Part shown: one piece after another, positions 1 through 30,091 of the stretch | How the letters are laid out: each line of letters begins with the position of its first letter | Numbering within the stretch: the stretch's first letter is position 1 | IMG/VR virus record: IMGVR_UViG_3300032401_000054 | Span: 1 to 30,091 of that record | Strand: one strand, 5' to 3' | From: a virus | Length of the DNA: 30,091 bases | The notes under the pieces: model-generated | Database searches by the model: none | The model's input: only the letters and a program-made list of their open reading frames with translations | Told to the model about the DNA's origin: nothing | Translations under genes and position numbers: made by a program

Positions 1-173
1 CCTAACGGCGCCGAGTAATTACCAACAAGTTTGATAACTTTTCCTGTTTGATCTTTATAATATTGTACGGTTTGTTCTTGTTCTAAAAGATATCCTCTTT
101 TAGTTGCCGACTCGTGTAAGCCTAAGATTCTTCTTTTTTCTTCTTCTGTGATTAGAAATAAATTTTTTTTCAT
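1..173 (-). CDS. Partial protein with phage N-terminal tag
   Basis: Only the first 57 codons lie in the window; the gene runs off the left edge. The protein starts MKKNLFLITEEEKRRILGLH and continues through ATKRGYLLEQEQ to a segment that is probably the start of the mature domain. The first 20 residues closely resemble those of the gene immediately upstream on the same strand (MKKNLFLTESEKSRISGLH), while the rest differs. The two ORFs are separated by 17 bases, so they are probably co-transcribed. The shared start looks like a detachable tag rather than a fold shared by whole proteins. An LLE-Q tripeptide at residues 29-32 could be a prohead-protease type site. Function of the missing body is unknown. 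Confidence 0.75.
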   Translation of the reverse strand, partial: MKKNLFLITEEEKRRILGLHESATKRGYLLEQEQTVQYYKDQTGKVIKLVGNYSAPL

Positions 174-190
174 AATTTTTGTTTGTTTTT

Positions 191-880
191 TTAAAAATTA
201 CCTAAATCAGTTTGTATCTGACCAATTCTTAACTCATATGATTGTTTATCTTGCGGAGTCATTTTATTTTGTAATTTTCTGTAATTAGTTTGTAAATCAT
301 TAAGTTCTTTTTCTAATTCTTTTTTGTTTTTTCTTACAACTCTTGCTCCTTGTCTTTCGTTTTGTTTTTGTTGTCTATAGTCTTGTCTTATCTGTTGTGC
401 CGATTTAGGTTGACCAGGTATTACTGTGGCCGATGTTCCCGCGACTCCGTTTGTTCCCGCGACTCCGTTTGTTCCCGCAACTCCGTTTGTTCCCGCAACT
501 CCGTTTGTTCCCGCGACTCCGTTTGTTCCCGCAACTCCGTTTGTTCCCGCGACTCCGTTTGTTCCCGCGACTCCGTTTGTTCCCGCGACTCCGTTTGTTC
601 CCGCGACTCCGTTTGTTCCCGCGACTCCGTTTGTTCCCGCATTTCCTTGAGTTAACGCAGAATAAAGAGCATCTAAAGTAATTGGCCCAAGTCTTCCATC
701 AGCAGATGTTTTACCATTTCTTAAAGTCGGTGACATAATACCTTTATCTATTAACATTTGTTGTACTTGGAATAAATCAGCTTCATTTAACATGTTTTTA
801 CTTTCGGTGGCAATTGCCATTCTGTGTAAACCGCTGATTCTTGATTTTTCAGATTCAGTTAAAAATAAATTTTTTTTCAT
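191..880 (-). CDS. Tagged protein with peptidoglycan-binding domain and collagen-like repeat
   Basis: The 229-residue protein has four visible parts. Residues 1-33 are an N-terminal tag (MKKNLFLTESEKSRISGLH, then MLNEA at 30-34). Residues 36-76 resemble a PG_binding_1 domain: a VQQMLIDKGI helix followed by ADGRLGPITLDAL, the family's DGxxGxxT pattern. Residues 82-147 are eleven perfect GTNGVA hexapeptides, that is 22 consecutive Gly-X-Y triplets. The C-terminal 80 residues are highly charged and predicted coiled coil. The start lies two bases beyond the stop of the next gene upstream, so translation is probably coupled. A virion-associated cell-wall-binding protein or a fibrous structural protein is the best inference; there is no visible catalytic domain. 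The repeat could vary in copy number by slippage. Confidence 0.8.
   Translation of the reverse strand: MKKNLFLTESEKSRISGLHRMAIATESKNMLNEADLFQVQQMLIDKGIMSPTLRNGKTSADGRLGPITLDALYSALTQGNAGTNGVAGTNGVAGTNGVAGTNGVAGTNGVAGTNGVAGTNGVAGTNGVAGTNGVAGTNGVAGTNGVAGTSATVIPGQPKSAQQIRQDYRQQKQNERQGARVVRKNKKELEKELNDLQTNYRKLQNKMTPQDKQSYELRIGQIQTDLGNF
441..638 (-). repeat. Eleven tandem 18-bp units encoding Gly-X-Y triplets
   Basis: Eleven head-to-tail 18-bp units, each encoding GTNGVA on the minus strand. They are identical except for one synonymous base (gcgact versus gcaact) in units 3, 4 and 6. The reading frame is kept throughout because the unit is a multiple of three, so copy-number change would lengthen or shorten the collagen-like stalk without a frameshift. 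Confidence 0.95.
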
Positions 881-882
881 AA

Positions 883-2265
883 TTATGAGTGTGTAAATAA
901 ATTGAAGTCTTCGTCTTCTTCGGCTCTTCTGAATACTGATTCAGGTAGAACTCGTTTAGGATCCGATCCTCCAAGGTTTAGTACCATAAGGTTTTCCATA
1001 TTCCCAACACATTCAGGTAACATCTGAAGATCAGGATTATTTACCAAAGATAGGTATTGTAAATTTTGTAATTGACAAATAGCTTCAGGTAACGAAGCCA
1101 CACACCCAACAAAGTTGATTGCGTTTAACTGTTTAAATCTTCCAATGTCATTAGGAATATTAAGTAATATTTTATCTTTCGATGTATTTTTAAATGTAAG
1201 TCTTTTTAAACTTTCAGGTAATGTTGCAAAAAACTCATCAAATCCGTATAGAGCAATGAACTTAGACGCTGAATCACCAGGATAATCAATAACCACTTTC
1301 TCACCTTTATCGCCAGATAATGACTGCATGAATTCAGGTTTAAAGAATTGTTTCAATCCTTCCTCATTTGTATTTAAGAACTCAATTAAATTAATTTGTC
1401 TGTCATCAGCATCCATGAACTGATTATCAGGGAAATGGAATTGGTATCTGTCTGCTGGTAATCCTGAAACTTCACCTGTTTCTTTTCCGTAAGATTTGAA
1501 TGATCTCGCTTTGTTTGGGATTACAACATATAATGGTCCTCTACCGATGTATCTATCAAACCAAGTAAGACCAGGTGATGATGTACACCAAGTAGTTTCT
1601 CCTCGTCTTCCTTCATTATGAGATCCACCATAAAAACATGCCGCTTCTTTACCTAATGGACCTTTGTCTGAAATTTTAGCAACAGTCCAATCTTGACCTT
1701 TATAAACAATGTTAGCACCAGGATGATCATATGTTATAGAGGCCTCTTTTTTCTCATCAGCAGTTGCTTTAGTTTTTTCTAAACTAAAATCTTTGACTTG
1801 GTCTTGTAAAGTCTCAATACTTAATTTATTTATATCTCTATATTCTTGTGCTAACCTATTTTTAAATCTTTCAAACTTTTGTAGGTTTATTGTGACCTTA
1901 TATAAGTCTTCCATGAAAAGATCTTGGAATTGTTTTAATGCTTGTTTGTATTGACCTGATTGTGGATCACTAATCATTAAAGGATGGTCTGCCGGTAACT
2001 TAGGCATAATAAAGTTTTTGATTAACCACTGAGCATATTTTCCGATTTTAACTCGTTCCATATCCTGAGGTTTAACATTATCAATATCCATACCATTAGG
2101 AACTTTTGTTGTTGGGTCGGCAACAATTAACGCAAATAAAGTTTCAAATGGCATTATACCTTTTTTAGCCTTTTCTTTTGGTTTTACAAACTTATCGAAT
2201 AGCACTTGAAATCTTGAACTTTCAACAATAAGATCTCTTAATAGATTGGTGAACCTAATTGACAT
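883..2265 (-). CDS. Phage protein with C-terminal leucine-rich repeats
   Basis: A 460-residue protein starting at an ATG with an A-rich leader and no Shine-Dalgarno. Residues 1-20 form a helix, MSIRFTNLLRDLIVESSRF, containing an LIVE tetrapeptide that recalls the tags of its neighbours. The central part has a conserved-looking block, TTWCTSSPGLTWFDRYIG then GPLYVVIPNKA, near residues 220-255; I recall similar WCT...GPLYV blocks in uncharacterised phage proteins but cannot name the family. Residues about 345-450 hold three to four leucine-rich repeats (LKRLTF, LPEAICQLQNLQYLSL, LPECVGNMENLMVLNL), suggesting protein binding. It leads the minus-strand group that includes the two tagged genes downstream. 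Function is unknown; recognition of a host or virion partner is possible. Confidence 0.75.
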   Translation of the reverse strand: MSIRFTNLLRDLIVESSRFQVLFDKFVKPKEKAKKGIMPFETLFALIVADPTTKVPNGMDIDNVKPQDMERVKIGKYAQWLIKNFIMPKLPADHPLMISDPQSGQYKQALKQFQDLFMEDLYKVTINLQKFERFKNRLAQEYRDINKLSIETLQDQVKDFSLEKTKATADEKKEASITYDHPGANIVYKGQDWTVAKISDKGPLGKEAACFYGGSHNEGRRGETTWCTSSPGLTWFDRYIGRGPLYVVIPNKARSFKSYGKETGEVSGLPADRYQFHFPDNQFMDADDRQINLIEFLNTNEEGLKQFFKPEFMQSLSGDKGEKVVIDYPGDSASKFIALYGFDEFFATLPESLKRLTFKNTSKDKILLNIPNDIGRFKQLNAINFVGCVASLPEAICQLQNLQYLSLVNNPDLQMLPECVGNMENLMVLNLGGSDPKRVLPESVFRRAEEDEDFNLFTHS

Positions 2266-2280
2266 AATATTTTTTTATTA

Positions 2281-2288
2281 ATAAATAT
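2281..2288 (-). promoter_or_regulatory. Candidate promoter octamer ATATTTAT
   Basis: ATATTTAT on the coding strand, followed by TAATAAAAA and then the ATG 15 bases downstream of the octamer. The same octamer precedes several other genes in this window. It may be a phage promoter element or simply part of the AT-rich leader. Confidence 0.35.
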
Positions 2289-2305
2289 TCCAAATTAGTA
2301 AAAAA

Positions 2306-3145
2306 TTAATAATTCATAATAAGTAATTCCTCACCCATATTTTGTTTCTCACCTTTTTTTGCAGATGCTGCTTTAGCAAACTCTTTTTTCACCCAAGTAT
2401 ACTGGTCTTTTGGGAACCATTCATTGAGTAATTCAAAGTCATAGTAGGATAAAGAAAACTTACCTTTAACTCCATGTAATACATTTGCTAACCTCTCGTG
2501 ATCTTCACGATCAAAGTCATGGTTGGAGTAATAGTTTTCTGTTTTCCAATATGGTGGATCCAAATAAATGTATGTGGATGGCGAGTCGTATTTCTTAATT
2601 ACATCAGCAAAGTCCATATTTTCTACTTCTGTAATTTTAAGAAAATGTTCAATCCAATCAGGTTTCATTAATTTATCCCTAAATGTGAGATATTTTGATT
2701 TATACTTACCTTTAAGGTCAATAAAACTAGATGTTTCAGGATTTGACCCACTAAATACTTGAGTAAGAATATAAACATACTTAGCAGCAACTTCATAATC
2801 GCCAGGTTTTACGCTGAAATCTTTATTAAAAATTTCAGCCTGAAAGCTTATAAATTGTTCTTTATAGATTGGTGGTGTTGGTTCCAATCCCAACTTTTGA
2901 CAATCAATTGCGTTAATCGCTTTCAATAGTTCATCTGGATTTTGAACACATTTAAAGAGGTTGTAATTTAGGGGATTAAAGTCGTTGTAAACAACTTTAT
3001 TTAGGTTGGGAAATTGTTTTAGATCCATGTTATAAAAACACCAGTACATGCCTCCGAAGGTCTCTAAGTAAACCTCCATGTTTTTATCGTAGAAAGGAAC
3101 AATCCATTTACCTATTCTACTCTTACCACCAATATATGAAATCAA
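2306..3145 (-). CDS. dam: DNA adenine-N6 methyltransferase (Dam / D12 class)
   Basis: A 279-residue methyltransferase transferring a methyl group from S-adenosylmethionine to adenine in DNA. D12-class motifs are present: SYIGGKSRIGKWIVPFY at the N-terminus, the AdoMet-binding block ETFGGMYWCFYN near residues 28-39, YNDFNPLNYNLF, the catalytic DPPY at 196-199, and the typical ending GEELLIMNY. Length is normal. The start is odd: the first plausible codon is TTG at 3145, six bases after the stop of the homing endonuclease gene, with no Shine-Dalgarno and an in-frame stop at 3167-3169. The first motif begins only three residues in, so little of the protein can be missing. It probably protects phage DNA from host restriction or marks it for regulation. 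The recognition sequence cannot be read from the protein. Confidence 0.92.
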   Translation of the reverse strand: MISYIGGKSRIGKWIVPFYDKNMEVYLETFGGMYWCFYNMDLKQFPNLNKVVYNDFNPLNYNLFKCVQNPDELLKAINAIDCQKLGLEPTPPIYKEQFISFQAEIFNKDFSVKPGDYEVAAKYVYILTQVFSGSNPETSSFIDLKGKYKSKYLTFRDKLMKPDWIEHFLKITEVENMDFADVIKKYDSPSTYIYLDPPYWKTENYYSNHDFDREDHERLANVLHGVKGKFSLSYYDFELLNEWFPKDQYTWVKKEFAKAASAKKGEKQNMGEELLIMNY

Positions 3146-3150
3146 AATTA

Positions 3151-3834
3151 TTATTTTTTTCTGTATTTATTTTTATCTCTGATTATATCAATAACCTCAT
3201 CAAAGATAATCTTTTTTCTAGTTAAAAACAAGTCTGTGTCAGAATAAAATCCATCGTAAATTCGTTCAATGTCCGACATACCTGCCCAACCAATAAATTT
3301 ATATCGTTTATTCTTTGGTCCATAAAGTTTATTAACATTAACTCCGAATAGTTTACCCATTCTTTCATTTAAAGTTTCTATAAACTTAACTGAACCCCCA
3401 ACAATTCTCAAGTCCCCTCGTTTAGAATGATCTCTTTTATCTTCATTAATTCTAATACACCCATCACCATCAAAATATCCTCGTAAAAAATGTCTTTCAA
3501 TTTTTTCATCAATTTCGGGGTAATATATTGTGTATGTTTTATTTTGGTGTAGTCCAATATTTTTTAAATCATTTATCATTTTTTTACTAGAAAACCCAAT
3601 TTCACAAATATCTCTATTATTGCTTCTCCATATTTTAACTTCACTATCTAATAAAGATATAAACTTTTTAAGTATATCTTCATCTTTATTATTAATTTTG
3701 ATGTTTAATTTATATCTATATTCTTTTGGGTTATCAATTAAACATCCGTCCGCAAAAATAAAACCAAGAAAATAAGCTTTTTCAGGAGTATCTATTACCT
3801 CAAAATAATTTTCATTAAATTTTTTTCTTTTCAT
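3151..3834 (-). CDS. LAGLIDADG-family homing endonuclease
   Basis: A 227-residue protein with two LAGLIDADG-type helices, AYFLGFIFADGC at residues 20-31 and RHFLRGYFDGDGC at 114-126, each ending in the acidic residue used for metal-dependent cleavage. Two motifs in one chain means it should act as a monomer on a long asymmetric site. The C-terminal part (RIVGGSVKFIETLNERM and beyond) fits the second alpha-beta subdomain. It sits between a ribbon-helix-helix gene, whose end it overlaps by 20 bases, and the Dam gene, with no recognisable group I intron core around it. I read it as a free-standing homing endonuclease that invaded this junction, which may explain the TTG start of dam. Confidence 0.85.
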   Translation of the reverse strand: MKRKKFNENYFEVIDTPEKAYFLGFIFADGCLIDNPKEYRYKLNIKINNKDEDILKKFISLLDSEVKIWRSNNRDICEIGFSSKKMINDLKNIGLHQNKTYTIYYPEIDEKIERHFLRGYFDGDGCIRINEDKRDHSKRGDLRIVGGSVKFIETLNERMGKLFGVNVNKLYGPKNKRYKFIGWAGMSDIERIYDGFYSDTDLFLTRKKIIFDEVIDIIRDKNKYRKK

Positions 3835-3979
3835 AATGATCCTTTACTAATTCTTGTATAAACTTAGAGATACTAATTTCTTCATTCTTCATTTTATCAA
3901 ATAAAAATCGATCAATACTAATGCCGTATTTTACCTTTTTATCTTCTTCATCTTTTTTTGGTCTTCCTGGTTTACTCAT
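3815..3979 (-). CDS. Small ribbon-helix-helix DNA-binding protein
   Basis: A 54-residue protein running from MSKPGRPKKDEEDKKV to a C-terminus of DHYEKKKI. After a basic N-terminal tail (GRPKK, an AT-hook-like motif), the core KYGISIDRFLFDKM... ISISKFIQELVKDHY has the spacing of a ribbon-helix-helix (Arc/CopG) fold: a short strand, helix, turn, helix. Proteins of this kind bind operators as dimers, often their own. It overlaps the homing endonuclease start by 20 bases. It is transcribed away from the small membrane-protein gene at 4074, with a palindrome between them that could be its operator. The assignment rests on pattern only, because the protein is very short. Confidence 0.65.
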   Translation of the reverse strand: MSKPGRPKKDEEDKKVKYGISIDRFLFDKMKNEEISISKFIQELVKDHYEKKKI

Positions 3980-4073
3980 ATTATATAAATATATATAAAT
4001 ATAAAAAAGTGCGTCAAATAATAAATATTATTTTAATATTTATTTTCAACACTTAATTAATTAAATTATAAAC
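3980..4073. promoter_or_regulatory. Divergent promoter region with a 10-bp inverted repeat
   Basis: A 94-bp AT-only-like spacer between divergent genes. It contains AATAAATATT (4020-4029) and its perfect inverted copy AATATTTATT (4035-4044) separated by five bases. It also contains two TATAAATA octamers on the plus strand at 3984-3991 and 3994-4001, which equal the T4 late-promoter consensus. These may be promoters for one or both genes, and the inverted repeat may be an operator for the ribbon-helix-helix protein. Low complexity makes chance occurrence possible. Confidence 0.45.
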
Positions 4074-4235
4074 ATGGAAGAGAAAAAAGCAACAGAAGTA
4101 AAATGCGCGACTTGTGATGAAAGTAAGCAAGTTAAAAACACACAATCGTTTGTTTTAATATTTGGTGGAATATTTACCTTTTTTGGTATTTACGGAATTG
4201 TTTCATTTATTAAAGATATTATATCTTTATTCTAA
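4074..4235 (+). CDS. Small single-span membrane protein with CxxC
   Basis: A 53-residue protein: a charged N-terminus, a CATC motif at residues 11-14, then a hydrophobic stretch from about residue 25 to 44 ([18 protein letters not shown]) that should cross the membrane, and a short tail. The single CxxC could be half of a dimeric zinc site or a redox pair. It converges with dnaJ: the two stop codons share the bases ctaa (4232-4235). It is divergent from the ribbon-helix-helix gene. No function can be assigned. Confidence 0.6.
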
Positions 4236-5152
4236 TTTCTTTTGTGTCTAACAAATTGATTGACAATCAAGTCACCAATTGTTTCTAATTTAAATCCTTT
4301 TAATTTTACTCGTAACGGGATAGATGTGTCAACATTTTTAGGAAGTTTCACACTTAAAGACCCTTCAGGATGTGGGATGTTAATTGTACCTTCCTTTAAA
4401 TCTTCAATTGTTATAAAAGCATTATAGATTAAATTATTACCAATCTTATCAAAATTTTGTTCTGGTTTCAAATCAATTCTAATGATCAAGTCACCATATG
4501 TTCCATTTTTAAAGTCCCCCATACTATTCAATCTTAAAAACTGACCATTATCTATACCATGTGGTAAATTAATCTCCACACTTTTCATTTCTGTTGTGGA
4601 TGAATTACCATTACACACAAAACATTTTTCTTTAAAGTTGAATCCCCTACCTGAACATGAATCACATGCGGTTTGCATTATTTGAACAAACATTCCTGAC
4701 CCCATTTGTCTAATTACCATTCCTGAACCATTACATCCATTACATGTTATTTTTTCACCACCGGTTCCGTTGCAAGGTTCGCACTTACTTTGTCTACGAT
4801 ATGTTAAATTTTGTTTACCCCCTATAAAAGACGACAAAACACCTATTTGTATTGTTATGTTTGAGGTATGTACTGGTCTTTGTGTTTGAGCTCTTTGGTT
4901 AAACATAGATCCAAAAATATCATTCATGTTATTTGACCCCCCAAAAGGATTTCTACGATTTTGATCGTATTGTCTTCTTTTTTCACTATCACCTAACACA
5001 TCATACGCTTGTGATATTTTTTTAAACTTATCTTCGTTTCCTCCCGCATCAGGATGGTTTTCTTTGGCAAGTTTTCTGTAATTCTTTTTAATTTCGTCTT
5101 GAGTGGAATTTTCTACCACTCCTAATACTCCGTATAAGTCTTCGTTATTCAT
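4232..5152 (-). CDS. dnaJ: DnaJ/Hsp40 co-chaperone
   Basis: A 306-residue DnaJ-type co-chaperone. The J domain (residues 5-65) carries the HPD tripeptide at 33-35 that stimulates DnaK ATPase. A glycine/phenylalanine-poor linker with [17 protein letters not shown] follows. Four CxxCxGxG-type zinc-finger repeats occupy residues 124-181 ([32 protein letters not shown]); the last lacks the second glycine. The C-terminal substrate-binding domain follows. The protein is about 70 residues shorter than bacterial DnaJ, mainly at the C-terminus, where dimerisation normally lies. In a phage it may recruit host DnaK for capsid or tail assembly or for replication-complex remodelling. Confidence 0.93.
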
Positions 5153-5181
5153 TTATTGTAATTGATTTGTATCTTTTAGTT

Positions 5182-5820
5182 ATGGATTACTTAATAGTTC
5201 TATTTAAGAATAAAAAAAGAAAAAAAATAATCAACAAGTTTAAAACACTTGAGAGAGCAAAACTTTTTTATAATCAAAAAATTAAAGAAAGTGAGTTGGT
5301 ATATTTTGATAAAAAAGTCGAGAATGCAAATGAATGTGATTATGAATTAGGTATTGTCTGTAAGAAAGATGGTAACTTTGAGATGTACTACATTAAGGAC
5401 CCCTTAGGTAGACAGCTTAAGGTTGATGTGGACGATGATTATAAGATAATAGAGTTGACCCCTTACAATGTTCCTGAAAGTATATATGATGTCACCAATA
5501 AGACAAAAATTTTCTTTGAGGAATTTATTAAAAAGTACTTATTAAAAAAATCATTAAAACTTATTTCAAAACTTAATAATAAAGTTGTTGTACAGGACGA
5601 TGATCGTTTGAATCTATTCTCATTCAAAAATGAATCTGAGTCTCATAGATTTTTAAATTCTTTAAATGTTTATATGATTGATAACGGAAGAATGGATTGT
5701 TTAATTGTTTCTGAAACATCTAAAGCTCAGAAAAAATATTTGTATGAAATTTTAAGTGAAATGGGTATTGATAAAAAATTACTCTACAGAACCAGTACCA
5801 CTTTTAAAGAAAGAAAATAA
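5182..5820 (+). CDS. Hypothetical phage protein
   Basis: I do not recognise this protein. The ATG at 5182 gives 212 residues starting MDYLIVLFKNKKRKKI; an upstream TTG at 5167 would add five residues but is less likely. Visible features are a basic N-terminal segment, a KTLERAKLFYNQKI helix, a central acidic beta-rich part (DVDDDYKIIELTPYNV) and a charged C-terminus. It is transcribed divergently from dnaJ with only a 29-base spacer. Its 3' end overlaps the convergent neighbour by 42 bases, an unusually long tail-to-tail overlap. Confidence 0.65.
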   Translation: MDYLIVLFKNKKRKKIINKFKTLERAKLFYNQKIKESELVYFDKKVENANECDYELGIVCKKDGNFEMYYIKDPLGRQLKVDVDDDYKIIELTPYNVPESIYDVTNKTKIFFEEFIKKYLLKKSLKLISKLNNKVVVQDDDRLNLFSFKNESESHRFLNSLNVYMIDNGRMDCLIVSETSKAQKKYLYEILSEMGIDKKLLYRTSTTFKERK

Positions 5821-6093
5821 TTTATCTTTAATTGTTTTTTTTTTTGGTTCTTTAATAACAAGTGGTTTAAAGTTTTCATTTATAAAAACATGTTCCGTAC
5901 CTGAAATATCTATTGAAAACCTGTTATGCGAACGATCTATTTTTCTAAAATTAATTTGTACTTGTTTAAAGTCTTCGTCAATTAATTCATAAACACATAT
6001 TACTTTTCCATCAGGGAACATAGTTTGTATTGCGTCTGTCACCAAAGCTAAACCTTCAATTATGCTAGTATTACTTTCTTTATTTTCTCCCAT
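5779..6093 (-). CDS. Hypothetical protein with basic C-terminal tail
   Basis: A 104-residue protein of unknown function. The middle (FPDGKVICVYELIDEDF, then VQINFRKIDRSHNRFSIDI) is predicted beta-rich and could be a small alpha-beta domain. The end, KEPKKKTIKDKLFSFFKSG, is a basic amphipathic segment similar to the end of the next protein upstream (VEPKKKLTLWEKIKKVI). Its start overlaps that gene by 34 bases and its end overlaps the plus-strand gene by 42 bases. Confidence 0.55.
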   Translation of the reverse strand: MGENKESNTSIIEGLALVTDAIQTMFPDGKVICVYELIDEDFKQVQINFRKIDRSHNRFSIDISGTEHVFINENFKPLVIKEPKKKTIKDKLFSFFKSGTGSVE

Positions 6094-6260
6094 AATGTTA
6101 ATTTTTTCTTTGGTTCAACTATTTGATTGACTTCAAGTTCTTTAATAGACTCAATGAATCGTTTTTTTTCTTTTTCTAAATCCATTTTGTCTTTTTCAAT
6201 TTCACTCTTCAACCAAGTTATTGCTTGTTCCTCCTTCGTTAAAATCTTCTTCTCCATCAT
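6060..6260 (-). CDS. Small coiled-coil protein with basic tail
   Basis: A 66-residue, highly charged protein. Residues 8-45 form a likely coiled coil (AITWLKSEIEKDKMDLEKEK) and the end, VEPKKKLTLWEKIKKVILA, is a basic amphipathic helix that could touch a membrane or nucleic acid. It begins with two adjacent ATG codons (6260 or 6257). The gene overlaps its upstream neighbour by 59 bases and its downstream neighbour by 34 bases, so all three are probably translated from one message. Function unknown. Confidence 0.5.
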   Translation of the reverse strand: MMEKKILTKEEQAITWLKSEIEKDKMDLEKEKKRFIESIKELEVNQIVEPKKKLTLWEKIKKVILA

Positions 6261-6630
6261 TTAATTGTTGTTCTAATAATTCAAACTTGAGTGTTTGAAG
6301 GTTTTCTAAATTCTTACTTTCAAAAATCTTTTTTAGTTCGTCAATTTTTTGTTTTAAAAGTCTTTCTTTCATTTCAATTTCTTTATTATATGAAATGATA
6401 TTCTTAATGTTTTGGACCGTTTTATCAAGGTTTATTTGATTAAACTCACTAACAAAAGAAAAAAATCTTTTATCTTCATTAACTTTTTGATTTTCCATTA
6501 TTTTATCTTCATCAACAAACCTTTTTGGTATTTTCCATGTAATTGGAAATTCTATATCAATACTTAAATATGTTTTTAATTTTCTTATTGAGACTAAATA
6601 ATTAAATATGTCTTTAAATTCGTTATACAT
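6202..6630 (-). CDS. Hypothetical coiled-coil protein
   Basis: A 142-residue protein I do not recognise. The first 60 residues look globular (MYNEFKDIFNYLVSIRKLKT, IEFPITWKIPKRF). Residues 75-125 are a long charged helix, likely coiled coil (EIEMKERLLKQKIDELKKIF). The last 20 residues are acidic and probably disordered. The final 59 bases are also read in another frame by the downstream gene. It belongs to a run of small minus-strand genes between 5.8 and 7.5 kb. Confidence 0.6.
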   Translation of the reverse strand: MYNEFKDIFNYLVSIRKLKTYLSIDIEFPITWKIPKRFVDEDKIMENQKVNEDKRFFSFVSEFNQINLDKTVQNIKNIISYNKEIEMKERLLKQKIDELKKIFESKNLENLQTLKFELLEQQLNDGEEDFNEGGTSNNLVEE

Positions 6631-6633
6631 AAT

Positions 6634-6822
6634 TTATAGGTATAGTATATAGGTTATTAGGTATGTAAGAAAAAAATAATTGGATATTTTCTCCCAGATC
6701 CCATAAGTTATTTTTTGCGGTGCATCACTTATTAGTGATTTAAATATTTTGAAGATTTGATTCAATACATACAAAATAGACAACACAAAAAGGAAAAGAA
6801 AAAAAATATCCAACTTTAACAT
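6634..6822 (-). CDS. Small two-span membrane protein
   Basis: A 62-residue hydrophobic protein with one membrane span at about residues 5-25 (DIFFLFLFVLSILYVLNQIF) and a second near the C-terminus (YFFLTYLITYILYL), joined by a short polar loop. Size and topology would fit a holin or an accessory membrane protein, but it lies well away from the endolysin gene and nothing else supports that role. It starts seven bases after the histone-like gene and ends three bases before the next gene. Confidence 0.5.
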   Translation of the reverse strand: MLKLDIFFLFLFVLSILYVLNQIFKIFKSLISDAPQKITYGIWEKISNYFFLTYLITYILYL

Positions 6823-6829
6823 AATTAAA

Positions 6830-7003
6830 TTACTTTTTTCTTTCTTCTAAAATTTCTGTTCTTAACAGTTGAAGCAGATTTTTAAGATCTTGTGAAGATT
6901 TTCTAGCTCTTGTACCGGCACTTTTGTTACCTGTGTAAAATTTGTTAACATCAGCACTTAGTTGTTCGGTCAATTCTTTGATTTGTTCAATTGTACTATT
7001 CAT
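6830..7003 (-). CDS. Hc1 / histone H1-like DNA-binding protein
   Basis: A 57-residue protein whose middle, GNKSAGTRARKSSQDLKNLL (residues 25-44), matches the signature GNKAAGTRARK of the bacterial Hc1/histone-H1-like family, common in Bacteroidota and Chlamydiae. The N-terminal helix (TIEQIKELTEQLSADVNKFY) and the short basic end ERKK also fit. It lacks the long lysine/alanine tail of chlamydial Hc1. In a phage it could compact or coat DNA, or alter host nucleoid structure. It is encoded just upstream of a small membrane protein in the same strand run. The family match is from memory of the motif but is quite specific. Confidence 0.78.
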   Translation of the reverse strand: MNSTIEQIKELTEQLSADVNKFYTGNKSAGTRARKSSQDLKNLLQLLRTEILEERKK

Positions 7004-7062
7004 TTTATTAAAAATTATTGTTTATTACATTTAAATTACATTTTTTATAATTAATGTAAAGT

Positions 7063-7536
7063 TTATAGTGTGAGATTTTTATCTAAGGTTTTGTAAATAT
7101 TATAAATTAAATCTAAATCAACTTGAGTAAATGGTTTTTCTCGATTGAATAAGTCGATAAAGAAATTGTCTATTGAATTTGTTATAACATCTTTATTTTG
7201 ATTGTAGTAAATTTCTTGAAATAAGTTGAAAAAGTATTCTCTGTGTTCCCCTTCAAATTCAAAAGTTATACTTTCTCTTTTGAAATTTTCCAAAATTTTA
7301 TTCCAACACCACTCAAAATGTTTTAAGTTGTCACCCTCAGTCATTTCAACTTTGGTTTCATTACTATTTTCAGAATTACCTAAATATGTGGATTTAATTA
7401 GAAAAAACAAACTAAATGAAAAATCATAATACAATTCCATTTTTTCAGGGATTATATTATTAACTCGAAACCAAATATCAACTTCTTCGGGATCTAAATT
7501 CTTAGTTATGTAATTAAAAAAATTATCCATAGCCAT
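7063..7536 (-). CDS. Hypothetical protein
   Basis: A 157-residue acidic protein without a recognisable domain. Aromatic residues are frequent (MDNFFNYITKNL, WFRVNNIIPEKMELYYDFSF, FNLFQEIYYNQNKD), and the composition suggests an all-helical soluble fold. Two in-frame ATGs at 7536 and 7530 are both possible starts. A TTAGAG sequence just upstream could serve as a weak ribosome binding site, which is rare in this window. It lies between the acidic zinc-ribbon protein and the Hc1-like gene, all on the minus strand. Confidence 0.6.
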   Translation of the reverse strand: MAMDNFFNYITKNLDPEEVDIWFRVNNIIPEKMELYYDFSFSLFFLIKSTYLGNSENSNETKVEMTEGDNLKHFEWCWNKILENFKRESITFEFEGEHREYFFNLFQEIYYNQNKDVITNSIDNFFIDLFNREKPFTQVDLDLIYNIYKTLDKNLTL

Positions 7537-7579
7537 CTCTAACTATGAATAATTATAGGACAAGGTATTTTTTTGTAAA

Positions 7580-9151
7580 TTATTGCGTCTTTCTGTTGTA
7601 TCCCATTAACTGTTGGATTCTGCCAAACTCTTCGTTTAGTTGATTTTCCTGTTTAATGTTTTTACTTTCTTCCAACTTGTTTAAAACACTTTGAGCTGTT
7701 TTTTTACCTCTTTTAGACTTAAGTGTACCTCTTTCAGTTTCTTCACCGGCTTGATCAACAGGTTGTGGTTGTCTCTTATAAGAAGCATTCATCTGTTCTT
7801 GACCATATAAGTTATCTTTGAAGTTCTTATAGAATCTCTCCCCTACTTCACTTGGTACAACATTACCTAAAGCCTTACCGTCTTTATCAACTTGTGCGTT
7901 TCCATTAGTACTACTTCCAACTAATTGACCTTTAATTTTTTCATCATTAGGTTTGATTTCATCATAAACCAAGTTAGTTTGTCCTGGATAAGAAAAAGCT
8001 TCAATATATTCATCAACAGCGTCTGATGGGGTATATTTTTTTCTTTTAGCTTTCATTCCACCATTTTCCGTTGGAAATTTTTGAGTTTCTTTCATTTCAT
8101 ACTTAGAAAACTTATCTGAAGATCCTTTTAAATAATCAGTCATTTTTTTAGCGACATTTTTTAAATAATCTTCGTTTTCTTTTTTATCTGCCTTGTGTAC
8201 TCTTTCGTATTCTGTATAACCCTTTGGTTCTTTAACTGAAAATTTCTTTTTTTCTTCATTTACAATATTTTCAATTAAGTCAATTAAATCTGATTCTGTA
8301 AATAATATTGATTCTTTAACATTATATTTTTTACCGTCAACTTCAAATTCATCTTTGTGGTGTTTTTTAGCGTTAGACAAAGCCCCTGTGAAAGCATTAC
8401 CTTCATCAGTTTCTTCTTTTTCAAAATCAACTTCATAAAGTTGTTCTTCTTCATCTTGTTGTTTTCTTAACATTTTAAAGTCTTCTCCGTCTATCTTTCC
8501 GTTTTTGTTTTTATCAATATTTCTTTGTTTTCCGTAAAGTTTTTCGTCTAACTCTTCGTAGTTATTTTCATATTCATTAAATTCCTCATTTTCTTCTAAT
8601 TCATTCCAATCTGTTTCAATATCTAAATCTTCAAAGTCATTATCTTCATCATCATAGTCTGTAAAATTAAATTCTTCGTAGTCATCGTCATCGTCCTCAT
8701 CACCTTTAAGAAGTTTTTCAATTTCATCGTTAGTCATTTGGTTTTTAAACTTTGTTTTTCCAAATCTTGGGTGTCCGTCATCCATACCTCCAAGTTCTTG
8801 AAGATCAATTTCGTACATATTGCCACATTCTGAACATTCACCTTCGTTCATTTCTCCACCACATGATTCACACATGTTAGATCCTTCCATGTTCTCTTCT
8901 TCTTGAAGATCAATTTCGTACATATTGCCACATTCTGAACATTCACCTTCGTTCATTTCTCCACCACATGATTCACACATGTTAGATCCTTCCATGTTCT
9001 CTTCTTCTTGAACATAATCAAATTCATTATCTTTGTTCAATTTAAGAGTTTTGTTGTAATCAAGTTTGTTCATAAGCGATTCCGCCTTTTCTTCAAGATC
9101 TTCTTTTAAGATTTTTCTGAAAGCATTTACTATATAGTTTTTATTACTCAT
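7580..9151 (-). CDS. Large acidic protein with duplicated Cys4 units and an EF-hand loop
   Basis: A 523-residue protein. Residues 1-35 are helical (NAFRKILKEDLEEKAESL). Two perfect 35-residue copies follow, each with CxxC...CxxC (C59, C62, C71, C74 and C94, C97, C106, C109), which look like rubredoxin/zinc-ribbon knuckles. Residues 150-205 are extremely acidic. DKNKNGKIDGED at 213-224 fits a calcium-binding EF-hand loop, with D at positions 1 and 12, N at 3 and 5, and G at 6. ILFTESDLIDLIENIVNEE near residue 280 repeats a helix I associate with phage tag sequences. The last 20 residues, LNEEFGRIQQLMGYN, contain a RIxxL motif like the N-terminal tags at 1-880. Function unknown; an internal virion or scaffold-like protein is an inference. 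Confidence 0.75.
   Translation of the reverse strand: MSNKNYIVNAFRKILKEDLEEKAESLMNKLDYNKTLKLNKDNEFDYVQEEENMEGSNMCESCGGEMNEGECSECGNMYEIDLQEEENMEGSNMCESCGGEMNEGECSECGNMYEIDLQELGGMDDGHPRFGKTKFKNQMTNDEIEKLLKGDEDDDDDYEEFNFTDYDDEDNDFEDLDIETDWNELEENEEFNEYENNYEELDEKLYGKQRNIDKNKNGKIDGEDFKMLRKQQDEEEQLYEVDFEKEETDEGNAFTGALSNAKKHHKDEFEVDGKKYNVKESILFTESDLIDLIENIVNEEKKKFSVKEPKGYTEYERVHKADKKENEDYLKNVAKKMTDYLKGSSDKFSKYEMKETQKFPTENGGMKAKRKKYTPSDAVDEYIEAFSYPGQTNLVYDEIKPNDEKIKGQLVGSSTNGNAQVDKDGKALGNVVPSEVGERFYKNFKDNLYGQEQMNASYKRQPQPVDQAGEETERGTLKSKRGKKTAQSVLNKLEESKNIKQENQLNEEFGRIQQLMGYNRKTQ
8795..9012 (-). repeat. Perfect 105-bp tandem duplication
   Basis: Two adjacent 105-bp copies (8795-8899 and 8900-9004) with no mismatch seen, followed by the first eight bases of a third. 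Each encodes one 35-residue zinc-knuckle unit in frame. Lack of synonymous differences points to a recent duplication or to gene conversion. Confidence 0.93.
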
Positions 9152-9165
9152 TTTAATTTTTATTA

Positions 9166-9173
9166 ATAAATAT
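9166..9173 (-). promoter_or_regulatory. Candidate promoter octamer ATATTTAT
   Basis: ATATTTAT followed by TAATAAAAATTAAA and the ATG of the acidic zinc-knuckle gene. The 17 bases from the octamer onward nearly repeat those upstream of the leucine-rich-repeat gene at 2265, which makes a shared signal more plausible than AT-richness alone. Confidence 0.4.
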
Positions 9174-9175
9174 CT

Positions 9176-9928
9176 TTATTTTTGCCTTTTTTTAATCTCG
9201 TTGAATATAATCTCTGAAATAAAATCTTTATCCAACTTATAATTGCTCGAGACACTATCTATGGCGTTTTGAACTGAGTCGTTTTCAAATATTTTTAACG
9301 CTCTTATATCCCCCTGATTACAGTATGGGAATTTTTTACATTTATCTTTCACTTGTACTCTTTTAGCGCCTGGCATCCATTTAGTCGACGCTCCTTTCCA
9401 ATTTTTCTTACTTAATGATTTTGCCCAAACGGCAGGTTGATTGTATTGGCCTGAGGAAGAAGATGAGGTCGCTTCTTTTGTTTCAACTTTTTCAGTTTGT
9501 TCTCTTATAGTTTTAACATTATTTGTTGTTGCTGATGTGGATCCCGAGTTTGGTCCGGAACTAAATAAAGGTGCCGAATATCCTCCAGCTGAGGCGGCTC
9601 CCGTAGTTTCTTTAGTCTCTTCTTTATGTTTTGTATTTGTATCTAATATTGAATTAAAAAAATCATTGAGTTGTTCAGGTTCATTTAAAAATTCTTTTAT
9701 TTTTTTTCTTTTTTCTCTTACGGAAAATTTAGAACTTTTTATTATCTTATAAATTTCAATAATATCTTTTTTGTCTTTTAAAAATGAAAGATAATGTGTT
9801 TTTTCTTCTTCCGATTCTTTTTGTTCACCTTTCTCAATGTTTTTTATAACATTTCTTCTTAAATCTGATTGACCAGAAAGTTTTGATGTTACCGCATTTT
9901 TTAACTTATCAATTACATTTTGGTCCAT
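9176..9928 (-). CDS. Hypothetical phage protein with GA/SG-rich linkers
   Basis: The ATG at 9928 overlaps the stop of the upstream gene as TAATG, so it is preferred over the longer frame starting at 9955; this gives 250 residues. The first 100 residues are helical and charged. Two low-complexity motifs of the same design follow: TGAASAGGYSAPLF and ATSSSSSGQYNQPAVWAK, that is an acidic/Thr lead, small residues, Gly-x-Tyr and Pro. Next comes a basic stretch and a compact C-terminal block, KCKKFPYCNQGDIRALKIF, with two cysteines. I associate such motifs with uncharacterised proteins of large environmental phages but cannot name a family. Co-location with the tagged acidic protein suggests a virion role. 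Confidence 0.65.
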   Translation of the reverse strand: MDQNVIDKLKNAVTSKLSGQSDLRRNVIKNIEKGEQKESEEEKTHYLSFLKDKKDIIEIYKIIKSSKFSVREKRKKIKEFLNEPEQLNDFFNSILDTNTKHKEETKETTGAASAGGYSAPLFSSGPNSGSTSATTNNVKTIREQTEKVETKEATSSSSSGQYNQPAVWAKSLSKKNWKGASTKWMPGAKRVQVKDKCKKFPYCNQGDIRALKIFENDSVQNAIDSVSSNYKLDKDFISEIIFNEIKKRQK

Positions 9929-10173
9929 TACACATTTCTGAATTTTTGTTCCCAAAAACCTCTTTGTTGGTACATAACCGTAAAGTATTCTTGAAAGGAT
10001 TTAGTTATTAATTCTTTTACATCTTTTTTTAAAGTACCTCGAGATAATTCAGAAGAAACTTTGTCTAATAATTTTTTTTCAAATTGTTTAGAACTGTTTG
10101 AATCAAAAAAATCTTTTATTTCTTTTTTGATCATTGATTCAATTTCCTTCCTATCTGTTGATGTTAGTGCCAT
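9928..10173 (-). CDS. Small helical phage protein
   Basis: An 81-residue, almost entirely helical protein (MALTSTDRKEIESMIKKEIK, FEKKLLDKVSSEL) ending in YQQRGFWEQKFRNV. It is coupled on both sides: its ATG overlaps the stop of the upstream gene as TAATG, and its own stop overlaps the next start the same way. Function unknown. The compact, tightly packed arrangement suggests it is made in a fixed ratio with its neighbour. Confidence 0.7.
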   Translation of the reverse strand: MALTSTDRKEIESMIKKEIKDFFDSNSSKQFEKKLLDKVSSELSRGTLKKDVKELITKSFQEYFTVMYQQRGFWEQKFRNV

Positions 10174-10589
10174 TACTTTATAATTAAAAGGTATGTTAAT
10201 GGTGCAATTATTACTCCTGATATGATATTAAATAGGGTATTTTTAGTTTTTAATCTTTTATATTCTTTATTTAATCTTTTGTTTTCTTCTTTATATATTT
10301 TTACTTTTTCTTCTGTTTGCAAAATTATTTGTCCACTTAAAGAATCTTTTTCAACCCAAGTTTTGTTTGTTTTTTCTAACAAAACTATTTTATTATTAAG
10401 TTCTGTAATTTCTTTTTTATCTAAAATTGATAACTCTTTTAATTTATCGTAGTCATTTAGATCAAACAAAATTTTTTGAACAATGTTATAAGGGATACTC
10501 ATTTGTATTGTATCAACGGATTTTTTAATTTGAGCCTCAGAAATGAAACTAACAAATACAAATGAAATTAAAAATATTATTTGTTTCAT
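10173..10589 (-). CDS. Secreted/anchored coiled-coil protein, possible spanin component
   Basis: A 138-residue protein with a signal peptide at residues 1-19 (MKQIIFLISFVFVSFISEAQ), whose end SEAQ is typical of Bacteroidota type I signal peptides. A predominantly helical body follows, with a coiled coil at about 55-115, and a hydrophobic C-terminal segment (FNIISGVIIAPLTYLLIIK). It directly follows a gene for an N-terminally anchored coiled-coil protein and lies downstream of the amidase. That pairing is what a two-component spanin or another envelope-disrupting pair would look like. There is no lipobox, so it is not a classical outer-membrane lipoprotein spanin. The role is inferred from position and topology only. 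Confidence 0.6.
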   Translation of the reverse strand: MKQIIFLISFVFVSFISEAQIKKSVDTIQMSIPYNIVQKILFDLNDYDKLKELSILDKKEITELNNKIVLLEKTNKTWVEKDSLSGQIILQTEEKVKIYKEENKRLNKEYKRLKTKNTLFNIISGVIIAPLTYLLIIK

Positions 10590-10590
10590 A

Positions 10591-10944
10591 TTAAAAATTA
10601 TATCTACTTCTTAACAGACTATCAATTTTTCTATTGTCTGAATTTTTTATATCTTCTTTTTTTTGCGTGTAGTAATTATTTACCTCTTTTTTTTCAACTT
10701 TTATATTTAAGATTTTGTTGTCAATCTCATCTATTTTATGTTGGTAAACCTGAATTGAGTCACTAAGGTTCTTTTGAAGGGTTTTTACTTCATTAATGTG
10801 TTTATCAATTTCTTCTAACTTATATTTGTTAAGTTCAGACATGTCAGGTGTTGGTGTAAAAACTCTAACCAACAAATAAACAAAAATCACCCCCAATATT
10901 GAGAGTGTGATCGTTGTCCAATTTTTAATAAAAAATTCTTTCAT
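10591..10944 (-). CDS. Inner-membrane-anchored coiled-coil protein, possible i-spanin
   Basis: A 117-residue protein with one N-terminal membrane span (residues 10-29, TTITLSILGVIFVYLLVRVF) and a long periplasmic-type coiled coil (EEIDKHINEVKTLQKNLSDS and beyond) ending in a short basic tail. This N-in, C-out topology with a coiled-coil ectodomain is that of inner-membrane spanins. Its ATG overlaps the stop of the upstream gene by one base, and its stop is one base before the next ATG. Its place after the endolysin supports a lysis role, but spanins diverge too far for sequence proof. Confidence 0.6.
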   Translation of the reverse strand: MKEFFIKNWTTITLSILGVIFVYLLVRVFTPTPDMSELNKYKLEEIDKHINEVKTLQKNLSDSIQVYQHKIDEIDNKILNIKVEKKEVNNYYTQKKEDIKNSDNRKIDSLLRSRYNF

Positions 10945-11501
10945 TACATTTCTTGTCTTGATGACACAATCTTACTCCATTTAGATTTAAACTTTTCGTA
11001 GTAATTTTGTAATTTATTTATTAATTCTAAATACTCTTCATTAACTTTAACCATTTGACCATTTATATAAATTCCGTGTGGTTCATTAATTGTATAAAAA
11101 AATTCTAAATCAAGTTCTACTATTTTTCCTGACCACTCAACATTTTCAGAAAACACATCCATTTTTTCAAACTCAACCAATTCTGCAACCTCAGATCTAA
11201 ATTCGTCAACACTTTCAGTAAACGCATTTTTTTCGTCAGTCGTTAATTGTAAATCGGAATCTATTTTTCCATGTAATACCAAAACATTGCCTTGAATCTT
11301 ATATCCTTTTTGTTTATCTTGTTTTTTTCCAACATAATCAGAATCTTTTTTTTCTTGATTAATTGTAACTTCTTTTTCCACAGGTTGTTCTGTAAGTAGG
11401 GAATATTTTCCTCTTATTTCATTTTTGGCACTTTCATTCATGTTAGAAAATATTTTTCTTGAATTTTCAACCAATTTTTTTATTTCTTCGTAATTACTCA
11501 T
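10944..11501 (-). CDS. Hypothetical protein of the lysis region
   Basis: A 185-residue protein starting eight bases inside the end of the amidase gene. The N-terminal 40 residues are helical (EEIKKLVENSRKIFSNM, then EIRGKYSLLTEQ) and end in an LTE-Q tetrapeptide like the tag ends at 1-880. Residues 70-165 look like a beta-rich domain (KIQGNVLVLHGKIDSDLQL, HGIYINGQMVKVNEEYLELI) and the C-terminus is basic. I recall no named family. It may be an accessory to the endolysin or a virion protein translated with it. Confidence 0.6.
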   Translation of the reverse strand: MSNYEEIKKLVENSRKIFSNMNESAKNEIRGKYSLLTEQPVEKEVTINQEKKDSDYVGKKQDKQKGYKIQGNVLVLHGKIDSDLQLTTDEKNAFTESVDEFRSEVAELVEFEKMDVFSENVEWSGKIVELDLEFFYTINEPHGIYINGQMVKVNEEYLELINKLQNYYEKFKSKWSKIVSSRQEM

Positions 11502-12087
11502 TTTCTAATAGTTTTTTAAATTCTTCAAAATTAAAAGCTGGACTAATGTCCGTTGCAAACTCATCAAAGTTAGATTTAGTTAATATACCAAGAAATGATT
11601 CACATCCCTTAACTTTTGTATTATGCCCAATACAATTCAAACTAATTCCTACTTCTTTTGACAAACTTTTACAAAGTTCTGCAGTTTTTTTTAACTGTAT
11701 TTTAGTGTAAGGTTGCCAAAAAAAATAATCTCTCCACTTTCTGTCTACAATATTTCCTTTATAAATATTACCAATCCAGTTAATGTAATGATTTTTAAGT
11801 GGTACTTTTTCTAACCAACCAAGATTTTCTAAACTTATGACTATAGATTTTGCGTTTACTCTTTCATTATTTGAGTATTTTCCATTTTTCATGTTGTCTA
11901 TAACATGAATTATTTTACCTTCTCTATCTACAAAATAGTGTGGTAGTTTAGTAGGCCTACCACCAAATCTATACTTGATAGAAACCATATGATCAATCAA
12001 ATTCCTTGATGTGTGGGTTAGTAAAATTTGTGACTTTTCATTCTCCTCTTTGAAGTGTGAGTGGTTTAGTTTCTCAATGACCTCCAT
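11494..12087 (-). CDS. N-acetylmuramoyl-L-alanine amidase endolysin (Amidase_2 / T7 lysozyme type)
   Basis: A 197-residue single-domain amidase that should cut the bond between N-acetylmuramic acid and L-alanine in peptidoglycan. The family's zinc ligands can be placed: H25 in ILLTHTSRN, H155 in CIGHNTKVKGC and C162, seven residues later. The second conserved block PHYFVDREGKIIHVID (residues 49-64) and ISLENLGWL match the fold. No signal peptide or membrane span is seen, so it would need a holin to reach the wall. It precedes, on the same transcript, an unknown protein and two membrane/coiled-coil genes that complete a plausible lysis cassette. It starts three bases after the stop of the upstream membrane protein gene. 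Confidence 0.88.
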   Translation of the reverse strand: MEVIEKLNHSHFKEENEKSQILLTHTSRNLIDHMVSIKYRFGGRPTKLPHYFVDREGKIIHVIDNMKNGKYSNNERVNAKSIVISLENLGWLEKVPLKNHYINWIGNIYKGNIVDRKWRDYFFWQPYTKIQLKKTAELCKSLSKEVGISLNCIGHNTKVKGCESFLGILTKSNFDEFATDISPAFNFEEFKKLLENE

Positions 12088-12090
12088 AAT

Positions 12091-13293
12091 TTATTTTTTA
12101 TACTTCAAAACTTTTCTTTCCATTTCCTCAAGTTTTTTTTCAATTATTTTTCCTTCCATTAAAGATCCATTCTCATCATAAACTTGACCCTTTTCGTCAA
12201 CATAATATTTGTAAGGTACTTCAACAAAAACTTCAACTAATTTTTCAACAGGAACCTCTCTAACCAACTCAACAATTCTGTCTACTGGTACTTCTTTAAC
12301 TACCTCAACAATTTTTTCAACCTCAACAATTTTTTCAACCTCAACAATTCTTTCAATAATTTCAGGTTCGACTTGGGGGGTGACTTGGGGGGTATCATGT
12401 ATGGTATGGTGTGTCAAATAACTTTCAGGAATCTCCACTTCGTCTTGGAATAGATTCTCCTCATATTCGGGTTTAATTTCGTCTTCTTCTTTTTTTCTAA
12501 AGTTTTTAAACGCTTGGTTTGTGGAAATTACTAACGCAATCGCCAATGGGTCAAAAACAAACACTAAAGTTAATATAAAAAAGTTTGCGGTCTTTTTAAC
12601 ATCCCAACCTGTAATCTCACTTAAATATTTTATCGCTCCTAACTCACCAGATTCAATTTCTACGGATGTAAGGTCCAACACTTCTATATCTAATCTTGTA
12701 ATACTATCATTAAGTGATTCAATTTTTTTAGAAATACCATCTCTATTTTCTTGAGCAACTTTTAACTGAGACTCAAAAGCTTTTCTATTACCCCCATTTG
12801 CTCTTGTAATGACTTGTCCTGTTGTTTTATCAATTGATTGGGTAGTTGTGTTAGTTGAAAGTGCGTTTCTTAGATTGGTAATGTCTTTATCTAAAATACC
12901 TTTTTCGTTTTGATACTCAGTCTTTATTTCTTCAAATCTATTTTTCTTAACTTCAATATTTTCAATTACTTTATTGTTTATTTCAAGTCCCGCAATGTTT
13001 TTTTGAAATCCTGTAGAAAGAAGTCCGTAAATACCAATTGAAGTGAGAAAAGAAAGTGTTACAAGAGCAATCGTGAGATAGATCTTAAGTACTCTATATG
13101 TTTCCTTCCATTTGTTGTGAAGGTATGTTGCAATAGCAATTTTTGATATTTCCAAAAATGATCCCATTATAATAACGGGGATTGCAACTGCAGAGAAGAT
13201 GATTGATAAACCAACAACGCTATAATACGCTGCTGTTCCTGATAGTCCTATTGCACAAAACAACAAAAACCAAGGTAAAAATTTTTTATTCAT
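12091..13293 (-). CDS. Membrane protein with coiled coil and VEKIVEV repeats
   Basis: A 400-residue protein with about three N-terminal membrane spans (WFLLFCAIGLSGTAAYYSVV; FSAVAIPVIIMGSFLEI; TIALVTLSFLTSIGIYGLL). A soluble coiled-coil segment spans residues 100-215, and another span covers 232-258 (FFILTLVFVFDPLAIALVIS). A long cytoplasmic tail follows with repeats of the type VEKIVEV / KEVPVDRIVE (about residues 308-370), which is also found in the protein at 17897-18604. The 18-bp unit encoding VEKIVE occurs three times in tandem. It lies directly upstream of the amidase with a three-base gap. Holin or membrane-platform roles are conceivable, but the size is large for a holin. Function unknown. 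Confidence 0.65.
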   Translation of the reverse strand: MNKKFLPWFLLFCAIGLSGTAAYYSVVGLSIIFSAVAIPVIIMGSFLEISKIAIATYLHNKWKETYRVLKIYLTIALVTLSFLTSIGIYGLLSTGFQKNIAGLEINNKVIENIEVKKNRFEEIKTEYQNEKGILDKDITNLRNALSTNTTTQSIDKTTGQVITRANGGNRKAFESQLKVAQENRDGISKKIESLNDSITRLDIEVLDLTSVEIESGELGAIKYLSEITGWDVKKTANFFILTLVFVFDPLAIALVISTNQAFKNFRKKEEDEIKPEYEENLFQDEVEIPESYLTHHTIHDTPQVTPQVEPEIIERIVEVEKIVEVEKIVEVVKEVPVDRIVELVREVPVEKLVEVFVEVPYKYYVDEKGQVYDENGSLMEGKIIEKKLEEMERKVLKYKK

Positions 13294-13309
13294 TGATTTA
13301 GTTTATTAG

Positions 13310-13317
13310 ATAAATAT
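13310..13317 (-). promoter_or_regulatory. Candidate promoter octamer ATATTTAT
   Basis: ATATTTAT lies 16 bases before the ATG of the membrane-protein/lysis operon and just after the sigma-gene terminator. This is where a promoter for the lysis cassette would be expected. Confidence 0.4.
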
Positions 13318-13352
13318 TAAAGTAACTGAATTAAGGAAAAATATAAACCCTA

Positions 13353-13387
13353 TAAAACAATAAAACCCCCACTGGTACCGGTGGGGG
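13353..13387 (-). terminator. Intrinsic terminator after the sigma gene
   Basis: On the minus strand CCCCCAC and GTGGGGG form a seven-base-pair GC-rich stem around an eight-base loop containing GGTACC, followed by TTTTATTGTTTTA. The U-rich tail fixes the direction as minus. It separates the sigma transcript from the lysis operon. Confidence 0.85.
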
Positions 13388-13492
13388 AGTGTAATTTCAT
13401 CTTACCATATAGATAAGATTGTGGATTTTCACCCTGAGAACCTCGTGTCTCATTCCGCCGAGTTGTATGGGTAATCTCGGTTCAACCCAGTG
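13388..13492 (-). ncRNA. Structured 3' region with predicted H-type pseudoknot
   Basis: The 105 bases between the sigma stop codon and the terminator are clearly richer in G and C than their surroundings and hold no ORF. On the minus strand TGGGT (13489-13485) pairs with ACCCA (13472-13468). CCGAG in that loop (13480-13476) pairs with CTCGG downstream (13462-13458), giving a five-plus-five base-pair H-type pseudoknot. Two further hairpins are TGAGA/TCTCA and ATCTTA/TAAGAT (about 13402-13422). It could be a 3'-UTR-derived small RNA, an RNA-stability element or a ligand-binding element. I found no match to a known RNA class and no tRNA cloverleaf. Confidence 0.5.
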
Positions 13493-14293
13493 CTATAAAT
13501 AGTCAAACAATTCTGAAGAATCATTTCTTAACCTACGAAGAGCTTTTTCTTTAATCTGACGAACACGCTCTTTTGTTAAACCAAAGTCAGAACCAATATC
13601 TTCCAATGTTCGTGGTGTTCCTGTTAGTCCAAAATAATCACCAACAATTGCTCTTTCACGATCATCTAAAACATCTAATAACCCAAAAAGTTTTTGTTTT
13701 AACATGTCTTTGGTGTTAAATACTGCGTCAGGAAGTTCGGCATCTTTGTTTTCAATCATGTCTAATAATGTGTCTCCATCTTCATTGATGTACATATCAA
13801 GATCAATAATTGAAGGTAATGTAGAAAATTTATCTTCTAACTTTTTGCCTGATTGTTCAACTTCTTTTTTTGCTCTTTGTAAATCTTGAACAACATTTAC
13901 CGGTAGTCGAATTGTTCTTGAATTATCATTTAATGATTGGATGATAGATTGTTTTATCCACCACACACCGTATGAAATGAAACGGAGGTCTTTATTCCAA
14001 TCAAAGTGTTTAATTGCTTTCATAAGACCTAAATTACCTTCAGCGATCAAATCTGACAAATCAAGCCCTTGATTTTGATATTGTTTTGCAACTGTAATAA
14101 CAAAACGAAGGTTTCCTTGAATTAATTCTTGTTCAATCCTTTGTCTTTCATAAAGTGGGGTATTGTCTGACTTCATTTTTTTTGCCAGTTCTTTTTCTCT
14201 CTCTGCTGTCATTACCTTAATTCTTCTAATGTCTTTAAGGTAGTGAGAAATTTCTTCTTGATTAATTGGCGCTCCTGTGTTTTTGTCTTTCAT
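13493..14293 (-). CDS. RpoD-like sigma-70 family factor
   Basis: A 266-residue primary-type sigma factor that would direct host RNA polymerase to phage promoters. Region 1.2 is at residues 11-40. Region 2 is strong (NLRFVITVAKQYQNQGLDLS, then FISYGVWWIKQSIIQSL, residues 61-121). Region 3.2 appears as INEDGDTLLDMIEN at 169-182, and region 4 as LEDIGSDFGLTKERVRQIKE with RRLRN (230-257). It resembles the short RpoD of Bacteroidota (about 287 residues). The part between regions 2 and 3.2 is about 15-20 residues shorter than there and has lost the recognisable region 3 helix-turn-helix, so extended -10 contacts are probably changed. T4 gp55 is far more divergent, so this gene looks host-derived. 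It is followed by a pseudoknot-capable segment and a terminator. Confidence 0.93.
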   Translation of the reverse strand: MKDKNTGAPINQEEISHYLKDIRRIKVMTAEREKELAKKMKSDNTPLYERQRIEQELIQGNLRFVITVAKQYQNQGLDLSDLIAEGNLGLMKAIKHFDWNKDLRFISYGVWWIKQSIIQSLNDNSRTIRLPVNVVQDLQRAKKEVEQSGKKLEDKFSTLPSIIDLDMYINEDGDTLLDMIENKDAELPDAVFNTKDMLKQKLFGLLDVLDDRERAIVGDYFGLTGTPRTLEDIGSDFGLTKERVRQIKEKALRRLRNDSSELFDYL

Positions 14294-14303
14294 ATGTATA
14301 TAA

Positions 14304-14828
14304 TTATAGTGATTTTGAATATTCGTCTAACTTTTGCTTTTCTAATTCTGTTAATGATCCCATACCTTGATCACCAATTTTATCTAACAGTTCATCAATT
14401 GTTAAGTTACAAACATCAGGTCTTTTTAAATTAAAAATTAGATCCGCGATATCCATAAATGATTCATTAAATTTTAGATTATTTGTTCTTAATTTTGGTG
14501 GTGTTGGTGTGTGTTTTTTCTTAATAGTCTTCTTTAACGAAAGAAGGTAATCTAAGTTGTCTTTATCAAGATTTGATGCTGAATTTCTTGGTTTTGGTAT
14601 TAAAAAATACTCAAAACAATTCAAGTCATTTACGATAATGTCTATCCATCCCGCCATTTCATCAATGGGTAACCCTGACGTAAAATGAAATATTGCGTGT
14701 CTATCCCCAAAGACAAACTTAACTTCTTTAGAAGTCATTTGATCGGCAATTGATCCTCCAATTTCGTTTGTTTTCTCTTCTGAGTTTTCTACGGTGTTGT
14801 CGTAATATACAAAAAGTAAGTAATTCAT
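14304..14828 (-). CDS. Hypothetical protein with a C-terminal motif seen in rhomboid proteins
   Basis: A 174-residue protein located ten bases upstream of the sigma gene and probably co-transcribed with it. The N-terminal 85 residues look like an alpha-beta domain (MNYLLFVYYD, VKFVFGDRHAIFHFTSGLP). A basic linker (KKTIKKKHTPTPPKLR) follows. The C-terminal 35 residues, LTIDELLDKIGDQGMGSLTE then LEKQKLDEYSK, match the pattern I know from the end of Bacteroidota rhomboid-like proteins (DUF6576). That motif on a soluble phage protein suggests borrowed host-derived sequence. Function unknown. Confidence 0.65.
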   Translation of the reverse strand: MNYLLFVYYDNTVENSEEKTNEIGGSIADQMTSKEVKFVFGDRHAIFHFTSGLPIDEMAGWIDIIVNDLNCFEYFLIPKPRNSASNLDKDNLDYLLSLKKTIKKKHTPTPPKLRTNNLKFNESFMDIADLIFNLKRPDVCNLTIDELLDKIGDQGMGSLTELEKQKLDEYSKSL

Positions 14829-14848
14829 ATGTGTTTTTAATTTTTTTA

Positions 14849-14882
14849 CAAATATAGTGTTAAAATATAATTAACTACAAAA
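14849..14882 (-). promoter_or_regulatory. Bacteroidota-type promoter candidate
   Basis: TATATTTG at 14856-14849 on the minus strand fits the Bacteroidota -7 consensus TAnnTTTG. A TTTTG at 14882-14878 lies 21 bases upstream as a possible -33 element, slightly longer than the usual spacing. It would drive the 174-residue gene and the sigma gene. Confidence 0.5.
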
Positions 14883-17247
14883 CTTTTGATTTATTATTTT
14901 CTTTTTTAATCTTAACGATAGTATCCGACCATTGACTAATCATTGGATTATGACTAATAAGGAACACTTTATCAAAATATTCTTTAATTTTTTGGAAGAA
15001 CTCAGATACCATTTCTAAGTTATCATTACTGATTTTACCAAAGACCTCATCAAACACAACAATATTTGGTTTTGGCAAAGTACATACCTTACTAAGTACC
15101 GATCGTAATGCCAATGATGCGATTGTTCTTTCATATCCTGATCCTGAAACCATTAATTTTTCAATACCAGTACTATTATCAATCATTAAAAATTCAACAT
15201 CATTTTTGTCATTTATATTAATCACTAATTTAAAGTAACAACTATCTTCCATCAATCTTTGTAGTTCAGAGTTAATCAAAGGCATCATTGTTTTCATAAT
15301 GATTTTTGACAATCCATTTTTACCAAAGGCCTCCATATAAATTTTGTAAATTCTTTCCTTCTCTTCTTCCTCTTTGATTTTGATAATCATTTTTTTATTG
15401 TTATCAATCTTTTCATTATACGAAGAGATTGAAACTTGGTTACCAGAAATTAAAGAATTTATTCTTGTTTTTTCTCTTTCAAGTTCTTCAAGTCTTAAAT
15501 CGGCTTTAATTAACTGACCATCAATCTTTTGGTTTTCTTGGATCTTATCTTGAATCTCTTCCCACCTCTTAATTTTATCTTTTAAAGCATTTATTTTCAA
15601 ATCACAACTTTCAACCAATATCTCGTACTTTTCTTTAACAAGTTTGTTTTTTTCGTATTCGTCAAACTCTTTTTTCAACTGAACAAAACTTTGTTCTTTG
15701 CGGGATAAATCCTGCATAAATGTTGTTTTTGTGGTTTTTTGCACGATAAGTCCATCTAATTCTGCAATTTTTGCATTTGTGATTGTTGCGTTCATTAACT
15801 CAATTCCACAGTGCTCACACTTAATACCACCCTCAACTTCAGATTTCAACTTATTAATTGCTGCAATTTCAGTATCAATCTGAACTACATTCTTATAAAA
15901 CTCGTTGTATTGATCTTTAGCCTCATCATGTTTATCCTCATGGTAAAACTCACTTGGTTCAACCACTTTTAGTTCTTTTATTTTGGAAATATAACCTTTC
16001 TTATCAAAATCAATTACATTAATTTCCTCTTGTGTTTTAGTAGGATTCAATCTACTAATTTCTTGATCTATGTTGGTATGTTTTTGTTTCAACATATCAT
16101 CACGATAAGACTTACCTTTTACTATTGCGTCTTCAACATTTGATAAATCTTTTTTACTCTCATAAATTTGAGTTTTTAGTGTTTGAATTGATGTTTCGTG
16201 AGTTGTTATGTCGTCTTTTAGTTTTTCAGATGAATATATGTTTGACAACTTTTGTTTTGAGAACTCAGAATAAATTTCTTTTGACGCCTCTTCTTTTTTC
16301 TTCAGAAACTCAAGACCCATAAAACGAGATAACACCTGACCCCTTGCGGTTGGTTTTGATTCCAATAATTCTTCAAGGTTAGATCCTGTGGTTAAGATTG
16401 TCATTAAGAAATCTTCTTTTGTTCCAATTGAGGTTTTAATAAACGCTTCGGTTTCTCTTCTTTGTTCGCCAGTGAAGTTCAGTAATGTTCCGTCAGATAA
16501 TTTTTTAAAAAAGTCCAATTCGGTTTTAACATTCCATTCATTTTTTTTGGATAACTTTCTTTCAATGTTTCTAACAATTACATAGTCTTCACCATCAATT
16601 GTTATTTCACCTTTTACATGTACTTTGTCTTTATCTGTAAATCGATTAAATATTTCTTCCGCCTTTGTTGTTTTTGTGGTTTCATTAAAGAATAAGAACA
16701 TTAGGAGGTCAACGGTTAACACTGTTTTCCCCCCAAAGTTTGGTGGATCAGATTCAACCACAACAATTCCGTTTAATTTATCAAAATCTAACTTTTGATT
16801 TTCACCATATGATAGAAAGTTTGAGAATTCAATGTTTCTAATATACCACTTTTTGAATTGTGATTGGTTTTCTTCATCACCAGCCATTTTATTTTCAACC
16901 ATTTTATTGATTGATAACACATCATCTGTTTTGTCTTTATATCCTTTAGACTCAATAAAGTTTTTTAAAAGATCCAACTGATAATTCACATCACTGATGT
17001 TAACTGAAACATCAATAGATTGCATATCTTCATTTTGAGTAGTTTTTGCCTTTGTTAAAACATTTACATTCGTTGTGTTATATTTTTTTGAAAAGTAATG
17101 TTTAACACTTTTAATCTTATCTTGTGTAAAGTTTTCAGGCAAATCTTCCCAAACAACTTGTATAATTGGGTTTTCGTATAAAGAGAAGTCCAAATCTTTT
17201 ATCATGATTTTGTAATTAAATAATTTTGGTGGGTTGAACAAGTCCAT
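14875..17247 (-). CDS. 46: Rad50/SbcC-like recombination endonuclease subunit (gp46 type)
   Basis: A 790-residue SMC-like ATPase, the partner of the gp47-like nuclease in processing DNA ends for recombination-dependent replication. The canonical start of the ATPase head, WYIRNIEFSNFLSYGE, lies only at residues 134-149, so there is an extra N-terminal region of about 130 residues. The Walker A is atypical, DPPNFGGKTVLTVD (167-180), keeping GKT but not the usual GxNGxGKS. A zinc hook CEHC sits at 477-480 between two long coiled coils. The signature SGSGYERTIASLALRS, the Walker B IVVFDEVFG and the His loop FLISHNPM are near the C-terminus. T4 gp46 is about 560 residues, so this one is long. Four genes separate it from gp47. 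Confidence 0.93.
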   Translation of the reverse strand: MDLFNPPKLFNYKIMIKDLDFSLYENPIIQVVWEDLPENFTQDKIKSVKHYFSKKYNTTNVNVLTKAKTTQNEDMQSIDVSVNISDVNYQLDLLKNFIESKGYKDKTDDVLSINKMVENKMAGDEENQSQFKKWYIRNIEFSNFLSYGENQKLDFDKLNGIVVVESDPPNFGGKTVLTVDLLMFLFFNETTKTTKAEEIFNRFTDKDKVHVKGEITIDGEDYVIVRNIERKLSKKNEWNVKTELDFFKKLSDGTLLNFTGEQRRETEAFIKTSIGTKEDFLMTILTTGSNLEELLESKPTARGQVLSRFMGLEFLKKKEEASKEIYSEFSKQKLSNIYSSEKLKDDITTHETSIQTLKTQIYESKKDLSNVEDAIVKGKSYRDDMLKQKHTNIDQEISRLNPTKTQEEINVIDFDKKGYISKIKELKVVEPSEFYHEDKHDEAKDQYNEFYKNVVQIDTEIAAINKLKSEVEGGIKCEHCGIELMNATITNAKIAELDGLIVQKTTKTTFMQDLSRKEQSFVQLKKEFDEYEKNKLVKEKYEILVESCDLKINALKDKIKRWEEIQDKIQENQKIDGQLIKADLRLEELEREKTRINSLISGNQVSISSYNEKIDNNKKMIIKIKEEEEKERIYKIYMEAFGKNGLSKIIMKTMMPLINSELQRLMEDSCYFKLVININDKNDVEFLMIDNSTGIEKLMVSGSGYERTIASLALRSVLSKVCTLPKPNIVVFDEVFGKISNDNLEMVSEFFQKIKEYFDKVFLISHNPMISQWSDTIVKIKKENNKSKVL

Positions 17248-17250
17248 TCA

Positions 17251-17532
17251 TTATTTTTGTTCTTCTTCTGTTTCTTCAAATTCTTTATTAATTTTTGCAG
17301 ATTCGTCCTCATTAGGTGTGAATTTAAACGCATGGTCAATAACTCTATCTTCAACAATCTCCATATTTAAATCTTGATCACCAACCTGAGCTTTAATCTC
17401 TTCTTCTTTCATTTTATCAATCTGTTGTTGAAGTAATAAATCAAAGGCTTTTTGCATTCCTGATTTTTGTTCTTTTACTTTTGCATTTCTTTTTGCAACT
17501 TTTGCTCTGTGTTCTTTTGCCGATTTTCCCAT
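17251..17532 (-). CDS. Small charged phage protein
   Basis: A 93-residue protein, strongly basic in its first 30 residues (MGKSAKEHRAKVAKRNAKVK) and acidic in the last 25. The middle, MQKAFDLLLQQQIDKMKEEE, is a coiled coil. It ends three bases before the gp46 start, so the two are probably translated together. The basic head could bind nucleic acid. Function unknown; similar short basic-then-acidic proteins occur in large phages. Confidence 0.65.
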   Translation of the reverse strand: MGKSAKEHRAKVAKRNAKVKEQKSGMQKAFDLLLQQQIDKMKEEEIKAQVGDQDLNMEIVEDRVIDHAFKFTPNEDESAKINKEFEETEEEQK

Positions 17533-17543
17533 TTTATAAATTA

Positions 17544-17900
17544 TTAATTATTATTACTTGGTCTATTTTCTTCAAACCATTCTATTATACCATTTATTGC
17601 CCATACAGCTCCTGCTGATGTAATACCATCAAAGAACCAAGAGTAGGTTAGTGGTGTGTTAAATATATGATTTGTTGGTGAGAATATCAATAAAGATAAT
17701 ACAAATCCACCCCATGTTGAAAAACAAAGTGGGCAATTAATTAGTCCTGATAGGAAATTACCTAAAAAGTTAAAAGGCAATTGTTTATTATCTCCCCATC
17801 TTTTTAAAAAATCTCTTAATCCTTGAAAAATTGATCCGTAGACCATAATGTTCATTAACCCATAACTCATTATGAACCATACTAAAATTTGTGTTATCAT
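17544..17900 (-). CDS. Membrane protein of DUF1360-like type
   Basis: A 118-residue protein with three likely spans: ILVWFIMSYGLMNIMVYGSI near the start, FVLSLLIFSP in the middle and WFFDGITSAGAVWAINGIIE near the end. A conserved-looking CPLCFSTWGGF motif sits between spans one and two, like the cysteine pair of the DUF1360 family found in phages and Bacillus. Its start overlaps the upstream coiled-coil gene by four bases (ATGA). Role unknown. Confidence 0.65.
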   Translation of the reverse strand: MITQILVWFIMSYGLMNIMVYGSIFQGLRDFLKRWGDNKQLPFNFLGNFLSGLINCPLCFSTWGGFVLSLLIFSPTNHIFNTPLTYSWFFDGITSAGAVWAINGIIEWFEENRPSNNN

Positions 17901-18604
17901 ACTCTTTTATTTAAATTTGATCCCCTCAGAAGGTATGCTTGATTTTGATTACCATTCAAAAGGTCTCGGTTTATTTTTTCCAACTCATTTATTTGTTGGT
18001 TCTTTTGTTGTAACTCACTCCTCAAGTTTTGGAGTGTTTCTTGTAACATATTTGCCTTATTATTTGTTACAAGAATATCTAACTTTTGTCTAAGTTCGTC
18101 TAACTCTTCATCCTTTTTAGATATTTCATTTTGGAAAATATTTTCCGTTTTTTCCGTTTTAGTGAAAAATTCTTGTCTAATTGTACCGATTTCGGTAGTT
18201 TTAGTGGAAAGTTCTTGTTCCAACTCGGCAATTTTTCCGCCAAGTTCGTTTATTTGAATATTGTCAGTGGTATAGATTATTTTCTCAACCACTCTATCCA
18301 CAGGAACCTCTTTAATTACCACTTTTTCTACAGTCACTTCTTTAATGACCTCAACTATTTTTTCAACCTCTTTGATAACTTCAACCGGTATTTCCACCCG
18401 TTTTTCTTCAATCTCACCCGTTTTTAAGTCTTTTTTACCTTCATTAAGTGTTTCTCCCAAAAAACCAAACTTCTTAATATCAAAACCTTGTTTAAAACAA
18501 AGGTAGATGAAATCTTCCTTATCCTCAATATTATTGAGTTTACAAAAACTCTCGACGCTGCCGAGAGTTTCTTTATTAAATATTTTGGAGTCTTTCTGTT
18601 CCAT
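17897..18604 (-). CDS. Coiled-coil protein with VEKIVEV repeats
   Basis: The ATG at 18604 (MEQKDSKIFNKETLG) is preferred over a TTG at 18619 and gives 235 residues. After a small N-terminal domain (NNIEDKEDFIYLCFKQGFDI), residues about 75-110 carry the repeat VEVIKEVEKIVEVIKE, then VPVDRVVEKIIYT, matching the tail of the membrane protein at 12091-13293. The C-terminal half is a long coiled coil (LGGKIAELEQELSTKTTEIG and onward). Its first 29 bases overlap the end of the gp47-like gene. A 9-bp perfect hairpin lies inside its first 20 codons. It could be a fibrous or scaffold-type protein; function unknown. Confidence 0.65.
   Translation of the reverse strand: MEQKDSKIFNKETLGSVESFCKLNNIEDKEDFIYLCFKQGFDIKKFGFLGETLNEGKKDLKTGEIEEKRVEIPVEVIKEVEKIVEVIKEVTVEKVVIKEVPVDRVVEKIIYTTDNIQINELGGKIAELEQELSTKTTEIGTIRQEFFTKTEKTENIFQNEISKKDEELDELRQKLDILVTNNKANMLQETLQNLRSELQQKNQQINELEKINRDLLNGNQNQAYLLRGSNLNKRV
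18546..18570 (-). terminator. Terminator-like hairpin inside a coding start
   Basis: AAACTCTCG (18546-18554) and CGAGAGTTT (18562-18570) form a perfect nine-base-pair stem with a seven-base loop. On the minus strand it is followed by TTG after the stem's own TTT, giving five consecutive T; on the plus strand it is followed by CTTTATT. It lies six bases beyond the gp47 stop and inside the first 20 codons of the next gene, so it may act as a partial terminator or a translation-controlling hairpin. Confidence 0.5.
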
Positions 18605-19355
18605 TCTCAATATCTTCAAATGATTTAATGGAGAACTTCAAAAATGGTTTTGGATTGAATAAATCAACATATTTATATTCCTTTGTTTCAATATCATAAA
18701 TACCATACCCATGTTTTGTAATACTTTCACCTATGTTATTTTGTATGGTAGACCCTATCATATACCCTTTACCCCCTTTAATATGGAACTCAGCTCGTTT
18801 GTGAATGTCACCACATAGTACGGTTTCCAACCCATCAAACTTTTCAATCTCGTACGCTTCCTCACCAAACTCAAATCCAAGATCTGTTTTTAAACCTGAA
18901 ATAGGTCCGTGAAATAAACCAATCTTTCTTCCCTTACCATCAATAATATCAGGGGGAATATTTCCTTGATACTGTGAATAAACACACCAACTAATGTTAT
19001 CATCCTCACACACACCTCTATCTCGGTAGTATACAATATTATCATTATTCAAAGAGTTAATGATAGGAGTAAGAGCATCCATTCTTTCGGTGTTGTTTAC
19101 CAAAAAGTCGTGGTTACCTGGTATAATAATTGTTTTAGCAATTAATGAACATTCAGTTAAAATCCAAGCAACGAATTCAATAAGTTCAGGTGTCATTTGA
19201 TTTTTAGAGTGAACTAAATCTCCCGTAAATATAATACGGTCAGGAGACAATTCTTTCCATTGTTCAATTGCCGTTTCCAATATTGAACGGTATAAATCGT
19301 GGTCTTTAAATAGACGGATGTGTAAATCAGAAAAGTGTACTAAAGTTTTAATCAT
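18576..19355 (-). CDS. 47: Mre11/SbcD-like nuclease subunit (gp47 type)
   Basis: A 259-residue metallophosphoesterase, the nuclease partner of the gp46-like ATPase. All metal-binding blocks are visible: FSDLHI (8-13), FTGDLVHSKNQ, PGNHDF, LFHGPI and CGDIHKRAEF. T4 gp47 is about 340 residues; this version ends soon after the last block and lacks most of the capping and ATPase-binding C-terminal region. Its start overlaps the cysteine synthase gene by four bases, and its end overlaps the next coding start by 29, so it sits inside a tight operon leading to gp46 about 1.3 kb downstream. Confidence 0.93.
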   Translation of the reverse strand: MIKTLVHFSDLHIRLFKDHDLYRSILETAIEQWKELSPDRIIFTGDLVHSKNQMTPELIEFVAWILTECSLIAKTIIIPGNHDFLVNNTERMDALTPIINSLNNDNIVYYRDRGVCEDDNISWCVYSQYQGNIPPDIIDGKGRKIGLFHGPISGLKTDLGFEFGEEAYEIEKFDGLETVLCGDIHKRAEFHIKGGKGYMIGSTIQNNIGESITKHGYGIYDIETKEYKYVDLFNPKPFLKFSIKSFEDIENGTERLQNI

Positions 19356-20233
19356 AATATTGAAAGGTATCGGTCTCCTCTATCACAAAGTATAGTGAAA
19401 ATGTTTGTCTTATCAAACTTTTGTCCGTATTTAACTGAAGCCAAAACATTTGCTCCCGCAGAAATTCCAACAAAAATTCCATAATCTTTAGATAATCTAC
19501 GACTCATTTGAGTCGCCTCTTCTGTTGATATTGTAATAATGTGGTCAACAAAATCTAAATCAACCATAAACTTAGAACCGTCTCCGATCCCCTGAATCCC
19601 ATGTAATCCTGATTCTCCTCCACTCATTACTGGTGACTCTGAAGGTTCAACCGCAACAATTTCCATATCATAATAAAAATTTTTAAGTGTTTCTCCCGCT
19701 CCCATTAGTGTTCCACCAGTACCAGTTCCTAATACAAATGCAGATGGTCTAATTTTATTACTAATTGCCTGATACATTAGTTCAACACCTGTTCCCTCTT
19801 TATGAGCCTCTATATTCCAAGGCGATGCAAATTGATTTCCATTAAACCATCCATTTTTTTGTGCCAACTCATCTCTTAATTTAATTGCAGAATCAAAATC
19901 ACCAGGTCCAACTTCAATAAGTTCCGCACCATATAGACGTAACATTTTTTTACGTTCTTCACTCATGTTAGATGGCATTACAATAACACATTTAAACCCC
20001 ATTTCGGCACAATACATGGCAAATGAAATACCAGCGTTTCCACTGGTTGCTTCAACAACGGTACTTCCTTTGGATAATAAACCATTCTCGACCGCTCGTG
20101 TTAAAATGTTTTTGATTGGTCTGTCTTTAACAGATCCTGATGGGTTCATAAATTCTGCCTTACCCCAAATAATAACTCCATCAATATCAATAGGGATAAG
20201 TGGTGTTTGGCCCACCTCTAAATAATTTTTCAA
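19352..20233 (-). CDS. cysK: Cysteine synthase (O-acetylserine sulfhydrylase family)
   Basis: A 293-residue PLP enzyme of the cysteine synthase family, making cysteine from O-acetylserine and sulfide or a related sulfur donor. The PLP lysine is K36 in NPSGSVKDRP. The substrate loop TSGNAG is at 63-68, the phosphate-binding GTGTGGTLMGAG at 169-180, EPSESPVMSGGE follows, and FVGISAGANVLA is near the end. Length is close to the normal 300-310, with only a slightly short N-terminus, and all key residues are present, so it is probably active. It overlaps the gp47 gene by four bases and is thus co-expressed with recombination genes. I treat it as an auxiliary metabolic gene; CysM or a related beta-replacement enzyme cannot be excluded. 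Confidence 0.93.
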   Translation of the reverse strand: MKNYLEVGQTPLIPIDIDGVIIWGKAEFMNPSGSVKDRPIKNILTRAVENGLLSKGSTVVEATSGNAGISFAMYCAEMGFKCVIVMPSNMSEERKKMLRLYGAELIEVGPGDFDSAIKLRDELAQKNGWFNGNQFASPWNIEAHKEGTGVELMYQAISNKIRPSAFVLGTGTGGTLMGAGETLKNFYYDMEIVAVEPSESPVMSGGESGLHGIQGIGDGSKFMVDLDFVDHIITISTEEATQMSRRLSKDYGIFVGISAGANVLASVKYGQKFDKTNIFTILCDRGDRYLSIL

Positions 20234-20245
20234 TTTAAATTAAGT

Positions 20246-20347
20246 TTAATCGTTTAGGGTAATCTTTGTTGTTTTATCAATATTACGTTGATTATACAAC
20301 ACATATTTTAATAATTTGTATCTTAATCTATATAAAATATCAATCAT
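20246..20347 (-). CDS. Possible 33-residue peptide
   Basis: An ATG at 20347 overlaps the end of the upstream gene (stop at 20342-20340) and opens a 33-codon frame, MIDILYRLRYKLLKYVLYNQ and onward. The product would be basic with an amphipathic helix rich in Leu and Tyr. Tight coupling to the upstream gene is the only support. It fills the otherwise empty space before the cysteine synthase gene. It may be a chance ORF. Confidence 0.35.
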   Translation of the reverse strand: MIDILYRLRYKLLKYVLYNQRNIDKTTKITLND

Positions 20348-20555
20348 TTTTACTTCTATTAAATGGTTCTTTTTTAAAGAGGTATCCTGAGATATCCAAA
20401 TATCTCAATATTTCTAAATCACCCTCAATTATTGTGTGAGGTACTAAAGTTTCTCTTTTACCACGTTTCTTATTACCATTAATTTTAATCATTCCTATTT
20501 TGTATCCAAAACGGTTAGCCAACCATTTAATGAATAATGCGGGGCATCTTTTCAT
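20340..20555 (-). CDS. Small basic hypothetical protein
   Basis: A 71-residue basic protein (MKRCPALFIKWLANRFGYKI, then NKKRGKRETLVPHTIIEGDL). The N-terminal helix followed by a basic loop and LEILRYLDISGYLFKKEPF could be a small nucleic-acid-binding fold, but no family is recognised. It starts three bases after the upstream gene stop and is part of a chain of short genes from 22.1 down to 20.2 kb. Confidence 0.5.
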   Translation of the reverse strand: MKRCPALFIKWLANRFGYKIGMIKINGNKKRGKRETLVPHTIIEGDLEILRYLDISGYLFKKEPFNRSKND

Positions 20556-20558
20556 AAT

Positions 20559-20756
20559 TTAATTGTTTGGTTTAACCGTTATTGTATATTTTCTAGTGTA
20601 ACTTGAATCTTCGTTTTTTACTAACACACCTAACACAGGTGTAAATCCATCTGGGTCATACATAACTGGTGTAATAACAACATTTATGTTAGAGTTTTCT
20701 AATTGGGTTTTAATTTGTTGAGTTATTGACAACTCATTAATTTTATCTTTATCCAT
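20559..20756 (-). CDS. Small hypothetical protein
   Basis: A 65-residue protein with an N-terminal helix (LSITQQIKTQLENSNINVVI) and a C-terminal beta-rich part (FTPVLGVLVKNEDSSYTRKY). It has no cysteines, spans or recognisable motifs. It lies between a membrane-anchored protein gene and a basic protein gene in the same-strand chain. Confidence 0.5.
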   Translation of the reverse strand: MDKDKINELSITQQIKTQLENSNINVVITPVMYDPDGFTPVLGVLVKNEDSSYTRKYTITVKPNN

Positions 20757-20778
20757 TTTTATAGTTTTAATTTATTTA

Positions 20779-21114
20779 TTATTTGATACTATTTTCTAAT
20801 TCTTTCTCTGCAATAACACTACCTAAAAATTGGTTTTCATTTTCTAATAAAATAATATATTCTTTTAATACCCTATTTCTATCTTTTTGAGATTTAATTT
20901 TTTTTAATTGTTTTCCTATTTGAACCTTGATGGAGTCTTCAGGTAATGATAACCATAGAGTGTCTACATGGGGATTTTTTTTAAGACTGTCAATTATTTT
21001 TTCTTTATCTTTTATTAGTGTACTAAATTTGGTATTTACTCTATTATTGATAATGGCAGCAAATATTCCAATAAGAATTGATGTACTAACAATGATGGTT
21101 AATAAGTTTTTCAT
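20779..21114 (-). CDS. Membrane-anchored coiled-coil protein
   Basis: A 111-residue protein with one N-terminal hydrophobic segment (LLTIIVSTSILIGIFAAII, residues 4-22) followed by a charged helical region (KDKEKIIDSLKKN, then LKKIKSQKDRNRVLKEYIIL). The topology is like that of the i-spanin candidate at 10591-10944 but without lysis neighbours, so I leave the function open. The upstream gene encodes a GNAT protein 13 bases away. Confidence 0.55.
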   Translation of the reverse strand: MKNLLTIIVSTSILIGIFAAIINNRVNTKFSTLIKDKEKIIDSLKKNPHVDTLWLSLPEDSIKVQIGKQLKKIKSQKDRNRVLKEYIILLENENQFLGSVIAEKELENSIK

Positions 21115-21127
21115 AGTTTTAATTTAT

Positions 21128-21460
21128 TTATATTATTGTTTTTTCAACATAAGTTGATGTCTCACCTTCAGTGAATCCTTTCTCAATTAATAATGGTAAT
21201 GAACTTGGTTTACACCAAGCATATACAGTAAACCCACTATAACGAGTTTTAACATATTCCCATCTAGTATCCCACAACATTCTAAAAACACCTTTTAGTC
21301 TATGTTCTTCGTGTACCCAAGCATCTAAAAATTTTATTTTATTACTTTCTTCTCGTTCCATATATATGTGACCTATAATTTCACCATTTAACATGGCAAT
21401 CCATGTTTCAAGTTGTTGTGCGTTACTCTTAAGGTGTATAACTTTAATATCTTCAATCAT
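21128..21460 (-). CDS. GNAT-family acetyltransferase
   Basis: A 110-residue small GNAT domain protein. The central strand-turn EIIGHIYMERE, then IKFLDAWVHEEHRLKGVFRM (the motif A region, with H-R-x-x-G in place of the usual Q/R-x-x-G-x-G/A) and the C-terminal VYAWCKPSSLPLLIEKGF (motif B; the 'N...A...LYEKxGF' pattern) fit the family. It would transfer an acetyl group from acetyl-CoA to an unknown amine. The domain is shorter than typical GNATs (140-150 residues) and the CoA pyrophosphate loop is degenerate, so activity is uncertain. The target could be a host protein, RNA or small molecule. Confidence 0.72.
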   Translation of the reverse strand: MIEDIKVIHLKSNAQQLETWIAMLNGEIIGHIYMEREESNKIKFLDAWVHEEHRLKGVFRMLWDTRWEYVKTRYSGFTVYAWCKPSSLPLLIEKGFTEGETSTYVEKTII

Positions 21461-21462
21461 AA

Positions 21463-21684
21463 TTACATTACTATTTTTGGCGGATATCCCAAATCATCTT
21501 CTATTGGGAATGGATTTATTGGTATTGGTATTCTTTCAAATGGCGTTATTTTAATTGATTCATGTTTTTCCTCCTTAACATGACTCATTTTTTCAACGAT
21601 AGGTGAAATATCAATGTGTTTATTTTCAAGTTTACCATAAAGATAACCTTCTAACCAAATATAAAATTCTTTGTGTGTTAACAT
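21463..21684 (-). CDS. Small hypothetical phage protein
   Basis: A 73-residue protein starting MLTHKEFYIWLEGYLYGKL, a helix pattern that recurs in short phage proteins I have seen without known function. The second half is proline-rich (ITPFERIPIPINPFPIEDDL) and probably unstructured. Its start overlaps the end of the 48-residue gene upstream by seven bases, and it ends two bases before the GNAT gene. Confidence 0.6.
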   Translation of the reverse strand: MLTHKEFYIWLEGYLYGKLENKHIDISPIVEKMSHVKEEKHESIKITPFERIPIPINPFPIEDDLGYPPKIVM

Positions 21685-21824
21685 AATTCTCTATTATAAA
21701 GATTTACTAAAATAATTCTTGCAAATTTAAAATCTTTTGCTCTGTTTAATTTTAAACCATACGCCAATGCCACAATTTTAAGATGTGGGTAAGCTTCACT
21801 AATTGTCATGTCACCTAATCTCAT
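21678..21824 (-). CDS. Small helical protein
   Basis: A 48-residue protein, MRLGDMTISEAYPHLKIVAL then AYGLKLNRAKDFKFARIILV. Its ATG overlaps the stop of the zinc-ribbon gene by one base, and its end overlaps the next start by seven bases. This linkage on both sides, with a sensible protein composition, argues that it is real. Function unknown. Confidence 0.55.
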   Translation of the reverse strand: MRLGDMTISEAYPHLKIVALAYGLKLNRAKDFKFARIILVNLYNRELC

Positions 21825-22039
21825 CAGTCAATAAATAATTCAAAGTCTGAATTAACATGTCCACAATCATTACACATATAAGTTGGAAATGGAACAATTG
21901 TGTCTTCATGACTTCCTGTTAATAATGCAGGTACTTTTTTTAACATAGTTACTTCTTTGAAGTACTTTGATTCACATTTTTCACACTTGATAGTTTGTTG
22001 TTCTTTCAAGTTAATTTTTGGTCTTATAATATCGTCCAT
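21824..22039 (-). CDS. Zinc-ribbon protein
   Basis: A 71-residue protein with two CxxC knuckles, CEKCESKYF at residues 19-27 and MCNDCGHVNSDF near 55-66, arranged as a zinc ribbon. The acidic C-terminus is short. The size and layout are those of small phage zinc-ribbon proteins that bind RNA polymerase or nucleic acid, though no such partner is visible here. It is coupled at both ends with neighbours by stop-start overlaps. Confidence 0.7.
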   Translation of the reverse strand: MDDIIRPKINLKEQQTIKCEKCESKYFKEVTMLKKVPALLTGSHEDTIVPFPTYMCNDCGHVNSDFELFID

Positions 22040-22128
22040 TATTTTATTATATAATTTATGTTTATTTTAATTGTTGAGTTGTCCCAACTTGTGTTGGTAT
22101 ACCAAATAGGTGTAATTGTAGTTTCCAT
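22039..22128 (-). CDS. Possible 29-residue peptide
   Basis: An ATG at 22128 opens a 29-codon frame, METTITPIWYTNTSWDNSTI and onward, whose TAA overlaps the ATG of the zinc-ribbon gene (TAATG), as for other coupled pairs here. The short length means it may be a leader peptide controlling the ribbon gene or a chance frame. A CCAAC/GTTGG hairpin lies inside it. Confidence 0.35.
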   Translation of the reverse strand: METTITPIWYTNTSWDNSTIKININYIIK

Positions 22129-22141
22129 ATATAATTATAGT

Positions 22142-23005
22142 TTATTTTTTAAGTTTAGTCAAATGTTGTTTTATATCCATTTCAAGAATTTTATTCATAG
22201 TTTTTTTAGAAACTCGATGTTCGTGATACTCTCTTTCTTCTGTTATTAACACAATAATACAACCTAAAAGTTGTATGTCTTCATATTTTGATCCTTCCAA
22301 CATTTTCAAAATTAGTTTACCATAAAAAGGTAACTGAGTGTTATAGTGACCCAATGCATTGTCAGGTAAATCTTCAAAAGGTTTTTTCATTTTTTTTGTA
22401 TAACGAGTAACCTCAAAGTTTTTTGGTTTATTTGATTTCCAGTCTGTTATTAAAATACCAACCTTACCATTTGTTCCAATAACCAACCATACCTTATCGG
22501 GTTGACCGGTATATCCAAGTTCAGGGTGGCCTAAAACAATCTCAGTATCAATCAACACACATCCTCTTTCTTTGAGTAATTCAATATATCTTTTACCTGC
22601 AATTATCATCGTATCACTTTTGATAATTTGTTCGGCATCACAATCAAATATTGGTTGTCGAACCACTTTATCAATCCCAAACTCATTAAGAGTGTGTTCC
22701 TCTAAAAAGAAGTGACAACGAGACCCCAAGTTAGCTGATTTTCTTCCTAACTCTGCCCATTCATTAACCAATCTTTCGGCCTCATCGGGATCTCCTCCAG
22801 CCTTATTAAATGCCGCCTGTTCGGTTGGAAACTCGTCGTAAAAAAGTTTCATGACTTTAGATACCGATGGAAAATCTGATTTTAGAACACCGTTTTTATC
22901 CAACATGGTGTATTTATGACTTTCCTCCTCAAAGGTGAGTTGGAATTCTTTTTGTCTTTCAGAGATGATGTCTCTTATTTCTTGTGCAATTTTTTTTAAA
23001 TCCAT
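22142..23005 (-). CDS. PD-(D/E)XK nuclease (RecB/Cas4-like exonuclease)
   Basis: A 287-residue nuclease-family protein. The catalytic core is visible as ELGYTGQPDKVWLV followed by VGILITDWKSNKPKN, giving the D...DxK arrangement, with an upstream acidic motif near CVLIDTEIVLGHPE and a downstream helix LGHYNTQLPFYGKLI (the motif IV-like QxxxY region of RecB-family nucleases). There is no Cas4 cysteine cluster. It is adjacent to the primase: its start overlaps the primase stop by one base, so a role in replication, recombination or DNA-end processing is likely. Substrate polarity cannot be inferred. Confidence 0.8.
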   Translation of the reverse strand: MDLKKIAQEIRDIISERQKEFQLTFEEESHKYTMLDKNGVLKSDFPSVSKVMKLFYDEFPTEQAAFNKAGGDPDEAERLVNEWAELGRKSANLGSRCHFFLEEHTLNEFGIDKVVRQPIFDCDAEQIIKSDTMIIAGKRYIELLKERGCVLIDTEIVLGHPELGYTGQPDKVWLVIGTNGKVGILITDWKSNKPKNFEVTRYTKKMKKPFEDLPDNALGHYNTQLPFYGKLILKMLEGSKYEDIQLLGCIIVLITEEREYHEHRVSKKTMNKILEMDIKQHLTKLKK

Positions 23006-23904
23006 TATTTTATTATACGATAATATTCATCTTTTATTTCACCTCTCAGATCTGCAATATCTGAATCTTCAGGTAATTTTATTAGTTTAATTTTTCCCCA
23101 TAATTCACCACCATTTAACTCGTGATAAAGTTTAACCGCATTTTGCCAAGCATCGGCATCTAAACATATTGTTATATCACCCTTAGCTTTCATATATATT
23201 GTTTCGAATAAAAGTTCTGACATATGTTTACCAAGCATGGGTATTGAGTTATCTAAAAATAGACCATCAAAAGCGCCCTCAACCAAAAATATATCTTTTT
23301 TCCAATCAATAAGATTTTCCCAAAAAATAATTTTATCTTTTTCTGCTTCAGGGTTTTTATATTTGGCCCTTGACATTGGATCCCAACTTCTTGCGATATA
23401 GTAATTCAATTCTCCCTTACCACCATAAGATGGAATTATAATTCTACCGGCATGATCTCCCTTATCACAAAACCCAATTTGATATTTTTCAATCATATAA
23501 TCGGAAATTCCCCGATTATATAGGTAATTTATTGCTTGTCTTCTAATTGGGTATACCTTACTTGAGTCTTTGAATAAGGTAAAACTTTCGGGAAGTTTAA
23601 GTGTTTTTTTCTTTCTTTCTCTTTTTACTACAGTTTCAGGTTTAAAAACTTGATATAGTTTTTTTTGTTTTTTATTTCCGTATTTATCAAATATTCTACC
23701 CAAAGGTCCGTGTGTGTTTTCACTATCACCGCAGGACCAACATTTATAAACATTATCTATGTAGTTAATTTCCAAATTATGTTTATTTCTACCATCATCA
23801 CATACAGGACAGTTAAAAGAGATTTGTCCTTTATTGGCGTAGTGGAGTCCGTGATCACCAAGAACTTCCTCCAATAACTCAACTAATGCTTCGTTTTCTT
23901 CCAT
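23005..23904 (-). CDS. DNA primase (DnaG / gp61 type)
   Basis: A 299-residue primase with the zinc-binding domain at the N-terminus (CPVCDDGRN at 32-40 and YKCWSCGDS at 53-61) and the Toprim catalytic domain toward the C-terminus: FLVEGAFDGLFLDN carries the glutamate and nearby acidic residue, and ITICLDADAWQNA carries the DxD. It would synthesise short RNA primers for lagging-strand replication. The compact size matches T4 gp61 rather than the 580-residue bacterial DnaG. The helicase partner is not in the window. It is divergent from the structural genes to its right. Confidence 0.92.
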   Translation of the reverse strand: MEENEALVELLEEVLGDHGLHYANKGQISFNCPVCDDGRNKHNLEINYIDNVYKCWSCGDSENTHGPLGRIFDKYGNKKQKKLYQVFKPETVVKRERKKKTLKLPESFTLFKDSSKVYPIRRQAINYLYNRGISDYMIEKYQIGFCDKGDHAGRIIIPSYGGKGELNYYIARSWDPMSRAKYKNPEAEKDKIIFWENLIDWKKDIFLVEGAFDGLFLDNSIPMLGKHMSELLFETIYMKAKGDITICLDADAWQNAVKLYHELNGGELWGKIKLIKLPEDSDIADLRGEIKDEYYRIIK

Positions 23905-23979
23905 TCCTTATAATATAATCATAAACTTTCAATACATCAACTACACAAACTTTTCTGTTCTTTTATATTTATTGTTGAT
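23905..23979. promoter_or_regulatory. Divergent promoter region, primase versus virion genes
   Basis: The 75-bp spacer separates the minus-strand primase from the plus-strand structural gene. ATATTTAT at 23965-23972 lies seven bases before the plus-strand ATG. It has no Shine-Dalgarno. Promoters for both directions must lie here or inside the neighbouring coding ends. Confidence 0.45.
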
Positions 23980-24201
23980 ATGCCAACACAAATAACAATA
24001 AACACATTAGCAGGATTGTCACCTTTTGATATATACACATGTGATACAGGGTACACAACTTGTGTTTATGTTTCAACAATAACATCAGGTCAAATTCCAT
24101 ATATTTTTATATTACCATTTATTCAAGAGGGCATGAACCCTATAGGTTTAAGGGTTGTGGATAACTCTAATTGCATAATCGAAGAAAATTTAACTTTATA
24201 A
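23980..24201 (+). CDS. Small hypothetical protein of the virion region
   Basis: A 73-residue protein, mostly beta-strand forming ([20 protein letters not shown], then [18 protein letters not shown]), with three cysteines. It is followed after one base by the large Pro/Thr-rich gene and almost certainly shares its transcript. The sequence style ([17 protein letters not shown]) resembles that of the Cys-rich modules downstream, so a virion decoration or chaperone role is possible. No family recognised. Confidence 0.6.
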
Positions 24202-24202
24202 A

Positions 24203-26086
24203 ATGGCGTGTGTTCTTTTTAGTATATATACTGGTACAACTTCAGCAGGATTATGTGAGGGTAATGGTAAAGAAATGCAAGTTTATATTGATGCCACAGC
24301 ACCTTTTCCTGATTTTACAACAGTTAACACAGACCCTGGTTGTTTAACACCAGCAAGTGGAAGTTTTTTCTTCTATTATCAAAACTATGTTTATGATTAC
24401 TCTGGTGTGTATATTGTATCATCGACTCGTTGTCCAACACCAACCCCAACACCAACTCCAACAGTTACACCTACGTTAACAACAACACCAACTAATACGC
24501 CAACTGAAACTCCAACAAATACGCCAACTGAAACTCCAACAAATACGCCAACTGAAACTCCAACAAATACTCCAACTGAAACTCCAACAAATACGCCAAC
24601 TGAAACTCCAACTAATACGCCAACTGAAACTCCAACAAATACTCCTACACAAACATTAACACCTACTAACACAAAAACCCCAACACCAACACCAACATTT
24701 ACCCCAACACCTTCATCAACCCCAACATCAGATTATTGTGTTCATAATACAATAACTTACGACGGTGATTATTTTTTTGGTGGTACTTATGACGGATATA
24801 ATTATTATAACAATACAACATTATTGGTTGGTTTTATTTTTTATTCAATACTTGAAAATAGATGGTGTTTAGCTGCGAATTTAGGTGATCCTTGCGTTGA
24901 GTTTGGGCCATATGGTAGTACTTCGTCTACACCAGATTTAGACGATACTGTGATGTATATTGGTATTTGTGTCACAACAACCACAACCACAAATCCTTGT
25001 GCGAATTTTGACTTTGACGCAATTTTTGATTGTTTTATTCAACCAACACCAAGTATCACACCTACCAACACAACAACCCCTACTATAACACCAACCCCTT
25101 CTGTGACAGCACTTTGTGGTGGAAGGTCTCTTAGTGCAAGCATATCGTCAATTTCTCCTACCCCAACTGCGACTCCAACAGTTACACCTTCGTCAACACC
25201 TGTTATTACAAGACCTTGTGTTTTTTCGGGTGAAGTAGTATTTAACTCCATAAATCAAATTATTGAATGTGCTAATAGTAAGAAATTTAAAGATTGTTTT
25301 ACAGGAATTAATTACTTTACATCAGGATTAGTTTTAGTTTCAGGTACTACATCACCAAAAGAAGGTTATGTGTATAACGCAACGATCAACGGATTAAGTT
25401 ATTGTGTGGTATTTGAAGGTTTATTTGAAAACCTAAGTGGTGTTGATAATATTAGTTTAACAAATGAAGTTGGCCCATCTAACTTAGGTTCGTGTTTAGA
25501 ATGTACACCATCTTTACCTGAACCAATTTTAGAATGTGTTATTGCTAGTTCCAAATGTGGTACTTCTTATGCTACTCCAGGTCCGTATATTAATGGTAAA
25601 CTATCATATACATGGAGTTTTACTTTACCTATTTCCCCTCAGTACTTTTATAAAATTTATTGGGATAATATCAATGACCGATGGAATGCAACTGAAACCA
25701 CAACAAATGTATTAGGGGCTTATTTAGAAATAGATAGCGAACTTCCAATAGGCACAGCATTAGAGTGGGTTATTGGTTTAACTACCAATCCATCCGTAGG
25801 TTGTTTTGATGATACTTTTACCACAACCCTATTAAATGTTCCTTGCCCGACATTAACACCAACACCTACTCCAACACCAAGTGCAACACCTTGTGTTCAA
25901 AAGAAATATCGTGTCACTAATGTGAGCCCATCAGTCATAACATTTCAATACACAACTTGTGTTGGAGGATCACCCATAACTGTTTCTTTGGCTGGTTATG
26001 CATTTAGTGTGATTTGTTCCTCTACGGTACCTGTTTCAAACAACCCACAAAATGTATTCATAATCCCTTTGGGATTTGTATGTTAA
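24203..26086 (+). CDS. Pro/Thr-rich, Cys-module virion or adhesin protein
   Basis: A 627-residue protein built from short Cys-rich beta domains joined by Pro/Thr-rich linkers. Domain 1 is at about 1-76; a 100-residue linker (79-177) contains the PTETPTNT repeats. Further domains follow, with linkers at about 285-305 and 315-335 and a last linker [17 protein letters not shown]. The C-terminal domain, [18 protein letters not shown] then VICSSTVPV, has the same pattern as a module of the opposite-strand structural protein at 26802-29687 (YRVKGDADGVIYTFTPCC, then YYICSSSGIVV). There is no signal peptide. I infer a tail-associated or receptor-binding decoration rather than an enzyme. The linkers are extended and possibly glycosylated. 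Confidence 0.7.
24491..24645 (+). repeat. 24-bp tandem repeat encoding PTETPTNT
   Basis: About six consecutive 24-bp units, each encoding an eight-residue PTETPTNT linker segment, differing mainly by acg/act and aca/act choices. The unit keeps frame, so copy-number change would alter linker length only. Confidence 0.88.
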
Positions 26087-26116
26087 AAAAAAATATCACC
26101 TAAAGAGGTGATATTT
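26083..26116. terminator. Bidirectional terminator between convergent genes
   Basis: AAATATCACCT (26091-26101) and AGGTGATATTT (26106-26116) form a perfect eleven-base-pair stem with a four-base AAAG loop. On the minus strand the stem is followed by a run of T from the A-tract at 26085-26093, a strong intrinsic terminator for the RuvC-like transcript. The plus-strand tail is weaker. It lies between the plus-strand gene ending at 26086 and the minus-strand gene ending at 26142. Confidence 0.9.
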
Positions 26117-26141
26117 CAAATGATTGGTATTTTAAACAATA

Positions 26142-26747
26142 TTATTTCCAAATACCTTTTGTTCTCATAAAACCTAACACACAAGCGTAGGCATCTGTTT
26201 GATCAAAATTTTCTTTCTTAAGTGTGTTATTTCTTGTATACAACCATTTTATTTGTGGTTCTCTTTTGGCGACTTTATCCCAAATAATCATTTTCTTATC
26301 CACATCTTTTGGCAAACCTCCAAATAACACAAATTTCTTTTTATCGTTTTCTTGTACTAATTCAGGAAATGCAAACTTTCTTGAATTATATGTTGATATA
26401 AATTCAGGAACTATATCTAATATATTATATATCTCCTTGAAAACAAAACTATTAAACCTCAAGAGTGTTTGAATTGTATAAACATTATTTGAGTTTAAAA
26501 GTGGTTCTTCAATAATTACCCTAACTATCCCTAAGTCTTTATACTCTTTAAGTTTTTCTGAAAATATTTCAGACTTTAAAAGAAGTTCTTTAAGTTTATC
26601 TTCGTCTTTATCCACTTTAGGTCTTGGTGAAACATGGGTTAACTCTAAAAGTTCTTCAGTTTGGATGTCAAAAAGCGCCCAACCTATTGTTTTAGTTGAG
26701 ATATCTAAACCCAAAACTTTGGGTGAGTTTTTAATACTTTTTGTCAT
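26142..26747 (-). CDS. RuvC-like Holliday junction resolvase
   Basis: A 201-residue RNase H-fold nuclease. VLGLDISTKTIGWALFD (11-27) holds the first catalytic aspartate D15, VIIEEPLL near residue 100 holds the glutamate, and DQTDAYACVLG near the C-terminus the last acidic pair. This matches RuvC-type resolvases, which cut four-way DNA junctions, and the length is close to RuvC (about 170). It differs from T4 endonuclease VII (gp49), the usual phage debranching enzyme, so this phage may use RuvC chemistry to resolve replication and recombination intermediates before packaging. It is last before the terminator at 26.1 kb and stands alone among virion genes. Confidence 0.85.
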   Translation of the reverse strand: MTKSIKNSPKVLGLDISTKTIGWALFDIQTEELLELTHVSPRPKVDKDEDKLKELLLKSEIFSEKLKEYKDLGIVRVIIEEPLLNSNNVYTIQTLLRFNSFVFKEIYNILDIVPEFISTYNSRKFAFPELVQENDKKKFVLFGGLPKDVDKKMIIWDKVAKREPQIKWLYTRNNTLKKENFDQTDAYACVLGFMRTKGIWK

Positions 26748-26801
26748 ATAATTGTTTTGTTAACTTAATATATAGAAAGAATGTTAAAAAATTGTAGCTT
26801 T

Positions 26802-29687
26802 TTAAAAATCTAATTTAATTACATACTGTTGAATCCCTTGTCTTAACACTGGTGATTGCATTTTTGACATAACTAAAATATCTTCGTTTTCATCTAATAA
26901 CGCAATTTCTGTAACATAAGATGGTGTTCCAAATTTCCATGTTGGGTTTTGAGAAACTAAGAACTCAGAAGAACTTAAATTAATTTTGTACTTCATTTCG
27001 TAAATTGTTGCTTGAATGTCGGTTTCTAAATTTCCATAAAAGAAATACTCATCACCAAAATTCATGCTTGTTCCACTATAATTTAAAGGTACTAAATCAA
27101 TATAATCGTTAAGATTGTAATAATTTGCCGCAGAATAATTGTCTTGTGAGATAACAAAAGTTGTTCCTGTAAGAGACTCCTGAGTTACAAAACCATTTAT
27201 AAACATTGAACTTATCTCACTTGTAAAGTCTATTATTTTCCAATTTTCGGCAACTGGTCTTTGCCCAACAGGCACTTTTTGAGCCAAAACTTGGAATTCA
27301 GTTGCATAAAAACCTTGAGGTACAACACAAGTAGGACATCCTGTTGGTGTAGGTGTTAAAGTAACTGTAGGTGTTGGTGTAGGTGTGTTAAATTCTGTTT
27401 GTGTGTTAGTTACGGTAACACTTGGGGTTAGTGTTTGAGTATTTGTAACACTTGGTGTTATTGTATTTGTTGGTGTAACCGTTGGTGTTACAGTTGGTGT
27501 ATTAGTTGGTGTTTGACATCCAGGACAAGCTCCTTGATTAATTACTGTTGCAGTACCATTTGTAACAACAATCCCACTAGAAGAACAAATATAATAGCTA
27601 GTTCCTGCATCATTATCAGTAAATGGTGAAGTCAGTGTCTCTCCACAACAAGGTGTAAATGTATAAATGACGCCATCGGCATCTCCTTTAACACGGTAAT
27701 TGAAACAAACCTCAGTTGGTGTTGGTGTTGGAGTTTTAGTATTAGTTGGTGTTACTGTAGGAGTTGTCGTTGGTGTACTTGTGGGGTTAGGAATTGGAAT
27801 AAACGATGGTTGTACTAAACATGAAAAATCTCCTCCAAATCTAACTCCAACATTTCTTGGTGTATCTGGTGTACAAATATTTTCAGTTCCTAAAATACTA
27901 GTGTAGTAATTACAATGTAATGAATTTGTAAATGTGTCATGATTTGATAATCTATAAGTAACCCATAAAGTTTCCGCACCACCTGTAAGTAATCCTGTAG
28001 TATTTGATGTACCACATGTGTTTGGTGTGATAAGCGATAATTGAGGTGACGGTAATGTCCAGTTTCTATTTGATTTATAAGAAAGTGCCGCTACTATTTC
28101 TTCATCATCAATAATCACCATTTTAGAATCAGGATATACTTTACCAATTCTACTTGGTAATCCATTTGGTTGTGCAAATGTGTCCCAAAGGTTATAGTAT
28201 CTTAAACCAGGTTGGTTCATGTTTTCAGATACAGTAGACTTTGTGTATTGAACTTGAAATAAATTTTTATTGTCAAATCCCGAAGGATCAACATAAAATG
28301 TTTGACCAAAACAACATTCAGGGTTTTTATGCCACATTAATGTTGGTATGTGTAATTTAAAATTTCTTGCTTGTCCTTGTGTATTTTCAGGATTCTGAGC
28401 ATCGTAAGGTTGCATCGCAAATTTCTCACCATAAAAGAAATCAATAGTTTGATTTGTATAATGTATTATAGATATTGCTTTTTGATTTTGTGGTGTTACA
28501 ACTTGTTTTTCCCCAAATGAGTTATAATGATATACATCATCTGTTGAGGTTTGAGCACTTGTTGTATAACCAAAATACTCTTTAGATCCAATATATTGTA
28601 CAGACCCAAACTTAGTGTAATTTTGGACTTGATTTGATAATAATCCCGCTGGACTTTCTGTCCATGGAATATTCATATTCCAAATTTTAACATCAAACTG
28701 ATCGGTATCACAAACAGATTCAAAATCAATAACACTATCATTCCAATGCGGTCTAGGAGTAAAACTATCGTAAAGAGGTACCATTTTAGGTGGATAAATC
28801 AATGCTCTTGCAACACATTGAGTTGCAACTTCTAAAAAATCAGGAGTTGCTCTATCTAAAGTTAATAAACTACCACATACCGCAACAATTCTATAAGTTA
28901 AAATTGGGTAACAACCATAAACCTGTTTAGTACATTCAGTCATTGGTGGTACTGGACATACAGGACTTTGTGATACTGTAATACAAGGTGTTTTAGTAGG
29001 TGTTGGTGTTGCCGTTGGTGAGGTACAAGGACCAACCCCCGAACTTGTAACTGTTGGTGTTGGTGTTGGTGTTTGATATTGACTAGCCGTTGGTGAAATA
29101 GTTGGTGTTGGTGTTGGTAAATTTGAACATGAACAATCTAAAGCCGCCAATCCATCGTAATAAATTGTAATAAAGTCACCAACTTGTGGTGTTTCCGTTA
29201 TAGTTGGATTACAATTTAAATTATAAACTTCAATTTGGTTTGTTCCACTTAAAGATGACATGTTAACAACATAATTAGGTGTTGAGACATAATTACTACT
29301 TGTGAAAGCCGACCAATTAATTGTTGTTGCTGTTGTATTACCTGTAAAAAAACCTCTTGGTGCTGCCCTATTAAATACTGAATCAAATATAGAATCCATA
29401 AATGGAATTCCATAAATATTTGTTTCTCCTTGGTCAACCAAATAAGGATACTTAATATATTGTCTGTTTGATTCAGGAACACCACTACTGTTTTGAGCAT
29501 TAAACTGTGGTTCCAAAATCACAGTATTTGCTTGGTTATAAGTTGATGGAAGAGTGTTATATGAAATCTCACTATCTCCGATAGCAAAATAAGCAATATT
29601 AAAGTTACCTTCAGATAATTTTTGTCTACCTGTATCTGTAACTCTAGTATTAACTAAGCCTGAAGTATTTTTTATTATGTAAGCCAT
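26802..29687 (-). CDS. Large structural protein with Pro/Thr-rich inserts
   Basis: A 961-residue protein. The N-terminus MAYIIKNTSGLVNTRVTDTG, then FAIGDSEISYN, and the C-terminal region LETDIQATIYEMKYKI with EIALLDENEDILVMSKM look like the ends of a phage tail/baseplate-type structural protein. Between them are three Pro/Thr-rich stretches (about 190-240, 640-670 and 735-790) and several Cys-rich modules, including YRVKGDADGVIYTFTPCC, like the last module of the plus-strand protein at 24203. It is therefore a conserved virion frame carrying variable inserts. The start is an ATG six bases after ATATTTAT with no Shine-Dalgarno. A tail or baseplate decoration is the best guess. Confidence 0.75.
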   Translation of the reverse strand: MAYIIKNTSGLVNTRVTDTGRQKLSEGNFNIAYFAIGDSEISYNTLPSTYNQANTVILEPQFNAQNSSGVPESNRQYIKYPYLVDQGETNIYGIPFMDSIFDSVFNRAAPRGFFTGNTTATTINWSAFTSSNYVSTPNYVVNMSSLSGTNQIEVYNLNCNPTITETPQVGDFITIYYDGLAALDCSCSNLPTPTPTISPTASQYQTPTPTPTVTSSGVGPCTSPTATPTPTKTPCITVSQSPVCPVPPMTECTKQVYGCYPILTYRIVAVCGSLLTLDRATPDFLEVATQCVARALIYPPKMVPLYDSFTPRPHWNDSVIDFESVCDTDQFDVKIWNMNIPWTESPAGLLSNQVQNYTKFGSVQYIGSKEYFGYTTSAQTSTDDVYHYNSFGEKQVVTPQNQKAISIIHYTNQTIDFFYGEKFAMQPYDAQNPENTQGQARNFKLHIPTLMWHKNPECCFGQTFYVDPSGFDNKNLFQVQYTKSTVSENMNQPGLRYYNLWDTFAQPNGLPSRIGKVYPDSKMVIIDDEEIVAALSYKSNRNWTLPSPQLSLITPNTCGTSNTTGLLTGGAETLWVTYRLSNHDTFTNSLHCNYYTSILGTENICTPDTPRNVGVRFGGDFSCLVQPSFIPIPNPTSTPTTTPTVTPTNTKTPTPTPTEVCFNYRVKGDADGVIYTFTPCCGETLTSPFTDNDAGTSYYICSSSGIVVTNGTATVINQGACPGCQTPTNTPTVTPTVTPTNTITPSVTNTQTLTPSVTVTNTQTEFNTPTPTPTVTLTPTPTGCPTCVVPQGFYATEFQVLAQKVPVGQRPVAENWKIIDFTSEISSMFINGFVTQESLTGTTFVISQDNYSAANYYNLNDYIDLVPLNYSGTSMNFGDEYFFYGNLETDIQATIYEMKYKINLSSSEFLVSQNPTWKFGTPSYVTEIALLDENEDILVMSKMQSPVLRQGIQQYVIKLDF

Positions 29688-29693
29688 TTAAAT

Positions 29694-29701
29694 ATAAATA
29701 T
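29694..29701 (-). promoter_or_regulatory. Candidate promoter octamer ATATTTAT
   Basis: ATATTTAT lies six bases before the ATG of the 961-residue structural protein, within a 39-bp gap to the next gene upstream. The plus strand at 29693-29700 reads TATAAATA. Confidence 0.35.
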
Positions 29702-29726
29702 TAGTTTATTAAGTTCATACCACTTT

Positions 29727-30091
29727 CTAAGAATTATTTCCAGTGTCTATCTTAACTATACAACAATCGCAATTTTTTATTTGTGGATTCCCCGCTTGAA
29801 TTTGATAAGTACCGGAAACGCTCTTACAATAACCAGCCATAAAGTTAGTTATTTGATCTGTAACCGTACCATAAATAATTTGACCGCTTGTTAGTGTTAC
29901 CGCCGAATAATACGTGTTATAAATTTGATTTTGAATTGATGGTGAATTCACTTGAGTACAAACTCCAGGAATATTTTGCGTACTTGTTAATATACTATAA
30001 AATAGAAGTGGTCCAACGCCAGTTATTGTTGCAAAATTATTGTATGATGGAATAGGAGTCATTGTGTTAGGATAATAAACTAAATTACTAG
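29727..30091 (-). CDS. Partial structural-type protein, open at the window edge
   Basis: The frame is open to the right edge of the window: codons upstream of the internal ATG at 30062 read SNLVYYPNT without a stop, so the gene probably starts outside. The visible 121 residues are beta-rich (ITGVGPLLFYSILTSTQN, VTLTSGQIIYGTVTDQITNF) and end in a Cys cluster, NCDCCIVKIDTG. Composition resembles the Cys-rich modules of the neighbouring structural proteins. It precedes the 961-residue gene by 39 bases on the same strand. Probably a virion protein; no family recognised. Confidence 0.6.
   Translation of the reverse strand, partial: SNLVYYPNTMTPIPSYNNFATITGVGPLLFYSILTSTQNIPGVCTQVNSPSIQNQIYNTYYSAVTLTSGQIIYGTVTDQITNFMAGYCKSVSGTYQIQAGNPQIKNCDCCIVKIDTGNNS

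Follow-up and report, generated by a model that had tools for sequence, protein, structure and literature searches.

Short N-terminal tags on otherwise unrelated proteins of large, uncultured freshwater Bacteroidetes phages probably form an expanded, modular capsid-targeting and cleavage system of the kind represented by the capsid-targeting sequences (CTS) of T4, as judged from the tag sequences and from the head genes of tagged phages. The window, i.e. the whole stretch of DNA analysed, is a 30,091-bp virus fragment from IMG/VR with a G+C content of about 27-34%, in which two genes begin with such a tag. Both tags end at the gp21-type site [LI]xE; in the following a slash marks the cleavage position, known or proposed.

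Tagged genes of the window and their relatives

The proteins of genes 3-173(-) and 191-880(-) start with MKKNLFLITEEEKRRILGLHESATKRGYLLEQ and MKKNLFLTESEKSRISGLHRMAIATESKNMLNEA, respectively, and match each other with E=1.3e-4 across 28 residues. The original prediction that these two proteins (the first given as 1-173) carry related tags is confirmed by this match and by the distribution of the tag core EKxRILGLHE. A degenerate DNA pattern for the core finds 34 matches in viral (IMG/VR) contigs and just 3, all in unrelated bacteria, in contigs from bacteria and archaea (257 Gb), which were scanned with the aim of finding a host or prophage. The first protein reads MKKNLFLITEEEKRRILGLHESATKRGYLLE/QEQTVQYY..., with the tag end YLLE/Q, and is interrupted by the window edge after 57 aa; its full length of 310 aa is seen in the L005/L366 contig, whose flanking LRR gene matches that of the window at 99.9% identity. 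The second protein, MKKNLFLTESEKSRISGLHRMAIATESKNMLNE/ADLFQVQ..., has 229 aa and the tag end MLNE/A. The P1 Glu is residue 31 of the first and residue 33 of the second protein, located 11 and 14 residues past LH. Behind the tag and a first domain the two proteins share two parts, a collagen-like linker and a predicted coiled coil rich in IRQ, so the earlier description of them as two different proteins went too far. The LRR-type neighbour likewise holds an IxE in its N-terminus (MSIRFTNLLRDLIVE/S), and in relatives a variable island of tagged genes lies downstream of this gene (Table 1).

Table 1. Positions in the window of the tags, the parts of the tagged genes and associated elements
Feature	Position	Strand	Basis or remark
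Tag 1, residues 1-31, MKKNLFLITEEEKRRILGLHESATKRGYLLE	81..173	(-)	cleavage proposed behind E31, at bases 81/80
Cargo body of the first gene, start only (window edge)	3..80	(-)	translation; full copy L366:5386-6318
Tag 2, residues 1-33, MKKNLFLTESEKSRISGLHRMAIATESKNMLNE	782..880	(-)	cleavage proposed behind E33, at bases 782/781
Possible peptidoglycan-binding-like segment, residues 35-78	647..778	(-)	weak: PG_binding_3 E=0.05, below cut-off
Collagen-like (AGTNGV)n linker	434..643	(-)	Pfam Collagen 2.5e-10; 11.5 copies of an 18-bp tandem unit
C-terminal helical, predicted coiled-coil segment, residues 161-227	200..400	(-)	AlphaFold2, pLDDT about 90
26-bp repeat, copy at the start of tag 1	152..177	(-)	one bound of the 707-bp tagged-gene unit
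26-bp repeat, copy at the start of tag 2	859..884	(-)	other bound of the 707-bp tagged-gene unit
LRR-type neighbour gene, conserved	883..2265	(-)	comparison with relatives
C-terminal LNE/EFGRIQQLMGYNRKTQ of gene 7580-9151, candidate tag counterpart	7583..7639	(-)	tentative

Elsewhere the window encodes a LAGLIDADG homing endonuclease together with a 54-aa gene (3151-3979(-)), beside a D12-type DNA methylase. This pair is also found in L003 and is absent between the equivalent neighbours in L004; it is probably a mobile insertion. Two long proteins with Thr-Pro repeat linkers (24203-26086(+) and 26802-29687(-)) have no Pfam match and are probably fibre or other structural proteins. A cysteine-synthase-type pyridoxal-phosphate-dependent enzyme (PF00291, 6e-67) is encoded by the phage at 19352-20233(-).

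The type of tag found in both window genes (family 2, EEKNRILGLH...[LI]xE) occurs in IMG/VR contigs on 53 distinct proteins belonging to 33 body families. Family 1 (MKKxIRLTESDLxRIVKRVIxEQ) comprises at least 201 proteins with at least about 140 body families and is commoner still, since these numbers cover only part of its matches. In alignments of 34 and 115 representatives the consensus covers the tag, and hardly any conservation is seen behind it. Ten gene sets, taken from nine contigs or records and from the window, contain 56 copies of the two tag cores close to an N-terminus and only 2 other matches, a start-codon miscall and a chance internal match. The tags are thus short N-terminal sequences on otherwise unrelated proteins, as expected for a CTS. 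When four tag classes are counted, the large genomes G001, G054 and G060 carry 28, 23 and 19 tagged genes, so that the load is roughly 10-30 per large genome with several tag families, a scale that the original prediction had missed. In a further class, small genes starting with MKIIITExQ..L form tandem arrays with four to six members downstream of the LRR gene (L004 3573-5791, L366 6364-8633, L374, L376 and others). These arrays differ between phages, and we treat them separately because their LxE is inconsistent (present in 26 and missing in 18 of 44 in the ten gene sets). Searches of deposited phages with both tag consensuses and with the LRR protein of the window gave no match, which for the tags is weak evidence of absence since filters may remove queries as short as these.

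The cleavage motif and the boundaries of the tag module

Based on a search pattern that left the site out, 50 of the 53 family 2 proteins have [LIVM]xE after the core, compared to 21.1 expected from shuffling and 13/53 in control stretches 40 aa farther downstream. The distance between core and site varies from 3 to 18 residues, and the site is absent in the other 3 proteins. For family 1 the site is found in 199/201 and absent in 2/201 among the matches listed, a number that is biased because the scan pattern already demanded EQ. In the ten gene sets it is present in all family 1 (34/34), family 2 (20/20) and RIKxMMG-type (14/14) tags. To characterize the tag end we compared pairs of tags that are at least 80% identical in DNA and stand on unrelated bodies. 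Codon identity at P1 is 0.97 for family 2 and 0.93 for family 1, drops at P1' to 0.77 and 0.61, and amounts to 0.15-0.41 beyond. In these pairs P3 and P1 are tightly conserved while P2 is much looser. Conservation that halts at P1/P1' with a loose P2 is the pattern expected where a module ends in a protease site. The residue following the cut had been predicted to be Ala or Gly, which does not hold for most tags: P1' is Gln in 24 and Ala in 6 of the 50 family 2 tags that have the site, unlike the Ala of T4 IPI-III and gp23.

The tag might instead remain uncleaved and act as a docking helix for a tail or baseplate, membrane, replication or lysis partner, [LI]xE then being the end of an amphipathic helix. 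For the window protein the AlphaFold2 model, which is too uncertain for a fold search, indeed has a low-confidence helix at residues 9-31, and several cargoes act on the cell wall. A docking helix is nevertheless unlikely, given that P3 and P1 are fixed but P2 is free, that the core-to-site distance is variable, and that the motif also occurs at the maturation site of the major capsid protein (MCP) and ahead of orthologous bodies whose N-termini differ in other respects. The latter is seen in three families of orthologs whose genes lie close to those for terminase, capsid or tail: their N-termini change between orthologs, and yet [ILVM]xE is kept shortly before the conserved body in 13/13, 21/21 and 8/8 cases (counted by hand, with one irrelevant match excluded).

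The ends of the tags also coincide with DNA breakpoints. The window and L004 are 97% identical from the LRR gene through the tag as far as the E33 codon, inside which the match stops. Likewise, L368 and L370 are 98% identical across a 33-codon tag and separate at the last base of LINEQ, with unrelated bodies behind it. Moreover, a 707-bp tagged-gene unit of the window, bounded by a 26-bp repeat that forms the tag start, is absent from the otherwise 99.9% identical L366. These breakpoints and the presence or absence of the 707-bp unit identify the tag as the place of cargo exchange. The tag may possibly also be how cassettes come and go, by a mechanism that would involve recombination.

Ordinary paralogy, in which one family has kept its N-terminal domain while the bodies diverged, could account for the linker and coiled-coil parts common to both window proteins. 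As an explanation of the tags in general it is scarcely credible and is largely refuted by L368 and L370, where nearly identical tag DNA stands on unrelated bodies and breaks off at a single base; moreover, the bodies include unrelated known folds. It is also highly improbable that the tag is a DNA or RNA element (a translation enhancer, late promoter or recombination site) that is incidentally translated. The repeat at the tag start does bound a cassette that is present or absent between near-identical phages, and Bacteroidetes usually lack Shine-Dalgarno sequences (PMC9723584). Identity by codon position within the tags is, however, 0.74/0.82/0.56, with the third position least conserved, and the identity of synonymous codons is close to the value expected from codon usage. 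The codon-position identities demonstrate that the protein and not the DNA is conserved, which largely refutes such an element; a recombination role of the tag DNA beside the protein role is possible.

A counterpart of the tag may exist at C-termini. Among 1,786 proteins the RIKxMMG element is found 14 times N-terminally, 4 times C-terminally and never internally, and the C-terminal copies, which are RIxxLMGY-like, contain or follow LNE or LTE. C-termini like that of gene 7580-9151 are also present in G001, G008 and G054, and N-terminal versions of the element, MNLQENIQRIKQMMG.., stand on other proteins. We tentatively note that this arrangement recalls T4 Alt, whose two ends are both cleaved (ITE-6 and LTE-619; PMC5694885). 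Gene 7580-9151 also contains a perfect 105-bp tandem duplication (8795-9012) that doubles a zinc-ribbon-like CESCGGEMNEGECSECG segment.

Head genes and cargo of the tagged phages

A prohead protease, which the original prediction had called for, is encoded by relatives of the window, while the 30-kb window itself has no head genes, i.e. neither a protease nor a capsid gene. Peptidase_S77 (gp21) is found in 10/20 and 16/35 tagged records and Gp23 in 12/20 and 16/35 (one below the Pfam cut-off), compared to 0/35 for the HK97 capsid; wherever the MCP of a tagged record can be identified, it is of the T4 gp23 type. S77 is present in 11/13 of the records that measure 190 kb or more and are tagged or related to the window. 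The two others, G013 and G059, also have neither terminase nor MCP, and G013 starts at the edge of the head cluster; of the other long records lacking S77, G009 ends just past terL and G057 just beyond its MCP. We therefore dismiss these records as counterexamples, as they are fragments that stop at or around the head cluster. Protease and gp23-type capsid occur together in tagged relatives, including the long window relatives G054 (273 kb) and G060 (291 kb), which have S77, gp23 and a full head cluster. All 18 distinct MCP N-termini have ENQA[ST]xLINE/A, with LINE/A invariant where T4 gp23 has SFLTE/A. The scaffold mostly has ESL[TSN]E, followed mostly by Gln or Glu, and the protease N-terminus mostly [IL]xE/S or [IL]xE/N. 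In G001, G002 and G008 a tagged gene adjoins gp23 or stands one gene off.

Most tagged bodies have no recognised domain. Those that do include Tlde1/YkuD (PF10908, 4.7e-8), TseH (PF25218, 6.1e-11), PG_binding_1 in five proteins, LysM, OmpA and thioredoxin (1.1e-21), and for the window protein itself a peptidoglycan-binding segment is suggested by the PG_binding_3 hit. By eye, the N-terminus of the peptidoglycan-active proteins is the tag, with no evident signal peptide, which would fit delivery by the virion; it is possible that this cargo serves lysis instead. The presence of Tlde1-, TseH- and PG_binding-type cargo is also what one would expect of an activation propeptide without a role as an address. 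It would hold muralytic or other harmful cargo in an inactive state until late and would be cleaved by the prohead protease or by a different one; what the two propeptides of T4 Alt do is not yet settled (PMC5694885). We consider such a propeptide improbable. Thioredoxin and clearly more than a hundred small proteins unrelated to each other carry the same tags and need no common inhibitor, and an enzyme confined to the prohead can cut only what enters it.

The reading that we prefer is that the tags are capsid-targeting propeptides. Of the original proposal of a prohead tag, the cleavage half is strongly supported by the sequence evidence, namely [LI]xE, the conservation limit at P1/P1', S77 and LINE/A in relatives and the T4-like layout, whereas targeting is the part that we infer. 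The course of packaging, cleavage, ejection and cargo function that we infer is the following. Late in infection the cargo would be held in a T4-type prohead scaffold core through its N-terminal tag of 22-33 residues, which is probably helical. The gp21-type protease, while maturing the head, would also cleave the cargo behind [L/I]xE. This would remove the tag and leave free cargo in the capsid, from which it would be delivered along with the DNA. Many unrelated cargoes, peptidoglycan-active proteins among them, would be served by several tag families, and the tag also marks the exchange point of cargo modules. A fuller version is possible, if somewhat short of likely: a cassette system driven by recombination, with swappable N-terminal (sometimes C-terminal) tags at the protease site, at least 10 different proteins per virion, some of them peptidoglycan hydrolases akin to antibacterial effectors of type VI secretion, and the tag DNA serving as swap handle.

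If capsid targeting is correct, the simple rule of a tag followed by [LI]xE would predict which hypothetical proteins the virions of large and common freshwater phages contain and bring into the cell, and hundreds of small genes without known function would become candidate early effectors. The capsid-targeting principle of T4 would grow from a handful of proteins to genome-wide modular delivery and would provide a supply of new packaging tags.

Comparison with known packaging systems

The string LTESDL was not found in the papers covered by our literature search, and titles and abstracts using the term capsid targeting sequence concern only T4, P1, P22, SPN3US and T4-based tools. A link to described phages is provided by the ribosomal protein bS21 (PF01165, E=3.5e-10), which G002 encodes at 56213-56416 on the opposite strand inside the head cluster. 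By position, small genes are placed in the same way in G007, G008, G010, G054 and G060. This matches the freshwater Bacteroidetes phages of PMC9723584, which have genomes of up to about 300 kb and bS21 on the opposite strand within the terL-portal-protease-MCP cluster; the host of the window's own phage would likewise be a Bacteroidetes. That study raises the idea that bS21 itself is packaged, and its accessible parts do not mention tags. By its MCP (40% identity) the Flavobacterium phage immuto (NC_055915.1) is a cultured, deposited relative. Its genome has no tag of the families found here and contains repeated N-termini of its own, among them MENFDLKKFLVENKLTxNSKLLKEG in several genes and MKKQILSEQFKRMQxLAGIITES. 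Virion proteomics was not found in the literature for immuto or the tagged phages.

In phiKZ and SPN3US the propeptides of ejection proteins are cut by gp175/gp245 (PMC5694885, PMC9026906). As in our phages, there are paralogs with identical N-terminal stretches, and many head proteins are cut after Glu there, but the motifs are SxE/AxE, the propeptides often exceed 100 residues and the phages belong to a separate lineage. In P1 the first 30 residues of DarB suffice to carry a reporter into the capsid (PMC9024508), a signal similar in length to the tags. Unlike the Dar N-termini, for which the authors found no consensus (PMC9024508), the tag family described here spans dozens of body families.

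The closest parallel in layout is T4, whose CTS are propeptides of 10-19 residues that are removed in the prohead and are sufficient to package foreign proteins; their processing is prevented by an Asp at position 10 (PMC9026906). In the T4 control sequences IPII and IPIII both have MKTYQEFIAE/A and IPI has MKTFKEFTSTTTPVSTITE/A, ending in STITE/A; the sites of gp21, gp22 and gp23 are LIE, IAE/A and LTE/A. Compared to these CTS the tags are longer (22-33 residues), fall into several families and stand on many more genes, and P1' is usually Gln instead of Ala, although the MCP of the tagged phages always has Ala. By eye, the tags and MKTYQEFIAE have only MK and [LI]xE in common, a very short stretch without detectable sequence homology. 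Packaging has been demonstrated for T4; the tag system proposed here from sequence would work like the T4 CTS, with or without common descent. What the two have in common is a short N-terminal tag that ends in [LI]xE on otherwise unrelated proteins, as in the gp21-cut IPI, IPII, IPIII and Alt, and, in the relatives of the window, a gp21-type protease, a gp23-type capsid with an equivalent site and a scaffold in equal gene order.
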